Of a stretch of DNA of 51,819 bases, positions 1 to 51,819 are shown in pieces (the first letter of the stretch is position 1; every line of letters starts with the position of its first letter). The stretch is from Chloroflexota bacterium (GTDB taxonomy: Bacteria > Chloroflexota > Limnocylindria > Limnocylindrales > CSP1-4). Both the position numbers and the translations under genes were made by a program. The stretch spans positions 17,555 to 69,373 of the forward strand of contig PLZO01000121.1 in the NCBI GenBank assembly GCA_003152165.1, read 5' to 3'. The notes under the pieces were generated by a model. That model ran no database searches. It was given only the letters and a program-made list of their open reading frames with translations, and was not told where the DNA came from.

Positions 1-6
1 CGGAAG

Positions 7-981
7 TCAGGGCCGAGGCTGGCCTGCCCGCGGATCAGGCGCGAGGGCGACCGCGAGCAGGCCAGCCACCCGGGCATCGTTCTCGATCAGCGCCGTGTTC
101 GCCCGGACCGAGGCGCCGTCGGTGAGCTCGGCGATCCGGGCCAGGAGCCACGGCGTCAGGGCCGGCCCGTGAATGCCGCCCGCTTGCGCGTCGGCGATCG
201 CGTGCTCGACCGCGGCTTTCGTTTCGGCCTGCGGCAGCGCCGCGGCCTGGGGGACGGCGACGCACAGGAGGATCCCGGAACCGAGCTCCAGCTCGAGGTG
301 GGCCGCGACGATCCGGGCCGCCTCGCTGATGTCGGCGGCGATGTGCGGGGCCGGAACCCCGCTCGACGTGGCGTAGAAGCCGGGGACTTCGTCCTGGCCG
401 ATGGCCACGACCGGCACACCGCGCGTCTCGAGGTACTCCAGCGTGAGCGGCAGGTCGAGGATCGCCTTCGGGCCAGCACACACGACCGCGACCGGGGTCC
501 GGGCCAGCTCCTCCAGATCGGATGAGACGTCGAGCGTGGCGCTCGCGCCGAAGGCTCCCCGGTGGACCCCGCCAATCCCGCCGGTCGCGAAGACCCGGAT
601 CCCCGCCGCATCGGCCGCGATCATCGTCGCCGACACCGTGGTCGCAGCCCAGCCGCCGGCCGTCAGGGCGACGGCAAGACTCGGTCGGGCGGCTTTGAAG
701 ACCGTGCCGGCTGGAGCCGTGGCCAACGCCTCGAGCGCGCCGTCGTCGAGCCCGATCAGGATCCGGCCGGCGTGGATCGCGACGGTCGCCGGCGTGGCTC
801 CCGCGGCACGAATTGCCGCCTCGGACGCCCGGGCGACCGCCACGTTCTGGGGATACGGCAAACCGTGGCTGATCAGGGTCGACTCGAGCGCCACGATCGG
901 ACGGTGGGCAGCGATCGCTTCGATCACCTCGGGTGCCAGCCGGAGCCGGTGGCGAAGATCAGGTCCAATGGTCTGTCCCAC
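7..981 (-). CDS. psuG: Pseudouridine-5'-phosphate glycosidase (PsuG)
   Basis: Cleaves pseudouridine 5'-phosphate to uracil and ribose 5-phosphate in pseudouridine breakdown. The protein (324 aa, usual family length) carries the family signature 'ALESTLISHGLPYPQN' near residues 31-46, containing the catalytic Glu (E33), and 'VCAGPKAILD' near 168-176, whose Lys (K172) matches the ring-opening lysine of E. coli PsuG. The ORF track extends 36 codons further upstream, but that part does not resemble the family. I chose GTG at 981 because a TACGCT box lies exactly 6 nt before it, a pattern repeated across this window. Divergent from the S9 peptidase; a PfkB kinase on the same strand past that peptidase may be its kinase partner. 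Product call is secure, start fairly so. Confidence 0.93.
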   Translation of the reverse strand: MGQTIGPDLRHRLRLAPEVIEAIAAHRPIVALESTLISHGLPYPQNVAVARASEAAIRAAGATPATVAIHAGRILIGLDDGALEALATAPAGTVFKAARPSLAVALTAGGWAATTVSATMIAADAAGIRVFATGGIGGVHRGAFGASATLDVSSDLEELARTPVAVVCAGPKAILDLPLTLEYLETRGVPVVAIGQDEVPGFYATSSGVPAPHIAADISEAARIVAAHLELELGSGILLCVAVPQAAALPQAETKAAVEHAIADAQAGGIHGPALTPWLLARIAELTDGASVRANTALIENDARVAGLLAVALAPDPRAGQPRP

Positions 982-987
982 AGGTGG

Positions 988-993
988 AGCGTA
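988..993 (-). promoter_or_regulatory. -10 box (TACGCT) of psuG, leaderless type
   Basis: TACGCT on the minus strand ends 6 nt before the GTG start of psuG. At this distance transcription would begin at or next to the start codon. No clear -35 hexamer is visible. Confidence 0.5.
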
Positions 994-1016
994 CGGCAAT
1001 GCGGCGGCGCGGTCGC

Positions 1017-1022
1017 TACGCT
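1017..1022 (+). promoter_or_regulatory. -10 box (TACGCT) of the S9 peptidase gene, leaderless type
   Basis: TACGCT followed by 6 nt and the ATG at 1029. Same hexamer and same spacing as the divergent psuG promoter 24 bp away, which supports both start choices. Confidence 0.5.
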
Positions 1023-1028
1023 TCGGCG

Positions 1029-3128
1029 ATGGTTTCGATTCAGCGCACCGGCCGGCCTGCCGAGGACGAGCACGGAACACGGCTCCCATCGATGATCCCG
1101 GCGATCATCAGGCGACAGGTCGTCCTCGAGGAGCTGGACGTTGCGTCGAATGGGCGGTTGGCGATCGTCATCCGACGGTTTGTAGACCGCCAGGATCGCT
1201 ACATCTCGCACCTTTGGCTCGTGCCCCTGGTCCGGGGCCTCGGCCGGACGCGCGCCCTCACCGGCGGCGCGGTCCGCGACGGCCGGCCGCAGATCAGCCC
1301 GGACGGTCGGCGCGTCGCGTTCCGACGGATGCGACAGGACATCAACGACGCTCCTCGGACGCTCGAGATCCTGACCTTGCCGGACGCTGGGCAAGCCCGG
1401 CCCGAGCCGTGGACCCTGGCCGCGCCGGAACGCGGCGTTGGCGCCCTGGCCTGGTCACCCAAAAGCGATCGAATCGCGTTCACGACCGCGACGGATCCGG
1501 TCCGCTTTCTCATCCCTGAGGCCGGCGCTCGCGGGAGGTCCCGAGACCCGAATCGCGAACCGCTCGGGCGTCGGATCACGCGAGCCGACTGGCGCTCGGA
1601 CGACGAAGGCCACCTGGATCGCTGGGAGCACCTCTTTGTCGTCGGCGTTCGGACCGGTGCCCGCGCCCGCCAGCTGACCCACGGCGACTGGGGCGTGAGC
1701 CAACCGAGCTGGGACCCATCGGGACGCTCGCTCGTCTTTGCCGCTGATCGGAGCTCGACAGCGGACCTACGTCCGAAGACGACGATCTGGCGGGTTGGCC
1801 TCGGCGGCGGCGAGCCGCGCGAACTCATGTGCCTTGGTGGCCCCGCCAGTCATCCGGCGGTCTCGCCCGACGGCCGCTGGCTGGCCGCGATCGGGGTGAC
1901 CGATCCGGAGCCCCTCGACGACGTGAGCCCGGGGATCGCGATTGCGCCGGCCGACGGTTCGGGATCGGCGGTTACGCTGGCCCCAGCCCTCGACAGGCCG
2001 GTCGGCTCGTCGGTGGACACCGACCTCCAGGGCTGGCAAGTCACCTCTCGCGGCGGGCCGTTCTGGGCTGGCAGCAGCGGCCTGATCGCCCTTGTCTCGG
2101 ACCGCGGCCGATGTGTTCCATGGCGTTTCGAGCTGGATCCGGCGACCGGCGAGGGAACTGGCGATGCGCATCCGCTCGCGGTCGGCGACGCTGCCTGCGA
2201 CCACCTGGCGGTCTCATCGGGCGGCAGGCGGGTCGTCGTCGTCGGCACGCTCGACGGCCGGGCGCCCGAGGTGATGACCGCCGAGCGCGACCAGCTTCGG
2301 ACGCGAACCCGGATCGGGTCGGCCTGGCAGCGAGGCGTTCGCCAACCCGAGATGCGCTCCACCCTCGCCATCGGCGACGGCGGCCCGATCGAGGTCTGGA
2401 TTGCATCGCCGCCGGACCTCGGCGACGGCCCCCTGCCAACCATCCTCGACGTCCATGGCGGTCCACTCGGGGCCTGGGCCCCGGCTCCGAGCCTGGAGGT
2501 GGCCCTCCTCGTCTCGCGTGGCTACCGCGTCCTGCTACCGAACATCCGTGGTTCGGAGAGCTACGGCCGGGATTGGATCCGACCGCAGCTGGGCGACTGG
2601 GGCGGCGTTGACGCCGCTGATGTGCACGCTGCCCTTGACCACGCGATCAGCCTGGGCCTGACCGATCCGGAGAGGGTCGGCGTGCTGGGCCTGAGCTACG
2701 GCGGCTTCATGGTCAACTGGCTGATCGGCACGACCGACCGGTTCCGGGCGGCCGTCAGCGAGAATGGCGTGGCCAACCAGGTCAGTGCCTGGGCGAACTC
2801 GGATAGCGGCCCTGAATACTGCCGGACGTCGCTCGTTGGCGACCCCTTGAGCGAAGCCGGCATGCTCAAGCTCTGGAGGCAGTCGCCGCTGGCCCATGTG
2901 GCCAACGTCCGGACGCCAGTCCTGATCCTTCAGGCCGAGGCGGACGAGCGCTGCCCGAAGGCGGACAATGAACAGTTCTTCGTGGCCCTCCGGAACCTCG
3001 GTCGAACCGTCGAATACGTGCTCTACCCAGAGGAATCCCACGTCTACCAGGCGTCCGGCCGGGTCGATCGCCGGATCGACCGGATGACCCGGATCCTCGA
3101 CTGGTTCGACCGCCACCTGGGCGGCTGA
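1029..3128 (+). CDS. S9 family serine peptidase (prolyl oligopeptidase / acylaminoacyl-peptidase type)
   Basis: Predicted cytoplasmic peptidase of 699 aa. The N-terminal ~430 residues contain repeated 'SPDGR'-type blades expected of the beta-propeller that gates these enzymes; the C-terminal alpha/beta-hydrolase domain has the nucleophile elbow 'GLSYGGF' (Ser near 555), an acid in 'QAEADERCP' (Asp near 638) and the His in 'EESHVYQ' (near 670), so the catalytic triad is complete. No signal peptide is visible. Start ATG 1029 is preferred because of the TACGCT box 6 nt upstream; ATG 1092 ('MIPAIIRR') is the alternative and lies closer to where similarity to the family begins. It sits between psuG and the PfkB kinase on the opposite strand with no evident functional link. 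Peptide specificity cannot be read from sequence. Confidence 0.92.
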   Translation: MVSIQRTGRPAEDEHGTRLPSMIPAIIRRQVVLEELDVASNGRLAIVIRRFVDRQDRYISHLWLVPLVRGLGRTRALTGGAVRDGRPQISPDGRRVAFRRMRQDINDAPRTLEILTLPDAGQARPEPWTLAAPERGVGALAWSPKSDRIAFTTATDPVRFLIPEAGARGRSRDPNREPLGRRITRADWRSDDEGHLDRWEHLFVVGVRTGARARQLTHGDWGVSQPSWDPSGRSLVFAADRSSTADLRPKTTIWRVGLGGGEPRELMCLGGPASHPAVSPDGRWLAAIGVTDPEPLDDVSPGIAIAPADGSGSAVTLAPALDRPVGSSVDTDLQGWQVTSRGGPFWAGSSGLIALVSDRGRCVPWRFELDPATGEGTGDAHPLAVGDAACDHLAVSSGGRRVVVVGTLDGRAPEVMTAERDQLRTRTRIGSAWQRGVRQPEMRSTLAIGDGGPIEVWIASPPDLGDGPLPTILDVHGGPLGAWAPAPSLEVALLVSRGYRVLLPNIRGSESYGRDWIRPQLGDWGGVDAADVHAALDHAISLGLTDPERVGVLGLSYGGFMVNWLIGTTDRFRAAVSENGVANQVSAWANSDSGPEYCRTSLVGDPLSEAGMLKLWRQSPLAHVANVRTPVLILQAEADERCPKADNEQFFVALRNLGRTVEYVLYPEESHVYQASGRVDRRIDRMTRILDWFDRHLGG

Positions 3129-3152
3129 GGTTTCATGGCGGCGGACCGAGGG

Positions 3153-4148
3153 TCAGCGCAGGTCCAGCTCCGGACGCGGACCGAGCAGCTGCCGGGCAGC
3201 CGCGCGATGACCGGCCAATACCGCTCGGCGTAGTCCGGCCGGCGTGGAGCGGCCCGTCCGGCGGCCCTCGATGAAGCCGACGAGGAAGCCCGCGTCGAAC
3301 GCGTCGCCGGCGCCCGTCGTGTCGGTCGCCGGCAGGGGCCGCGTCGCCACCTCGAAGGTGATCGACGCTCCGGAAACGTCGAGCATGTGGACTGATGCGC
3401 CGCTGTTACCCCGCTTGACGATGACGATCGGGGCGATCCCAAGTGCCCGGGCTCCGAGCACCGCGCGATTGGGCGAATCGAGCAGGGCGCCGAGTTCGCT
3501 GGCGGTCGCCAGCAGGACATCCGGCGCCACCGCCCGAACGAGAGCGAGTGCCGCTGGCCGGCCGGAGGCCAGCAGCGGCCCGACCGACGCCAGGTCGAGG
3601 CTCACCGCGGCGCCTGTCCCGCGGGCGAGCCGGATCGCCTCCCGCCCGGCCGATCCGAGCGGCTCACCGATGAGCGAGTAGAGCGGCAGATGGAGCAGGT
3701 CGGCAGCGTTGAACCAGGCGGCCTGCAGGTCGGTCGGCGCCAAGTGATCCGCGGCCCCGCGATCCGCGACGAACGAACGCTCGGCGTCGGTCGACACAAG
3801 CACCCCGATCCGGCCGGTCGGCTGGCCTGCCACTCGCGAGGCACGCGCAACCACGCCGTCCGATCGGACCGCCTCAACCAGCGCGCGGCCGGGCCCATCG
3901 CGCCCGACCGCACAAATCAATTGGGTGTTCGCCCCGAGTCGGCCGAACCAGCGTGCGGCGGTAGCGGCGGAGCCGCCCTGGCGCAGCCCGACGGTGCCGG
4001 GAACGTCGCTGCCGGCGATCAGTGCCCGATCCGGGCTGAGCACAACATCGAGCGTGAGGTCACCGATGACGATCACCCGGGCGCGCGCTCGGCGAAGACG
4101 GGTGGGCCGACGGGACAGGCGGCTGGGCACGATCAAACGGTTCGGCAC
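3153..4148 (-). CDS. PfkB-family carbohydrate/nucleoside kinase, candidate pseudouridine kinase
   Basis: Ribokinase-fold sugar kinase, about 331 aa. Seen: N-terminal 'VIVIGDLTLDVVL', the 'GSAATAARWFGRLG' substrate region, and the PfkB signature 'DTTGAGDAFDAGF' near residues 276-288 with the anion-hole GAGD and catalytic Asp. The ORF track runs to 5291 but everything beyond about 4150 is antisense to transketolase. GTG 4148 is chosen because TATCCT lies 7 nt upstream; GTG 4076 is the main alternative (307 aa). The substrate is not certain: proximity to psuG on the same strand suggests PsuK (pseudouridine to pseudouridine 5'-phosphate), but ribokinase or another PfkB specificity is possible, and the S9 peptidase gene separates the two. 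Confidence 0.85.
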   Translation of the reverse strand: MPNRLIVPSRLSRRPTRLRRARARVIVIGDLTLDVVLSPDRALIAGSDVPGTVGLRQGGSAATAARWFGRLGANTQLICAVGRDGPGRALVEAVRSDGVVARASRVAGQPTGRIGVLVSTDAERSFVADRGAADHLAPTDLQAAWFNAADLLHLPLYSLIGEPLGSAGREAIRLARGTGAAVSLDLASVGPLLASGRPAALALVRAVAPDVLLATASELGALLDSPNRAVLGARALGIAPIVIVKRGNSGASVHMLDVSGASITFEVATRPLPATDTTGAGDAFDAGFLVGFIEGRRTGRSTPAGLRRAVLAGHRAAARQLLGPRPELDLR

Positions 4149-4155
4149 GCTTCCG

Positions 4156-4161
4156 AGGATA
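4156..4161 (-). promoter_or_regulatory. -10 box (TATCCT) of the PfkB kinase gene, leaderless type
   Basis: TATCCT on the minus strand with 7 nt to the GTG at 4148. Divergent from the transketolase promoter 44 bp away. Confidence 0.45.
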
Positions 4162-4204
4162 GCGACGAGCAGTGAGTGGCGACGGGCGGTCCGGCCGACC
4201 GCAC

Positions 4205-4210
4205 TACAAT
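4205..4210 (+). promoter_or_regulatory. -10 box (TACAAT) upstream of the pentose phosphate operon
   Basis: TACAAT 68 nt before the tkt ATG. Unlike most neighbours this would give a leader of roughly 60 nt. It is the only evident promoter for the nine-gene run that ends at 15373. Confidence 0.4.
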
Positions 4211-4277
4211 GGGTGGGCAGCCCCAAGGCCGGCCGCGCCCACCACGAAGCACCCGTCAACGGAGCACGGAACTCGCC

Positions 4278-6410
4278 ATGGCCCTTGCCCCGGATGCCCT
4301 CGACGTCCTGGCCATCAATACGATCCGAACCCTCTCGATGGACGCCGTCCAGAAGGCGAATTCGGGGCATCCCGGCGCACCCATGGGCATGGCGCCGATG
4401 GCCTTCACCCTGTGGACGCGCTTCCTGCGTCATGCTCCCACCGTGCCGGACTGGCCGAATCGAGATCGATTCGTGCTGTCGGCCGGCCACGCCTCGATGC
4501 TCCTCTACTCGCTCCTCCACCTGACCGGCTACGACCTGTCGCTGGCGGGCATCGAGTCCTTCCGACAATGGGGCTCGCGCACGCCTGGCCACCCCGAGCG
4601 CGGTCTGACCGCGGGCGTGGAAGCGACGACTGGGCCGCTTGGCCAGGGTGTCGCCAATGCGGTCGGGATGGCGATTGCCGAGCGGCGGCTGGCCCACGAG
4701 TTCAACCGCCCGGGCCACGACATCATCGACCACTGGACCTACACGATCTGCTCGGACGGCGACATGCAGGAAGGGATCGCCTCGGAGGCAGCGTCGCTGG
4801 CCGGCCACCTCCAGCTGCGCAAGCTGGTCATGCTCTACGACGACAACGGGATCCAGCTCGACGGGCCCACTGCGATGGCGTTTTCGGAGAACGTGCTCGA
4901 GCGCTTTGGTGCCTACGGCTGGGACACCCAGCGGGTTGACGACGGCAACGATGTCGGCGCGATCAGTACGGCGATCCACCGTGCCCACGAGGATGGCCGG
5001 CCAAGCTTGATCGCCGTGCGGACGCACATCGGCTACGGCTCGCCCCACAAGCAGGACACCCAGAAGGCGCACGGCTCGGCGCTGGGGGAGGACGAGGTCC
5101 GACTGACTAAGGAGGCCTACGGCTGGGACCCGGATCGCCACTTCTACATCCCGGACGAAGCCCTCGATGTCTTCCGCCGGGCGATCCCTGAGGGTCAGGC
5201 ACTGGTCGAGGCGTGGGATGCCGAGCGGGAGCGCTATGCCGGCGATCACCCGGACCTGGCGGCCGAGCTCCGGCGGCGCCTGGCCGGCCACCTGCCCGAC
5301 GACTGGGACCGGGGCCTCCCCAGCTACGCCATGGGCGAGGACTTCGCCACCCGGCAGGTCAGTCAGGCAACGATCAACGCGCTGGCCGGATCGCTGCCCG
5401 GCCTATTCGGCGGGGCAGCCGACCTGTCCGAGTCGAACCTCACGGACATCAAGGACGCCGGCGACTTCTCGACCGACGAGCCCGGCCGCAACCTGCGCTT
5501 TGGGGTGCGCGAGCATGCGATGGGCGGAATCGCCAACGGGATCGCCTACCACGGCGGCTTCCACCCGTACTGCGCGACGTTCCTGACCTTCAGCGACTAC
5601 ATGCGCGGTTCAGTCCGATTGGCGGCGCTCGCCGGGCTGCCGGTGACCTACGTCTGGACCCACGATTCGGTGGGACTCGGCGAGGACGGACCCACCCACC
5701 AGCCGATCGAGCAGCCGATGGCCCTCCGGGCGATCCCAAACCTGTGGTACATCCGACCGGGCGATGCCAACGAGGCGGTCGCAGCCTGGGCGCTGGCGAT
5801 CGAGCGGCGGGACGGTCCGGTCGCCCTGGGCCTCACCCGCCAGAAGCTGACCACCCTGCCGGAGACCGCGGCCGCCGCCCGGGAGGGTGTCCGCCGGGGT
5901 GGCTACGTGGTCCGTGAATCGAGCGGCGGGGCCGCGACGATCGACCTCATCCTCGTCGCTACCGGCTCCGAGCTTGGCCTGGCGGCAGCCGCCCGCGACG
6001 CCCTCGAGGCCGACGGAATCCGGACTCGCCTCGTCAGCCTGCCCTGCTTCGCCGCCTTCGAGCGCCAGGATGACGCCTATCGTGAGTCGATCCTGCCGCC
6101 GCCCGCCCGCAAGCGGGTCACGATCGAGGCGGGGGTAACCCTCGGCTGGGACCGCTACGCCGGCGATAACGGGGCGATGATCGGGATCGACCACTTCGGT
6201 GCGTCGGCTCCCGGGGCCACTGTCTTCGAGCACTTCGGGTTTACCATGGAGCACGTTGCCGACGTTGGCCGGCGAGTCGTCCGCGAGGGGCTCCACGGTC
6301 GGATCCCCACGCTCGACCCGGGTCACCAACCGGCCGGGTTGGGCCTGGGCCATCCGATCAGTGCGACGGGAAGCTCGGGCGCCAGCCCGGTTCCGGCGAG
6401 CCCGGACTGA
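4278..6410 (+). CDS. tkt: Transketolase
   Basis: Thiamine-diphosphate enzyme moving two-carbon units in the non-oxidative pentose phosphate pathway. 710 aa, slightly longer than the usual 660-690. Seen: '[13 protein letters not shown]' at the N-terminus, the ThDP/Mg motif 'SDGDMQEG' (about residues 160-167), substrate-binding '[12 protein letters not shown]', and '[15 protein letters not shown]' in the pyrimidine domain. The track start at 4176 adds 34 unlikely residues; ATG 4278 ('[14 protein letters not shown]') matches the family N-terminus. First gene of the tkt-rpiB-pgi-zwf-opcA-pgl cluster; only 2 nt separate its stop from rpiB. Confidence 0.97.
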
Positions 6411-6412
6411 CG

Positions 6413-6877
6413 ATGCGCGTTGCCTTTGCGGCCGATCACGGCGGGGCCGCCCTCAAGGATGAGCTCCTTGTCCGCCTGCGCGCCCAGGCTGGCCCCGACG
6501 AGCTGATCGATCTCGGCGGCGACGGCTCGGATCCAACTGACGACTACCCCGACTTCGCCGTCCGGCTGGGCGGGGCGATCCAGCGCAATGAGGCCGACCG
6601 CGGAGTCCTCGTCTGCGGCAGCGGTGTCGGTGCCTCCGTGGCGGCCTCGAAGATGACCGGGATCCGGGCCGCCGTCTGCCACGACACGTATTCGGCCCAC
6701 CAAGGCGTCGAGCATGACGATCTCAATGTGCTCTGCCTGGGCGGCCGGATCGTGGCGATCGAGCTTGCCCTGGAGATCGTGCGAGCCTACCTCGGTGCCA
6801 CATTCAGCAATTTGCCGCGTCATCGCCGCAGGGTCGACAAGGTCCGGGCGATCGAGGCAGCCGAGCGGCAGCGATGA
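6413..6877 (+). CDS. rpiB: Ribose-5-phosphate isomerase B (RpiB/LacAB family)
   Basis: Interconverts ribulose 5-phosphate and ribose 5-phosphate. 154 aa, normal for RpiB. Seen: N-terminal 'AFAADHGGAALKDEL', 'DDYPDFA', the catalytic Cys in 'GVLVCGSGVGASVAASK', and 'CHDTYSAHQGVEHDDLNVLCLGG' with the phosphate-site and acid/base histidine region. It begins 2 nt after tkt. In the comparable actinobacterial operon this place is held by transaldolase, which is absent here. Confidence 0.95.
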   Translation: MRVAFAADHGGAALKDELLVRLRAQAGPDELIDLGGDGSDPTDDYPDFAVRLGGAIQRNEADRGVLVCGSGVGASVAASKMTGIRAAVCHDTYSAHQGVEHDDLNVLCLGGRIVAIELALEIVRAYLGATFSNLPRHRRRVDKVRAIEAAERQR

Positions 6878-6914
6878 TCCAGCGCCGGTTCATGACGACA
6901 CCCGGAGGCTCCCG

Positions 6915-8738
6915 ATGACCGACACCATTCCGGCCGGCGACGCGATTGCCCCAGGGCTGCGCCTCGGGCCGGCCGAGGAGACCCTGTGGGCCGCGGCGGC
7001 GGCCCGGGCCCGGGCGGACCGCTGGGCCAAGCGCCTGTTTGACCGCGATCCCTCGCTCTGGTCGAACGACCCGGCGGTCCAGGCGGGCATCGCCGAGCGA
7101 CTCGGCTGGCTCGACGCACCCGAGCATTTCCTGGCCCAGGTACCGGCTCTCGAGGCATTCGGCGAGAGTCTCCGGGCCGACGGCTTCAGCGCGGCGGTCA
7201 TCGCCGGGATGGGTGGCAGCAGCCTCGCCCCCGAGGTTCTCCTGCGGACGTTCGGGGTGGGCCCGGGATGGTTGGATCTGCGCGTCCTGGACTCAACCGA
7301 TCCCAGCGCGGTTGGAGCAGTCGTCGATGACCTCGACCCGCTGTCGACCTTGTTCGTGGTCGCCAGCAAGTCCGGGACGACGACCGAACCACTCGCCTTC
7401 CAGGCCGATGCCTGGGCCCGGATCCAGGCAGCCCTTGACGCCCGCCACGAGCACCACGAGCAGCCCGGCGCCCTTATGGCTGCGATCAGCGACCCAGGCA
7501 GGAGCATTGAGGCAATCCCTCATCACGACAACCTCCGCGAGGTCTTCCTCAATCCGCCCGACATCGGCGGCCGTTACTCGGCCCTGACCTACGTGGGCCT
7601 CGTACCTGCGAGCTTGATCGGTCTGTCGCTGGGCGAGCTCCTCGGATCGGCATCGGTCATGCTGGCCCGCTGCCGCGAGGCGGAACCAGCCGCCAATCCC
7701 GGCCTCACCCTGGGCCTCGCCCTCGGCTCACTGGCTCTGGCCAGCCCGGCCGGCGCCGGCCGCGACAAGGTCACCTTCGTGCTCGATCCGGAGATCGCCT
7801 CGCTCGGTTCGTGGCTCGAGCAGCTGATCGCCGAGAGCACCGGCAAGCACGGCCTGGGGATCGTCCCGGTTGATCTCGAGCCGCTCGGAGCGGTAGCCTC
7901 CTACGGTCGCGACCGGGTATTCGTTCGAATTACGCTGGCCGGCTCGGCCGGTCCGCCACCCGCATCGGATGGGACCGCGGCCGATGCCCTGATCGAGCAA
8001 CTGGCGGCGGCCGGGCACCCAGTCATCCGAATCGAACTTGACGACCCGATCGACATCGGCGGCGAGTTCATCCGTTGGGAGGTGGCCACCGCGATCGCCG
8101 GGGTCGTCCTGGGGATCGATGCCTTCGACCAGCCCAACGTCGAAGAGGCCAAGATCCTGACCCGCCAGCTTCTTGCCCGACATGGCGAGGCCGCCGATGC
8201 CCGCCTCCACGAGGCGCCCCCTCCGCCGATCGAGCTGCTCGCGGTTGGCGCCGGCCTGGCCCTGGTCGGCGATGCCCAGTTGACCGCCGGCGGTCCGGCC
8301 GACACGATCGAGGCGGCGCTCCGGCGGCACCTCGCCCGGGCCAAGCCAAATGCCTACCTGGCCCTGCAGGCGTACATCGGATCAAGCCTTGAACGGGATG
8401 CCACGATCGCCCGGATCCGGACACTCCTGCGGGATCGGACAGGCCGAGCCACCACGGCCGGTTACGGCCCCCGATTCCTCCATTCAACCGGCCAGCTCCA
8501 CAAGGGCGGCGCGCCGATCGGCCTCTTCTTCCAGCTGACCGCCGACCATCCCACCGACCGCCAGATCCCCGGCTGGCCGTATACCTTCGGCCAGCTGATC
8601 GACGCCCAGGCCGTTGGCGACTTCCAGGTCCTCGAGAGCCATGATCTACCTGTCCTGCGGGTCCACCTCGAGGCCGACCCGGATGCCGGCCTAGCGGCCT
8701 TCGAGCGAGCCCTGACCGCCGCACTCGCCGGCTCGTGA
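6915..8738 (+). CDS. pgi: Glucose-6-phosphate isomerase
   Basis: Interconverts glucose 6-phosphate and fructose 6-phosphate, linking glycolysis to the pentose phosphate branch. 607 aa. Seen: 'GMGGSSLAPE' (about 97-106), the SIS phosphate-binding 'ASKSGTTTEP' (about 150), and the late 'GPRFLHSTGQLHKGG' (about 517). The sequence type resembles the PGI half of bifunctional transaldolase-PGI proteins, but no transaldolase domain precedes it. Start ATG 6915 has a GGAGG site 6 nt upstream; the longer ORF from 6714 overlaps rpiB and is rejected. The stop overlaps the zwf start as GTGA. Confidence 0.94.
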   Translation: MTDTIPAGDAIAPGLRLGPAEETLWAAAAARARADRWAKRLFDRDPSLWSNDPAVQAGIAERLGWLDAPEHFLAQVPALEAFGESLRADGFSAAVIAGMGGSSLAPEVLLRTFGVGPGWLDLRVLDSTDPSAVGAVVDDLDPLSTLFVVASKSGTTTEPLAFQADAWARIQAALDARHEHHEQPGALMAAISDPGRSIEAIPHHDNLREVFLNPPDIGGRYSALTYVGLVPASLIGLSLGELLGSASVMLARCREAEPAANPGLTLGLALGSLALASPAGAGRDKVTFVLDPEIASLGSWLEQLIAESTGKHGLGIVPVDLEPLGAVASYGRDRVFVRITLAGSAGPPPASDGTAADALIEQLAAAGHPVIRIELDDPIDIGGEFIRWEVATAIAGVVLGIDAFDQPNVEEAKILTRQLLARHGEAADARLHEAPPPPIELLAVGAGLALVGDAQLTAGGPADTIEAALRRHLARAKPNAYLALQAYIGSSLERDATIARIRTLLRDRTGRATTAGYGPRFLHSTGQLHKGGAPIGLFFQLTADHPTDRQIPGWPYTFGQLIDAQAVGDFQVLESHDLPVLRVHLEADPDAGLAAFERALTAALAGS

Positions 8739-10339
8739 CCGCAAAGGACGGGCCGCGCACATTCCGCGAGCTGCGACTGGCCCTCGACGGCCGGCGCAAG
8801 CCCAAGGAAGCGAAGCCGGCCAACCCGCTCCGCCAGGGGCTTCGCCTGGAGCGCGTCCCGGACCCGTGCGCGATCGTGCTCTTCGGGGCCACCGGCGATC
8901 TGGCCCACCGCAAGGTCCTGCCGGCCCTCTACCAGCTCCGCCGGACCAACTTGCTGCCCCACGAGTTCATGCTCGTCGCTGTCGGCCGGCGCGCCTATGA
9001 CGACGATGCCTTCCGGGCCGAGATCAGCGCCTCGCTGGCGAAGTATTCGCGGGTCCCGGTCGAGCCGGCGATCGTCGACGAGTTCGTCGCCCGGATCGTC
9101 TACCACCAGGGCGACTTCGGAGACAACGAGGCGTTCGACCGGCTGTCGACCCGCCTCGACGCGATCGACCTCGAACACGGTACGCGAGGCAACCGATTGT
9201 TCTACCTGGCCGCCCAGCCGTCGGCCTTCGCCGAGGTCGTCGGCCAGCTGGGCCGGGTGGGACTTGATCACGAGGTCCACGGCGGAGGCTGGCGTCGGGT
9301 CGTCATCGAAAAGCCATTCGGACGCGACCTGGACTCGGCGACCCGCCTGAACCGGGAGGTCGGCAAGGTCTTCCGCGAGAAGCAGGTCTACCGGATCGAC
9401 CACTACCTCGGCAAGGAGACCGTCCGCAACCTGATGGTCTTCCGATTCGGCAATGGGATCTTCGAGCCGCTCTGGAATCGGCGCTACGTGGACCACGTCC
9501 AGATCACCGTGGCAGAATCGATCGGGGTCGAGAGCCGGGGCGCCTTCTACGAGGAGACCGGCGCCGCGCGCGACTTCCTCCAGAACCACCTGATGCAGCT
9601 CCTCGCCCTCGTCGCTATGGAACCGCCGGCCGCTTTCGAGGCGGAGGCGCTGCGCGACGAGAAGGTCAAGGTCCTTCGGGCGATCTCGCCGATGACCCCC
9701 GACGAGATCCGACGCGACGTGGTCCGCGGCCAGTACGGGCCGGGCTGGGTCGCGGCGGCGAACGTGGCCGGCTACCGGTCCGAGCCCCACGTGAGTCCCG
9801 AGTCGGAGACCGAAACATATGTCGCTGCCCGGTTCACGATCGACGACTGGCGCTGGGCGGGCGTGCCGTTCTACGTCCGGAGCGGCAAACGGCTGCCGAA
9901 GCGTGCGTCGGAGATCGCGATCCAGTTCAAGCACGTCCCCCATCGCCTCTTCCGTGATACCGCGGCCGAGCCTGAGCCGAATCTCCTGGCGATGCGGATC
10001 CAGCCCGACGAAGGAATCCTGCTGCGCTTCAGCGCCAAGGTGCCGGGCCTTGGCATCGACGTCCGCAACGTGAACATGGACTTCACCTATGGCTCTGCCT
10101 TCAGCGTCGATTCGCCGGAGGCCTACGAGACGCTGATCCTCGACGCCCTTCTCGGCGATGCCTCGCTGTTCACCCGGGCCGACGAGGTGGAGGAGGCCTG
10201 GTCGATCGTCACCCCGATCCTCGAGACCTGGATCGACATGCCTGCCCCCGCATTCCCGAACTACGAGGCGGGTTCGTGGGGTCCGGATGACGCCGACGAG
10301 CTAATGGCCCGGGATGGTCGGCGCTGGCGCCGAATCTGA
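8735..10339 (+). CDS. zwf: Glucose-6-phosphate 1-dehydrogenase
   Basis: Oxidises glucose 6-phosphate to 6-phosphogluconolactone with NAD(P)+, first step of the oxidative pentose phosphate pathway. 534 aa. Seen: the dinucleotide-binding 'LFGATGDLAHRK' near residues 49-60 and the active site 'RIDHYLGKE' near 220, followed by 'FGNGIFEPLWNR'. The GTG start overlaps the pgi stop by 4 nt (GTGA), indicating translational coupling. About 45 residues precede the Rossmann motif, so a later start is possible. Followed by its assembly factor opcA. Confidence 0.96.
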   Translation: MTAKDGPRTFRELRLALDGRRKPKEAKPANPLRQGLRLERVPDPCAIVLFGATGDLAHRKVLPALYQLRRTNLLPHEFMLVAVGRRAYDDDAFRAEISASLAKYSRVPVEPAIVDEFVARIVYHQGDFGDNEAFDRLSTRLDAIDLEHGTRGNRLFYLAAQPSAFAEVVGQLGRVGLDHEVHGGGWRRVVIEKPFGRDLDSATRLNREVGKVFREKQVYRIDHYLGKETVRNLMVFRFGNGIFEPLWNRRYVDHVQITVAESIGVESRGAFYEETGAARDFLQNHLMQLLALVAMEPPAAFEAEALRDEKVKVLRAISPMTPDEIRRDVVRGQYGPGWVAAANVAGYRSEPHVSPESETETYVAARFTIDDWRWAGVPFYVRSGKRLPKRASEIAIQFKHVPHRLFRDTAAEPEPNLLAMRIQPDEGILLRFSAKVPGLGIDVRNVNMDFTYGSAFSVDSPEAYETLILDALLGDASLFTRADEVEEAWSIVTPILETWIDMPAPAFPNYEAGSWGPDDADELMARDGRRWRRI

Positions 10340-10352
10340 TGGCGCTGAGCGG

Positions 10353-11609
10353 ATGACCGGACGCGGCCCGGTCACGGGTGGTCCGATCGCCTTCGACGGG
10401 ACGGCTCCGGTTGGGACTGCCCAGCTGCGCTGGGCCTCCCGGGCGTCGACGATTGACGGGATCGAGCGCGAACTGGCCCGGATCTGGGCCCAGCCAAAGC
10501 TCACCGCCGAGGTGGACGGCGTCGAAGTCCGCAACATCGCCGCCCGAACGAGCGTGATGAACCTGGTCGTGATCGCCCAGCAGGCCGAGGACGGCGAGCA
10601 CGGCGCGTCGGTCATCGGCCAGCTCACCGGCCGGCACCCGTCGCGCACCCTGATTCTCAGCGCCGCCGACCCGGATGGACCGGGTTGGCTCGACGCCCGG
10701 ATCACCGCCCAGTGCATCCTGCCCCGGGCCGATGCACCGGAAACCTGCGCCGAGACGATCTATATCACGGCCGGTGGTGAGACCGGCCGGCATCTCGATG
10801 CGATCGTCGAGCCGCTCCTCATCCACGACCTGCCGGTGACGGTATGGTGGCCAGGCGAAGCCCGCCTCGAGAGCCAGCAGGTCCGCGACGTCCTGGCCTC
10901 CGCGGACCGCCTTGTCGTCGATGGCTCGAGCTGGGGCGGCGACGGCCTGGCCCGACTTCGCGAGCTGGCCCGCCTCGCGAGCACAACCCGGACTGCCGTC
11001 TCCGACTTCGCCCTTGCCCGGCAGTCACGTTGGCGCGAGGCCATCGCCTCCACGTTCGACATGCCCGAGTTCCTGCCGTATCTGTGCTCGCTTCGCCGGG
11101 TGGCCGTCACCTACGGCACTCGCGACGAGAGCGGGTTGCCGGGACGGACCAACCTGGTCAAGCCGCTCTACCACGTGGCGTGGCTCGCCTCCCGGCTGGG
11201 CCTCGAGGTCGTCAAGCCGCTGGCCGCTGTAATCGGGGCCGTGGCAGCACCCCGACCAGGCGTCAAGCCAACGCCCGGTCGGGGTTACGCCGCGACGTTG
11301 CGCCAGGGCACGATGGACATCGCGGTCGTCATCCGGCCGGTCCTGTCGTCAACCCCGGCGGGGACCACTCTGCGGGTTGAGCTCCTGTGCGAGAGACGCG
11401 GCTCCGAGCTGCGCGTGGACGTCACGGCGCAGGCGGAATCGGTCGGGGTTCGAGCGTGGCAGGACGGTGTGGAGATCCTCGACCGCCGCTTCAACGCCGC
11501 TCGCCGGACCGAGGCCGACCTGCTGGCCGAGGCGATCGAGGCAGGCGGACACGACCAGGTTGCCGACGATGCGGTCCGGATGGCCGCCCTGATTGTCGCC
11601 GCGGCGTAG
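10353..11609 (+). CDS. opcA: Glucose-6-phosphate dehydrogenase assembly protein OpcA
   Basis: Partner that activates or assembles G6PDH in cyanobacteria and actinobacteria. 418 aa. The N-terminal domain has the family's 'RTSVMNLVVIA' and 'SRTLIL' stretches and the hallmark 'DLPVTVWWPG' near residue 165. It lies 13 nt after zwf and before pgl, the standard context. ATG 10353 is preferred over the track start 10314, which would overlap zwf by 26 nt. Confidence 0.92.
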   Translation: MTGRGPVTGGPIAFDGTAPVGTAQLRWASRASTIDGIERELARIWAQPKLTAEVDGVEVRNIAARTSVMNLVVIAQQAEDGEHGASVIGQLTGRHPSRTLILSAADPDGPGWLDARITAQCILPRADAPETCAETIYITAGGETGRHLDAIVEPLLIHDLPVTVWWPGEARLESQQVRDVLASADRLVVDGSSWGGDGLARLRELARLASTTRTAVSDFALARQSRWREAIASTFDMPEFLPYLCSLRRVAVTYGTRDESGLPGRTNLVKPLYHVAWLASRLGLEVVKPLAAVIGAVAAPRPGVKPTPGRGYAATLRQGTMDIAVVIRPVLSSTPAGTTLRVELLCERRGSELRVDVTAQAESVGVRAWQDGVEILDRRFNAARRTEADLLAEAIEAGGHDQVADDAVRMAALIVAAA

Positions 11610-11612
11610 ACG

Positions 11613-12431
11613 ATGACCCTCCCGGACGACGACGGGCAGGCGCCAGGCGAGCCGACCGTCACGATCTTTGCCGACCCCGACACACTTGCCGATGGCGCGG
11701 CCGGGCGAGTTGCCGATGCCCTGGTCGCCGCCGTCGAACGTCGTGGTCGAGCCGACCTGGCGACGACCGGCGGATCGACCCCTGCCCCGCTCTACCTCCG
11801 GCTGGTGAGCAGCCCGTTGCGCGAGCGAGTGCCGTGGGCGCAGCTCCACATCTGGTGGGGTGACGATCGCTACGTTCCTCGCGGCCATCCACTCTCGAAC
11901 GTGTTCAGTGTCGACGAGATCCTGCTCGATGAAATCCACGGCGTACCGATCCGGGATGATCACGTCCATCCCTGGCCGGTCGGCCGGGCGATCGCCGAGG
12001 ACCTTGGTCCGGACTGGTGTGCCGACGCCTATGCCACCGAGGCGCGGGCGGACCTGCCCCTGGACCCCGCCGGCGTGCCGGCCTTCGACCTGGTGCTGCT
12101 CGGGATCGGCCCCGACGGCCATCTCCTGTCCGTCTTCCCGGGCAGCGCGGCGATCGGGTCCGAGCGACTCGCCCTGGGCATTCCGGCCCCCGGCCTGATC
12201 GAACCGCACCTGCCCCGGGTCACCTTCAACCCGTCGATCCTCGACGCGACAGCGGCGATCATGGTAATGGTCGCCGGCGCGGCGAAGGCCGACGTCCTGG
12301 CCCGGATCCTTGGCGGCCCGCGCCTCGACCCGGGCTCGTCCGACGGGCTGCCGGCCCAGCTCGCCCGGCGCTCGTCCGCCAGCTGGCTCCTCGACGCGGC
12401 TGCGGCGTCACGACTGGGCCCTCGGGCATGA
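11613..12431 (+). CDS. pgl: 6-phosphogluconolactonase (DevB type)
   Basis: Hydrolyses 6-phosphogluconolactone to 6-phosphogluconate. 272 aa, typical. Seen: 'TTGGSTPAPLY' (about residue 50), 'WWGDDRYVP' (about 85) and 'LLGIGPDGHLLSVFPG' (about 165), all signatures of the glucosamine-6-phosphate isomerase/6PGL fold in its lactonase form. 3 nt after opcA and overlapping the next gene as ATGA. No 6-phosphogluconate dehydrogenase follows in the window. Confidence 0.95.
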   Translation: MTLPDDDGQAPGEPTVTIFADPDTLADGAAGRVADALVAAVERRGRADLATTGGSTPAPLYLRLVSSPLRERVPWAQLHIWWGDDRYVPRGHPLSNVFSVDEILLDEIHGVPIRDDHVHPWPVGRAIAEDLGPDWCADAYATEARADLPLDPAGVPAFDLVLLGIGPDGHLLSVFPGSAAIGSERLALGIPAPGLIEPHLPRVTFNPSILDATAAIMVMVAGAAKADVLARILGGPRLDPGSSDGLPAQLARRSSASWLLDAAAASRLGPRA

Positions 12432-13282
12432 CCGCGCCCGGGGTGCCATCCGGCTTCGTCGAATCGACCGACGGCACCCGGATCGCGTGGTGGCGAACCG
12501 ATCTGTCGAGGCCGCGGACGACGGGGCCGGTCCTGCTCCTCGTCCACGGGGCCACCGCCGACCACACGGCGTTCCGCGCCGTCGGGCCGCGCTTCGCCGA
12601 GCGGCGGAGGGTGATCTCCATCGACCGTCGGGGCCGCGGCGCGAGCGGCGATCGGCTGCCCTACGCGATCGAGCGCGAGTACGAGGACATTGCCGCAGTC
12701 GTCGACTGGCTCGCGGCCGATTCTGGCCGGGGCGTCGATGTCGTCGGCCACTCATTCGGCGGCCGCTGCAGCCTGGGCGCCGCGCGTCTCACCGGGAACC
12801 TGCGCCGGCTGGTCGTCTACGAGGGCGCTCCGGCAGCGGTCGGTTGGGCGTTTCACGACCCCGGGCTGCTGGCCCGGCTGGACAAGCTCGCGGCCGAGGG
12901 CGCCCTGGACGACCTCCTGGCCACCTTCCTCGGCCAGGTCGTGCGCCTGTCGGCTGCGGAGGTCGAGGTCTATCGCCGCTCGCCGACCTGGCCGATCCGA
13001 GCCGCTGCGGCGCCGACGGCGATCCGCGAGCTGCGGGCCGAAGCCGGCCGAGACGCGGGCGTTGAGCGCCTGGCCGAGGTCTGCATCCCGGTCCTTCAGC
13101 TGATCGGCGGGGCGAGCCCGGCCGTTTTCAGCGCGGGCACGCGCGAGCTCGACGCCCTGTTGCCGAACGGACGAGTGGTCAGGCTGGCCGGCCAGAAGCA
13201 CGCCGCCCACCACACGGACCCGACCGCGTTCGTGGCCGCCGTCGAGGCCTTCCTCGACGATCGCGATACCATCGCACCATGA
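12428..13282 (+). CDS. Alpha/beta hydrolase
   Basis: 284 aa alpha/beta-hydrolase fold protein. Seen: oxyanion 'LLLVHGATADHTAF', nucleophile elbow 'VGHSFGGR' (Ser near 109), and C-terminal His in 'QKHAAHHTDP'. Start ATG 12428 overlaps the pgl stop (ATGA), and its own stop overlaps the citrate synthase ATG in the same way, so it is translated as part of the carbon operon. The longer frame back to 12017 is pgl read out of frame. Substrate unknown; an esterase or thioesterase role would be a guess. Confidence 0.88.
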   Translation: MTAPGVPSGFVESTDGTRIAWWRTDLSRPRTTGPVLLLVHGATADHTAFRAVGPRFAERRRVISIDRRGRGASGDRLPYAIEREYEDIAAVVDWLAADSGRGVDVVGHSFGGRCSLGAARLTGNLRRLVVYEGAPAAVGWAFHDPGLLARLDKLAAEGALDDLLATFLGQVVRLSAAEVEVYRRSPTWPIRAAAAPTAIRELRAEAGRDAGVERLAEVCIPVLQLIGGASPAVFSAGTRELDALLPNGRVVRLAGQKHAAHHTDPTAFVAAVEAFLDDRDTIAP

Positions 13283-14427
13283 CCGATGTGACCGCAGCCC
13301 GCCCACTCAACGCGACACCACCCGTCGAAACCGCACCAGACACCCGGCCCTACTCGCCCGGCATGGCCGGTGTGATCGGCGCCGAGAGCGCGATTGCCCT
13401 CGTCGACGGGACACGCGGCCGACTCCTTTACCGGGGCTATCCGATCGGGCAGCTCGTGGCCCGGGGGACCTACGCCGAGGTAGCCGACCTGCTGTGGACC
13501 GGCGAGTGGCATCCCGGCGCCCAGCTCCATCCCGAGCCGGTACCTGCCCCGGTCCTGGCCGTCCTCCGGTTGTTGCCCCAGGATGCCCACCCGATGGACG
13601 CCCTGCGAACGGCCGTCTCGGTCTGGGGCGCGACCCAGAAGCTCTCATGGCCGCCCACGCCCGAACAGGCCCGCCGTCTGACCGCCTTCTCGCCGTCAGC
13701 CCTGGCGGCCTTCGGCCGGCTGCGGCGCGGGCTGGAACCGGTCGAGCCCGACCTCTCGCTGGACCTCGCCGGCGCCTTCCTCCAACAGCTCACCGGTGCG
13801 CCACCGGATCGGGCCGCGGCGCGCGCCCTGGAGGCCTACTTCATCGCTGGCGCAGAGCACGGGTTGAATGCCTCGACGTTCGCTGCCCGGGTAATCACCT
13901 CGACCCGCTCGGATCTCGCCTCAGCCGTTTGCGGTGCGATCGGCGCGCTCAAGGGCCCGCTCCACGGCGGAGCCCCGGCCGAGGTTGTCAGTCAGCTGCA
14001 CGAGATCGGCTCGATCGACCACGCCGAGGCGTGGGTCCGCCAGACGATCGCCGACCACGGCCGGATCATGGGCTTCGGTCACCGGGTCTACCGCGCCTAC
14101 GATCCGCGTGCAGCCGCCCTCCGTCAGGTCGCCGAGGCCATGGACGAACGACCCGAATGGCTTGACCTGGCGATCGCTGTGGAGGACGTCGTCCTGCGCG
14201 TCCTGGCTGAGCTCAAGCCCGGCCGGAGCCTCAAGACGAACGTCGAGTACTACGCCGCGGCCGTGCTCGAGGGTGTCGGCCTGACGCCCGACCTGTTTCC
14301 GGCCACCTTCGCCCTGGCCCGACACGCCGGCTGGACTGCCCATTCGATCGAGCAGGCAGGCCTTGACAAGCTGATCCGGCCCGACCTGCGCTACACCGGT
14401 CCACTCGACCGGGACCTGCCGGTCTGA
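13279..14427 (+). CDS. Citrate synthase (CitA-like)
   Basis: Condenses oxaloacetate and acetyl-CoA to citrate. 382 aa. Seen: 'GLNASTFAAR', catalytic His in 'GPLHGGAPAEV', second His in 'GFGHRVYR', and 'ARHAGWTAHSIEQ' near the C-terminus. At the third catalytic position, where most citrate synthases have Asp in NVD, this protein has Glu ('TNVEYYAAAVL'), as I recall for actinobacterial CitA-type enzymes. 2-methylcitrate synthase activity cannot be excluded. ATG overlaps the preceding hydrolase stop by 4 nt; it is unusual to find this TCA gene appended to a pentose phosphate operon. Confidence 0.9.
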   Translation: MTDVTAARPLNATPPVETAPDTRPYSPGMAGVIGAESAIALVDGTRGRLLYRGYPIGQLVARGTYAEVADLLWTGEWHPGAQLHPEPVPAPVLAVLRLLPQDAHPMDALRTAVSVWGATQKLSWPPTPEQARRLTAFSPSALAAFGRLRRGLEPVEPDLSLDLAGAFLQQLTGAPPDRAAARALEAYFIAGAEHGLNASTFAARVITSTRSDLASAVCGAIGALKGPLHGGAPAEVVSQLHEIGSIDHAEAWVRQTIADHGRIMGFGHRVYRAYDPRAAALRQVAEAMDERPEWLDLAIAVEDVVLRVLAELKPGRSLKTNVEYYAAAVLEGVGLTPDLFPATFALARHAGWTAHSIEQAGLDKLIRPDLRYTGPLDRDLPV

Positions 14428-14431
14428 GGGA

Positions 14432-15373
14432 ATGAGCCTGGGCAACGCCAGCCTCGCCCGGACTGCGGCGAGGACCGGCTTCGGGCGTCCGCGACCCTCG
14501 ATCGAGCTCGTCGGAATCGCGGCCGCGGTCGGGATCTGGCTTGTCGTCTGGGCCTTCGGCGAGCCCTGGAGCCGCTTCCTCGTAGCCGGGCAGGATGCAC
14601 GCTGCTACTGGGTCCCTGGCTACGATGCGCCGTATGCCCTGTCCGAGTGGACCGCGCCGATCGCGTACGTCTACTCGCCGGCCTTCCTGCAGCTGCTGGC
14701 GCCCCTCAAGCTGCTCGATTGGGAGCCATTCCTGGGCCTCTGGACCATCCTGTTACTGCTCGCCGTCCGGTTCCTGTCCGGCCCGCGCCTGTTCGCCCTG
14801 GCGATCGCAGTCGCCGTGCCCGAGCTGATCGGCGGCAACATTCACCTGCTGATCGCGGTGGCCATCGTCATCGGCTTCCGCTATCCGGCCGCCTGGTCGC
14901 TGGTCCTGCTGACCAAGGTGACACCGGGGATTGGCCTGCTGTGGTTCGCAGTCCGGCGCGAATGGCACGCCCTCGCGATCGCACTGGGGGCGACTGCGGC
15001 GATCGTTGCCGTCTCGCTGGCCGTGGATCCGCGAGCCTGGCTCGAGTGGATCGGGGTCATCGGCGGGAGCGTCGGCAAGACCAACGGAACCTGGGCCGCG
15101 ATCCCCATCCCGCTCTGGTTCCGCCTGCCGATCGCCGCCGGAGTCGTCGTATGGGGCGCCCGAACGAATCGGCGCTGGGCCGTCCCGGTTGCAGCCATGC
15201 TCGCCCTGCCGGCGCTCTGGTATGGGGGCCTGGCGATGCTCCTGGCGGTGATCCCGCTACGCGACCCGCGTCGGTCCGCGTTCTGGTCGCCGACCGCACG
15301 GACTGGACGGCGGAGCGCGGTCCAGGGGCCTCCTGACCCTTCCCGCCATGACCAGCTCGGCGAGCTGGCCTGA
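14432..15373 (+). CDS. DUF2029/GT87-like polytopic membrane protein
   Basis: 313 aa integral membrane protein with about eight hydrophobic segments and the 'YVYSPAFLQLLAPL' and 'LLTKVTPGIGLLWF' stretches I associate with DUF2029/GT87 polyprenol-phosphate-sugar mannosyltransferases. An extracytoplasmic Asp in 'AGQDARCYW' after the first segment fits the GT-C plan. Shorter than typical GT87 members (about 400 aa), so possibly a reduced version. Starts 4 nt after citrate synthase and ends the operon, tail to tail with an MFS gene 1 nt away. Acceptor unknown. Confidence 0.72.
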   Translation: MSLGNASLARTAARTGFGRPRPSIELVGIAAAVGIWLVVWAFGEPWSRFLVAGQDARCYWVPGYDAPYALSEWTAPIAYVYSPAFLQLLAPLKLLDWEPFLGLWTILLLLAVRFLSGPRLFALAIAVAVPELIGGNIHLLIAVAIVIGFRYPAAWSLVLLTKVTPGIGLLWFAVRREWHALAIALGATAAIVAVSLAVDPRAWLEWIGVIGGSVGKTNGTWAAIPIPLWFRLPIAAGVVVWGARTNRRWAVPVAAMLALPALWYGGLAMLLAVIPLRDPRRSAFWSPTARTGRRSAVQGPPDPSRHDQLGELA

Positions 15374-15374
15374 G

Positions 15375-16616
15375 TCAGGGCTGGCCAGCCGGGCGTGCAG
15401 CCCGGACCACGAGCACGGCGACGCCGATCGCACCGAGCAGGAAGACGAGGGCGGCCACGGCAAAGGGCGCCCAGATGCCCACGCCCACCACGATCGCACC
15501 AAGGATTGGACCGACGATGCCGGCTGCGTAGAGTGGCAGGTAGACAAGGTTGAGGGTCGCCGAGAGGCGCTCCTCGGGCACTTCCGTTGCCAGCAGCCCA
15601 AAGACCATCGCAGCGACGACGGCATAGCAGGCTCCAAACACGAGCACACCCAGGGCCAGGGCTCCGACGCTACCGAGGGCCGGCAGCGCTCCGACCGAGA
15701 CACCGCCCAGGAGCAGGCCACCGATCAACACCGGCCGGAAGCCGATCCGGTCACCGAGCCAGCCGCCGGCCGGCGAGACCAGGGCCCCGACCAGTGCTGC
15801 GGTGCCGCTCACGAACCCGATCGCGCTGGCCAGGTCCACTCGGCCGTTCACGGCTTCGACCAGGACCGGCAGGTATGGCCGGCTCATCTGCGTACCGAGG
15901 AAGGCGACTCCAAAGATCAGGAAAATCCGACGGATGGCAGGGTCGCTCAGGGCGCCCCGAACCGCGGCGAAGGCGAGGGTCACCAGGCGCCCCTGGGGGA
16001 TGACGGTCGGGCGGATCTCCTTCGAGCCGAACGTGACCAGCAGAGCGGTGCCCACAGACAGAGCCGAAGAGACCCAGAAGACCACCGGTAGGGTCTGGTG
16101 GAGGCCGTCGACGATCCGACCTCCGAGGACCGGCCCGATCGCCATCCCGACCGGGCCGCTCGCGCCGAACAGGGCGATCGCACTGCCCAGCCGAGGGCGC
16201 GGGGTTGCGTCCCGGATGGCTGCCAGCATCACTCCTGTGTTGCCGAGTTGGAATCCCACGAGGAGCATCGAGGCGGCCAGCTGCCACGGCTCCCGACTGA
16301 GGGCGACGCAGGCGAAGACGACCGCCTCGACGAGAGCGCTGCGGACGATCACCACCTTGCGGTTGTACTTGTCGGCCCACACGCCCCACAGGGGTACGAG
16401 CGGCGCGCCGACCACAAAAATCAGGGCGCTGAAAATCCCAATGAAGCGCAACCGGTCGGCGTCGGCCACATGCATCGCCGTCAGGTAGGCCGGCGCAAAG
16501 GCGAAGATCTGGTTGACGCCGAGGCCTTCGACCGCGCTGGTGATGCAAAAGATCACGAGCAGGACCCGCCAGTCCTGGGTTCGACTGGCCGATCCGGACG
16601 AAGGCTCGCGGTTCAC
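15375..16616 (-). CDS. MFS transporter (12-TM)
   Basis: 413 aa major facilitator superfamily permease. Seen: twelve hydrophobic segments and, between TM2 and TM3, 'GVWADKYNRKVVI', the family's GxxxDRxGRR loop; a second copy in 'GGWLGDRIGFRPV' after the central cytoplasmic loop. Start GTG 16616 has a TAGCCT box 6 nt upstream. The 557 aa ORF 15751-17424 on the same strand is a different frame and a shadow. Substrate not predictable. Confidence 0.88.
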   Translation of the reverse strand: MNREPSSGSASRTQDWRVLLVIFCITSAVEGLGVNQIFAFAPAYLTAMHVADADRLRFIGIFSALIFVVGAPLVPLWGVWADKYNRKVVIVRSALVEAVVFACVALSREPWQLAASMLLVGFQLGNTGVMLAAIRDATPRPRLGSAIALFGASGPVGMAIGPVLGGRIVDGLHQTLPVVFWVSSALSVGTALLVTFGSKEIRPTVIPQGRLVTLAFAAVRGALSDPAIRRIFLIFGVAFLGTQMSRPYLPVLVEAVNGRVDLASAIGFVSGTAALVGALVSPAGGWLGDRIGFRPVLIGGLLLGGVSVGALPALGSVGALALGVLVFGACYAVVAAMVFGLLATEVPEERLSATLNLVYLPLYAAGIVGPILGAIVVGVGIWAPFAVAALVFLLGAIGVAVLVVRAARPAGQP

Positions 16617-16622
16617 CGGGGA

Positions 16623-16628
16623 AGGCTA
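16623..16628 (-). promoter_or_regulatory. -10 box (TAGCCT) of the MFS gene, leaderless type
   Basis: TAGCCT on the minus strand, 6 nt before the GTG start at 16616. Confidence 0.45.
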
Positions 16629-16678
16629 GCGGAACGAGGAGGCGGCGGCCGGTTCGCGCGGCGCGCATGATCGCCCGG

Positions 16679-17281
16679 ATGAACGAGCCGAGCGCACTCA
16701 GCCCGATCGAGATTCCCGGTGATGCCCTCGTCCTCCTGATCGGCGCTGCCGGGTCGGGTAAGACGACTCTGGCGGCGCGCCTCTTTCCGGGTGAGGCGAT
16801 CCTGTCGTCGGACGCCCTCCGGCAACAGGTCAGCGGTGATCCGGCCAACCAGGGGGCAAGCGCACGGGCGTTCCGGATTCTCCATGACCGGGCCAGCCGA
16901 CGGCTCGCGACCGGCCGGCTCACGGTCGTCGACGCGACGAACATCGGCGCCGCGGCCCGCCGCCCGCTCCTGAGAATCGCCGCGCTGCACGGTCGGCCGG
17001 CAATCGCCCTCGTCCTGGACCTGCCGGGTGCCGTCTGCCTCGAGCGCAACGCCCGTCGGACGGGCCGGATCGTTCCCGAAGCGGTTGTCCGGCGCCAGCT
17101 CGGCGCCCTCCGCCGGGCGCTGGACCGGGGCGATCTCGACGCCGAGCGCTTCGATCGACTCGTCCTCCTGACCGATTCGGCGCTGGTCGATGAGGCGACC
17201 GTCGGGCTGACGGAGCCGGCCCAGGGGGCTACCCTGCCGCTATCGGCGTTGCCTCGCCGGACCAGGAGGCGCATCCCGTGA
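16679..17281 (+). CDS. P-loop kinase (polynucleotide-kinase-like AAA protein)
   Basis: 200 aa P-loop NTPase. Seen: Walker A 'LIGAAGSGKTTLAARLF' near residues 22-38, then 'ILSSDALRQQVSGD' and 'VVDATNI', the arrangement found in the kinase domain of polynucleotide kinase-like (Zeta-toxin/PNKP kinase) proteins, and a basic lid 'ERNARRTGRIVPEAV'. ATG 16679 is preferred to ATG 16667 since CATGAT lies 7 nt before it. Stop overlaps the next gene (GTGA), so it is co-translated with a secreted protein. Whether it acts on nucleic acid or a small molecule is unknown. Confidence 0.75.
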   Translation: MNEPSALSPIEIPGDALVLLIGAAGSGKTTLAARLFPGEAILSSDALRQQVSGDPANQGASARAFRILHDRASRRLATGRLTVVDATNIGAAARRPLLRIAALHGRPAIALVLDLPGAVCLERNARRTGRIVPEAVVRRQLGALRRALDRGDLDAERFDRLVLLTDSALVDEATVGLTEPAQGATLPLSALPRRTRRRIP

Positions 17282-18156
17282 ACAACCGCCGGCGCACGAT
17301 CGCGATCGCCCTGGCCCTGATCCTCGCCCTGCTCGGCGTGCTTGCCTCGGCCGTGGTCCTCAACAGCGGCCCCGGCCCAACGGTCCTGCCCAGCCCAACG
17401 ACAGCCGCCGGCGCCTCGAACCAACCATCGGGCGGCGGCTCGAATCAGCCATCGAGCGGCCCATCGGGACCGGGCAGTTCGACGCCCACCGGGTCGCCCT
17501 CGCCCACTCCCTCGCCGACACCCCAGGCGAACCTCTCCACGATCACGTTTACGTCGATGCGGCTCGACGCACAGAAAGGGAGCGCGGCGGGCGCGGCCCG
17601 GACATTCGCCTTCCAGACCGAGGGACCGGGCAGCGTCGTGGCGGCGATCAAATCGACGATCACAAGCGGCCGGACGATCATCTGCATGAAGCGGGTTGGC
17701 GGGTCAAACGTGTGCCGGACTTCGACGGCAGCGACGCTGACCGGCACGACCACGCTGACCAAGACCAGCTGGATCATGACGGCCATTGGCAGCGGAACCG
17801 ATTCACCCACGCTCGATATCAGCCTGACCTTTGGGACGGCGCACCCGTCGGTGACCCTGACCAACGGCCGGTTCGACGGAACTGCGTTCCCGTACGACGG
17901 GGCGACGTTCCGGCTGACGGCACCCACGAGCGGGACGATCGCAGTCACAGCGACCTGGGGTGCCCACCCATTCGACTATGCCCTGCTCGTCGAGCCGGCC
18001 TCGACCCCGCCCCACGGCCTGACCTCAGCCGGGAACGCCCCCGGCGTGACAGCCGCGTTCCCTGCGGTGGCCGGTACGGCCTACAACGGAACGCTGGCCA
18101 ACCTCGAGGTTGGCTTCGGGACGACCAGCCTGACGCTGACGGTCAGCTGGCCCTGA
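17278..18156 (+). CDS. Exported protein with Ser/Pro-rich linker, unknown function
   Basis: 292 aa. A single N-terminal hydrophobic segment ('IAIALALILALLGVLASAVVL') acts as signal anchor or signal peptide, followed by a low-complexity Gly/Ser/Pro/Thr linker to about residue 85 and a beta-rich, Thr/Ser/Ala-rich domain with two Cys near 140-147 ('IICMKRVGGSNVC') that could form a disulfide. No recognised family. Starts with GTG overlapping the stop of the P-loop kinase gene. Likely cell-surface exposed. Confidence 0.72.
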   Translation: MNNRRRTIAIALALILALLGVLASAVVLNSGPGPTVLPSPTTAAGASNQPSGGGSNQPSSGPSGPGSSTPTGSPSPTPSPTPQANLSTITFTSMRLDAQKGSAAGAARTFAFQTEGPGSVVAAIKSTITSGRTIICMKRVGGSNVCRTSTAATLTGTTTLTKTSWIMTAIGSGTDSPTLDISLTFGTAHPSVTLTNGRFDGTAFPYDGATFRLTAPTSGTIAVTATWGAHPFDYALLVEPASTPPHGLTSAGNAPGVTAAFPAVAGTAYNGTLANLEVGFGTTSLTLTVSWP

Positions 18157-18180
18157 CCATCCAGCGGACCGGCGATCCGG

Positions 18181-18975
18181 TCAGCCGGCTCCGATCAGGA
18201 CGATCGCGACGATCGCCAGGACGACTCCCACGAGATGGCTGCCCGCGATCCGCTCGCGCAGGATCACCGTCGCCAGGATCACCGTCGTGACGGGATAGAG
18301 CGACGACAGGATCGCGGCCACGTCGAGGCGACCCGACTGGGTCGCCAGGATGTACAGGGCGTTGCCGCCCATGTCCAGTGCCCCGACGAGGATGACCAGC
18401 AGCAGGATTGGTCGCGCCAACCGCCACGGGCGGCGGCCGAGCAGGACGATCAGGACGCACAGGATCCCTTCGGATATGCGCACGACCGTCAACGGCGCGA
18501 ACACCTGACCCGACGCGAAACGCGATACCGCCACATTGAAGACCGCCAGCCCGAAACCAGCCAGCAAGCCCAACCCGACATCGCGACGGCTGCCCCCGCC
18601 GCCCGCCCGCGAGACGAGGACCACTGCGACCAGGGCCAGGGCCATGCCGGCGAGACGGGCAGGCCCGGGAACGCCCTGCAGAACGATCCCCAGCGCGACC
18701 GGGATCGACGCCGCCAGCACTCCACTGATTGGGGCAACGACGCCCATCCGGCCGATCGCCAGTCCATGGTAGAGGGCCATGATCCCGATCCCGCCGAACA
18801 CCCCGGCAGCGAGGGCCCAGCCGATCTCCCATGCCGGCGGCGCCGCCTCGGCCCGACCCACGGCCACGATCAGGGTCAGCCCGGCGCCGACGAATTGGGC
18901 GGCGATGACGACCCCGAGCAGCGGCCCGCGACGCGCCGCGATCCCCCCGCCAAAGTCACCCGCGCCCCAGCTCAA
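18181..18975 (-). CDS. DMT (EamA-type) transporter
   Basis: 264 aa from the TTG start, with about ten hydrophobic segments and two EamA repeats; the second ends with the typical 'SLYPVTTVILATVILRERI'. TM1 appears cut short by the TTG 18975 start: in the same frame 'LSVIVLGLLAALSWGAG' extends it upstream to a CTG at 19006-19008 that overlaps the stop of the upstream ATPase gene as CTGA. No ATG, GTG or TTG lies in that extension, so a CTG start is the best explanation for a complete TM1. Substrate unknown. Confidence 0.82.
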   Translation of the reverse strand: MSWGAGDFGGGIAARRGPLLGVVIAAQFVGAGLTLIVAVGRAEAAPPAWEIGWALAAGVFGGIGIMALYHGLAIGRMGVVAPISGVLAASIPVALGIVLQGVPGPARLAGMALALVAVVLVSRAGGGGSRRDVGLGLLAGFGLAVFNVAVSRFASGQVFAPLTVVRISEGILCVLIVLLGRRPWRLARPILLLVILVGALDMGGNALYILATQSGRLDVAAILSSLYPVTTVILATVILRERIAGSHLVGVVLAIVAIVLIGAG

Positions 18976-19004
18976 GGCCGCCAGGAGTCCCAGGACGATG
19001 ACGC

Positions 19005-21194
19005 TCAGGGCGGCCCGCCGGCTCCGTCCACAGCCGTCGGGCCGGCTAGCACGACGACGGCGTCACCGGCCGCGTCGAAACGGTTCGAAGCGGTCAGGTA
19101 CACGATCTGCTGGCCGGCTGCCAGCTCGCGCAGCAGGTCGAACGAACCCGCGGCCCGGGCGTCGTCGTAGCCGGCGAACGGGTCGTCCAGCAGAAGCGGC
19201 GGGAGTTGCCCGCCGGTGACGAAGCCGAGCAGCCCGATCCGCGCCGCGAGCAGAACCTGCTCGGCCGTCCCGTCAGACAGTGCCTCGATCGGAACCCAGT
19301 CGCTTCGATCGGCTGCGAAGACTCGGACCGCCAATGTTCCGTCGTCGATCGCCACCCGGCGATAGCGGCCGCCGGTCATTCGACCGATCGTCGCGTTGAC
19401 CCGGCGCTCGACATAGCGGGTCGTCTGGGCCGTGGTCGCCGCCTCGGCCCGCTCGATGCCTCGGAGGGCCGCTTCGTAGACCCGGGCCCGGCGCTGGAGC
19501 CGGGCGAGCTGGGCCTGCCAGACGGCCAGGCGTTCTGCCTCGCCGGCGGCCTGCTCGGCATCCGCGGGGTTCGCGTCTGCCGCAGCGCGGGCTGCAGCCG
19601 CAGCCTGGCGAGCCGCCTCGAGTCCGCTCTCGGCCTCGCTGACCTCCGTCTCCAGGCGAGGACGCGCGCCTTTCGTGCGAGCGGCTTCGGCGAGGGTGGC
19701 CAGGTCGGCCGAGCGATTGGCCGCAGCGGCCAGCGCCGAGTCGCGGCTGGCCGGGAACGTTTCGACGGCATCGCGGCCGACCAGGCTCTCGAGCCTCGCA
19801 GTGAGCTCGTCGATCCGGGCGACGTGCGCCTCCTCCTGGGCAAGCGCGGCTTGAGCCGTGCTGAGGTCAGGCTGGCCGATCCCGTGGATTTGCTGGGCGA
19901 AGTCCGACTGGGACTCCTTCAGCTCGTTCTCCAGCTGGGACCGCCCGCGCAGGCGGCGATCGATCTGGACATCGGCCAGCTGCTTCTGGCGATCGGCGCC
20001 GATGGCAGCGCTGCGCCGTCGCCGGGCGAAGACGAGCAGGCCCGCCCCGATCAGGGCCAGGCCGAACCCCACGCCGAGAAGCACGGCTAACCCCTTGACC
20101 ACGGCTCCGGCAATCAGCAGACCCAGGCCGACCACGATTCCGAGGCTGCCCAGCACCGTGGGCAGGCGCCAAGTGGGCTCCGGCGCAGTTGCCTCGAAGT
20201 CGACCTGGACCTCGCCCTCGAGCTGCCGCTTCAGTTCGTTAATCCTCGCGTCGAGCGCCTGAAGCCGTAGCACCGTCGGGCGCAGGATCGGCAGGCGTTC
20301 CTTGGATGGGTGGGTCGCCGCCAGAGTGGCCAGGTCGCGGGCGATCGTGATCGCCTCGGCATAGCGGTGCGCCCGGTCGCTGGCAGCGTCCCGCTCGGCG
20401 GCCAGCCGTTCGGCCCGACGCGCCTGCTCGAGGAGGTCCCGGCATTCGGCCAGGTGGCCCCCCGCGGCCACCTGGGCCGCCTGGCCCTCGACCGCCGCGG
20501 CTCGATCCGCGGCCAGGCGCTCGAGTGACCCATCGGCGGCCTCGACCAGCTGCGCGGAGCGGCCGACCGCGGCCTCGGCCACCCCGAGCCGGCCCAGGCT
20601 ATGCTCGCCCCGGTTCTGCAGGTCGGCCAGCGCGGCGGTCAGGGTGGCCTTCGCGGCGGTGCTCCGCCGGTCGGCTGCCGTGATCGACGCTGCCAACCGC
20701 TGCCGGATCGTCGAATCGCTCGAGATGCCGGTGAGCTCGGCGTGATGGATGAAGGCGGTGCCCCGGAAGAACGCCGCACTCGGCAGGCCCGTCAGCTCGA
20801 CCAGCCGGGCATCGACAGCGGCCGGATCGGTGATCGACAGGCCGTCGAAGGTCAACGTGGTGGTCGGGCCGCCACGACCAAAGACCCGGCTCACGCGCCC
20901 AGTCCGGACTCCCGGCGCAGCGCCGTCCCCGTCAGCCCGGGCATCTTCCGGGTCGAGGCTGAAGTCGATGGACACGCTCGGCGTTGCGTCGGCCGGTGCG
21001 CTCCACGTCCGTAGCTCGTCCGCCGTCCGACCCTCGGGCGGGGTGAGCGCCAGCTCGATCGCTTCGGCCAGGGTGGACTTGCCCGCCTCGTTCGGCCCCT
21101 TGACGATCGTCAGGCCTGGCGCGAACGCGAGATCAAGCGAGCGATGGCGACGCAGGTCGCGGAGCTGGATCCGGCTGATCCGGAAGGCCGCCAT
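19005..21194 (-). CDS. AAA/SMC-like ATPase with membrane segments in the coiled coil (YhaN-like)
   Basis: 729 aa. Walker A 'GPNEAGKST' at residues 33-41; coiled-coil arms rich in Ala, Glu and Arg; a hydrophobic hairpin at about 343-388 ('LGSLGIVVGLGLLIAG' and following) splitting the arms; then the ABC-type signature 'ALSDGTAEQVLLAARIGL' and Walker B 'LLLDDPFAGYDD'. This is the plan of YhaN/AAA_27 proteins, relatives of SbcC/Rad50. ATG 21194 overlaps the stop of the upstream nuclease gene by one base (TGATG), so the two are coupled. Predicted partner of that nuclease in DNA repair or end processing; role inferred from family and context. Confidence 0.85.
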   Translation of the reverse strand: MAAFRISRIQLRDLRRHRSLDLAFAPGLTIVKGPNEAGKSTLAEAIELALTPPEGRTADELRTWSAPADATPSVSIDFSLDPEDARADGDGAAPGVRTGRVSRVFGRGGPTTTLTFDGLSITDPAAVDARLVELTGLPSAAFFRGTAFIHHAELTGISSDSTIRQRLAASITAADRRSTAAKATLTAALADLQNRGEHSLGRLGVAEAAVGRSAQLVEAADGSLERLAADRAAAVEGQAAQVAAGGHLAECRDLLEQARRAERLAAERDAASDRAHRYAEAITIARDLATLAATHPSKERLPILRPTVLRLQALDARINELKRQLEGEVQVDFEATAPEPTWRLPTVLGSLGIVVGLGLLIAGAVVKGLAVLLGVGFGLALIGAGLLVFARRRRSAAIGADRQKQLADVQIDRRLRGRSQLENELKESQSDFAQQIHGIGQPDLSTAQAALAQEEAHVARIDELTARLESLVGRDAVETFPASRDSALAAAANRSADLATLAEAARTKGARPRLETEVSEAESGLEAARQAAAAARAAADANPADAEQAAGEAERLAVWQAQLARLQRRARVYEAALRGIERAEAATTAQTTRYVERRVNATIGRMTGGRYRRVAIDDGTLAVRVFAADRSDWVPIEALSDGTAEQVLLAARIGLLGFVTGGQLPPLLLDDPFAGYDDARAAGSFDLLRELAAGQQIVYLTASNRFDAAGDAVVVLAGPTAVDGAGGPP

Positions 21195-22288
21195 CAACGA
21201 CTCTCCCGGCCGGCGAGGAGGCGACGCCCGAGGCGGAGTGCCTCGAGTAGCTCGTCTGGCGGCGGATCGCCCTCGACCGGCGCCGCGCTCCGGTTCTCGA
21301 AGTCGCGGATGAAGGCGCCACCGACGGTCTCGGCCGGCGGCGCAGCCTCTCCGCTCAGGGTGGGCCTGGCTTCGTTGCGGATGCGCAGGTTCAGGAAGCG
21401 CGGCCGGAGGGCCATTTCGAGGGCCTCGGAATCCGCCTCGAGTGCGTCCGGCCAGGCGCCCGTCAAGCGGACGTCGAGGATCAGGTCCGCGCCCGCCCCG
21501 CCGTCGGCCCGGGTGGCGATCGCGGCCTCCAGGGCGTCGTCATCGGAGAAGCCGGCGAGGTCCAGGCTGAGCGCCTCGTAGCGAGTCGTGCCCACCCGGC
21601 GGCGCTCCACCGACACGGAACGCCGGTCGCCCTGCTCGTCGAGGCGGACGAGCACGATCTCGCCAGCCCGGTCGCGCCGCACGTCCACCAGGTCGGGTGC
21701 GCCGCTCGCGCCCCATGCCACGTCGGCGGCACTGCCGGAGGCCTCTTCGTGGGGGCCGCCGACGGCAAGGTAATCCACGCCGGCCCCGGCGATCTCGTCA
21801 TCTCGCGGTCGGGCCAGCCGATGGACAAGGCCCACCCGCCAGCGGTCGTCGCGCAGGTCCGGGGCGGGAAATCGGGCGGTGATCGTCAGGCCGAGCTCGT
21901 CGACGGTAAGGTCGCCCGCCGGACCGGCTGCCGGATCGAGGACGACGACCGAGCCGGGCACGCCGGCCAGCGCCGCCAGATCGAAGGCACGGTAGACCGA
22001 CGACGAGTCAAGCCGGTCGTGATCGCCGGGCAGGATCACCGTCCTGATCCCCGCAGCAGCCAGGCGGGCGAAGCCCGCGGCCAGCCGACCGACCAGTCCT
22101 CGGGTGACCGCGTTGGAGTCGAACAGGTCGCCCACGATCAGGACGACGTTGACCTTCTCTGAGATAGCCAGGGCGAGCGAGCGCTCGAACGCCGCGAATC
22201 GCCGGTCGCGGAGCGAGGCCGCAGCCTCGCCCATGGCGGCGTCGCGGGCGCCGAGGTGCAGGTCCGAGGTCTGCAGGAGTCGGAGCAT
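21194..22288 (-). CDS. Calcineurin-like metallophosphoesterase, Mre11/SbcD type (YhaO-like)
   Basis: 364 aa. Metal ligands are visible in 'QTSDLHLG' (D-x-H), 'VGDLFDSN' and 'LPGDHDRLD' (GDHD for the usual GNHD), with a later 'GLVHRL'. ATG 22288 fits the family N-terminus ('MLRLLQTSDLHLG') and has GGAGG 9 nt upstream; the track's 96-residue extension is rejected. Partner of the coupled downstream SMC-like ATPase, giving a two-subunit nuclease/ATPase resembling Bacillus YhaO-YhaN. Cytoplasmic, possibly membrane-tethered through the ATPase. Confidence 0.88.
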   Translation of the reverse strand: MLRLLQTSDLHLGARDAAMGEAAASLRDRRFAAFERSLALAISEKVNVVLIVGDLFDSNAVTRGLVGRLAAGFARLAAAGIRTVILPGDHDRLDSSSVYRAFDLAALAGVPGSVVVLDPAAGPAGDLTVDELGLTITARFPAPDLRDDRWRVGLVHRLARPRDDEIAGAGVDYLAVGGPHEEASGSAADVAWGASGAPDLVDVRRDRAGEIVLVRLDEQGDRRSVSVERRRVGTTRYEALSLDLAGFSDDDALEAAIATRADGGAGADLILDVRLTGAWPDALEADSEALEMALRPRFLNLRIRNEARPTLSGEAAPPAETVGGAFIRDFENRSAAPVEGDPPPDELLEALRLGRRLLAGRESR

Positions 22289-22620
22289 CGCCGGGCGCCT
22301 CCAGCGGGTCGGTTCGAGGTTCTCGAGCGGCCGCGCCCGGGCTGGTCTCCATCGCGGGATTTGCGCGAGCGAGGAGCCCCCTTGCCCTCGCTCGCCAGCC
22401 CGAGTCTCGGTGCGCATTGTGACAGGTTCGCTGGCACTTGGGGGAAGCTCGATTGCGGAACCTTTGGTATCCTCACGACTCGAAACCGGTGTGCCCCGAC
22501 AGGGACCTTCGGCATTTGGACCTGGATCGCGCGGCACCTGTGTGGGACTCGCCGACTCGCTTCCGTCCTCAGCCACGCCCTGTCCCGGGCCACCCGAGCA
22601 CGACAGACCTGGAGGACCGG
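22289..22620 (+). other. 332-nt intergenic region between divergent yhaO-like and zinc-ribbon genes
   Basis: The only gap longer than 300 nt. It lacks a convincing conserved ORF. A TATCCT hexamer at 22468-22473 is a possible -10 for the zinc-ribbon gene, which would give a leader of about 140 nt ending in a GGAGG site at 22611-22615. No tRNA or repeat is visible. A long leader would be out of keeping with the leaderless habit of this genome and could be regulatory. Confidence 0.4.
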
Positions 22621-22959
22621 ATGACCTACGCCGATCGAACTCTCGCCTGCGTGGACTGCGGCGTCGAGTTCATTCACAGCGCGGCCGATCAGGAGTTCTA
22701 CGTTCAGAAGGGCTTCGTGTCGGACCCCAAGCGCTGCAGCAGCTGTCGGGCGAGCCGACGGGCTGTCCGCGAGCCGGCGGACTACGACCTGCGGGATATC
22801 GGCGGTCCGCGCGGTTACGAGCGTGGTGATCGACCCGCCCGCGAGTATTTCGCGGTGCTCTGCTCGTCCTGCGGCAATCAGGCCCAGGTCCCGTTCAAGC
22901 CGCGGATGGACCGCCCGGTCTACTGCTCGGACTGCTTTCGGACCCGCTCAGCCAGCTGA
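22621..22959 (+). CDS. Zinc-ribbon protein with two CxxC...CxxC modules
   Basis: 112 aa, cytoplasmic. First ribbon: 'CVDCG...CSSC' (residues about 10-43), second: 'CSSCG...CSDC' (about 81-103), linked by a short charged segment; ends 'CFRTRSAS'. ATG 22621 with GGAGG 5 nt upstream. A paralogue lies at 40444-40821 with the same layout but a Gly/Ser/Tyr-rich linker. Such small twin-ribbon proteins are widespread in Chloroflexota and candidate phyla; nucleic-acid binding is plausible but not shown by sequence. Confidence 0.85.
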   Translation: MTYADRTLACVDCGVEFIHSAADQEFYVQKGFVSDPKRCSSCRASRRAVREPADYDLRDIGGPRGYERGDRPAREYFAVLCSSCGNQAQVPFKPRMDRPVYCSDCFRTRSAS

Positions 22960-22984
22960 CGCCCGATCATCCGGCCCCGGCGGG

Positions 22985-23736
22985 TCAGCGGGCCCGCCTG
23001 GCGGTGATGTTCAGGCGGACGTAGTCGATGGCCGGCTGGGGCAGCATGGCTGCCACCGCCTGGACGAACGGCTGGCGCTCCCCTTCGGACAGACGAACGA
23101 GATGGTCGCCGAGGATCACCGTGCGCAGGTACGTCTCAGTCGCAGTGCCCGGCTCGAGGGGCGTGGGCTCGGATTGGAGCCAGGTCTCGATCTTGGTGAA
23201 GCCGGCCACCTTGAGCCGTGCCTCCGTCTCGGCAGGCGTGGCAAACGTCCAGGGTCCGGTCCAGCCGTCACCGAGGGTCGCCAGGACCGCCTGAATCGAG
23301 GCGATGTTGCCGACCCCGCCGCACTGAGCCACGAGCCGGCCGCCCGGGCAGAGGACCTCGGCCAGGTTCCGGAACAACGCGGCCTGATCCGGGAGCCAGT
23401 GGAACGTGGCCGTCGACAGGATGGCGTCGACCGGCTCATGGACCGGTAGCGGCTCGCGCAGATCGGCGACAAGGTACTCGATCCTTGGGCCGAACCGCTC
23501 GAGCCGGGCCCGCGCCTGGCCGATCATCGCCGGCGAGCCGTCGAGGGCGATGACCCGCCCCTCGGGCAGGCATTCGGCGAGCTGCTCGGTCACCCGGAGC
23601 CCGAACCGCAGCCCGCATCGAGGACGACCTCGTTGCCGCCCAGGGACAGGCGCTCGAGAACGGCCTCACCCCAGCGGGCCATCGGATCAGCGATCCGATC
23701 GTACGTGGCGGCGTCCCAGTCGCGAGCCGGGTTCAC
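22985..23736 (-). pseudogene. Class I SAM-dependent methyltransferase, frameshifted
   Basis: A complete methyltransferase of about 249 aa is readable only across a frameshift. From GTG 23736 (overlapping the upstream MFS stop as GTGA) the frame gives 'NPARDWDAATYDRIADPMARWGE' and motif I 'LDAGCGSG', then hits TGA. The remainder continues in another frame from about 23596 as 'RVTEQLAECLPEGRVIALDGSPAM' through motif II and 'STATFHWLPDQAALF' to the end (tracked as 22985-23593). Two extra bases, or one missing base, at about 23594-23602 explain it. Either a recent pseudogene or a sequence error. Substrate unknown; resembles trans-aconitate/UbiE-like enzymes. Confidence 0.85.
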
Positions 23737-25316
23737 CCCGCCGGCGGGCTCGGTTCGGGCGCCGACGGCGGGCTCGCTGCGGCCATCCGGCCGGACGATG
23801 GCACCGGGCGCAGGCCCACGAAGTTGACGGCACCACCCGCGGCCAGGAGCGCTGCGCTGACCAGGAGGGCAAGGTGGAAGGCATCGGTCGACGCCTCACG
23901 CGCTGCAGCGACGATCGCCGGCTGCGTTCCGTCGATCGGTCGGTCGAGCGGCTGGACCGCGGCCCGGAGCGTCGGATCGTTGGGGTCCACGCCGGGCACC
24001 TTGGCCGCCAGCGAGGTGTAGAACGAGGCCGTAATCACGATGAAGATCACGGCCGACAGGAGCGGCTGACCCACCCGCGAGATCGCGTTGTTGACGGCCG
24101 AGGCAAGGCCGGCGTTGGAGACCGGCACCGAGCTCATAAGGGTGCTCGTCAGCGGCGCCACGACCAGGCTGATCCCGATCCCGAACAGGATGATCCCGGG
24201 CAGCACGTCGATCAGGGTGTCGACGGGCGGCACGAACCCACTCGTCCAGGCCGCACTCGTGGAGGGGATCCGGGCCAGCCAGAGCAGGCCGGCTGCCATG
24301 ATCAGCGGACCGGCCGTCAGGAAGCGGCGACCACCAAGCCGACCGGCCACGGTGCCGATCCGGGTCGACAGAAAGGTCAGGAGTAACCCGATCGGCAGGC
24401 CGACCGCCCCGGCAGCAAACGCGGCATACCCCAAGGTGCCCTGCAGGAACAGGCTCTGGAAATAGAAGGTGCCGTACAGCGCGCCGTAGATCAGCAGCGT
24501 CGACAGGTTGATGATCGCGAACTGGCGGACCCTGAAGAGGCGCAGTGGGACCAGCGGGTTGGGCCGCTTCGACATCAGGATCGGGAAGGCAACCAGGGCC
24601 ACGGACCCCACGCCGAGGGCGAGGAACGAGACCGGATCGCGCCACTGCTGGGCTTCGCCCCGGATGGCCCCGAAAGCGAGCCCGCCGACCGCGAGGGCAA
24701 TCACCAGCGCACCCAGCCAATCAAACCGTCCGGTGGCCCGCTCGTCCCGGCTCTCCTGGACGTACCGGATCGTGGCGTACAGGGCGACCAGGACCAGTGG
24801 CACGTTGATCAGGAAGGCGACCCGCCAGCTGATCGCCTGGATCAGCAGGCCGCCCAGGGTGGGGCCGAGGACGGTGGTGGCCGACGTGGCTGCCGCCCAG
24901 ATCCCGAAGGCCCGGCTGCGAGCCGGCTCCTCGAACGTCGCCGTGATGATCGACAGCGAGCAGGGCACGAGGAGCGCGCCGGCGGCGCCCTGCAGTATCC
25001 GGAAGACGACGAGGAGCTCGAGGCTCGGCGCGAGTCCGCACACGACGGAGGTCAGGCCGAATCCGGCCAGGCCGATGATGAAGACGCGCCGGCGGCCGTA
25101 GAAATCCGACAGGGCTCCGGCCAGGATCAGCAGGGCCGCCAGCGTCGCCAGGTAGCCACTCGTGATGTAGGTCTGGCCCTCGAGGACACTGACGATCGAA
25201 TGGGGCAGGTTATGGCCGATTGACGGGAGGGCCACGTTTACGATCGTCCCGTCCAGGAACACGATCGACGAGCCGAGCACGGCCGCCACCATGGTCCAGC
25301 GCTGGCGCCTGTTCAT
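23733..25316 (-). CDS. MFS multidrug transporter, DHA2 / EmrB-QacA type (14-TM)
   Basis: 527 aa. Seen: N-terminal 'SSIVFLDGTIVNVALPSIG' (DHA2 motif D1), 'GALSDFYGRRRVFIIG' loop after TM2, 'RILQGAAGALLVP', and 14 hydrophobic segments. ATG 25316 ('MNRRQRWTMVAAVLG') is chosen over the track start at 25967, whose extra 217 residues are antisense to the peptidase gene. A CACACT box lies 7 nt upstream. Stop overlaps the methyltransferase GTG (GTGA), suggesting the two were co-expressed. Likely proton-coupled drug or metabolite efflux. Confidence 0.9.
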   Translation of the reverse strand: MNRRQRWTMVAAVLGSSIVFLDGTIVNVALPSIGHNLPHSIVSVLEGQTYITSGYLATLAALLILAGALSDFYGRRRVFIIGLAGFGLTSVVCGLAPSLELLVVFRILQGAAGALLVPCSLSIITATFEEPARSRAFGIWAAATSATTVLGPTLGGLLIQAISWRVAFLINVPLVLVALYATIRYVQESRDERATGRFDWLGALVIALAVGGLAFGAIRGEAQQWRDPVSFLALGVGSVALVAFPILMSKRPNPLVPLRLFRVRQFAIINLSTLLIYGALYGTFYFQSLFLQGTLGYAAFAAGAVGLPIGLLLTFLSTRIGTVAGRLGGRRFLTAGPLIMAAGLLWLARIPSTSAAWTSGFVPPVDTLIDVLPGIILFGIGISLVVAPLTSTLMSSVPVSNAGLASAVNNAISRVGQPLLSAVIFIVITASFYTSLAAKVPGVDPNDPTLRAAVQPLDRPIDGTQPAIVAAAREASTDAFHLALLVSAALLAAGGAVNFVGLRPVPSSGRMAAASPPSAPEPSPPAG

Positions 25317-25323
25317 GCCGGCC

Positions 25324-25329
25324 AGTGTG
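25324..25329 (-). promoter_or_regulatory. -10-like box (CACACT) of the DHA2 transporter gene
   Basis: CACACT on the minus strand, 7 nt before ATG 25316. One mismatch to the TANNNT pattern. Confidence 0.3.
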
Positions 25330-25399
25330 GGGCTGCGTTCCACCCCGATGCAAGACAAGCGGCCCGAGGCGACCGCCGGACCGACGAGGAGACCCGCGC

Positions 25400-25405
25400 T
25401 AGACT
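25400..25405 (+). promoter_or_regulatory. -10 box (TAGACT) of the S51 peptidase gene, leaderless type
   Basis: TAGACT, then 6 nt, then ATG 25412. Confidence 0.5.
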
Positions 25406-25411
25406 CGCCCG

Positions 25412-26116
25412 ATGCCCGGACCCGTAGCTCTCGTCGGCGCCGGTGAGTTCCTGCCCGCGATGGCCGCGGTCGATGCCGAGCTGCTTGCCGCCAGCGGACG
25501 ATCCCGGCCGCGGGTCGCAATCCTGCCGACGGCTTCATGGCCGGACGGCGAGGCCGTCTTCCTGCGCTGGGCCGCGCTGGGCGTCGAGCATTTCGAAGGC
25601 CTTGGCGCCGAGGTCGAGGTGGTGCTCGTCCGTACGCGCCCCGATGGCGATGACCGGGCGCACGCCCAGGCAGTCGGTGAGGCGGACCTGATTTACCTCT
25701 CGGGTGGCCGGCCAGATCATCTGCTCCGAACGCTCGCTGGGACGGCCCTGTGGGCCGCCGCCGTCGCGGCCAACGCCCGCGGCAGCGTGCTCGCCGGCTG
25801 CTCGGCGGGAGCGATGGTCCTGTGCTCGCAGCAGGCCCGCTTCCGGAGTCCACCCCACCTGCCGCTCGGTTTTCAGCCCGGTCTGGGGCTGGTGGCCGGC
25901 GTCGCCGTGCTGCCCCATTACGATCGTTTCCCCGAGACGCTGGCGGCCCTCCGGGTGGCCCGCGCACCGCGTGGCACCGTGGTCCTGGGGATCGACGAGG
26001 ACACCGCGGCGATTGGCAGCGACAGCGAGTGGCTGGTCAGGGGCAGCGGCCGGGTCACCGTCTGGCGCGGCCGGCGTCGGGAGCGACATCGCGCCGGCGA
26101 CATCTTCCGGATCTAA
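25412..26116 (+). CDS. Peptidase S51 / cyanophycinase-like protein
   Basis: 234 aa of the class I glutamine-amidotransferase-like fold. Seen: 'ALVGAGEFLPAM' at the N-terminus, 'IYLSGGRPDHLL' near residue 95, and the nucleophile 'AGCSAGAMVL' near 131 (Ser elbow of the S51 family). Could cleave cyanophycin-type or aspartyl peptides, but substrate assignment from the fold is unsafe. Start ATG has TAGACT 6 nt upstream. Convergent with mobA, separated by an inverted repeat. Confidence 0.82.
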   Translation: MPGPVALVGAGEFLPAMAAVDAELLAASGRSRPRVAILPTASWPDGEAVFLRWAALGVEHFEGLGAEVEVVLVRTRPDGDDRAHAQAVGEADLIYLSGGRPDHLLRTLAGTALWAAAVAANARGSVLAGCSAGAMVLCSQQARFRSPPHLPLGFQPGLGLVAGVAVLPHYDRFPETLAALRVARAPRGTVVLGIDEDTAAIGSDSEWLVRGSGRVTVWRGRRRERHRAGDIFRI

Positions 26117-26158
26117 CCGGCGACCATTTCGAGCCCAGCATACCCAGCGTTAACCGGG

Positions 26159-26197
26159 GGCGTAGTCGGCGATAACGAAGACCGCGGAGACTACGCC
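26159..26197. terminator. Inverted repeat between convergent genes, candidate bidirectional terminator
   Basis: GGCGTAGTC (26159-26167) and GACTACGCC (26189-26197) are perfect 9-bp arms around a 21-nt centre, lying between the 3' ends of the S51 peptidase gene and mobA. The right arm overlaps the mobA stop codon. No U-tract. Confidence 0.45.
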
Positions 26198-26865
26198 CTG
26201 TTGCTTCTGCTCCTCCGGTCCCCCTCCTCCCTGACGGGACCGGGCTCCTCCTCCCACGAGACTCCGATCGCAGGGTCGGGGTCTCGCTCGTTCTGGGACA
26301 GATCACGCCGCTCATCTATGTCGACCAGGGTCAAGGCGCCCGGGTCCTCGCCCTGCCAGTCGGCGCGGGCCAGCGCCACCGCTTCCAGCCTGGCCAGGAG
26401 TGCCCGGAGACGCCGCTCACCCACGGCCAACAGCTCGTCTGCAGCGACCAGTGCAGTCGCCCGGTCCAGCGTGCAGGGCAGCGGCCGGCTGACTCCGGCA
26501 GCATCCGCCAGCACTGCCGGAGCTCGATCCACGAGCAGACGGAGAACGCCCGGTACGAGCCAGGGCATGTCGCCGCCGACCACCAGCACAACCGAGCCTC
26601 GAGCTGCCCCGAGACCCGTTCTGAGGCCCACGAGCGGACCGCCGAAGCGCTCCGGGTCGGTCACGAAACGAACCGGCCGACCGAACGGCCCAAGCTCCGG
26701 CCGCGCCCGATCAGGGGCGATGACGACCACGATCTCGTCGACGATGCCGGTCAGCGCCCGCAGCGCATGCCCCAGGAGCGGAACCCCGTCGATCGGCGCG
26801 GCCAGCTTGTCACTGCCGAATCGGCGCGAGGCCCCGCCGGCGAGCACCACGCCCGACACGATCAC
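26191..26865 (-). CDS. mobA: MobA-like molybdenum cofactor guanylyltransferase
   Basis: 224 aa nucleotidyltransferase that would add GMP to molybdopterin, making the guanine dinucleotide form used by formate dehydrogenase. Seen: N-terminal 'VVLAGGASRRFGSDKLA' (LAGGxSxRxGxDK) and the metal-binding 'VVVGGDMPWLVP' near 95. The C-terminal ~25 residues are charged and probably unstructured. GTG 26865 overlaps the selB stop (GTGA), so it is the last gene of the selC-selA-selB-mobA unit, a placement that fits supplying a Mo/W selenoenzyme. A different NTP-transferase specificity (e.g. MocA) is possible. Confidence 0.83.
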   Translation of the reverse strand: MIVSGVVLAGGASRRFGSDKLAAPIDGVPLLGHALRALTGIVDEIVVVIAPDRARPELGPFGRPVRFVTDPERFGGPLVGLRTGLGAARGSVVLVVGGDMPWLVPGVLRLLVDRAPAVLADAAGVSRPLPCTLDRATALVAADELLAVGERRLRALLARLEAVALARADWQGEDPGALTLVDIDERRDLSQNERDPDPAIGVSWEEEPGPVREEGDRRSRSNRA

Positions 26866-28859
26866 GAGACCGTTCGCCCTGGTGCGCCGCCGATCCCCGC
26901 GCCCAGCCCGGCCGCCAGCCCAGCTCGCGGCCCTGGGACGTGACCAGCGGGCGTGCGCCGGAGGATCCCCCGGCGGTCCAGGTCCTCGAGGATTGCCAGC
27001 ACGTACTTTCGGCTCGTCCCCGTGGCGTCCCGGTAGGCGGCAGGTGTCAATGCACCCGCCGTAGCCATCAGCACGGCCTTCCGGGCTAGCTCGAGGTACA
27101 GCGGTCCGGCGTACGCCAGGTCATCGTCGAGGCGGACGATCCGGCCGGCCGATTCGAGGGCGCGCAGGCCCTCTGGCGGGCAACTGCTCGCCCGAACCGC
27201 AACCGCCAGGGCCGGTGGTGTGGCCGTCGCCAGGGCCCGCTCGAGCCGGTCCATCGCGGCGGTGACGGCCGGCGGCAGGTCCAGCGCATGGCCCGGTTCG
27301 TGCAGCTGATCGCCATCCCGCGCCATGCGGCCGGCGGCCACGAGGTTGGTCAGCAACGCGTCGACGATGACGCCGGCGTCGTGCTGATCGACCGTAGCGG
27401 CCCGTCGGAGCGAGCGCCCGAGGGTCGTCCCCAACTCCGCCCGGGAGATCCCCGGCGCGAGCGGAGCCACCCGGGCACGACTGGCCAGTGCATCGAGTGC
27501 CTCCGTCTCGAGCGCCCTGGCGATCGCCAGCACGACGAGCCGGCCCGCCAGCCGAACGGCTCCAAGGGCTCGGTCGTCGAGGTCGTCCGCGGGCAGTCGG
27601 CCGGGATCGATTACCCCGTGCAGGCCGACCAGGGCGCGCGATCGTTCGGTGCTGCTGGTCGAGGCCAGGCTGGCCAGGCGATCCGAATCGGCCCGGCGGC
27701 GGCCCGGGCCGATCGGCGGGTTGGGATCGAGCACCGAGCCGCCGATCGCCCTGCCGCCGGGTGCGCTCCGGCGCAGTACGAAATGGTCGCCGGTCGCCAC
27801 TGCCACCGGCCGAGGCAAGCGGAGCCGGGCAACAACACGGCCATCGGGAAGCAGCACAAGATCCATCCGCCCGCGGCCGAGACTCGCCTGCACCTGCTCG
27901 GTTCCAAGGTGCAGCCGGAACAAGGCGCCAGGCGCGACCGGCCAGAACCGGGCACCGGAGCGGTCGCGACCGGCGGGCCCGCCGGTCCCGGAATCGGCGC
28001 GCTCGAATCCGCGTGGCGGCCGCAACACGGCGAGGATCGCCGCGCTCGCCAGGACCCGTGGATCGGTGGTCAGGACTGCGCCCCGAGGGAGGTCGCCGGC
28101 ATCCATGCCGGCCAGGTTGAGCGCGACTCGCCCACCTCCCTCGACCGCCTCCACCGTCCCACCGTGGACCTGCAGCTCGCGGGCCCGGACGACCCGTCCG
28201 CCGGGAACGAGCCGCAGCAGGGCACCGCGCTCGAGGCGGCCGCCCTGGAGGGAGCCGGTGGCCACCGTCCCGCGGCCCTTGATCACGAAGGTGCGGTCGA
28301 TCGCGAGCCGGACCGGTTCGCCGGCCGCGGCCGGTGGCGAGTGCTGCAGGACCCGGTCGCGCAGCCGCAGGAGCTCGGTCGACAGCTCGGCCAGGCCGCT
28401 GCCGGCGACCGAGGAGACAGGCACGATTGGCGATCCCTGAAGCGTGGTGCCGACCAGCAGCGCCCGGATGAGCTCGGTCGCCTCGCCGACTCGGATCGGA
28501 TCCACGCTGTCGATCTTGGTCAGTGCGACGATCCCATCCTGGATCAGCAGCCCATTGAGCAGTTCGAGATGTTCGATCGTCTGCGCCCGGGGCCCATCAT
28601 CAGCCGCCACCACGAGCATCGCCGCCTGGATCTCGCCGGCCCCCACCAGCATGTTGCCGACGAGCCGGTTGTGGCCAGGCACGTCCACGAAATCGAGCTG
28701 GCTGCCGTCCGGCAGACGGAGGTGGGCATAGCCGACATCGATCGTCATCCCCCGCCGGCGCTCCTCGGGCAGCCGATCCGCGTCGATCCCGGTGAGGGCC
28801 AGCAGGAGGGCAGTCTTGCCATGGTCGATGTGACCGGCGGTCCCGACGACGACGGTCAT
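26862..28859 (-). CDS. selB: Selenocysteine-specific translation elongation factor SelB
   Basis: 665 aa GTPase delivering Sec-tRNA to UGA codons next to a bSECIS hairpin. Seen: G1 'GTAGHIDHGKTALL' (residues 6-19), 'RRRGMTIDVGYA' (G2), G3 'DFVDVPGHNRLVGNML' with Asn in place of the usual Glu after DVPGH, and G4 'ALTKIDSVD'. The C-terminal winged-helix array (about 400-665) binds the SECIS RNA and ends with 'GTSRKYVLAILEDLDRRGILRR'. ATG 28859 removes 13 unlikely residues of the track ORF. Starts 16 nt after the selA stop. Confidence 0.96.
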   Translation of the reverse strand: MTVVVGTAGHIDHGKTALLLALTGIDADRLPEERRRGMTIDVGYAHLRLPDGSQLDFVDVPGHNRLVGNMLVGAGEIQAAMLVVAADDGPRAQTIEHLELLNGLLIQDGIVALTKIDSVDPIRVGEATELIRALLVGTTLQGSPIVPVSSVAGSGLAELSTELLRLRDRVLQHSPPAAAGEPVRLAIDRTFVIKGRGTVATGSLQGGRLERGALLRLVPGGRVVRARELQVHGGTVEAVEGGGRVALNLAGMDAGDLPRGAVLTTDPRVLASAAILAVLRPPRGFERADSGTGGPAGRDRSGARFWPVAPGALFRLHLGTEQVQASLGRGRMDLVLLPDGRVVARLRLPRPVAVATGDHFVLRRSAPGGRAIGGSVLDPNPPIGPGRRRADSDRLASLASTSSTERSRALVGLHGVIDPGRLPADDLDDRALGAVRLAGRLVVLAIARALETEALDALASRARVAPLAPGISRAELGTTLGRSLRRAATVDQHDAGVIVDALLTNLVAAGRMARDGDQLHEPGHALDLPPAVTAAMDRLERALATATPPALAVAVRASSCPPEGLRALESAGRIVRLDDDLAYAGPLYLELARKAVLMATAGALTPAAYRDATGTSRKYVLAILEDLDRRGILRRTPAGHVPGPRAGLAAGLGAGIGGAPGRTVS

Positions 28860-28875
28860 CGCCGGGGCGGTCCGA

Positions 28876-30258
28876 TCACGGCTCGACCAGGCGGGCAATC
28901 GCGCGGCCGATCAGATGGTCCGCGGTGGGCTCCACCGTCCGCAGGTCGAGGACGACGGCCGCGTCGGCGATCCGGGCGACGATGCAGGGGTCAGCCCGAC
29001 GGAGATCGGCGAGCAGGCGGCTGGCCGATCCGGCCCGGATCACCAGGCCGAACGAGGCCAGGGTCTCGCCGGGCAGTGAGCCCCCGCCGATTGTCGCCTC
29101 CATCGCTTCCGCGCTGACCGTGTCTCGGTGCCGCGTCGGCAGGCCGTCCCGGATGGCCTCGGCCCTGGCCCTGAGGGTGGCGACCCCGGCCGCGATCATG
29201 CGCCAGACGGGGACGTCGATCTGGGCCAGGCCGGCCCGATACAGGCCGAGGGTCGCGCCGAGAGCGGCCAGGGTCGCCTTGTCCGGCCTGGTGGCCCGGG
29301 CCAATGGGTCGCGCCGAAGCCGGGCAACGAGGTCGGCCCGACCCACGATCAGCCCGGCCTGCGGGCCGCCTAGAAGCTTGTCGCCGCTGAACGTCACGAG
29401 ATCGGCGCCGGCAGCCAGGCGCTCCATCGGCATCGGTTCGTGAGCGAGGCCGTACTGCTCGGTGGCTAGGAGGGCGCCGCTGCCGAGGTCGTCGACGAGG
29501 ATCGCGCCGTGGCGGTGGGCAAGCGCGGCGACCGCCTTTGGATCGGGCGCCTCGGTGAAGCCGGCGATGACGAAGTTCGACGGATGGACGCGCAGGACGA
29601 CCCGGGCGCGGCCATCGGCCAGCGCCGCTTCGAAATCATCGACCCGGGTCCGGTTCGTGGTGCCGACTTCCACCAGGCGCGCGCCGCTGCGCCGGATGAT
29701 CTCCGGGATCCGCACGCCGCCACCGATCTCGACGAGCTCGCCGCGCGAGACGGCCACCCCACCGCCGCGCCCGGCGAGGCCCACCGCCAGAACCAGCGCC
29801 GCGGCATTGTTGTTCGCGACAAGGGCATCCTGGGCGCCGGTCAGGGCGATGAGATGCGCCTCCGCGGCGCGGAAGCGAGCACCTCGCCGGCCGGAACCCC
29901 GGTCGAGCTCGAGCAGGGTGTAGCCCGCCACCGCCGCCCCGGCCGCCTCGATCGCCGCCGCCGGCCAGACTGCCCGGCCCAGGTTGGTGTGGAGGATCAC
30001 GCCGGTCGCATTGATCACCCGAACGAGGCCCGAGCCGAGCGGATCGGCCAGACGCTCGAGCCTCGCGACCAGATCGTCGGCGAGGGCGGGCAGGTCCCGC
30101 CACGCGCCCCCGCCGGCAATCCGGCCACGTTCGGCGTCGACCAGCTCGTGGGCGGCTGCCAGCAGGGCGTGATGGTCCCGCTCGCCGGCCAGCCGCGGCC
30201 GAACCGCGCTGAGCAGCCGCTCAACCCCGGGCGGGCGAGGCGCCTCGGAACCCGGCAT
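28876..30258 (-). CDS. selA: L-seryl-tRNA(Sec) selenium transferase
   Basis: PLP enzyme converting Ser-tRNA(Sec) to Sec-tRNA(Sec) with selenophosphate. 460 aa, the usual length. Seen: 'RVINATGVILHTNLGRA' near 80, 'NNNAAALVLAV', 'VDDLGSGAL', and the PLP lysine in 'TFSGDKLLGGPQAG' near 292. ATG 30258 is preceded by GGGAGGTCCGA, a strong ribosome-binding site. It starts 24 nt after the 3' end of tRNA-Sec, so tRNA and mRNA probably share a transcript. Confidence 0.97.
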   Translation of the reverse strand: MPGSEAPRPPGVERLLSAVRPRLAGERDHHALLAAAHELVDAERGRIAGGGAWRDLPALADDLVARLERLADPLGSGLVRVINATGVILHTNLGRAVWPAAAIEAAGAAVAGYTLLELDRGSGRRGARFRAAEAHLIALTGAQDALVANNNAAALVLAVGLAGRGGGVAVSRGELVEIGGGVRIPEIIRRSGARLVEVGTTNRTRVDDFEAALADGRARVVLRVHPSNFVIAGFTEAPDPKAVAALAHRHGAILVDDLGSGALLATEQYGLAHEPMPMERLAAGADLVTFSGDKLLGGPQAGLIVGRADLVARLRRDPLARATRPDKATLAALGATLGLYRAGLAQIDVPVWRMIAAGVATLRARAEAIRDGLPTRHRDTVSAEAMEATIGGGSLPGETLASFGLVIRAGSASRLLADLRRADPCIVARIADAAVVLDLRTVEPTADHLIGRAIARLVEP

Positions 30259-30282
30259 TCGGACCTCCCTGTCGAGAACCGT

Positions 30283-30379
30283 TGGCGGGAGCGCATGGGA
30301 GTCGAACCCACCGCGCCACGCGGAGCGTGGCGCCACCGGTTTTGAAGACCGGGGAACCCACCGGGACCCCTCCGCCCCC
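30283..30379 (-). tRNA. selC: tRNA-Sec (anticodon UCA)
   Basis: 97 nt. Read on the minus strand: acceptor 5' strand GGGGGCGG, D-arm GGGTCCCGGTGGGTTCC, anticodon arm CCGGT-CTTCAAA-ACCGG with anticodon TCA, a very strong 9-bp variable arm GCGCCACGC-TCC-GCGTGGCGC, T-arm GTGGG-TTCGACT-CCCAT, acceptor 3' strand GCGCTCCC, discriminator G and encoded CCA. The long extra arm, UCA anticodon and 8+5 helix plan identify tRNA-Sec. The eighth acceptor pair appears as G-G and pair four as G-U. A TATGCT box at 30392-30397 is a suitable promoter. Directly upstream of selA. Confidence 0.95.
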
Positions 30380-30391
30380 AGATCGATCCAG

Positions 30392-30397
30392 AGCATA
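30392..30397 (-). promoter_or_regulatory. -10 box (TATGCT) of the selC-selA-selB-mobA unit
   Basis: TATGCT on the minus strand 12 nt before the first base of tRNA-Sec, leaving about 5 nt of 5' leader to trim. A GC palindrome sits just upstream. Confidence 0.45.
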
Positions 30398-30398
30398 G

Positions 30399-30412
30399 GG
30401 CCGGCGCCGGCC
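30399..30412. terminator. 14-bp GC palindrome downstream of the hydrolase gene
   Basis: GGCCGGCGCCGGCC is a perfect palindrome 31 nt beyond the stop of the minus-strand hydrolase and directly upstream of the selC -10 box. It could act as a transcript end for the hydrolase or as an operator for selC; no U-tract. Confidence 0.25.
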
Positions 30413-30442
30413 ATGAGCACCGGCCCCCGCCCGCGCGGAGGC

Positions 30443-31321
30443 TCAGGCTGGCTTGGCGAGGGCCTCGACTTCGGTGAACCAGTCCCGGGCGAGCTGGCTG
30501 AAGTCGTCAGGCCGCTCGAGCGAAGGCAGGTGGGCCACGTCGGGCCAGCGCACCAGGGTGGCGCCGGGGATCTCCTCGGCCAGGCGCGCAGCCGTGCGGC
30601 CCACCGCGGCCACGTCGAGGTCGCCGACGAGGATCCGGGTTGGAACGGCAATGTCGTCCGCCCGGGACCCAACGGCAGGCTTCAGCCCGCGATCGTCGAG
30701 ATCCTCCGCGTTCCAGCCGTCGATGTTTTCGAAAGCCTTCATCTGCATCTGGCCGACGAACGCGCGAATCGCCGGGGCAACCCGGTCCGAAGGCTGACCG
30801 GGGCCGTCCACCCAGGTCTCCAGGTTGGCCTCGACGGCTCCCTCGAGGTCCTCCTCGGCGAGCGCCACCTCCTCAGCCTCCCAGAACGCCTCGATGTCGG
30901 CAGTGACCTCCGTCCGAAGCGAGCCGCTCGGTGCAACGAGCAGCAACGATTCGACCAGCTCAGGCCGAGCCAGGGCGACCTCGGCAACCACGCCGGCACC
31001 CATCGACACGCCGACGACGTGGGCCCGTTCAATCGCGAGCTCGTCGAGCAGGGCTGCGACCTCGAGGTGGTGCGCGAACGGAGCGGCCGTCTTCCGATCC
31101 GAAGCGCCAAAGCCGCGCAGGTCCAGGCGCACGACGCGACGATCGGCAGCCAACGCGATCATCTGCGGATCCCACATCCGGCGATCGCAGATCCCCGCAT
31201 GGACCAGGACCACCGGCCGACCGGGTGCCGCGGCCTCGGCCAGGGCCGAGGGATCGGCAGAGTCCGACGGCAGCAGGTCGTCGTAGGCGAGGCCCGTCTT
31301 GGCGCGCAGGTCGGTCGGCAT
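30443..31321 (-). CDS. Alpha/beta hydrolase
   Basis: 292 aa. Seen: oxyanion 'VVLVHAGICDRRMWD', nucleophile elbow 'VVGVSMGAGVV' (Ser near 114), acid in 'ILVGDLDV' and the His in 'WPDVAHLPSLERP'. Similar in plan to haloperoxidase/3-oxoadipate enol-lactonase-like esterases. Start ATG has TAGACT 6 nt upstream. Its start codon is 36 bp from that of divergent selD; no functional link to selenium metabolism is evident. Confidence 0.87.
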   Translation of the reverse strand: MPTDLRAKTGLAYDDLLPSDSADPSALAEAAAPGRPVVLVHAGICDRRMWDPQMIALAADRRVVRLDLRGFGASDRKTAAPFAHHLEVAALLDELAIERAHVVGVSMGAGVVAEVALARPELVESLLLVAPSGSLRTEVTADIEAFWEAEEVALAEEDLEGAVEANLETWVDGPGQPSDRVAPAIRAFVGQMQMKAFENIDGWNAEDLDDRGLKPAVGSRADDIAVPTRILVGDLDVAAVGRTAARLAEEIPGATLVRWPDVAHLPSLERPDDFSQLARDWFTEVEALAKPA

Positions 31322-31327
31322 GCGGGC

Positions 31328-31333
31328 AGTCTA
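31328..31333 (-). promoter_or_regulatory. -10 box (TAGACT) of the alpha/beta hydrolase gene, leaderless type
   Basis: TAGACT on the minus strand, 6 nt before ATG 31321 and 12 bp from the divergent selD -10 box. Confidence 0.5.
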
Positions 31334-31345
31334 CCGGGGGCCCCG

Positions 31346-31351
31346 TATGAT
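31346..31351 (+). promoter_or_regulatory. -10 box (TATGAT) of selD, leaderless type
   Basis: TATGAT followed by 6 nt and ATG 31358; the best match to the bacterial -10 consensus among the leaderless starts here. Confidence 0.55.
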
Positions 31352-31357
31352 CGGCGA

Positions 31358-32428
31358 ATGAACCTGCCCTTCGTCGAGGCTCCGTCCCTGACCTCGCTAA
31401 CCAGCTCGGGCGGCTGTGCCGCCAAGCTCGGCGCGGACATCCTGGCCCAGACTCTCGCCCAGCTCGGCGCCGAGGACGTGCCGCCCGAGCTGATCGCTGG
31501 CCTGAATCCGCCCGACGACGCGGCGGTCTATGTGGTCGCGCCCGGGCTGGCCATCATCGGTACGCTCGACTTCTTCCCGCCCCTCGTGGACGACCCTTGG
31601 ACCTTCGGCGAGATCGCCGCGGCGAACGCCCTGTCCGACGTCTTCGCCATGGGCGGCCGCGTCCTGTTCGCCCTGTCAATCGCCGCCTTCCCCGAGGAGC
31701 TGCCGCAACAGACGATGACCGCGATCCTGGCCGGGGCCAGGGCCAAGGTCCGCGAGGCGGGTGGGACGCTCGCCGGCGGCCACACGATCCGCGATGCTGA
31801 GCCGAAGTACGGTCTGGCCGTCATTGGAGTCGCCCATCCGGACGAGCTCCTGCGCAAGGGTGGTGCGGGGCCGGATGACGTCCTCGTCCTGACCAGAGCG
31901 CTGGGCACAGGCCTCCTCGTCGCGGGCCGCCGCCAGGGCCACCCGGCGGCAAGCGCTGCGGCCTTCGATGCAGCCGTCGACGGGATGCGCAGCCTGAACC
32001 GAGCTGCGGCCGAGGTCCTCGTCGCCAACCGGGTCAAGGCCGCGACCGACGTCACCGGCTTCGGGCTGCTCGGCCACGGACTGGAGATGGCTCGCGGGTC
32101 GGGGACCCGGTTCATCTTCGAGGCGTCCGCCCTGCCGGCCCTGGACGGCGCCCTGGACCTGGCCAGGGCCGGAATCGAGACTGGCGGCGCAGGCCACAAC
32201 CGCCGGTTCGTTGCCCGCTCGTTCGGGCTCGACCCGGCCACGGCAGCCGAGCTGGTCACCCTGGCCCACGATCCGCAAACCTCGGGCGGCCTGCTTGCGG
32301 CGATCGAACCGGCGAAGCTGGCTGGCGTGGAGGAAGCGCTGGCTGCAGCGGGCGTCTCGAGCTGGCGGGTCGGCCGGGTCGAGGCCGTTCCCGACGGCGA
32401 GTCGCCGGGTGTTGTGCTGGACTGCTAG
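31358..32428 (+). CDS. selD: Selenide, water dikinase (selenophosphate synthetase)
   Basis: Makes selenophosphate from selenide and ATP, the selenium donor for SelA. 356 aa. Seen: the catalytic loop 'LTSSGGCAAKLGAD' with Cys20 and Lys23 (this SelD uses Cys, not Sec), 'NPPDDAAVY', 'ANALSDVFAMGGRVLFAL' and 'ATDVTGFGLLGHGLEMA'. ATG 31358 with a TATGAT box 6 nt upstream; the longer track ORF from 30413 is antisense to the hydrolase. Directly precedes the selenoprotein formate dehydrogenase, 69 nt away. Confidence 0.97.
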   Translation: MNLPFVEAPSLTSLTSSGGCAAKLGADILAQTLAQLGAEDVPPELIAGLNPPDDAAVYVVAPGLAIIGTLDFFPPLVDDPWTFGEIAAANALSDVFAMGGRVLFALSIAAFPEELPQQTMTAILAGARAKVREAGGTLAGGHTIRDAEPKYGLAVIGVAHPDELLRKGGAGPDDVLVLTRALGTGLLVAGRRQGHPAASAAAFDAAVDGMRSLNRAAAEVLVANRVKAATDVTGFGLLGHGLEMARGSGTRFIFEASALPALDGALDLARAGIETGGAGHNRRFVARSFGLDPATAAELVTLAHDPQTSGGLLAAIEPAKLAGVEEALAAAGVSSWRVGRVEAVPDGESPGVVLDC

Positions 32429-32438
32429 AGACTCACGC

Positions 32439-32444
32439 TACACT
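32439..32444 (+). promoter_or_regulatory. -10 box (TACACT) of the formate dehydrogenase operon
   Basis: TACACT 53 nt before the fdh GTG, giving a short leader with an AGGAGG site at 32485-32490. Suggests fdh can be expressed separately from selD. Confidence 0.45.
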
Positions 32445-32497
32445 CGATCCCACGCTCCAGGTCGACATCGATCGGCTCCCAGCCAGGAGGTTCCACC

Positions 32498-34423
32498 GTG
32501 GCCAGGCCCTATACCCGACTGATGACCCCGCTCGTGCGCGACGGCGACAAGCAGGCTGGCGCACCGTTCCGGCCGGCCACGTGGGACGAGGCGCTGGAAC
32601 GGACCGTCGACGGCTTCCGCCGGGTGGGTGCAGCCCATGGCCCGAGCACCTTCGGAACCTTCAGCTGCTCCAAGGCGACGAACGAGCTCAACTACGCCGC
32701 CCAGAAGTTCAGCCGGACGATCCTGGGCAGCAACAACATCGATAGCTGCAACAGAACGTGACACGCCCCTAGCGTCGCCGGTCTGGCGACCGTCTTCGGT
32801 GCCGGTGGCGGCACAAGTTCATATCGTGAGATCGAAGACACGGATTTCTTGATCCTGTGGGGCTCGAATGCCCGCGAGACCCACCCGATCTTCTTCCACC
32901 ACCTGCTCAAGGGCGTGAACAAGGGCGCCAGGCTGTACACGGTCGACCCGCGCCGGACAAGCTCTGCGGAGTGGTCCGACGGGTGGTTGGGTCTCGACGT
33001 TGGCTCGGACATTGCGCTGGCCAACGCGATCGGTCGAGAGATTCTGGCCGCCGGGCTCGAGAACAGGGAGTTCATCGCCCGGGCAACCAGCGGCATCGAG
33101 GAGTACCGGGCCAAGGTCGAGTCGTACACCCTCGAGTACGCCGAGCGCGAGACGGGCGTGCCGGCCGCGATGATCCGCGAGCTGGCCCACGCATTCGCCA
33201 GCGCGCCGCGGGCGATGATCTGCTGGACCCTCGGCATCACCGAGCACCACAACGGCGTCGACAACGTCCTCGCCCTGATCTCACTGGTCCTGCTCACAGG
33301 ACACGTCGGCCGCTATGGCAGCGGGGTTAACCCCCTGCGCGGCCAGAACAACGTCCAGGGCGGCGGTGACATGGGCGCATTACCGGATCGGCTGCCGGGC
33401 TTCCAGCATGTCGAGAACGACGAGCTTCGGGCAAAGTTCGACCAACTCTGGGGCGTGACTGTGCCACCCAAGCGCGGCTGGCACCTGTCCGGGATGTTCG
33501 ACGCCATGGAGCGCGGCGACCTGTGCGCGGTTTATGTGATCGGCGAGAACCCGGTCCAGTCCGAGGCCGACCAGGCCAAGGCGATCCATCTCCTGTCGAA
33601 CCTCGAATTCCTGGTGGTCCAGGACATCTTCCTGACGAAGACCGCCCAGCTGGCCGATGTCGTCCTGCCCGCCTCGGCCGCCTGGGCCGAGACCGAGGGC
33701 ACCGTCACGAACTCGGAGCGCCGCGTCCAGCGGGTCAGGCGGGCGCTCGCCCCACCCGGCCTGGCCCGCGACGACCTTGAGATCGTGGTCGACTTGGCCC
33801 AGCGGATGGGCGGCAACTGGCCGGCGACCACCCCCGAGGCAATCTGGGACGAGCTCCGGATGCTGTCCCCCGTTCACGCCGGTATGAGCTACAAGCGGCT
33901 CGAGGAGCTCGGCGGACTGCAATGGCCGTGCTACGACGAGAACCACCCGGGTGAGCTGTTCCTCCATTCCCGCCTCTGGGAGGACCCGGTCCCGGGCAAT
34001 CGGGCGCCGTTCATCCCGGTCGATCACGACCCGCCGGTCGATCGGCTGGATGCCGATTTCCCAATCCGGCTGACGACCGGGCGGCGGCTGGACTCGTACA
34101 ACACCGGCGTCCAGAGCGCCGGCTACCGGTCACCGCTACGACGGGGCGAGTCGCTCGACATCTCGCCCGAGGACCTGGCTCGCTACGGCCTGGCCGATGG
34201 CGAGCTCGTCCGCGTCGTCTCGCGGCGCGGCCAGATCTCGGTCGCCGTCCGGGTCGATCCGTCCCTCCGTCCAGGCCTGACGTTCATGACGTTGCATTTC
34301 CAGGACGATGTCGCGGTCAACCTCCTCACCATCGACGCAACCGACCCGAAGTCCGGCACGGCCGAATTCAAGGCGACAGCGATCCGAATCGAGAAGCTCA
34401 AGGCCGCCGTTCGCGTTCCCTAG
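32498..34423 (+). CDS. fdhF: Formate dehydrogenase catalytic subunit, selenocysteine-containing (UGA = Sec88), lacking its N-terminal Fe-S region
   Basis: Mo/W-bis-MGD enzyme oxidising formate or reducing CO2. One 641-residue frame from GTG 32498 to TAG 34423 with an internal TGA at 32759-32761 decoded as Sec; the ORF track splits it in two. Around it, 'NNIDSCNRT-U-HAPSVAGL' aligns with the FdhF active site (Sec-His), and a bSECIS-like hairpin follows. Further family motifs: 'GSGVNPLRGQNNVQGG', 'ENPVQSEADQ', 'LTTGRRLDSYNTG'. AGGAGG lies 7 nt before the start. The usual N-terminal Fe4S4 domain and preceding ferredoxin domains are missing: the protein begins exactly where 'KGRFGF' would end. 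They are encoded by 36421-37428. Confidence 0.95.
32759..32790 (+). promoter_or_regulatory. Selenocysteine UGA with bSECIS-like hairpin
   Basis: In-frame TGA at 32759-32761 followed after 12 nt by a perfect 6-bp stem GTCGCC (32774-32779) / GGCGAC (32785-32790) closing the loop GGTCT. Loop and distance resemble the E. coli fdhF SECIS, whose apical loop also contains AGGUCUG. Would be bound by the C-terminal domain of the SelB encoded in this window. Confidence 0.85.
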
Positions 34424-34497
34424 CGGCTGAGCGGGCGCGAGCAGCGGGCCGACACGGGCGGTCGGGCACGCCGGCGCTCGGCTTGAGCGGGGCTCGC

Positions 34498-34503
34498 TAA
34501 ACT
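34498..34503 (+). promoter_or_regulatory. Possible internal -10 box (TAAACT) before nuoEF
   Basis: TAAACT, then GGCGGAG, then ATG 34511. The spacer also resembles a ribosome-binding site, so this may be an internal leaderless promoter or simply a translation signal. Confidence 0.3.
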
Positions 34504-34510
34504 GGCGGAG

Positions 34511-36424
34511 ATGGACATCCATGTCATTGCGCCTCTGGCCAGTCCCGCCGAGCGAGCCGCGGTTGACGCACTGCTTGGTCCGCCCAGCTCGGGCTGGGCC
34601 GGCGGGTCGAGGGACTCGGCCAACGACGGCCACGTCGCGCGCGGCGGCCATGCGGCTCGGGCCGAGCGCGACCTCCTCCTGCCGGCCCTCCACGCAGTCC
34701 AGGATCGGATTGGATGGATCAGCCAGCCAGCGCTGGCCTACATCTGCCGCCGCCTGACGGTCCCGCCGGCCGAGGCCTACGGCGTGGCGACGTTCTACGG
34801 GCTGCTCGCCACGCGCGAGCGGGCGCCGATCGTTGCCCATGTGTGCGACGACATCGCCTGCCGGCTGGTCGGAGCCGAGGAGGTCTGCTCCGACCTCGCC
34901 AGAACCCACGGGCCGGCCGGCCAACCGAGCGCGGACGGCCAGACGACCTGGCTGCGGAGCCCCTGCCTGGGCCTGTGCGAGCGGGCACCGGCGGCCCTGT
35001 TCACCGTAGCCGGCGATGCTCCCGAGCAGATCGGCGAAGCCCCGATCGACGCCGTCGGCGTGATCGCCAGGCTGGCCAGCGCGGCCGCCGGACGGCCGAT
35101 CGCGATCGACGGAGCGAGCTTGTCGGCAGAGGAACGCCTGGCCGACGCCCGCATCTCGGTGCCCCAGGCCGGCGACGATGGCCTGCAGCTCCTGGCTCGA
35201 GTCGGCCGGGTCGATCCGGGCTCGCTCGAGGCGTATCGCTCAGCCGGCGGCTATGCGGCCCTTAACCGGGCGATCGAGCTGGGTCCGGAGGCGGTGATCG
35301 CCGAGGTGACCGCTTCGAAGCTGCTGGGCCGGGGCGGTGCCGCCTTCCCGACCGGGCGGAAATGGGCCGGAGTCCGGGCCGCACAGGGATCCCCGAAGTA
35401 CGTCGTCTGCAACGCCGACGAGTCCGAACCGGGCACGTTCAAGGACCGCGCCCTGCTCGAGCACGATCCGTTCGTGCTGATCGAAGCGATGACGATTGAG
35501 GCGTTCGCCACCGGCGCCAGCCGGGGCTTCCTCTACCTGCGCGGCGAATACCCTTTGGCGGCCAGCCGGCTGCGCAACGCGATCGCCCTGGCCAGCGCTG
35601 CCGGCCTGCTTGGCTCGGATATCCTGGGGTCGGGTTTCGCCTTTGAAATCGAGCTCCGGATTGGTGCTGGAGCCTACATCTGCGGCGAGGAGACGGCTCT
35701 CTTCAACTCGATCGAGGGCAAGCGCGGCGAGCCGCGCAACAAGCCGCCATTCCCGGTCGAGGTCGGACTGTTCGGCAAGCCGACGGCGGTCAACAACGTC
35801 GAGACGCTGGCCAACGTTCCGCTGATCCTGCGCGAGGGCGGCGCGGCGTTTGCCACGATCGGGACCGAGGGATCCGCGGGACCCAAGCTCTTCTGCGTCT
35901 CCGGCCATGTTCGCCGGCCGGGAATCTACGAGGTCCCGTTCGGAACCACGCTCCGGGCACTGCTCGAGCTGGCCGGCGGCGTTCCAGCCCCGATCGGCGT
36001 GACGGCCGATGACACCATCCGGACGATCCTGCTGGGCGGCGCCGCCGGCGTGTTCGTGGGACCCGAGGTGCTCGATACGCCGCTTACGTTCGAGGCAACG
36101 AGGGCCATTGGGGCAACGCTCGGTTCGGGCGTCGTGATGGTCTTCGATCGGACCGCCGACCTGGTTGGCACGCTCCGCCGCATCGCCGCCTTCTTCCGCG
36201 ACGAATCATGCGGCCAGTGCGTACCCTGCCGGGTCGGCACCGTGCGCCAGGAGGAGCTCCTCGCCCGGCTCGCCGCAGACCGGCCGCACGGCTCCCGGGC
36301 CGACGAGCTGCGCCTCCTTGGACAGATCGGCCAGGCAATGCGCGACGCGTCGATCTGCGGGCTCGGCCAGACAGCTTCATCGGCCATCGAAAGCGCCGTC
36401 CGCGCGGGTATCGTTCCGGCATGA
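34511..36424 (+). CDS. Formate dehydrogenase NAD-binding subunit, NuoE-NuoF fusion
   Basis: 637 aa. N-terminal thioredoxin-like [2Fe-2S] domain (NuoE type): 'AYGVATFYG' then cysteines in 'CDDIACRLVG' and 'SPCLGLCERAPA' near 114-165. From about 230 a NuoF domain: FMN/NAD-binding 'GRGGAAFPTGRKW' (about 273), 'NADESEPGTFKDR', 'GAGAYICGEETAL', and the [4Fe-4S] ligands 'ESCGQCVPCRVGT' (about 565) plus a last Cys in 'ICGLGQTA'. This is the diaphorase unit of NAD-dependent formate dehydrogenases (FdsB/G combined). 87 nt after the catalytic gene; its stop overlaps the next ATG (ATGA). Confidence 0.94.
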   Translation: MDIHVIAPLASPAERAAVDALLGPPSSGWAGGSRDSANDGHVARGGHAARAERDLLLPALHAVQDRIGWISQPALAYICRRLTVPPAEAYGVATFYGLLATRERAPIVAHVCDDIACRLVGAEEVCSDLARTHGPAGQPSADGQTTWLRSPCLGLCERAPAALFTVAGDAPEQIGEAPIDAVGVIARLASAAAGRPIAIDGASLSAEERLADARISVPQAGDDGLQLLARVGRVDPGSLEAYRSAGGYAALNRAIELGPEAVIAEVTASKLLGRGGAAFPTGRKWAGVRAAQGSPKYVVCNADESEPGTFKDRALLEHDPFVLIEAMTIEAFATGASRGFLYLRGEYPLAASRLRNAIALASAAGLLGSDILGSGFAFEIELRIGAGAYICGEETALFNSIEGKRGEPRNKPPFPVEVGLFGKPTAVNNVETLANVPLILREGGAAFATIGTEGSAGPKLFCVSGHVRRPGIYEVPFGTTLRALLELAGGVPAPIGVTADDTIRTILLGGAAGVFVGPEVLDTPLTFEATRAIGATLGSGVVMVFDRTADLVGTLRRIAAFFRDESCGQCVPCRVGTVRQEELLARLAADRPHGSRADELRLLGQIGQAMRDASICGLGQTASSAIESAVRAGIVPA

Positions 36425-37428
36425 GCAGCGTGCCGCCGATCCAGTTCTACCCGCCGGCACGGTCGAGCCAGCCGCCAATGCCGCCGGAGGCAGCGCGGGT
36501 CGTCCAGGTCGAGCTGACGATCGACGGCCGAACCGTGAGCGTGCCTGCCGGATCAACGATCCTCGACGCCTGCCGCGCCGAAGGGGTCGACACACCCACC
36601 CTGTGCTATCTCGAAAACCTCACCCCGATCAACGCCTGCCGGGTGTGCGTCGTCGAGGTTGCCGGCTCGCGGGTGCTTGCTCCCGCCTGCTCGCGCAAGG
36701 TGGAGCCGGGGATGGCCGTCCAGACGGACACCGAACGGGTCCGGCTGTCACGCAAGGTCGTGCTCGAGTTGCTCGGCTCGTCGGTTGACCTCTCGACGGC
36801 GCCCCAGGCGCCCGCCTACTTCGCCCGCTATGGCGCCGATCCCGAACGGTTCGGAGCCGCCGCTCAGCCAGCCGCAGCAAACGAGCGCGACGGGCTCGAG
36901 GCGGGCCACCATCACGCCGCCGACGGCCAGCCAAGCGCGGCCACGGTGGGCCAGCCCGTGAAGATCGATAACGAGCTGTACGTCCGCGACTACTCGAAAT
37001 GCATCCTCTGCTACAAGTGCGTCGAGGCCTGCGGGGTCGATGCCCAGAACACCTTCGCAATCGCGGTTGCCGGACGCGGCTTTGATGCCCGGATCTCGAC
37101 CGAGTGGAACGTGGGCCTGCCCGATTCGGCTTGTGTCTACTGCGGCAACTGCATCGGCGTGTGCCCGACCGGTGCCCTGATGTTCCGCTCGGAGTACGAG
37201 ATGCGCGAGGCCGGCACGTGGGACGAGGCCGCCCAGACCAGCACCGACACGATCTGCCCGTACTGTGGCGTTGGCTGCACGCTCAGCCTGCTCGTCCAGG
37301 ACAACGAGATCGTCAAGGTGACCTCGCCGCTGGATTCGTCCGTGACCGAAGGCCACCTGTGCGTCAAAGGCCGCTTCGGATTTTCGTTCGTCCAGCAGCG
37401 CGAGCCCGGCGCGGCCCCGACGACGTGA
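36421..37428 (+). CDS. Formate dehydrogenase iron-sulfur subunit carrying the detached N-terminal region of FdhA
   Basis: 335 aa. N-terminal plant-type [2Fe-2S] domain with C62-x10-C73-x2-C76-x13-C90; a His/Ala-rich spacer (about 120-180) where the His-Cys cluster of NuoG/FdhA would sit but its ligands are not visible; a bacterial ferredoxin pair C194/197/200/204 and C238/241/244/248; then the molybdopterin-oxidoreductase Fe4S4 motif C279-x2-C282-x3-C286-x27-C314 with 'LCVKGRFGF' (K316 is the conserved electron-relay lysine). It ends 15 residues after that motif, exactly where the catalytic gene at 32498 begins its homology. Together the two equal one full-length FDH alpha chain. ATG overlaps the nuoEF stop. 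Confidence 0.93.
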   Translation: MSSVPPIQFYPPARSSQPPMPPEAARVVQVELTIDGRTVSVPAGSTILDACRAEGVDTPTLCYLENLTPINACRVCVVEVAGSRVLAPACSRKVEPGMAVQTDTERVRLSRKVVLELLGSSVDLSTAPQAPAYFARYGADPERFGAAAQPAAANERDGLEAGHHHAADGQPSAATVGQPVKIDNELYVRDYSKCILCYKCVEACGVDAQNTFAIAVAGRGFDARISTEWNVGLPDSACVYCGNCIGVCPTGALMFRSEYEMREAGTWDEAAQTSTDTICPYCGVGCTLSLLVQDNEIVKVTSPLDSSVTEGHLCVKGRFGFSFVQQREPGAAPTT

Positions 37429-37458
37429 TCCCGATTCTCGAGGCACTGGCCCGGGCCG

Positions 37459-38289
37459 TCAGAGATTAATACGGGCTCGACCGGCGTAGATGTTGAAGCC
37501 GTCGCCACGCAGGAAGCCGACGAGGGTCTGACCGAATCGTTGAGCGGCCTCGACCGCCAGGTCGGACGGGGCCGAGACAGCGCACACGATCGGGATTCCG
37601 GCGACGGCGGCCTTCTGGACGATCTCGAGGCTGACCCGACCACTGACCATCAGGATCCGCTCGTTCAGGGGCGCCAGGCCGGCCAGGACGGCCCAACCCA
37701 CGAGCTTGTCGAGGGCGTTGTGGCGGCCTACGTCCTCGCGCAGGACAAGCAGGCCGCCGGCGGGGTCGAACAGGCCGGCCGCATGGAGCCCGCCGGTTCG
37801 CTCGAACACGGCCTGGCCTTCACGCAAGCGAGCAGGCAGGGCCAGGATCACATTACGGCTCACCACGGGACCGGCCGGGATCGGGTCGCACCGGACGGCG
37901 ACCTCGTCGAGGGAGGCTTTGCCGCAGATGCCGCAGCTGGCTGTGGCCACGAAGTGGCGCTCGGGGACGGTCGAGGCGTCGAACGGGCGATGGAGCCGGA
38001 CGATCACGGTGTCGTCCGGTTGGGAGAGGGTGGCTGGATCGCCGAATTCGATCTTCGCGACATCGCCATCGCGGATCAGGCCTTCGGTTCTGAGGAATCC
38101 CACGGCTAGCTCGGCCTCCGAGCCGGGCGTGCGCATCGTGATGGCGACCGCAACTGGGTCCTGGCCAGGCCCCCCAACACGGATCTCCATCGGCTCCTCG
38201 CCCACGAGCGTGTCGTCGCGCTCCTCGATGGTATCGCCGCGAACGGCCAGGATCCTGGCGCGGGAGACGTGGCGGGTGGGATGGGTCAC
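37459..38289 (-). CDS. fdhD: Formate dehydrogenase accessory sulfurtransferase FdhD
   Basis: Transfers sulfur to the molybdenum cofactor before insertion into formate dehydrogenase. 276 aa. Seen: the catalytic 'TASCGICGKASLDE' (CxxC loop) near residues 117-130 and 'LREDVGRHNALDKLVG' and 'VSGRVSLEIVQKAA' of the family. Start GTG 38289 has TAGACT 6 nt upstream. Convergent with the FDH operon (31 nt between stops). Confidence 0.95.
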   Translation of the reverse strand: MTHPTRHVSRARILAVRGDTIEERDDTLVGEEPMEIRVGGPGQDPVAVAITMRTPGSEAELAVGFLRTEGLIRDGDVAKIEFGDPATLSQPDDTVIVRLHRPFDASTVPERHFVATASCGICGKASLDEVAVRCDPIPAGPVVSRNVILALPARLREGQAVFERTGGLHAAGLFDPAGGLLVLREDVGRHNALDKLVGWAVLAGLAPLNERILMVSGRVSLEIVQKAAVAGIPIVCAVSAPSDLAVEAAQRFGQTLVGFLRGDGFNIYAGRARINL

Positions 38290-38295
38290 GGCCGC

Positions 38296-38301
38296 AGTCT
38301 A
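38296..38301 (-). promoter_or_regulatory. -10 box (TAGACT) of fdhD, leaderless type
   Basis: TAGACT on the minus strand, 6 nt before GTG 38289. It shares two base pairs (38300-38301) with the divergent TACGAT box. Confidence 0.5.
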
Positions 38302-38305
38302 CGAT
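38300..38305 (+). promoter_or_regulatory. -10 box (TACGAT) of the PPOX-class gene, leaderless type
   Basis: TACGAT followed by 8 nt and ATG 38314 (or 11 nt and GTG 38317). Physically overlaps the fdhD -10 box. Confidence 0.45.
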
Positions 38306-38313
38306 GAGCGACG

Positions 38314-38787
38314 ATGGTGACCGAGCAGCCGCCGCCCATCCTGACGGCGTCCGATCGACGCCTGTTGGTGGCCGTGCGCACGGCCACCCTGGCGACGATG
38401 GACGACTACGGCCGGCCGCGACTCGTGCCCTGCTGCTTCGCCGTCGATCCCGACCGGCCTCGGGTCTGGACGCCGATCGACCAGAAGCCCAAGAACTCGA
38501 CTGATCCGCGCCGGCTGGGACGGGTCGTCGATCTCATGGCCCGGCCGCACGTCAGCCTGCTCGTCGATCGCTGGTCCGAGGACTGGTCGGAGCTGGCCTG
38601 GCTTCGGCTGTACGGCGACGTGACGCTGCTCGAAGCAGACGGACTCGGCGCCGCAGCCGAGCGGCTCCGCGCACTTCGGGCGCTCCGGGCACGCTATCCC
38701 CAGTACGGCGGCCACGACCTCGAGTCTCGGCCGGTCATCGCCGTCCAGATCAGCGCTGCGATTCGCTGGGCCGCTTCGGACAGCTAG
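38314..38787 (+). CDS. PPOX-class, probably F420-dependent, oxidoreductase (TIGR03668-like)
   Basis: 157 aa split-barrel flavin/deazaflavin-binding protein. Seen: 'VRTATLATMDDYGRPRLVPCCFAVD' near 23-47, 'PIDQKPKNSTDPRRLGRV' with the cofactor-binding Lys/Arg pattern, and 'VSLLVDRWSEDWSELAWLRLYG'. These match the TIGR03668 group I associate with F420. Substrate unknown. A second F420-type enzyme (LLM family) lies at 44736. Confidence 0.85.
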   Translation: MVTEQPPPILTASDRRLLVAVRTATLATMDDYGRPRLVPCCFAVDPDRPRVWTPIDQKPKNSTDPRRLGRVVDLMARPHVSLLVDRWSEDWSELAWLRLYGDVTLLEADGLGAAAERLRALRALRARYPQYGGHDLESRPVIAVQISAAIRWAASDS

Positions 38788-38898
38788 CCGGCTCACGGGA
38801 TTAGCACCATCCTCCCGGCCTCCGTCTTGCCTGACCATCGCTACAGCGACGATTTGGCGCGACCCGGCAGGCCGAGGACGGCCAGGATGGAACCGGGA

Positions 38899-39096
38899 CT
38901 AGGACGCTAACGACTCGAGCATGCGGCGCGAGGCGGCAGCAATCTCGGCCACCGCACCGTCGAATGCCTCAGCATTCTTGCGCGACGGCACACGATAGCC
39001 GCTCACCTTGCGCACAAACTGAAGGGCAGCCGCGGCCACTTCTTCGTCGCTGGCGGCCGTTTCTGGTCGACGAAGGGTCTTGATGCTTCGGCACAT
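38899..39096 (-). CDS. DUF2277 family small protein
   Basis: 65 aa. 'MCRSIKTLRRPETAAS..EEVAAAALQFVRKVSGYR' matches the conserved DUF2277 N-terminus, with a C-terminal 'AVAEIAAASRRMLESL' helix. Function unknown. ATG 39096 has TACGAT exactly 6 nt upstream. Confidence 0.85.
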   Translation of the reverse strand: MCRSIKTLRRPETAASDEEVAAAALQFVRKVSGYRVPSRKNAEAFDGAVAEIAAASRRMLESLAS

Positions 39097-39102
39097 GGCC
39101 AG

Positions 39103-39108
39103 ATCGTA
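39103..39108 (-). promoter_or_regulatory. -10 box (TACGAT) of the DUF2277 gene, leaderless type
   Basis: TACGAT on the minus strand followed by 6 nt and ATG 39096. Confidence 0.5.
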
Positions 39109-39142
39109 AACCCGGAGGCCCGGGCGCGAGACTCAGGGCGGA

Positions 39143-40261
39143 TCAGGCCCGGGCGCGACTCCGGTCGGGATCGTAGAGCGCCGCGTGATGGACCGTACCG
39201 GTCGCGCTGGTTCCGTCGACGGTCGTGACGACGACGCCTGTCCCGTCGGCGATCGAGGGTTCGAGGTAACCCAGGGCCAGTGTCCGACCCAGGGTGTAAC
39301 CAATGTCGGCCGAGGTGATCTTGCCCACGGATCGACCATCGAACGTCACCGGATCGCCCAGCTTGGGCAGGAACCCGATGCCGTCGAAGGCGATCCCGAC
39401 GAGCACCCGGTTGACGCCGGCGTCGCGCTGCCGCTGGAGCGCGTCGCGGCCGACGAAGTCGCCCTTGTCGAGGTGGACGGTCCACCCAACGCCTGCTTCG
39501 TAGGGGCTCGTCGTCTCGTCGAGATCGAGGCCATAGAGCGGGTACTTCTTCTCGATCCGCACGCTCCGAAGGGCACCCAGCCCGGCCGGCTTCAGCTCGT
39601 ACGGTTCGCCTGCGTCCAGGATCGCCGTCCACATGTGATCGGCGTAGTCGCGCGGGTAGAACAGCTCGTAGCCAAGCTCGCCCGAATAGCCCGTCCGTGA
39701 CAGGACGACCGGCACTTCGGCGAGGATCCCCTGGCGGAAGTGGTAATAGGGCAGTGCCGCGGTCGACAGATCGAGGCTGGTCAAGCCGGCCAGGATCGTC
39801 CGGCTGTGGGGACCCTGGATCGAGAGGTAGGCCGTGCCCGAAACGCAGTTTGTGATGTAGGCCAGGCGGCCGCGGGACTGCTCGGTCAGGTGGGCGACCA
39901 CGCGGTCGACCCGTGATGGCGTGGGGCACAGCCAGTAATGCTCGGCCGAGAACCGGAAGACGGTCAGGTCGTCGATCATCCCACCGGCCTCGTTCGGCAC
40001 GGAGCTGTACAGGACACCGCCATCGGTGAGGCGCCGGACATCGTTGACGAGGACCGAGTTGAGGAACGCCTCGGCTTCACGACCCTTCACGTCGACGGCG
40101 CCCTGGTAGTAGACGTCGTACATCCCGGCGGCCGTCCGCGTCGCCACGTGCTCGGCCTGGACGGAGCTGAATCGGAATGCCGCGTCGAACCCGATCCGGT
40201 CGACGATCTCCGCACCGAGCGCCACGAACTGGTGGTAGTACGGCGAGTGTCGGCGAGCCAT
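39143..40261 (-). CDS. GcvT-family aminomethyltransferase-like protein, stand-alone
   Basis: 372 aa folate-binding GcvT-fold protein. Seen: 'TAAGMYDVYYQGAVDVKGREAEAFLN', 'VPNEAGGMIDDLTVFR' with the catalytic-type Asp, 'YLSIQGPHSR', 'RTGYSGELGYELF' and 'SPYEAGVGWTVHLDKGDFVGRDAL'. ATG 40261 has GGAGG 6 nt upstream and drops 20 residues from the track ORF. No gcvH or gcvP is present, so it need not be a glycine cleavage T-protein; a methyltransferase or demethylase moving C1 units to tetrahydrofolate is an alternative that would fit next to formate metabolism. Confidence 0.85.
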   Translation of the reverse strand: MARRHSPYYHQFVALGAEIVDRIGFDAAFRFSSVQAEHVATRTAAGMYDVYYQGAVDVKGREAEAFLNSVLVNDVRRLTDGGVLYSSVPNEAGGMIDDLTVFRFSAEHYWLCPTPSRVDRVVAHLTEQSRGRLAYITNCVSGTAYLSIQGPHSRTILAGLTSLDLSTAALPYYHFRQGILAEVPVVLSRTGYSGELGYELFYPRDYADHMWTAILDAGEPYELKPAGLGALRSVRIEKKYPLYGLDLDETTSPYEAGVGWTVHLDKGDFVGRDALQRQRDAGVNRVLVGIAFDGIGFLPKLGDPVTFDGRSVGKITSADIGYTLGRTLALGYLEPSIADGTGVVVTTVDGTSATGTVHHAALYDPDRSRARA

Positions 40262-40370
40262 CGGAAGCCTCCTGCTGGTCGGCGGCGCGTGCTCGTCAGG
40301 CGAGCGGTCTCCGGTCAGCATGGCCGTTGGAGCGGCCAGCTGCTGGCTCAGTCCCGCGCCTGGGAACGAG

Positions 40371-40398
40371 AAGCGCCCCGGCCGAAGCCGGGGCGCTT
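40371..40398 (-). terminator. Rho-independent-type hairpin with UUCG loop after the second zinc-ribbon gene
   Basis: On the minus strand AAGCGCCCCGGC-TTCG-GCCGGGGCGCTT: a perfect 12-bp stem with a C(UUCG)G tetraloop, 45 nt beyond the zinc-ribbon stop. The U-tract is short (ends CTT). Clearest terminator-like structure in the window. Confidence 0.8.
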
Positions 40399-40443
40399 GG
40401 ATCGGTTCGAGGTCAGCCGGCGCGAACGCCGTCCGAGATCAAG

Positions 40444-40821
40444 CTAGCGGCGCTGGGTTGCGAAGCAATCCGCGCAATAGACGGGCTTGCCGCTCGTGGG
40501 GCGGAAGGGGACCTGGGCCTCCTTGCCGCAGCTCGAGCACGTCGCGGCGAACATCTCGCGAGGACCGCGATCACGGCTCCCGCCGCCGCCGCCGTAACCA
40601 CCGCCGCCCGAGCCATAGCTGGAGCCGCCGCCGTAGCTGGAGCCCCCGCTATAGCTGGAGCCACCGCCGGTCTCACCACGCGCTGCCTTGCGGCTGGCTC
40701 GGCAGCTGCTGCAACGGCGCGGCTCACTGAAGCCGCGCTGCGAGTAGAACTCCTGCTCGCTCGAGGTGAACGTGAACTCCTGGCCGCAATCGGCGCAGCT
40801 CAGGGTCTTGTCCGCGTACAA
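40444..40821 (-). CDS. Zinc-ribbon protein with Gly/Ser/Tyr-rich linker
   Basis: 125 aa paralogue of the protein at 22621. First ribbon 'CADCG...CSSC', second 'CSSCGKEAQVPF...CADC'; between them a low-complexity 'GGSSYGGGSSYGSGGGGYGG' tract, typical of RNA-binding, phase-separating linkers. The track ORF extends 47 residues further, but the paralogue begins 'MTYADRTLAC' and here the match 'LYADKTLSC' begins with TTG 40821, preceded by GGAG at 10 nt in an AT-rich stretch. Upstream lies an inverted repeat; downstream a strong UUCG terminator. Probably highly expressed; function unknown. Confidence 0.85.
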   Translation of the reverse strand: MYADKTLSCADCGQEFTFTSSEQEFYSQRGFSEPRRCSSCRASRKAARGETGGGSSYSGGSSYGGGSSYGSGGGGYGGGGGSRDRGPREMFAATCSSCGKEAQVPFRPTSGKPVYCADCFATQRR

Positions 40822-40845
40822 TGAAAAATCACTCCTACTATGCCC

Positions 40846-40873
40846 GGTTTCCCCGATCGATCTCGCGGAAACC
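40846..40873. repeat. Inverted repeat upstream of the second zinc-ribbon gene
   Basis: GGTTTCC (40846-40852) and GGAAACC (40867-40873) flank a 14-nt centre containing CGATCGATC. It lies just upstream of a CATAGT hexamer and the GGAG site of the zinc-ribbon gene, so it could be an operator. Confidence 0.4.
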
Positions 40874-40995
40874 GTGAGAGGAGTGACCGTGTTCGCCGTG
40901 CGATTCACTTGGCCCCCTGGCGGGGACGGAGCAAGCCTAGACCACCGCGCAGCTTCGCACAAGCCCCGAGATTCAGCGGCTAATCAGGTTTCGAT

Positions 40996-41531
40996 TCAGC
41001 CCCGGCGGGCGCGAATCCGAGCGAGTCCCGCCAAGGCCTGGCTGGCGTGGACGCGGTCGTGACCGGCCAGCAGCCGGAAGGTCAGGTCGTAGCTCTCGGG
41101 TCCGCGCTCCAGGTGCTGACCTACCCGCGCCCGGTCGGCGGCGGAGGCCTCGCGCCAGAGCCGGAGATTTGCGGCGCGCAGGGCATCGAACAGCGGCAGG
41201 AGGGCTTCGAGCGGCTCGTCGATTGAATGGAACCTGGCCGCCCAGTCGTCCTGATCGTACGGCACAAGGTCGGGCTCGTCCTGCGCGAGGATCCAGCGAT
41301 TCGGACCGACGACGCCAGTTCGGTATCGACCATGTGGCCGATCAATTCCACGGCCGACCATTCGTCCGACTCGGGGCGGGTCCGCAAGTCGCCGCCCGCC
41401 TCGTTAACCAGCGCGCGCAGGATCGCCGGGGTGGCCGCCTGGGTGTCGGCCGGATCATCCTCGCCGAGCGCCGCCAGGAGCGTCTGCTGATAGGCTCGGC
41501 CCGCGGCCAGCGATTCGGGTGAAGCGGTCAT
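40996..41531 (-). pseudogene. DinB-family protein, frameshifted
   Basis: A DinB/YfiT four-helix protein is split by one frameshift. From ATG 41531 (AGGAG 6 nt upstream) the frame reads 'SDEWSAVELIGHMVDTELASSVR' with the first metal-site His, then drifts. The continuation in another frame is 'NRWILAQDEPDLVPYDQDDWAARF' to 'LLAGHDRVHASQALAGL' with the second His pair. Restoring one base at the AA of 41300-41301 joins them into about 178 aa. Homopolymer location makes a sequence error likely; otherwise a young pseudogene. Function of DinB homologues is often thiol transfer; not assignable here. Confidence 0.85.
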
Positions 41532-41657
41532 CGGAGTCTCCTGCGGGGTATTCATCCGATCCTACGACGTGGCGAGGGCTGCTGCTTCCACGGACCGGGA
41601 GGGGGGCGTCGCCGGCTTCGAGCTGGCCCCGGAAGCCTGGGAACCCGGCTCGCGCGA

Positions 41658-42197
41658 CTAGGAGGGCCCAGCCAACGGGGACGGCCCGGGTGAACCCTCG
41701 GCGGGCGACTCGGAAGCACCAGGTTCCGTAGTGTCGGTCAGGCAGGCCCCGATTCGTGACGCCTCGATCGTGACGACCAGGGGCCGGCCCGGGTCGATCG
41801 TGAACGGTGACCCACATTTCGTCGAGACCACCGGGCTGGGCGAGGCGGGCTCCTCGTCCCAGGTGATCGCCGAGTAGTTGCCGGGCTTGAGCGAGATCGT
41901 GCCCGTGTCGACACTGCCAGCCGTCTGCAGGGTCGTATCGATGACCAGTGCATTCGTCGCATCGAGGACCTGCAGGTGAGTGGTGTGGGCAACGCCGGCA
42001 CCCGGTCCATCGATCAGGTAGACGAATGTGACCGGTAGAGTGCCGGGCGTCGGCGCTGGCGTCGGCGAGCTCGACCCGCCACACGCCGCGAGGATGCTGC
42101 CCCCGGCCAGGCCCGCCAGCAGGATGCCGAGGCCGAGTCGTCGGGACCGCCCCGAGACCCCCCTTTGGCCGAGGTGCACACGAAGGTGATGATTCAT
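41658..42197 (-). CDS. Lipoprotein, unknown function
   Basis: 179 aa. Basic N-terminus, hydrophobic core and lipobox 'GSILAACGG' (Cys near 39), then a Pro/Thr linker and a beta-rich domain with two cysteines ('STKCGSP' and 'IGACLTD') and an acidic, Ser/Pro-rich tail. 'SLKPGNYSAITWDEEP' suggests a small carboxypeptidase-regulatory-like or Ig-like fold, but I do not recognise a family. Extracytoplasmic. Divergent from the DNA glycosylase gene with overlapping -10 boxes. Confidence 0.78.
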   Translation of the reverse strand: MNHHLRVHLGQRGVSGRSRRLGLGILLAGLAGGSILAACGGSSSPTPAPTPGTLPVTFVYLIDGPGAGVAHTTHLQVLDATNALVIDTTLQTAGSVDTGTISLKPGNYSAITWDEEPASPSPVVSTKCGSPFTIDPGRPLVVTIEASRIGACLTDTTEPGASESPAEGSPGPSPLAGPS

Positions 42198-42206
42198 CTG
42201 GGCGGG

Positions 42207-42212
42207 ACGCTA
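42207..42212 (-). promoter_or_regulatory. -10 box (TAGCGT) of the lipoprotein gene
   Basis: TAGCGT on the minus strand, 9 nt before ATG 42197; overlaps the divergent TACCAT box by two base pairs. Confidence 0.35.
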
Positions 42213-42216
42213 CCAT
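42211..42216 (+). promoter_or_regulatory. -10 box (TACCAT) of the DNA glycosylase gene
   Basis: TACCAT followed by 8 nt and ATG 42225; leaderless-type spacing. Confidence 0.4.
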
Positions 42217-42224
42217 GCCCGCCC

Positions 42225-43163
42225 ATGACCCAGCCCACCAGCCAGCAGCCGGATGCCGAGGCGAGCCTGCCGTTCGACGGCCCGTACGATCTCGGGCGGA
42301 CCCTGGGCCCGCTCCGCCACGGGTTGGGCGACCCGACAGTCCGGATCGAAGCCGATCGCGTGCAGCGGGCGACCCGGACGCCCGAGGGACCGGTCAGCGA
42401 GGAGCTTGTCGTGCTCGGGCCGATGATCCGGGTTCGCGCCTGGGGCCCCGGTGCGACCTGGGCCGTGGCCCACGCTCCAGACCTCCTCGGCCTGTCCGAC
42501 CGACCCGCCCCGTTGAGGCCCAGCCACCCACTGCTCGACGACCTGGCCCGACGCTACGCCGGCGTCCGCTGCGGCCGGACCGAGGCAGTGATCGAGGCAC
42601 TCGTGCCAGCGGTCCTCGAGCAGAAGATCACCGGCGACGAAGCGCGCCGCGTGTATCGAGCGCTGATCCTGACCCACGGCGATGATGCGCCCGGGCCCCT
42701 TCGGCTGCGCCTCCCGCCTGCATCAGATCGCCTCGCGGCCCTCCCCTACTACGCCTTCCACCCGCTCGGTCTGGAGCGCCGCCGGGCTGAGCTCCTCCGA
42801 CGACTGGGCGGGTCGGCCGCCCGGCTCGAGGCACTGAGCGCGATCGAACCGGCCGAGGCCGGGGTCCGGCTCCAGGGGATTCCAGGGATCGGGCCGTGGA
42901 CCGCGGCAGAGGTCGGTCGGGTCGCCTTCGGGGATCCCGACGCGGTCAGTGTCGGCGACTACCACGTCCCGAGTCTCGTCTGCTGGATCCTGGCCGCTGA
43001 GCGACGTGGCGACGATGCTCGAATGCTCGAGTTGCTCGAGCCGTGGCGCGGCCAGCGCGGCCGGGTGGTCCGCTGGCTGGAACTTGGCGCTCGCGACCTA
43101 GCGGGGCTTGGGCCCGCGCGTCGGGGTCCCCGCCTGTCGTCGCGGTCGATCGCCGGCGTGTAG
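42225..43163 (+). CDS. HhH-GPD DNA glycosylase (AlkA-like, 3-methyladenine type)
   Basis: 312 aa base-excision repair enzyme. Seen: 'EALVPAVLEQKITGDEARRVYRAL', the helix-hairpin-helix 'LQGIPGIGPWTAAEV' near 215-229, and the catalytic region 'GDPDAVSVGDYHVP' with the invariant Asp. The N-terminal third is the less conserved AlkA-type domain. ATG 42225 preferred over the track start 42165, which lies inside the divergent lipoprotein. Its last 66 nt overlap the 3' end of the convergent gene 43098-43706. Confidence 0.88.
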   Translation: MTQPTSQQPDAEASLPFDGPYDLGRTLGPLRHGLGDPTVRIEADRVQRATRTPEGPVSEELVVLGPMIRVRAWGPGATWAVAHAPDLLGLSDRPAPLRPSHPLLDDLARRYAGVRCGRTEAVIEALVPAVLEQKITGDEARRVYRALILTHGDDAPGPLRLRLPPASDRLAALPYYAFHPLGLERRRAELLRRLGGSAARLEALSAIEPAEAGVRLQGIPGIGPWTAAEVGRVAFGDPDAVSVGDYHVPSLVCWILAAERRGDDARMLELLEPWRGQRGRVVRWLELGARDLAGLGPARRGPRLSSRSIAGV

Positions 43164-43706
43164 GGTCAGCACCGCCGGCCGCGCGCCGGTCAGCGGGGCA
43201 AGGTCTGCCGGCGACGCCGAGCCGATTGGCTCGTCGTTACCCTCCACTGCCCGATACCAGCTGGCCAGCTCACGGTTGATCACCAGGGTCGACCAGTCGC
43301 GAACGTCCAGGACCCCACCGACTATGAACGCGATCGTGGCATCGGTCAGGGGCACCAGCAGATCGCGCTGCTCAAACGTCGAAAGGGCGTCGACCCCGGG
43401 CCGCTCATGGAGCCGTCCAAGGACCGTATATGGGCCGATCTGGGCACGCAGGCGATGGCGCGTTGTCGCGATCCGGAGCGCCCGGGATCCGCGCGGTCCG
43501 GTCACCCGGACGGCGCACAGCTGGCTCCGCTCGATGGTGAACTCGGCGGCGCTGATCCGGCGCGCATTCCCGAGATCTTCGAGCTCGACATCGACGAGAT
43601 GGACGAGCGGGTCGGCATTCAGCTGGTCGGTCAGCCGGGACGCCCGCAGGTCCAGTTTGCCGTTGATCAGGCAGTCCCCGGCAAAACCGGTGAAGTTGAT
43701 GAACAT
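43098..43706 (-). CDS. Conserved hypothetical protein
   Basis: 202 aa, soluble, no signal peptide. N-terminal 'MFINFTGFAGDCLINGKLDL' and repeated short beta-type segments; 'LVPLTDATIAFI' and 'LVINRELASWYRAVE' further on; C-terminal ~30 residues basic and Pro/Arg-rich. I do not recognise the family with certainty (possibly DUF6812-like). The codon pattern supports coding across most of its length; the basic tail coincides with the stretch antisense to the DNA glycosylase and may be a read-through extension. Confidence 0.62.
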   Translation of the reverse strand: MFINFTGFAGDCLINGKLDLRASRLTDQLNADPLVHLVDVELEDLGNARRISAAEFTIERSQLCAVRVTGPRGSRALRIATTRHRLRAQIGPYTVLGRLHERPGVDALSTFEQRDLLVPLTDATIAFIVGGVLDVRDWSTLVINRELASWYRAVEGNDEPIGSASPADLAPLTGARPAVLTLHAGDRPRRQAGTPTRGPKPR

Positions 43707-43833
43707 CGTGGCCTCGAGCGATCTGGTTGACGACTATCGTGCCCGGCTGGGGCGCCCATGCGACAGGGCACGAAGGTTTGGTGCGGGTGCGGTCGATGGT
43801 CCGCATGAAGGGTCCGGGTGCGGGGCGGACGGG

Positions 43834-43839
43834 TACACT
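43834..43839 (+). promoter_or_regulatory. -10 box (TACACT) of the patatin-LLM operon, leaderless type
   Basis: TACACT followed by exactly 6 nt and GTG 43846. Confidence 0.5.
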
Positions 43840-43845
43840 CCCGAC

Positions 43846-44739
43846 GTGTCCGGGCCGTTGACAGGAGTCGATCCAGGGGGCCTTGCTGCCGTCCTGGCCG
43901 GCGGCGGGACCGTCGGGATCGCCTGGGAGCTCGGTGTCCTGATCGGCCTCGAAGCCGAGGGGGTCACCCTCGCGCACGCCGCCCGGATCATCGGCACGTC
44001 GGCCGGATCGATCGTCGGCACACTGCTCGGTTCGGGGCTTCCCCTGCGGGACTCCGGGCGGCGCCTCCTCGGCCCAAATCCGGAGCTGCCCAGCGACCAC
44101 GCTGTGCCACCGGCTGCGATGATCGCGGCCCAGGTCAGCGCTCGCTGGTCGGATGGCCCACTGAGCCAGGCGGTGCGGGCGGAGCTCGGCCAAATCGCCC
44201 TGAGCGCCCCCACCGTCCCGCTCGAGATCTGGCTTGCGCGGATGTCTGCGACGCTAGGAACGGACGCCTGGCCGGCGGCGCTCGTCGTCACTGCCGTCGA
44301 CGCCGAGAGTGGCGCGTTCGGAACCTTCGACGCCGGGTCCGGCGTGCCGCTGGCCGCTGCGGTCGCCGCCAGCTGCACCATCCCGGGCTCGTTTCCGCCT
44401 GTCCCGCTCGATGGTCGCCGCTGGGTCGACGGCGGCCTGCGCTCGACGACGAACGCGGACCTCGTTGGGACGGCCGACCGGATCGTGGTCATCGCCCCGT
44501 TGCGCGTGGAAGGCCGGAGTCGGCGCCGGCTAGAGGCCGAGCTCGAGCCGGTCTGCACGGTCGGCGCCCGGGTCGCATTCGTCCTGCCCAACCCGGCCTT
44601 CCTCGACTCTACCGGCAGCAACCTGATGGATCCCCGCTTCGTGGCCGCGGCCGGGGCGGCCGGCCTGAGCGACGGCCGGCGGGCCGCGGCCGAGGTTCGA
44701 GCTGTCCTGGCCCCGCCGGCAACCAGGGCCGCGTCATGA
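43846..44739 (+). CDS. Patatin-like phospholipase
   Basis: 297 aa Ser-Asp dyad lipid acyl hydrolase. Seen: oxyanion glycine loop 'VLAGGGTVGIAWELGVL' near 18-34, nucleophile 'IIGTSAGSIVG' (Ser near 58) and the dyad Asp in 'WVDGGLRST' (about 202). GTG 43846 has TACACT 6 nt upstream; the long track ORF from 43108 includes antisense of the convergent gene. Stop overlaps the LLM gene (ATGA). Membrane lipid hydrolysis or acyl-chain turnover; substrate unknown. Confidence 0.88.
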   Translation: MSGPLTGVDPGGLAAVLAGGGTVGIAWELGVLIGLEAEGVTLAHAARIIGTSAGSIVGTLLGSGLPLRDSGRRLLGPNPELPSDHAVPPAAMIAAQVSARWSDGPLSQAVRAELGQIALSAPTVPLEIWLARMSATLGTDAWPAALVVTAVDAESGAFGTFDAGSGVPLAAAVAASCTIPGSFPPVPLDGRRWVDGGLRSTTNADLVGTADRIVVIAPLRVEGRSRRRLEAELEPVCTVGARVAFVLPNPAFLDSTGSNLMDPRFVAAAGAAGLSDGRRAAAEVRAVLAPPATRAAS

Positions 44740-45656
44740 GCCGCCCGCTCAAGGTTGGCGTGCAGCTGCCCGAGGTCGAGCGCGTTGTGCGCTGGCCGGA
44801 GCAGCTGGAGATGGCCCGCCGGATCGAGGAACTGGGCTATGACGCGATCTGGGTCGGCGATCACCTGCTCTATCGCTGGCCGGACGCGGCCCAGGCCCGC
44901 GGCCCGTGGGAGTGCTGGACGATGCTCGCGGCGATCGCCGCCTCCACCAGCCGGGTGGCCCTTGGCCCACTGGTCGCTTCGACCAGTTTTCACGCCCCGG
45001 CAATGCTGGCGAAGCAGGCCGCGACGATCGACGAGATCAGCGGCGGCAGGTTGATCCTGGGCCTTGGCGCAGGCTGGAACCAGACCGAGTACGAGGCCTT
45101 CGGCTTCCCCTTCGACCACCGGATCGGCCGGTTCGAGGAGGCGTTCACGATCATTCGGACGCTCCTGCGCGAGGGCTCGATCGACTTCCAGGGGACCTAC
45201 TACCAGGTTCGTGACTGTGAGCTGCTGCCCCGGCCGGCGCGACCCGGCGGCCCGCCCTTGCTGCTCGGCTCGAGCGGCCAGCGGATGCTCCGGATCGCGG
45301 CCCCCCACATCGACGTCTGGAACGCCTGGTACAACGCGACCGGCAACCGGCCGGCCGGCGTGGCGCCACTACGTGCACAGGTCGATGCGGCCGCCCTGGC
45401 CGCCGGCCGCGAGCCGGCCGAGATCGAGCGGACCGTGGCCGTGCTGGTCCGGCTCGCCGGTGGCACGGGGCGACTCATGGGCAACGAATCCATGGGTGGA
45501 ATCCCCGCCTTGACCGGTTCGGCCGAGGCGCTGGCCGAAGAGCTGCGGGCCTACGCCCGGGCCGGCATCGGAGCCGTCCAGGTCGTCCTCGACCCGATCA
45601 CGCTCGGGTCGATCGAGGCATTCGGGTCCGTGCTCGAGGTGCTCGACCGCAACTGA
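44736..45656 (+). CDS. LLM-class (luciferase-like, probably F420-dependent) oxidoreductase
   Basis: 306 aa TIM-barrel oxidoreductase. Seen: 'LEMARRIEELGYDAIWVGDHLL', 'RVALGPLVASTSFHAPAMLAKQAATID', 'GRLILGLGAGWNQTEYEAFG' and 'FEEAFTIIRTLL', all typical of the bacterial luciferase-like/F420 superfamily. Coupled to the patatin gene by ATGA. Its last 106 nt overlap the antisense 3' end of the GT39 gene. F420 rather than FMN is inferred from subfamily resemblance and the other F420-type gene nearby. Confidence 0.88.
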   Translation: MSRPLKVGVQLPEVERVVRWPEQLEMARRIEELGYDAIWVGDHLLYRWPDAAQARGPWECWTMLAAIAASTSRVALGPLVASTSFHAPAMLAKQAATIDEISGGRLILGLGAGWNQTEYEAFGFPFDHRIGRFEEAFTIIRTLLREGSIDFQGTYYQVRDCELLPRPARPGGPPLLLGSSGQRMLRIAAPHIDVWNAWYNATGNRPAGVAPLRAQVDAAALAAGREPAEIERTVAVLVRLAGGTGRLMGNESMGGIPALTGSAEALAEELRAYARAGIGAVQVVLDPITLGSIEAFGSVLEVLDRN

Positions 45657-47506
45657 CAGTCGACGATCTGCCCGGCCAGGACCCCTGTCGTGATCGGCAT
45701 ACAGGTGTTCCGGGCCCAGCGGATCACGTCGTTCGCGCCACCGAAGTAACCCGCACCCGCGCTGAAGCCGCCCACCAGGACGTAGCGCACGTCCCCCGCG
45801 GCGACCCGTGCCTCGAACTCCGCGACGGTCAGCGTCTGATCGTCGCCGCTGAACCCGCCCAGGCTCATCACCGGCAGGCCGGTGGCGATGATGATCGGCG
45901 CCGCCTGCTGCGCGCTGGCGGTGGCCAGGACGAACGTGGCATCGTGCTGGTGTTCGAGAGCGAACGCGACCAGGGCCGATGAGGCCTGGCCGCCCGGACC
46001 GCTGCCTGCCGGGGACCCCGTCGGACCGCCACCGGGCAGCCCGAGGAACGAGCCGCCGCCTCGAGCAGAGCCGGCCGCGGGTGGTCCACCGACCGGCAGG
46101 CTGGCTCCGGGCGGATGGAGGGTCGTCCATGCCGACCAGGTCAACGGAGCCACGGCCAAGGCGAGCACCGCGGTGACGGTGAGCGCGAAGCCGGCGGCCC
46201 GGTCGCGCCCAATCGTGCCGAGTCCAGCCCGGAGGAGCAAGAGGCCGCCGCCAAGCGCGAGCGACAACACGACGGCGGTCCCCTGGAGCCAGTCGAAGCC
46301 GCGGGCCACGCCCACGATCATCGCCTCCGCGAGGCCACTCGCGACCACCGAGATCGGCAGCAGCCAACCGGCCGGGCCCGGCCGCCGCCAAGCCCGAAGG
46401 AGGGCGGCGCAGCCGGCTCCCGCGAGAGCTGCCACGGCTGGAGCGAACATCACCAGGTAATGCGGGTGCCAGAACCTGGCGACGCTGAAGAAGACGGCGG
46501 CAGTCGCGAACCAGCCGGACCACAACGCCAGCGGCACGAGGAAGCGGCGCCGCGCCGGCCGGCGGCGCAGCTCGACGACGGCGACCGCCAGGCCAAGGAG
46601 GCCGAGCACCAGCCACCAGCTGACCTGCCCGGACAGGGATGGGTCGAACAGGCGCAATGGACCAACGCGCCCAAGGTTCGGAAATGACTGGCCTCCGGCA
46701 AGACGCTCGATCCCATTGTAGTTCAGGGCGAGATCGACCACCGAGTTCGCTGCGCTGCCGCCCACAAATGGACGACTGGCGGCCGGGATCGCATCCACGA
46801 TCAGCGCCCACGAGAAGGAGACGAGGAGGAGCGGGACCACGGCAAGGGCCAGGTGCCCGACCCGGCGCTGGAGCGACCAGCGCTCATCGACCAGGACGGC
46901 CAGGCCGAGGGCCGGCAGGACCAGATACGCCTCGAGCATTTTCACATTGAAGCCGACCCCCACCAGGACCATGGCGAGGATGAGCCAGCGCGCTCGGCCG
47001 GTGTCGCACCAGCGCAGCGTGCTCGCTACTGCAAAGAGGACCACCAGCACGAGGAGGCTGTCGACGGTGTTGTTTCGGGCGGTTGCCACCGAGATCGGGC
47101 TCACCGCCAGGACAAGGGCGGCGACCAGTCCCGCGAGACGCCCGAATCGACGCCCCACGAGCCGGGCCAAGAGCCACACCGACGCGATCGCGGCGAGGGT
47201 GCCCGGCAGCAGGAGGCTGACACCGGAGTAGCCGAAGAGCCAGGCCGAGAGCGCCTCGACCCAGAAGCCGAGCGGTGGTTTGTCGATGGTGATGAAGCCG
47301 CCTGGATCGAATGCCCCAAAGAAGAAGGTCGATGGTCCGGCGAGCATGCTTCTGACCGCAGCGGCGTAGTACGTGTTGGACCAGCCCTCACGGTCGAGGG
47401 CAAAGAGGTTCAGCAGAGCAGCCACAACGACGATCGCGGCGAGTGCTGCGCGATCGGGCGTCACCAGCGCGCCGGCGCGGCGAGGGATCGCCGGGAAGGA
47501 AGCCAT
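45551..47506 (-). CDS. GT39-family glycosyltransferase (ArnT/PMT-like), polytopic membrane protein
   Basis: 651 aa. GT-C fold: extracytoplasmic loop after TM1 with 'DREGWSNTYYAAAVRSML' and 'GGFITIDKPPLGFWVEAL', ~11 TM segments, 'ARNNTVDSLLVLVVLFA', 'HPHYLVMFAPAVAAL'; then a Gly/Pro-rich outer segment and a soluble C-terminal domain ('ATGLPVMSLGGFSGDDQTLT'). Would transfer a sugar from a polyprenyl-phosphate donor on the outer face. ATG 47506 has TATAGA 6 nt upstream. The final ~35 residues are Ser/Thr-rich and antisense to the LLM gene, so the reading frame seems to have run past an ancestral stop. Confidence 0.88.
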   Translation of the reverse strand: MASFPAIPRRAGALVTPDRAALAAIVVVAALLNLFALDREGWSNTYYAAAVRSMLAGPSTFFFGAFDPGGFITIDKPPLGFWVEALSAWLFGYSGVSLLLPGTLAAIASVWLLARLVGRRFGRLAGLVAALVLAVSPISVATARNNTVDSLLVLVVLFAVASTLRWCDTGRARWLILAMVLVGVGFNVKMLEAYLVLPALGLAVLVDERWSLQRRVGHLALAVVPLLLVSFSWALIVDAIPAASRPFVGGSAANSVVDLALNYNGIERLAGGQSFPNLGRVGPLRLFDPSLSGQVSWWLVLGLLGLAVAVVELRRRPARRRFLVPLALWSGWFATAAVFFSVARFWHPHYLVMFAPAVAALAGAGCAALLRAWRRPGPAGWLLPISVVASGLAEAMIVGVARGFDWLQGTAVVLSLALGGGLLLLRAGLGTIGRDRAAGFALTVTAVLALAVAPLTWSAWTTLHPPGASLPVGGPPAAGSARGGGSFLGLPGGGPTGSPAGSGPGGQASSALVAFALEHQHDATFVLATASAQQAAPIIIATGLPVMSLGGFSGDDQTLTVAEFEARVAAGDVRYVLVGGFSAGAGYFGGANDVIRWARNTCMPITTGVLAGQIVDCQLRSSTSSTDPNASIDPSVIGSRTTWTAPMPARA

Positions 47507-47512
47507 CGTTGG

Positions 47513-47518
47513 TCTATA
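47513..47518 (-). promoter_or_regulatory. -10 box (TATAGA) of the GT39 gene, leaderless type
   Basis: TATAGA on the minus strand, 6 nt before ATG 47506. Confidence 0.4.
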
Positions 47519-47580
47519 CCAGAGATGCCTGAATGCACGCTGACGACAACCTGCGAGACCCGCGGGCGCGCCGGATTCGT

Positions 47581-47615
47581 CAACCCCGGTTCGCCTTGGC
47601 GACAAACCGGGGTTG
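47581..47615 (-). terminator. Hairpin terminator after the secreted-protein operon
   Basis: CAACCCCGGTT (47581-47591) and AACCGGGGTTG (47605-47615) are perfect 11-bp arms with a 13-nt centre that can itself pair (GCC/GGC). It lies 31 nt past the stop of the minus-strand gene at 47646 and upstream of the GT39 promoter, separating the two units. Confidence 0.65.
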
Positions 47616-47645
47616 ATCGGAATTAACGGGCCGGAGCCCTGCGGA

Positions 47646-48458
47646 TCAGCTCCCCAGGAGCACGATCACCTGATGGGCATCCTGGCGGGCACCGACCAGC
47701 AGCGTTCGGGCCTGATGGATCGTCTCCCGGGCGGACTTGAGGATGGGACCGGCCGTGCCGTTGTTCCAGTCTGTCGGGCTGAGCGGCAGGATCGAGTCGG
47801 CGACCGCCGCGATCAGGCCATTCGCCTGGGCGACCTTGGCGTTCAGGTCGGCGAGCTTCGCCTGGGGCGCCGTGACGTCGATGCCGTCGGCCCGCGCCTG
47901 GTTGATCAGGTTCTGCAGCTCAGCGGACAACGGGCCGAACTTGGCCGAAGCCTTCTCGGTCGCATCAGCCACGCTGACGAGGTGCGTCTTCGGGACGACC
48001 AGCAGGTAGACCCGGTAGTGCGGCGCAATCTTGGCGACATCGAGGCGCAGGGCCGCGACCGTGCCATCTGAGTCGATCTGGCTCTTGAGCGCGACCAGGC
48101 CGGTCCGCTCGGCTGCGAACGAGGCCGGATTGACCGAGTTCACGTCGCGCAGATCGGTCATGTGATCGGCCGTCAACACGTCCGAATTGTTGACCAGGTA
48201 GGTCAATCCGTCGAGCGTCACGACCCGTCGATTGATCTCACAGTCACCGGCGGCCCGGAGTGTATCGACGCTCGGGCTGGCGGTAACGGCAGCCCATTCC
48301 GGAATACAGAAGTGGTGGACGGCTGGGGCAGCCGTGGAGTTCGTGATCGGGCTCGGCTCGGCCGCCAGGACCGATGAGAACGAGCCGATCGCGAGGAGGC
48401 CGGCGGCCCCCAGGGCGAACGTTGCCCGACCGAGTCGGGGCGAAAGATGGAGCTTCAT
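47646..48458 (-). CDS. Exported protein of unknown function
   Basis: 270 aa. Signal peptide 'ATFALGAAGLLAIGSFSSVLAA' with cleavage after about residue 33; then a domain with two cysteines ('HHFCIPEW', 'AGDCEIN') and a largely helical C-terminal half ('LSAELQNLINQARADGI...LNAKVAQANGLIAAVADSI') that may form a coiled coil. No family recognised. ATG 48458 rather than GTG 48467, because AGGAG then sits 11 nt away. It starts 5 nt after the stop of the upstream lipoprotein gene, so the two are one operon. Confidence 0.75.
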   Translation of the reverse strand: MKLHLSPRLGRATFALGAAGLLAIGSFSSVLAAEPSPITNSTAAPAVHHFCIPEWAAVTASPSVDTLRAAGDCEINRRVVTLDGLTYLVNNSDVLTADHMTDLRDVNSVNPASFAAERTGLVALKSQIDSDGTVAALRLDVAKIAPHYRVYLLVVPKTHLVSVADATEKASAKFGPLSAELQNLINQARADGIDVTAPQAKLADLNAKVAQANGLIAAVADSILPLSPTDWNNGTAGPILKSARETIHQARTLLVGARQDAHQVIVLLGS

Positions 48459-48463
48459 TGAAA

Positions 48464-48883
48464 TCACTCTCCTGGATTGTTGGCGGCGGCAGCAGCGTTC
48501 GACAACTCGCCGTCGAGTTCATTGAGCAGGTGATCGACCTGCGCGAGAAGGCCGCTTGCCTTGCTGGTCGAGATCACGGGCGGAGCCGGGGTAGCCGCCG
48601 TCGGCGTGGCCTGCAGGCCGCTCGGCGTCGTTGCGGGACTCGTCGCCAGCGTGATCTCCGGCGTCGGGTTGGAGCTGAGGAGGGCGCCCAGGTCGAACGT
48701 GGGCTCGGCTGGGTCGAGATCCAACGCCGACGTTGGCCCCGCCGGTGCGTCGTTGCCGGAGCCAGCCGAGTACCCGGAACCGTTGGCCGTGGTCCCGGCA
48801 GCGGAGACGCCGGAACAGGCGACCACGATGAGAGCCAGGCCAAGCAAGGCTGGCCCCACGCCCAGCGAGCGACGAACTGACAT
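48464..48883 (-). CDS. Small lipoprotein, unknown function
   Basis: 139 aa. Signal 'GPALLGLALIVVACSG' with lipobox VVAC (Cys near 23), a Gly/Ser/Ala/Pro/Thr-rich middle and a short C-terminal helix 'KASGLLAQVDHLLNELDGEL'. ATG 48883 with GAGGA 5 nt upstream is preferred over ATG 48895. First gene of a two-gene secreted operon; the C-terminal helix could pair with the helical domain of the downstream protein. Confidence 0.75.
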   Translation of the reverse strand: MSVRRSLGVGPALLGLALIVVACSGVSAAGTTANGSGYSAGSGNDAPAGPTSALDLDPAEPTFDLGALLSSNPTPEITLATSPATTPSGLQATPTAATPAPPVISTSKASGLLAQVDHLLNELDGELSNAAAAANNPGE

Positions 48884-48989
48884 GGCTGTCCTCATTTGGT
48901 TGCTCAGGGCGCCTCGTTGCCGTAGACCCAGCCTGTCAGGCGGTCGTCAACCGCTCCATCGCGCCCTGTAAGCGCTGCGTAAGGCGGGG

Positions 48990-49020
48990 ACCGCCCGGTT
49001 CGCGGCCGGGTGGGCGCCTC
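48990..49020 (-). terminator. Possible terminator hairpin after efeB
   Basis: On the minus strand CCACCCGG-ccgcga-(A)CCGGGCGG forms an 8-bp stem with one mismatch, about 60-85 nt past the efeB stop. No U-tract. Confidence 0.3.
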
Positions 49021-49076
49021 AGCCGCCTTCGCGCATACCCCAGGGGGAGCCCGGGCCGTGGCCCCTGTTGCCCAAT

Positions 49077-49762
49077 CTAGCCGAACAGGGTTTCACCGAT
49101 GTAGCCGCCCCGACTCGTCCCGGGCGGGATCGCGAAGAGCCCACTGCCGACGTGCTGGACGTACTCGTTCAGGGCATCGCTCGCCGCCGGCCGGGTCTGG
49201 ACCGGTACGAAGCCAGTGAGCGGATCGCGCTGGAAGCAGACGAAGAAGAGACCGCCGTCGAGCTGGCCCGTCTGGCTGTCGATCCCGTCGGTGAACGAAT
49301 AGCCCCGGCGCAGGAGCCGGATTCCGCCGTTCGTGGCGGGAGCGGCCAGGCGGATATGGGCACCGGCGGGGAGGACCGGCTGGCCGTCCGCGGCCAGTGC
49401 GGCAAGGTTCACCGTATCGCGCTCGTTTGATCCGCCAAGCGGCGCCCCGCTCAGCTTGTGACGCCCGATCGTTGCCTCCTGGTCTGCCAGGCTGTTCCGA
49501 TCCCACGCCTCGATCCGCATTCGGATCCGGCGGGCCACCAGGTACGTCCCCCCGTGCATCCAGGCAGGATCATCGGCTGGGCCTGCCCACACGTGCTGGT
49601 CCATGGTCGGCTGGTCATCGCCGTGGACGTTGTTGGTGCCATCAAGGAAACCCAGCAGATTGCGCGGCGTTACCTGGGCGGACGTGGTGCTGGAGGTTCG
49701 CCGAAACCCAGCTGGGCCCAGCGGATTGCGACGATCCCTCGGCCGATCCGGGCCAGGTCACG
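49077..49762 (-). pseudogene. efeB: EfeB (Dyp-type peroxidase), 5'-truncated and frameshifted
   Basis: Only the C-terminal ~230 residues of a ~420-residue haem peroxidase remain. From about 49762 one frame reads 'RDLARIGRGIVAIRWAQLGFG', then at about 49695-49702 the frame changes (one C missing in GGCGAACC) and continues 'RTSSTTSAQVTPRNLLGFLDGTNNV', tracked downstream as 49077-49604. The GxxDG Asp ('GFLDGTNN'), the haem His in 'AHIRLAAP' and 'LLRRGYSF' are present, but the Tat signal and N-terminal half are absent and an in-frame TGA lies just upstream. Broken partner of efeU and efeO. Confidence 0.82.
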
Positions 49763-49799
49763 ACCTAACGGCGGCCTCCCGCAGCTTGATCATGGTGAT

Positions 49800-50235
49800 C
49801 TACTCCGTGACAGTGAGAAAGCCGGTCGCGGACGTCGTGCCGCCGGGGCAACTCAGGCGATAGGCACCCGGCTTGAGATTCAGGGTGAAGCTGCGGTCGA
49901 CGCCGGGCACCACGTTCTCGACCTCGCCGATCACCCTGTCAGCCTGGCCGATCTCATACTCGAGGACGGTAGCCGAGCCGGAATTCGTGACGATGAAACG
50001 TGGCCGGCCGGGCCGGCAACTGGATTGCCTGGGGCGCACAGCCGGCGTCGCTGATCGAGACGTGGACCTGGCGGACCGAGGCGATGGCGGCGACGGAGCT
50101 CGGGCGCAGGATTCCAGATGGCGCCGCGTCGGCCGGCGCAGTCGCGACCTGGCCGCCATTCGAGCAGGCCGCCAGCAGGCCGGCCAGGCCGGCCAGGCCG
50201 AGGACGAGGCTCACTCGTCCGCCGCGGGAGCCCAC
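49800..50235 (-). pseudogene. efeO: EfeO-like cupredoxin lipoprotein, frameshifted and lacking the M75 domain
   Basis: GTG 50235 follows the efeU stop directly. The frame gives a lipoprotein signal ('GLAGLAGLLAACSNGG') and the start of a cupredoxin domain ('VHVSISDAGCAPQAIQLPA'), then must shift at the TTT of 49996-49998 (one base extra) to continue 'FIVTNSGSATVLEYEIGQADRV' and 'LKPGAYRLSCPGGTTSATGFLTV'. It then stops; the imelysin/M75 domain of full EfeO is missing. The joined product would be about 144 aa. Either a decayed gene or a sequence error in an EfeO-domain protein. Confidence 0.8.
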
Positions 50236-51075
50236 TCAGGCGAACCGGGGCCGGCGCAACAGCCGGAGGCGGTCGCCGCCGACGAACAGGCCGAGAACCG
50301 GGACGAGGTAGCCGAAATAACCGATGAGCTGCAGGGCGGTTGGCTGGGCCCGGTAACCGAGCAGGCCGGCAAGGAGCGACCCCAGCGGGCTGGTCTCGGG
50401 CAGCAGGCCGGCCAGGTTGATTGCCGGCGCTCCGCTTGGCAGCCAGCCGGCGTCGACGAAGGACCCGATCGCCGATGACACCAATCCAGCGGCCACCAAC
50501 AGGATCACCACCCCGGTCAGGCTGAAGAAGCGACGCAGGTTGAGCCGGATCGCCCCGCGCACGATCGCCGAGCCCAGCAGGACGGCGACGGCGAGGCCGG
50601 CCAGGCCGGCGAGCGGCAGCTCGGGCGAGAACTCCCCGGAGGCGGCCGCCGAACGAAACAAGGCCAGTAGGAAGAGCGCCGTCTCGAGACCTTCGCGCAC
50701 AATCGCCACGAATGCGAGTCCGACGAGGGCCGCCGTCGAGCCGGCGCGCAGCGCGTCGTCTAGCTGGCCCTCCAGCTCCCCTTTCAGCGCGCGACCCTGG
50801 CGCCGCATCCAGAACAGCATCCAGGTCAGAACGCCCACTGCGAACACCGCCGCCAACCCCTCGATCGGCTCCTGGATCGCCGACGGCAGGTCGCCGATCG
50901 TGACGAAGACCAGCACGCCCAGGCCGACTGACACGACGAGGGCGGCAACGATCCCGATCCACACCCAGCGCAGTGCATCCCGCCGCCCGATCTTGACCAG
51001 GTAGCCGATCACGATTCCGACGACCAGCGCCGCCTCGAGTCCCTCGCGGAGCAGGATCAGGAACACCGTGAGCAT
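50236..51075 (-). CDS. efeU: Ferrous iron permease EfeU (FTR1 family)
   Basis: 279 aa, seven hydrophobic segments. Two REGLE iron-binding motifs: 'LILLREGLEAALVVG' in TM1 and 'AIVREGLETALFLLAL' in TM4. ATG 51075 ('MLTVFLILLREGLEAA') matches the distance from start to REGLE in E. coli EfeU and has GGAG 7 nt upstream; the track start 51108 would lie inside the operator. Expressed from a TTGACG-N17-TACGCT promoter with an inverted-repeat operator just downstream. First gene of an efeUOB operon whose other two genes are broken. Confidence 0.94.
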   Translation of the reverse strand: MLTVFLILLREGLEAALVVGIVIGYLVKIGRRDALRWVWIGIVAALVVSVGLGVLVFVTIGDLPSAIQEPIEGLAAVFAVGVLTWMLFWMRRQGRALKGELEGQLDDALRAGSTAALVGLAFVAIVREGLETALFLLALFRSAAASGEFSPELPLAGLAGLAVAVLLGSAIVRGAIRLNLRRFFSLTGVVILLVAAGLVSSAIGSFVDAGWLPSGAPAINLAGLLPETSPLGSLLAGLLGYRAQPTALQLIGYFGYLVPVLGLFVGGDRLRLLRRPRFA

Positions 51076-51101
51076 CGTCTTGCTCCATGTCGACAGGATC
51101 A

Positions 51102-51128
51102 CTTGCATAAAGAGTGCAAGCGCGCTTG
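51102..51128 (-). promoter_or_regulatory. Palindromic operator in the efeU promoter
   Basis: CTTGCA (51102-51107), 7 nt, TGCAAG (51115-51120), a perfect inverted repeat, overlapping a second perfect palindrome CAAGCGCGCTTG (51117-51128). It starts a few bases downstream of the predicted transcription start, a typical repressor position. Fur- or DtxR-family control of an iron uptake operon is the obvious guess, but the sequence is not a textbook Fur or IdeR box. Confidence 0.55.
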
Positions 51129-51137
51129 AGTCGAGAG

Positions 51138-51166
51138 AGCGTACGGCGGTCGGGTCGCCTCGTCAA
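51138..51166 (-). promoter_or_regulatory. Sigma70-type promoter of efeU
   Basis: On the minus strand TTGACG (51161-51166), a 17-nt spacer and TACGCT (51138-51143). The best-formed -35/-10 pair in the window; unlike most genes here it yields a leader, of about 55 nt. Confidence 0.65.
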
Positions 51167-51183
51167 GTGGCTCGATCAAGGCC

Positions 51184-51819
51184 TCAGCGAGCGGGCAGCG
51201 AGACCTCGAATCGGGCTCCACCGCCGATCGGCGAGCTCGCTTCGATCGTGCCACCATGGCGCTCGACGATCCAGCGGGCGATCGAGAGGCCCAGACCAGC
51301 GCCGCCACTGGGGGCGTCGGGGGCCCGCCAGAAGCGCTCAAAGACGCGCGGCAGATCCTCTGGCCGGATGCCCGGCCCCTCGTCGCTGACCGAGACGACG
51401 GCCCTGTCGCCCGACGGCTGAGTATGAACCGATACGGTGCCACCTGGCGGGCTGTGCCGGATCGCATTGTCGACGAGGATCGTGATCAGCTGACGGATAC
51501 GCAGGGCGTCGCCAATGGCGGGGGTCGGCCTGGCATCGAGCTGGATCGTGACCCCTCGCTCAGCTGCGAACCCGGTCAGCGGCTCGAGTGCAGTCGTCGT
51601 GGCATCAGCCAGCTCGAGCGGCTGCCGCTCGAGCTCGATTATCCCGGAGTCAGCCCGGGCGAGCAGGAGCAGCGCATCCACGAGTTCGGTCAGGTGGTCC
51701 GTTTCGGCCTTGATGTCGTCTAGCGTTTCATGCTGATCGGCGATCGTCGAGGCGGGGTGCCGGAGGAGGTGCTCCACGCTCCCTCGGACCACCGCCAGCG
51801 GGGTGCGCAATTCGTGGCT
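51184..51819 (-). CDS. Sensor histidine kinase, C-terminal part (runs off the window)
   Basis: 211 residues visible. Starts within the H-box 'SHELRTPLAVV' at the window edge (phospho-acceptor His just inside), dimerisation helices, then the HATPase domain: N-box 'ILVDNAIRHSPPGG', G1 'DEGPGIRPEDL', F-box 'VFERFWR' and G2 'GGAGLGLSIARWIV'. The TTG given as start in the track is internal. N-terminal sensor and HAMP regions lie outside. The response regulator is not in the window. Confidence 0.93.
   Translation of the reverse strand, partial: SHELRTPLAVVRGSVEHLLRHPASTIADQHETLDDIKAETDHLTELVDALLLLARADSGIIELERQPLELADATTTALEPLTGFAAERGVTIQLDARPTPAIGDALRIRQLITILVDNAIRHSPPGGTVSVHTQPSGDRAVVSVSDEGPGIRPEDLPRVFERFWRAPDAPSGGAGLGLSIARWIVERHGGTIEASSPIGGGARFEVSLPAR

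Follow-up and report, generated by a model that had tools for sequence, protein, structure and literature searches.

A predicted selenocysteine-containing formate dehydrogenase whose FdhA chain is divided between its Fe4S4 and molybdenum-binding domains

The window analysed here, a stretch of 51,819 nucleotides from a soil-type Chloroflexota bacterium whose draft genome is in 177 contigs, carries an apparent formate dehydrogenase (FDH) operon that raises a simple question: where is the Fe4S4 domain of a catalytic gene that begins without any N-terminal Fe-S ligand? The original prediction placed it at the end of the gene two positions downstream, beyond a NuoE-NuoF fusion. The features concerned, hereafter the Mo, NuoEF and FeS genes, are as follows.

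32485..32490, + strand: Shine-Dalgarno-like AGGAGG of the Mo gene, perfect, 7 nt before the GTG, by direct sequence reading
32498..34423, + strand: Mo/Sec catalytic subunit, 641 aa with TGA as Sec (predicted); PF00384 and PF01568 only
34511..36424, + strand: NuoE-NuoF fusion, predicted FMN/NAD(H)-binding diaphorase subunit; PF01257, PF01512, PF10531, PF10589
36421..37428, + strand: FeS subunit, 335 aa; PF13510, Fer4 and PF04879, for 2Fe-2S, 2x[4Fe-4S] and a C-terminal Fe4S4 domain
37240..37395, + strand: molybdopterin-oxidoreductase Fe4S4 domain in the FeS gene; PF04879 at residues 274-325, E 3.5e-18

This arrangement withstood inspection at each point. The Mo gene starts at GTG 32498 and has a single in-frame TGA (codon 88); upstream, its frame is shut by the selD stop TAG at 32426-32428, no cysteine occurs among the 23 residues preceding the GTG, and a Pfam search found no PF04879, leaving an FdhA without the N-terminal Fe4S4 domain. 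The FeS gene begins at ATG 36421 in a 4-nt overlap with the NuoEF stop, and its product ends directly beyond CVKGRFG; counted from that ATG, the Fe4S4 residues are C279, C282, C286, C314 and K316, with both positions and residues as originally given. Pfam domains likewise confirm that the middle gene is a NuoE-NuoF fusion, supplying the diaphorase with FMN and 4Fe-4S domains that characterizes NAD-linked FDHs of the FdsABG/FDH1 type. The beta subunit of Methylorubrum extorquens FDH1 is a fused NuoE-NuoF as well.

The division of FdhA is seamless. Against the 672 positions of TIGR01591, the FeS gene covers 1-52 and the Mo gene 52-672, so that the model divides at position 52 without loss or repetition, and the Mo protein scores 646 bits, just under the cut-off of 666, because positions 1-51 sit on the other gene. 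Rhodobacter capsulatus FdsA, a single chain, is partitioned in the same way: the FeS protein aligns to residues 21-306 and the Mo protein to 307-931. Both comparisons put the break between the Fe4S4 and Mo-binding domains, where the original prediction had it. Of the features of a cytoplasmic FdhA-type Mo/W-bisPGD FDH, the Mo gene has the Molybdopterin and Molydop_binding domains with the Sec/Cys-His pair (U88-H89, the Mo ligand position followed by His, invariant in our set A2 as C88-H89), whereas the N-terminal Fe4S4 domain expected on the same chain sits on the FeS gene. The AF2 model of the Mo subunit (pLDDT 83.6) superposes on E. coli FdhF with a TM of 0.90. The single-chain AF2 model of the FeS subunit has a mean pLDDT of 61.8 and is poor in the ferredoxin and Fe4S4 parts; it therefore speaks neither for nor against docking, and little weight can be given to its best structure matches, which include 6TG9 and HydA-type chains.

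A gene that merely looks split could be an assembly error, a frameshift or a decayed FdhA, and both the draft state of the genome and the fact that most relatives are metagenome bins make this worth considering. When GTDB genomes were scanned with the FeS protein, 525 relatives were returned and the best 80 retained; from these and from genome regions added later, we counted 80 loci in which both genes are visible. Every one of the 80 is split, with Mo before NuoEF before FeS, so that the predicted permutation relative to FdhA is conserved family-wide and the proposed survey of other genomes found the same split throughout the family. These loci come from nine named phyla (Acidobacteriota, Chloroflexota, Planctomycetota, Actinomycetota, Vulcanimicrobiota, Rokuibacteriota, Pseudomonadota, Myxococcota and Eiseniibacteriota) and include the isolate Trebonia kvetii (L100). 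In none of them did a search upstream of the Mo gene find CxxCxxxC. The same break, order and frames in independent loci, together with the strong Shine-Dalgarno sequence before the Mo start, the overlap before the FeS start and the invariant ligands, argue against an artefact; recurrence across loci refutes it, and we give it next to no probability. A second FdhA, named in the original prediction as one of the observations that would refute it, was not found at E <= 1e-3 in the host's own genome, which is 92% complete.

Two further checks gave negative results. Long open frames in nine high-identity members (G429, G443, G474, G509, G612, G1032, G1034, G562 and G459) had suggested re-fusion but proved to be chance frames, and all nine members are split. 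Between Mo and NuoEF in Chloroflexota, a search for a conserved gene met inserts that are unrelated to one another, among them VapBC-like, DUF262-like and SRPBCC-like ORFs as judged by eye.

Exact complementarity of the two halves would also be expected if they were rejoined after translation by protein trans-splicing, as halves of a split intein, since they would then add up to an ordinary FdhA. However, the FeS frame in split loci ends only 8-31 aa (median 13) past CxKGR, with tails that vary, and only a few residues precede the Mo start. This length leaves no room for intein halves, and for that reason the possibility is excluded for practical purposes.

The catalytic residue itself depends on the recoding of a stop codon, and the window supplies the elements for it.

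26862..28898, - strand: selB; TIGR00475
28876..30231, - strand: selA, homologous part of the ORF; TIGR00474
30287..30379, - strand: tRNA-Sec; RF01852, 69.9 bits, and ARAGORN
31358..32428, + strand: selD, selenide water dikinase, start approximate; TIGR00476
32759..32761, + strand: UGA predicted to be read as Sec, codon 88, Mo ligand; TGA conserved in 94 loci, Cys in 2
32774..32790, + strand: predicted bSECIS hairpin GUCGCC-GGUCU-GGCGAC; loop 18 nt after the UGA

The hairpin has the spacing and loop of the E. coli fdhF SECIS. It was not found by an Rfam search, and folding from the single sequence gave a z of -0.19; across the 94 TGA loci, the full 6-bp stem is present in 92, against 0.5% of codon positions by chance, and the loop is GGUCU in 89 and GGGCU in 5. 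An in-frame UGA, a SECIS and the Sec machinery, which together mark a bacterial selenoprotein, are all present and indicate that the UGA of the Mo gene is read as Sec. The machinery, adjacent to the operon, forms a complete cluster at 26862-32428, in which selB-selA-tRNASec on one side and selD on the other enclose an alpha/beta hydrolase gene (30443-31321, - strand). Two actinomycete split members (L130 and L144), one of them in a 9.5-Mb contig, have Cys in place of Sec.

What, then, would the separated domain do? In R. capsulatus FDH, the direct wire runs A1-A2-A3-A5-B6-FMN, with clusters A4 and G7 off the path (PMC7171172). The ligand sets for A1, A2, A3 and A5, as in NAD-linked FDHs, are all present in the FeS subunit, and K316 is the lysine between A1 and the pterin; neither K316 nor any of the 16 Fe-S cysteines varies among 54 split and 24 fused proteins. 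The His/Cys3 motif of cluster A4 is absent from the FeS protein of the window and from its fused sisters L105 and L106. Our preferred reading is that the operon encodes a three-subunit, Sec-containing, NAD-linked FDH that arose by one fission of FdhA and permutation of the operon, and that the FeS subunit delivers the Mo-proximal cluster in trans. We put the probability of this reading at 0.86. The seamless domain boundary, the invariance of the cysteines and of the lysine, and the fact that the two genes are kept together strongly imply delivery in trans.

We infer the docking in trans, the order of the clusters, the direction of transfer and NAD+ as the partner. In this scheme, the Mo/W-Sec centre of the Mo subunit would oxidise formate. 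Cluster A1, in the Fe4S4 domain of the FeS protein, would receive the electrons with K316 as relay; from A1 they would move to two further [4Fe-4S] clusters and the [2Fe-2S] cluster of the same protein, and from there through the NuoF [4Fe-4S] cluster to FMN and NAD+. The cut would turn the contact between cluster and pterin into a real subunit interface. One maturation gene lies beside the operon.

37459..38289, - strand: fdhD, predicted sulfurtransferase for FDH bis-MGD, convergent; PF02634, NF001943 above cut-off

Conceivably, bis-MGD could be inserted into the Mo-Sec subunit via FdhD first, with the FeS-NuoEF module docking afterwards; this module might also be swapped or held back, oxygen being one condition under which that could happen. 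We regard this as an unlikely extension; if true, the enzyme would be the first of the bis-MGD type whose proximal cluster can detach.

An alternative is that the Fe4S4 cluster of the FeS subunit is a vestige and that the Mo subunit acts by itself or uses a different partner, ferredoxin for instance. DMSO-reductase-type Mo domains do function without a cluster. Cluster N7 of complex I, moreover, is such a remnant (PMC7171172). A vestige fits poorly with the retention of all four cysteines and K316 in 54 divergent split proteins, and we saw no FeS gene without the Fe4S4 domain. The genes also stay together: of ten further genomes in which no Mo gene was seen beside FeS, nine contain one, and four genomes retain both on one contig, 7.6-12.5 kb apart. 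We therefore judge a vestige improbable and favour a working cluster supplied in trans.

The relatives suggest how the division arose. In the next group, whose FeS half is at most 48% identical, FdhA is fused in every locus examined; where NuoE/F adjoins the fused gene, it almost always precedes it (L139 is the exception), and some fused sisters have no NuoEF nearby. One fused Sec FdhA has a partial second NuoF ahead of it (L117:4273-5199), perhaps a relic of tandem duplication. When the Mo and FeS halves are each given a tree of their own, the split form is a single clade in both, with support of 100/100. The FeS-half tree joins this clade at 100/98 to fused Chloroflexota FdhA (L105/106/108/109/116), and in the Mo-half tree its nearest fused group is not resolved. 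In L121, the deepest member of the split clade, NuoE and NuoF are still separate and lie, in that order, between Mo and FeS.

These trees also bear on a two-source origin, in which a HoxU/HydA-type FeS protein gained an Fe4S4 domain and joined a Mo protein that had lost its own, without any fission of FdhA. Such an origin would suit the HydA and HoxU hits among the best for the FeS model, the best Mo matches to FdhF and HDCR and not to FdsA, and the separate HoxU-like protein that Halarchaeum pairs with FdhF. However, it is the entire FeS half, Fe4S4 domain included, that is sister to the FeS half of the fused FdhA, and the A4 motif is missing alike from both; a two-source origin accordingly appears to us very doubtful. 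The data fit a single fission and circular permutation of NuoEF-FdhA with later spread between phyla. An ancestral FdhA chain would have been cut once, exactly where the Fe4S4 domain meets the bis-MGD domains, and a circular permutation would have turned the operon NuoEF-[FeS.Mo] into Mo-NuoEF-FeS; the route that we infer is tandem duplication followed by complementary loss. The trees further indicate that the operon has been transferred between phyla, since both place Chloroflexota L028, L042 and L122 inside Acidobacteriota.

Among characterized enzymes, FdsABG of R. capsulatus (PDB 6TG9/6TGA) shares the domains and the A1-A2-A3-A5-B6-FMN wire (PMC7171172), but its FdsA is one chain after FdsG-FdsB and it has Cys, an A4 cluster and FdsD, whereas the enzyme described here would have two chains, a permuted order, Sec and no A4. 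Methylorubrum extorquens FDH1 (PDB 7E5Z, 7VW6, 8J83) is NAD-linked, as predicted here, and matches both halves, but its alpha chain is intact (989-995 aa in PDB). In both sequence and structure, the Mo subunit is matched best by E. coli FdhF, HDCR FdhF and methanogen FdhA (PDB 1AA6, 7QV7, 7BKB), which differ in carrying Fe4S4 in the catalytic chain, the Mo match beginning at about residue 60, and in having other redox partners. Haloarchaeal FDH (Halarchaeum, L149:2745-5950) and the HylCBA-FdhA type likewise encode a HoxU-like FeS protein separately, but there the Fe4S4 domain stays on the Mo chain (FdhF in L149) and the break point lies elsewhere (PMC5736913). Formylmethanofuran dehydrogenase FwdB/FwdD is a bis-MGD enzyme with a split chain (PMC7171172), but its split takes off the C-terminal dinucleotide-binding domain and not the Fe4S4 domain. 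A Lost City Chloroflexi bin with fdhA beside nuoG, hoxF and hoxE may or may not be a further case (PMC7117926).

In all bis-MGD formate dehydrogenases that we compared, the Fe4S4 domain lies within the catalytic chain. We know of no bis-MGD enzyme with the proximal Fe4S4 domain as a separate protein, and a literature search of open-licence papers returned no earlier description of an Fe4S4/Mo split, in line with the original suggestion of an undescribed architecture. The split enzyme is a widespread new variant within NAD-linked FDH, classed as a variant because it is still an NAD-linked FDH. Every member examined, from at least nine phyla, shows that the Fe4S4 domain can be a separate protein, which offers a natural system for loading, mutating or exchanging the proximal cluster with the Mo subunit untouched. 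Annotators should be aware that the genes are easily called NuoG-like and truncated selenoprotein.

Close FeS homologues, counted at an identity of at least about 55% and by identity only (architecture was read in the 80 loci), occur in about 97 of 1,179 sampled genomes from five phyla: Chloroflexota (31/251), Acidobacteriota (9/149), Actinomycetota (33/297), Planctomycetota (9/196) and the phylum of G298 (15/286), which is probably Myxococcota because L088 belongs to the same phylum. Since members come mostly from soil and groundwater metagenomes, formate oxidation in these habitats may commonly proceed through the split enzyme. Two neighbouring genes deserve mention: in one locus (L124:9699-10751, G008), NuoEF and FeS are separated by a second, distant NuoF-like gene, and in the window a GcvT-like (folate-binding aminomethyltransferase-like) ORF, identified by eye, lies near the FDH operon at 39143-40321 on the - strand.
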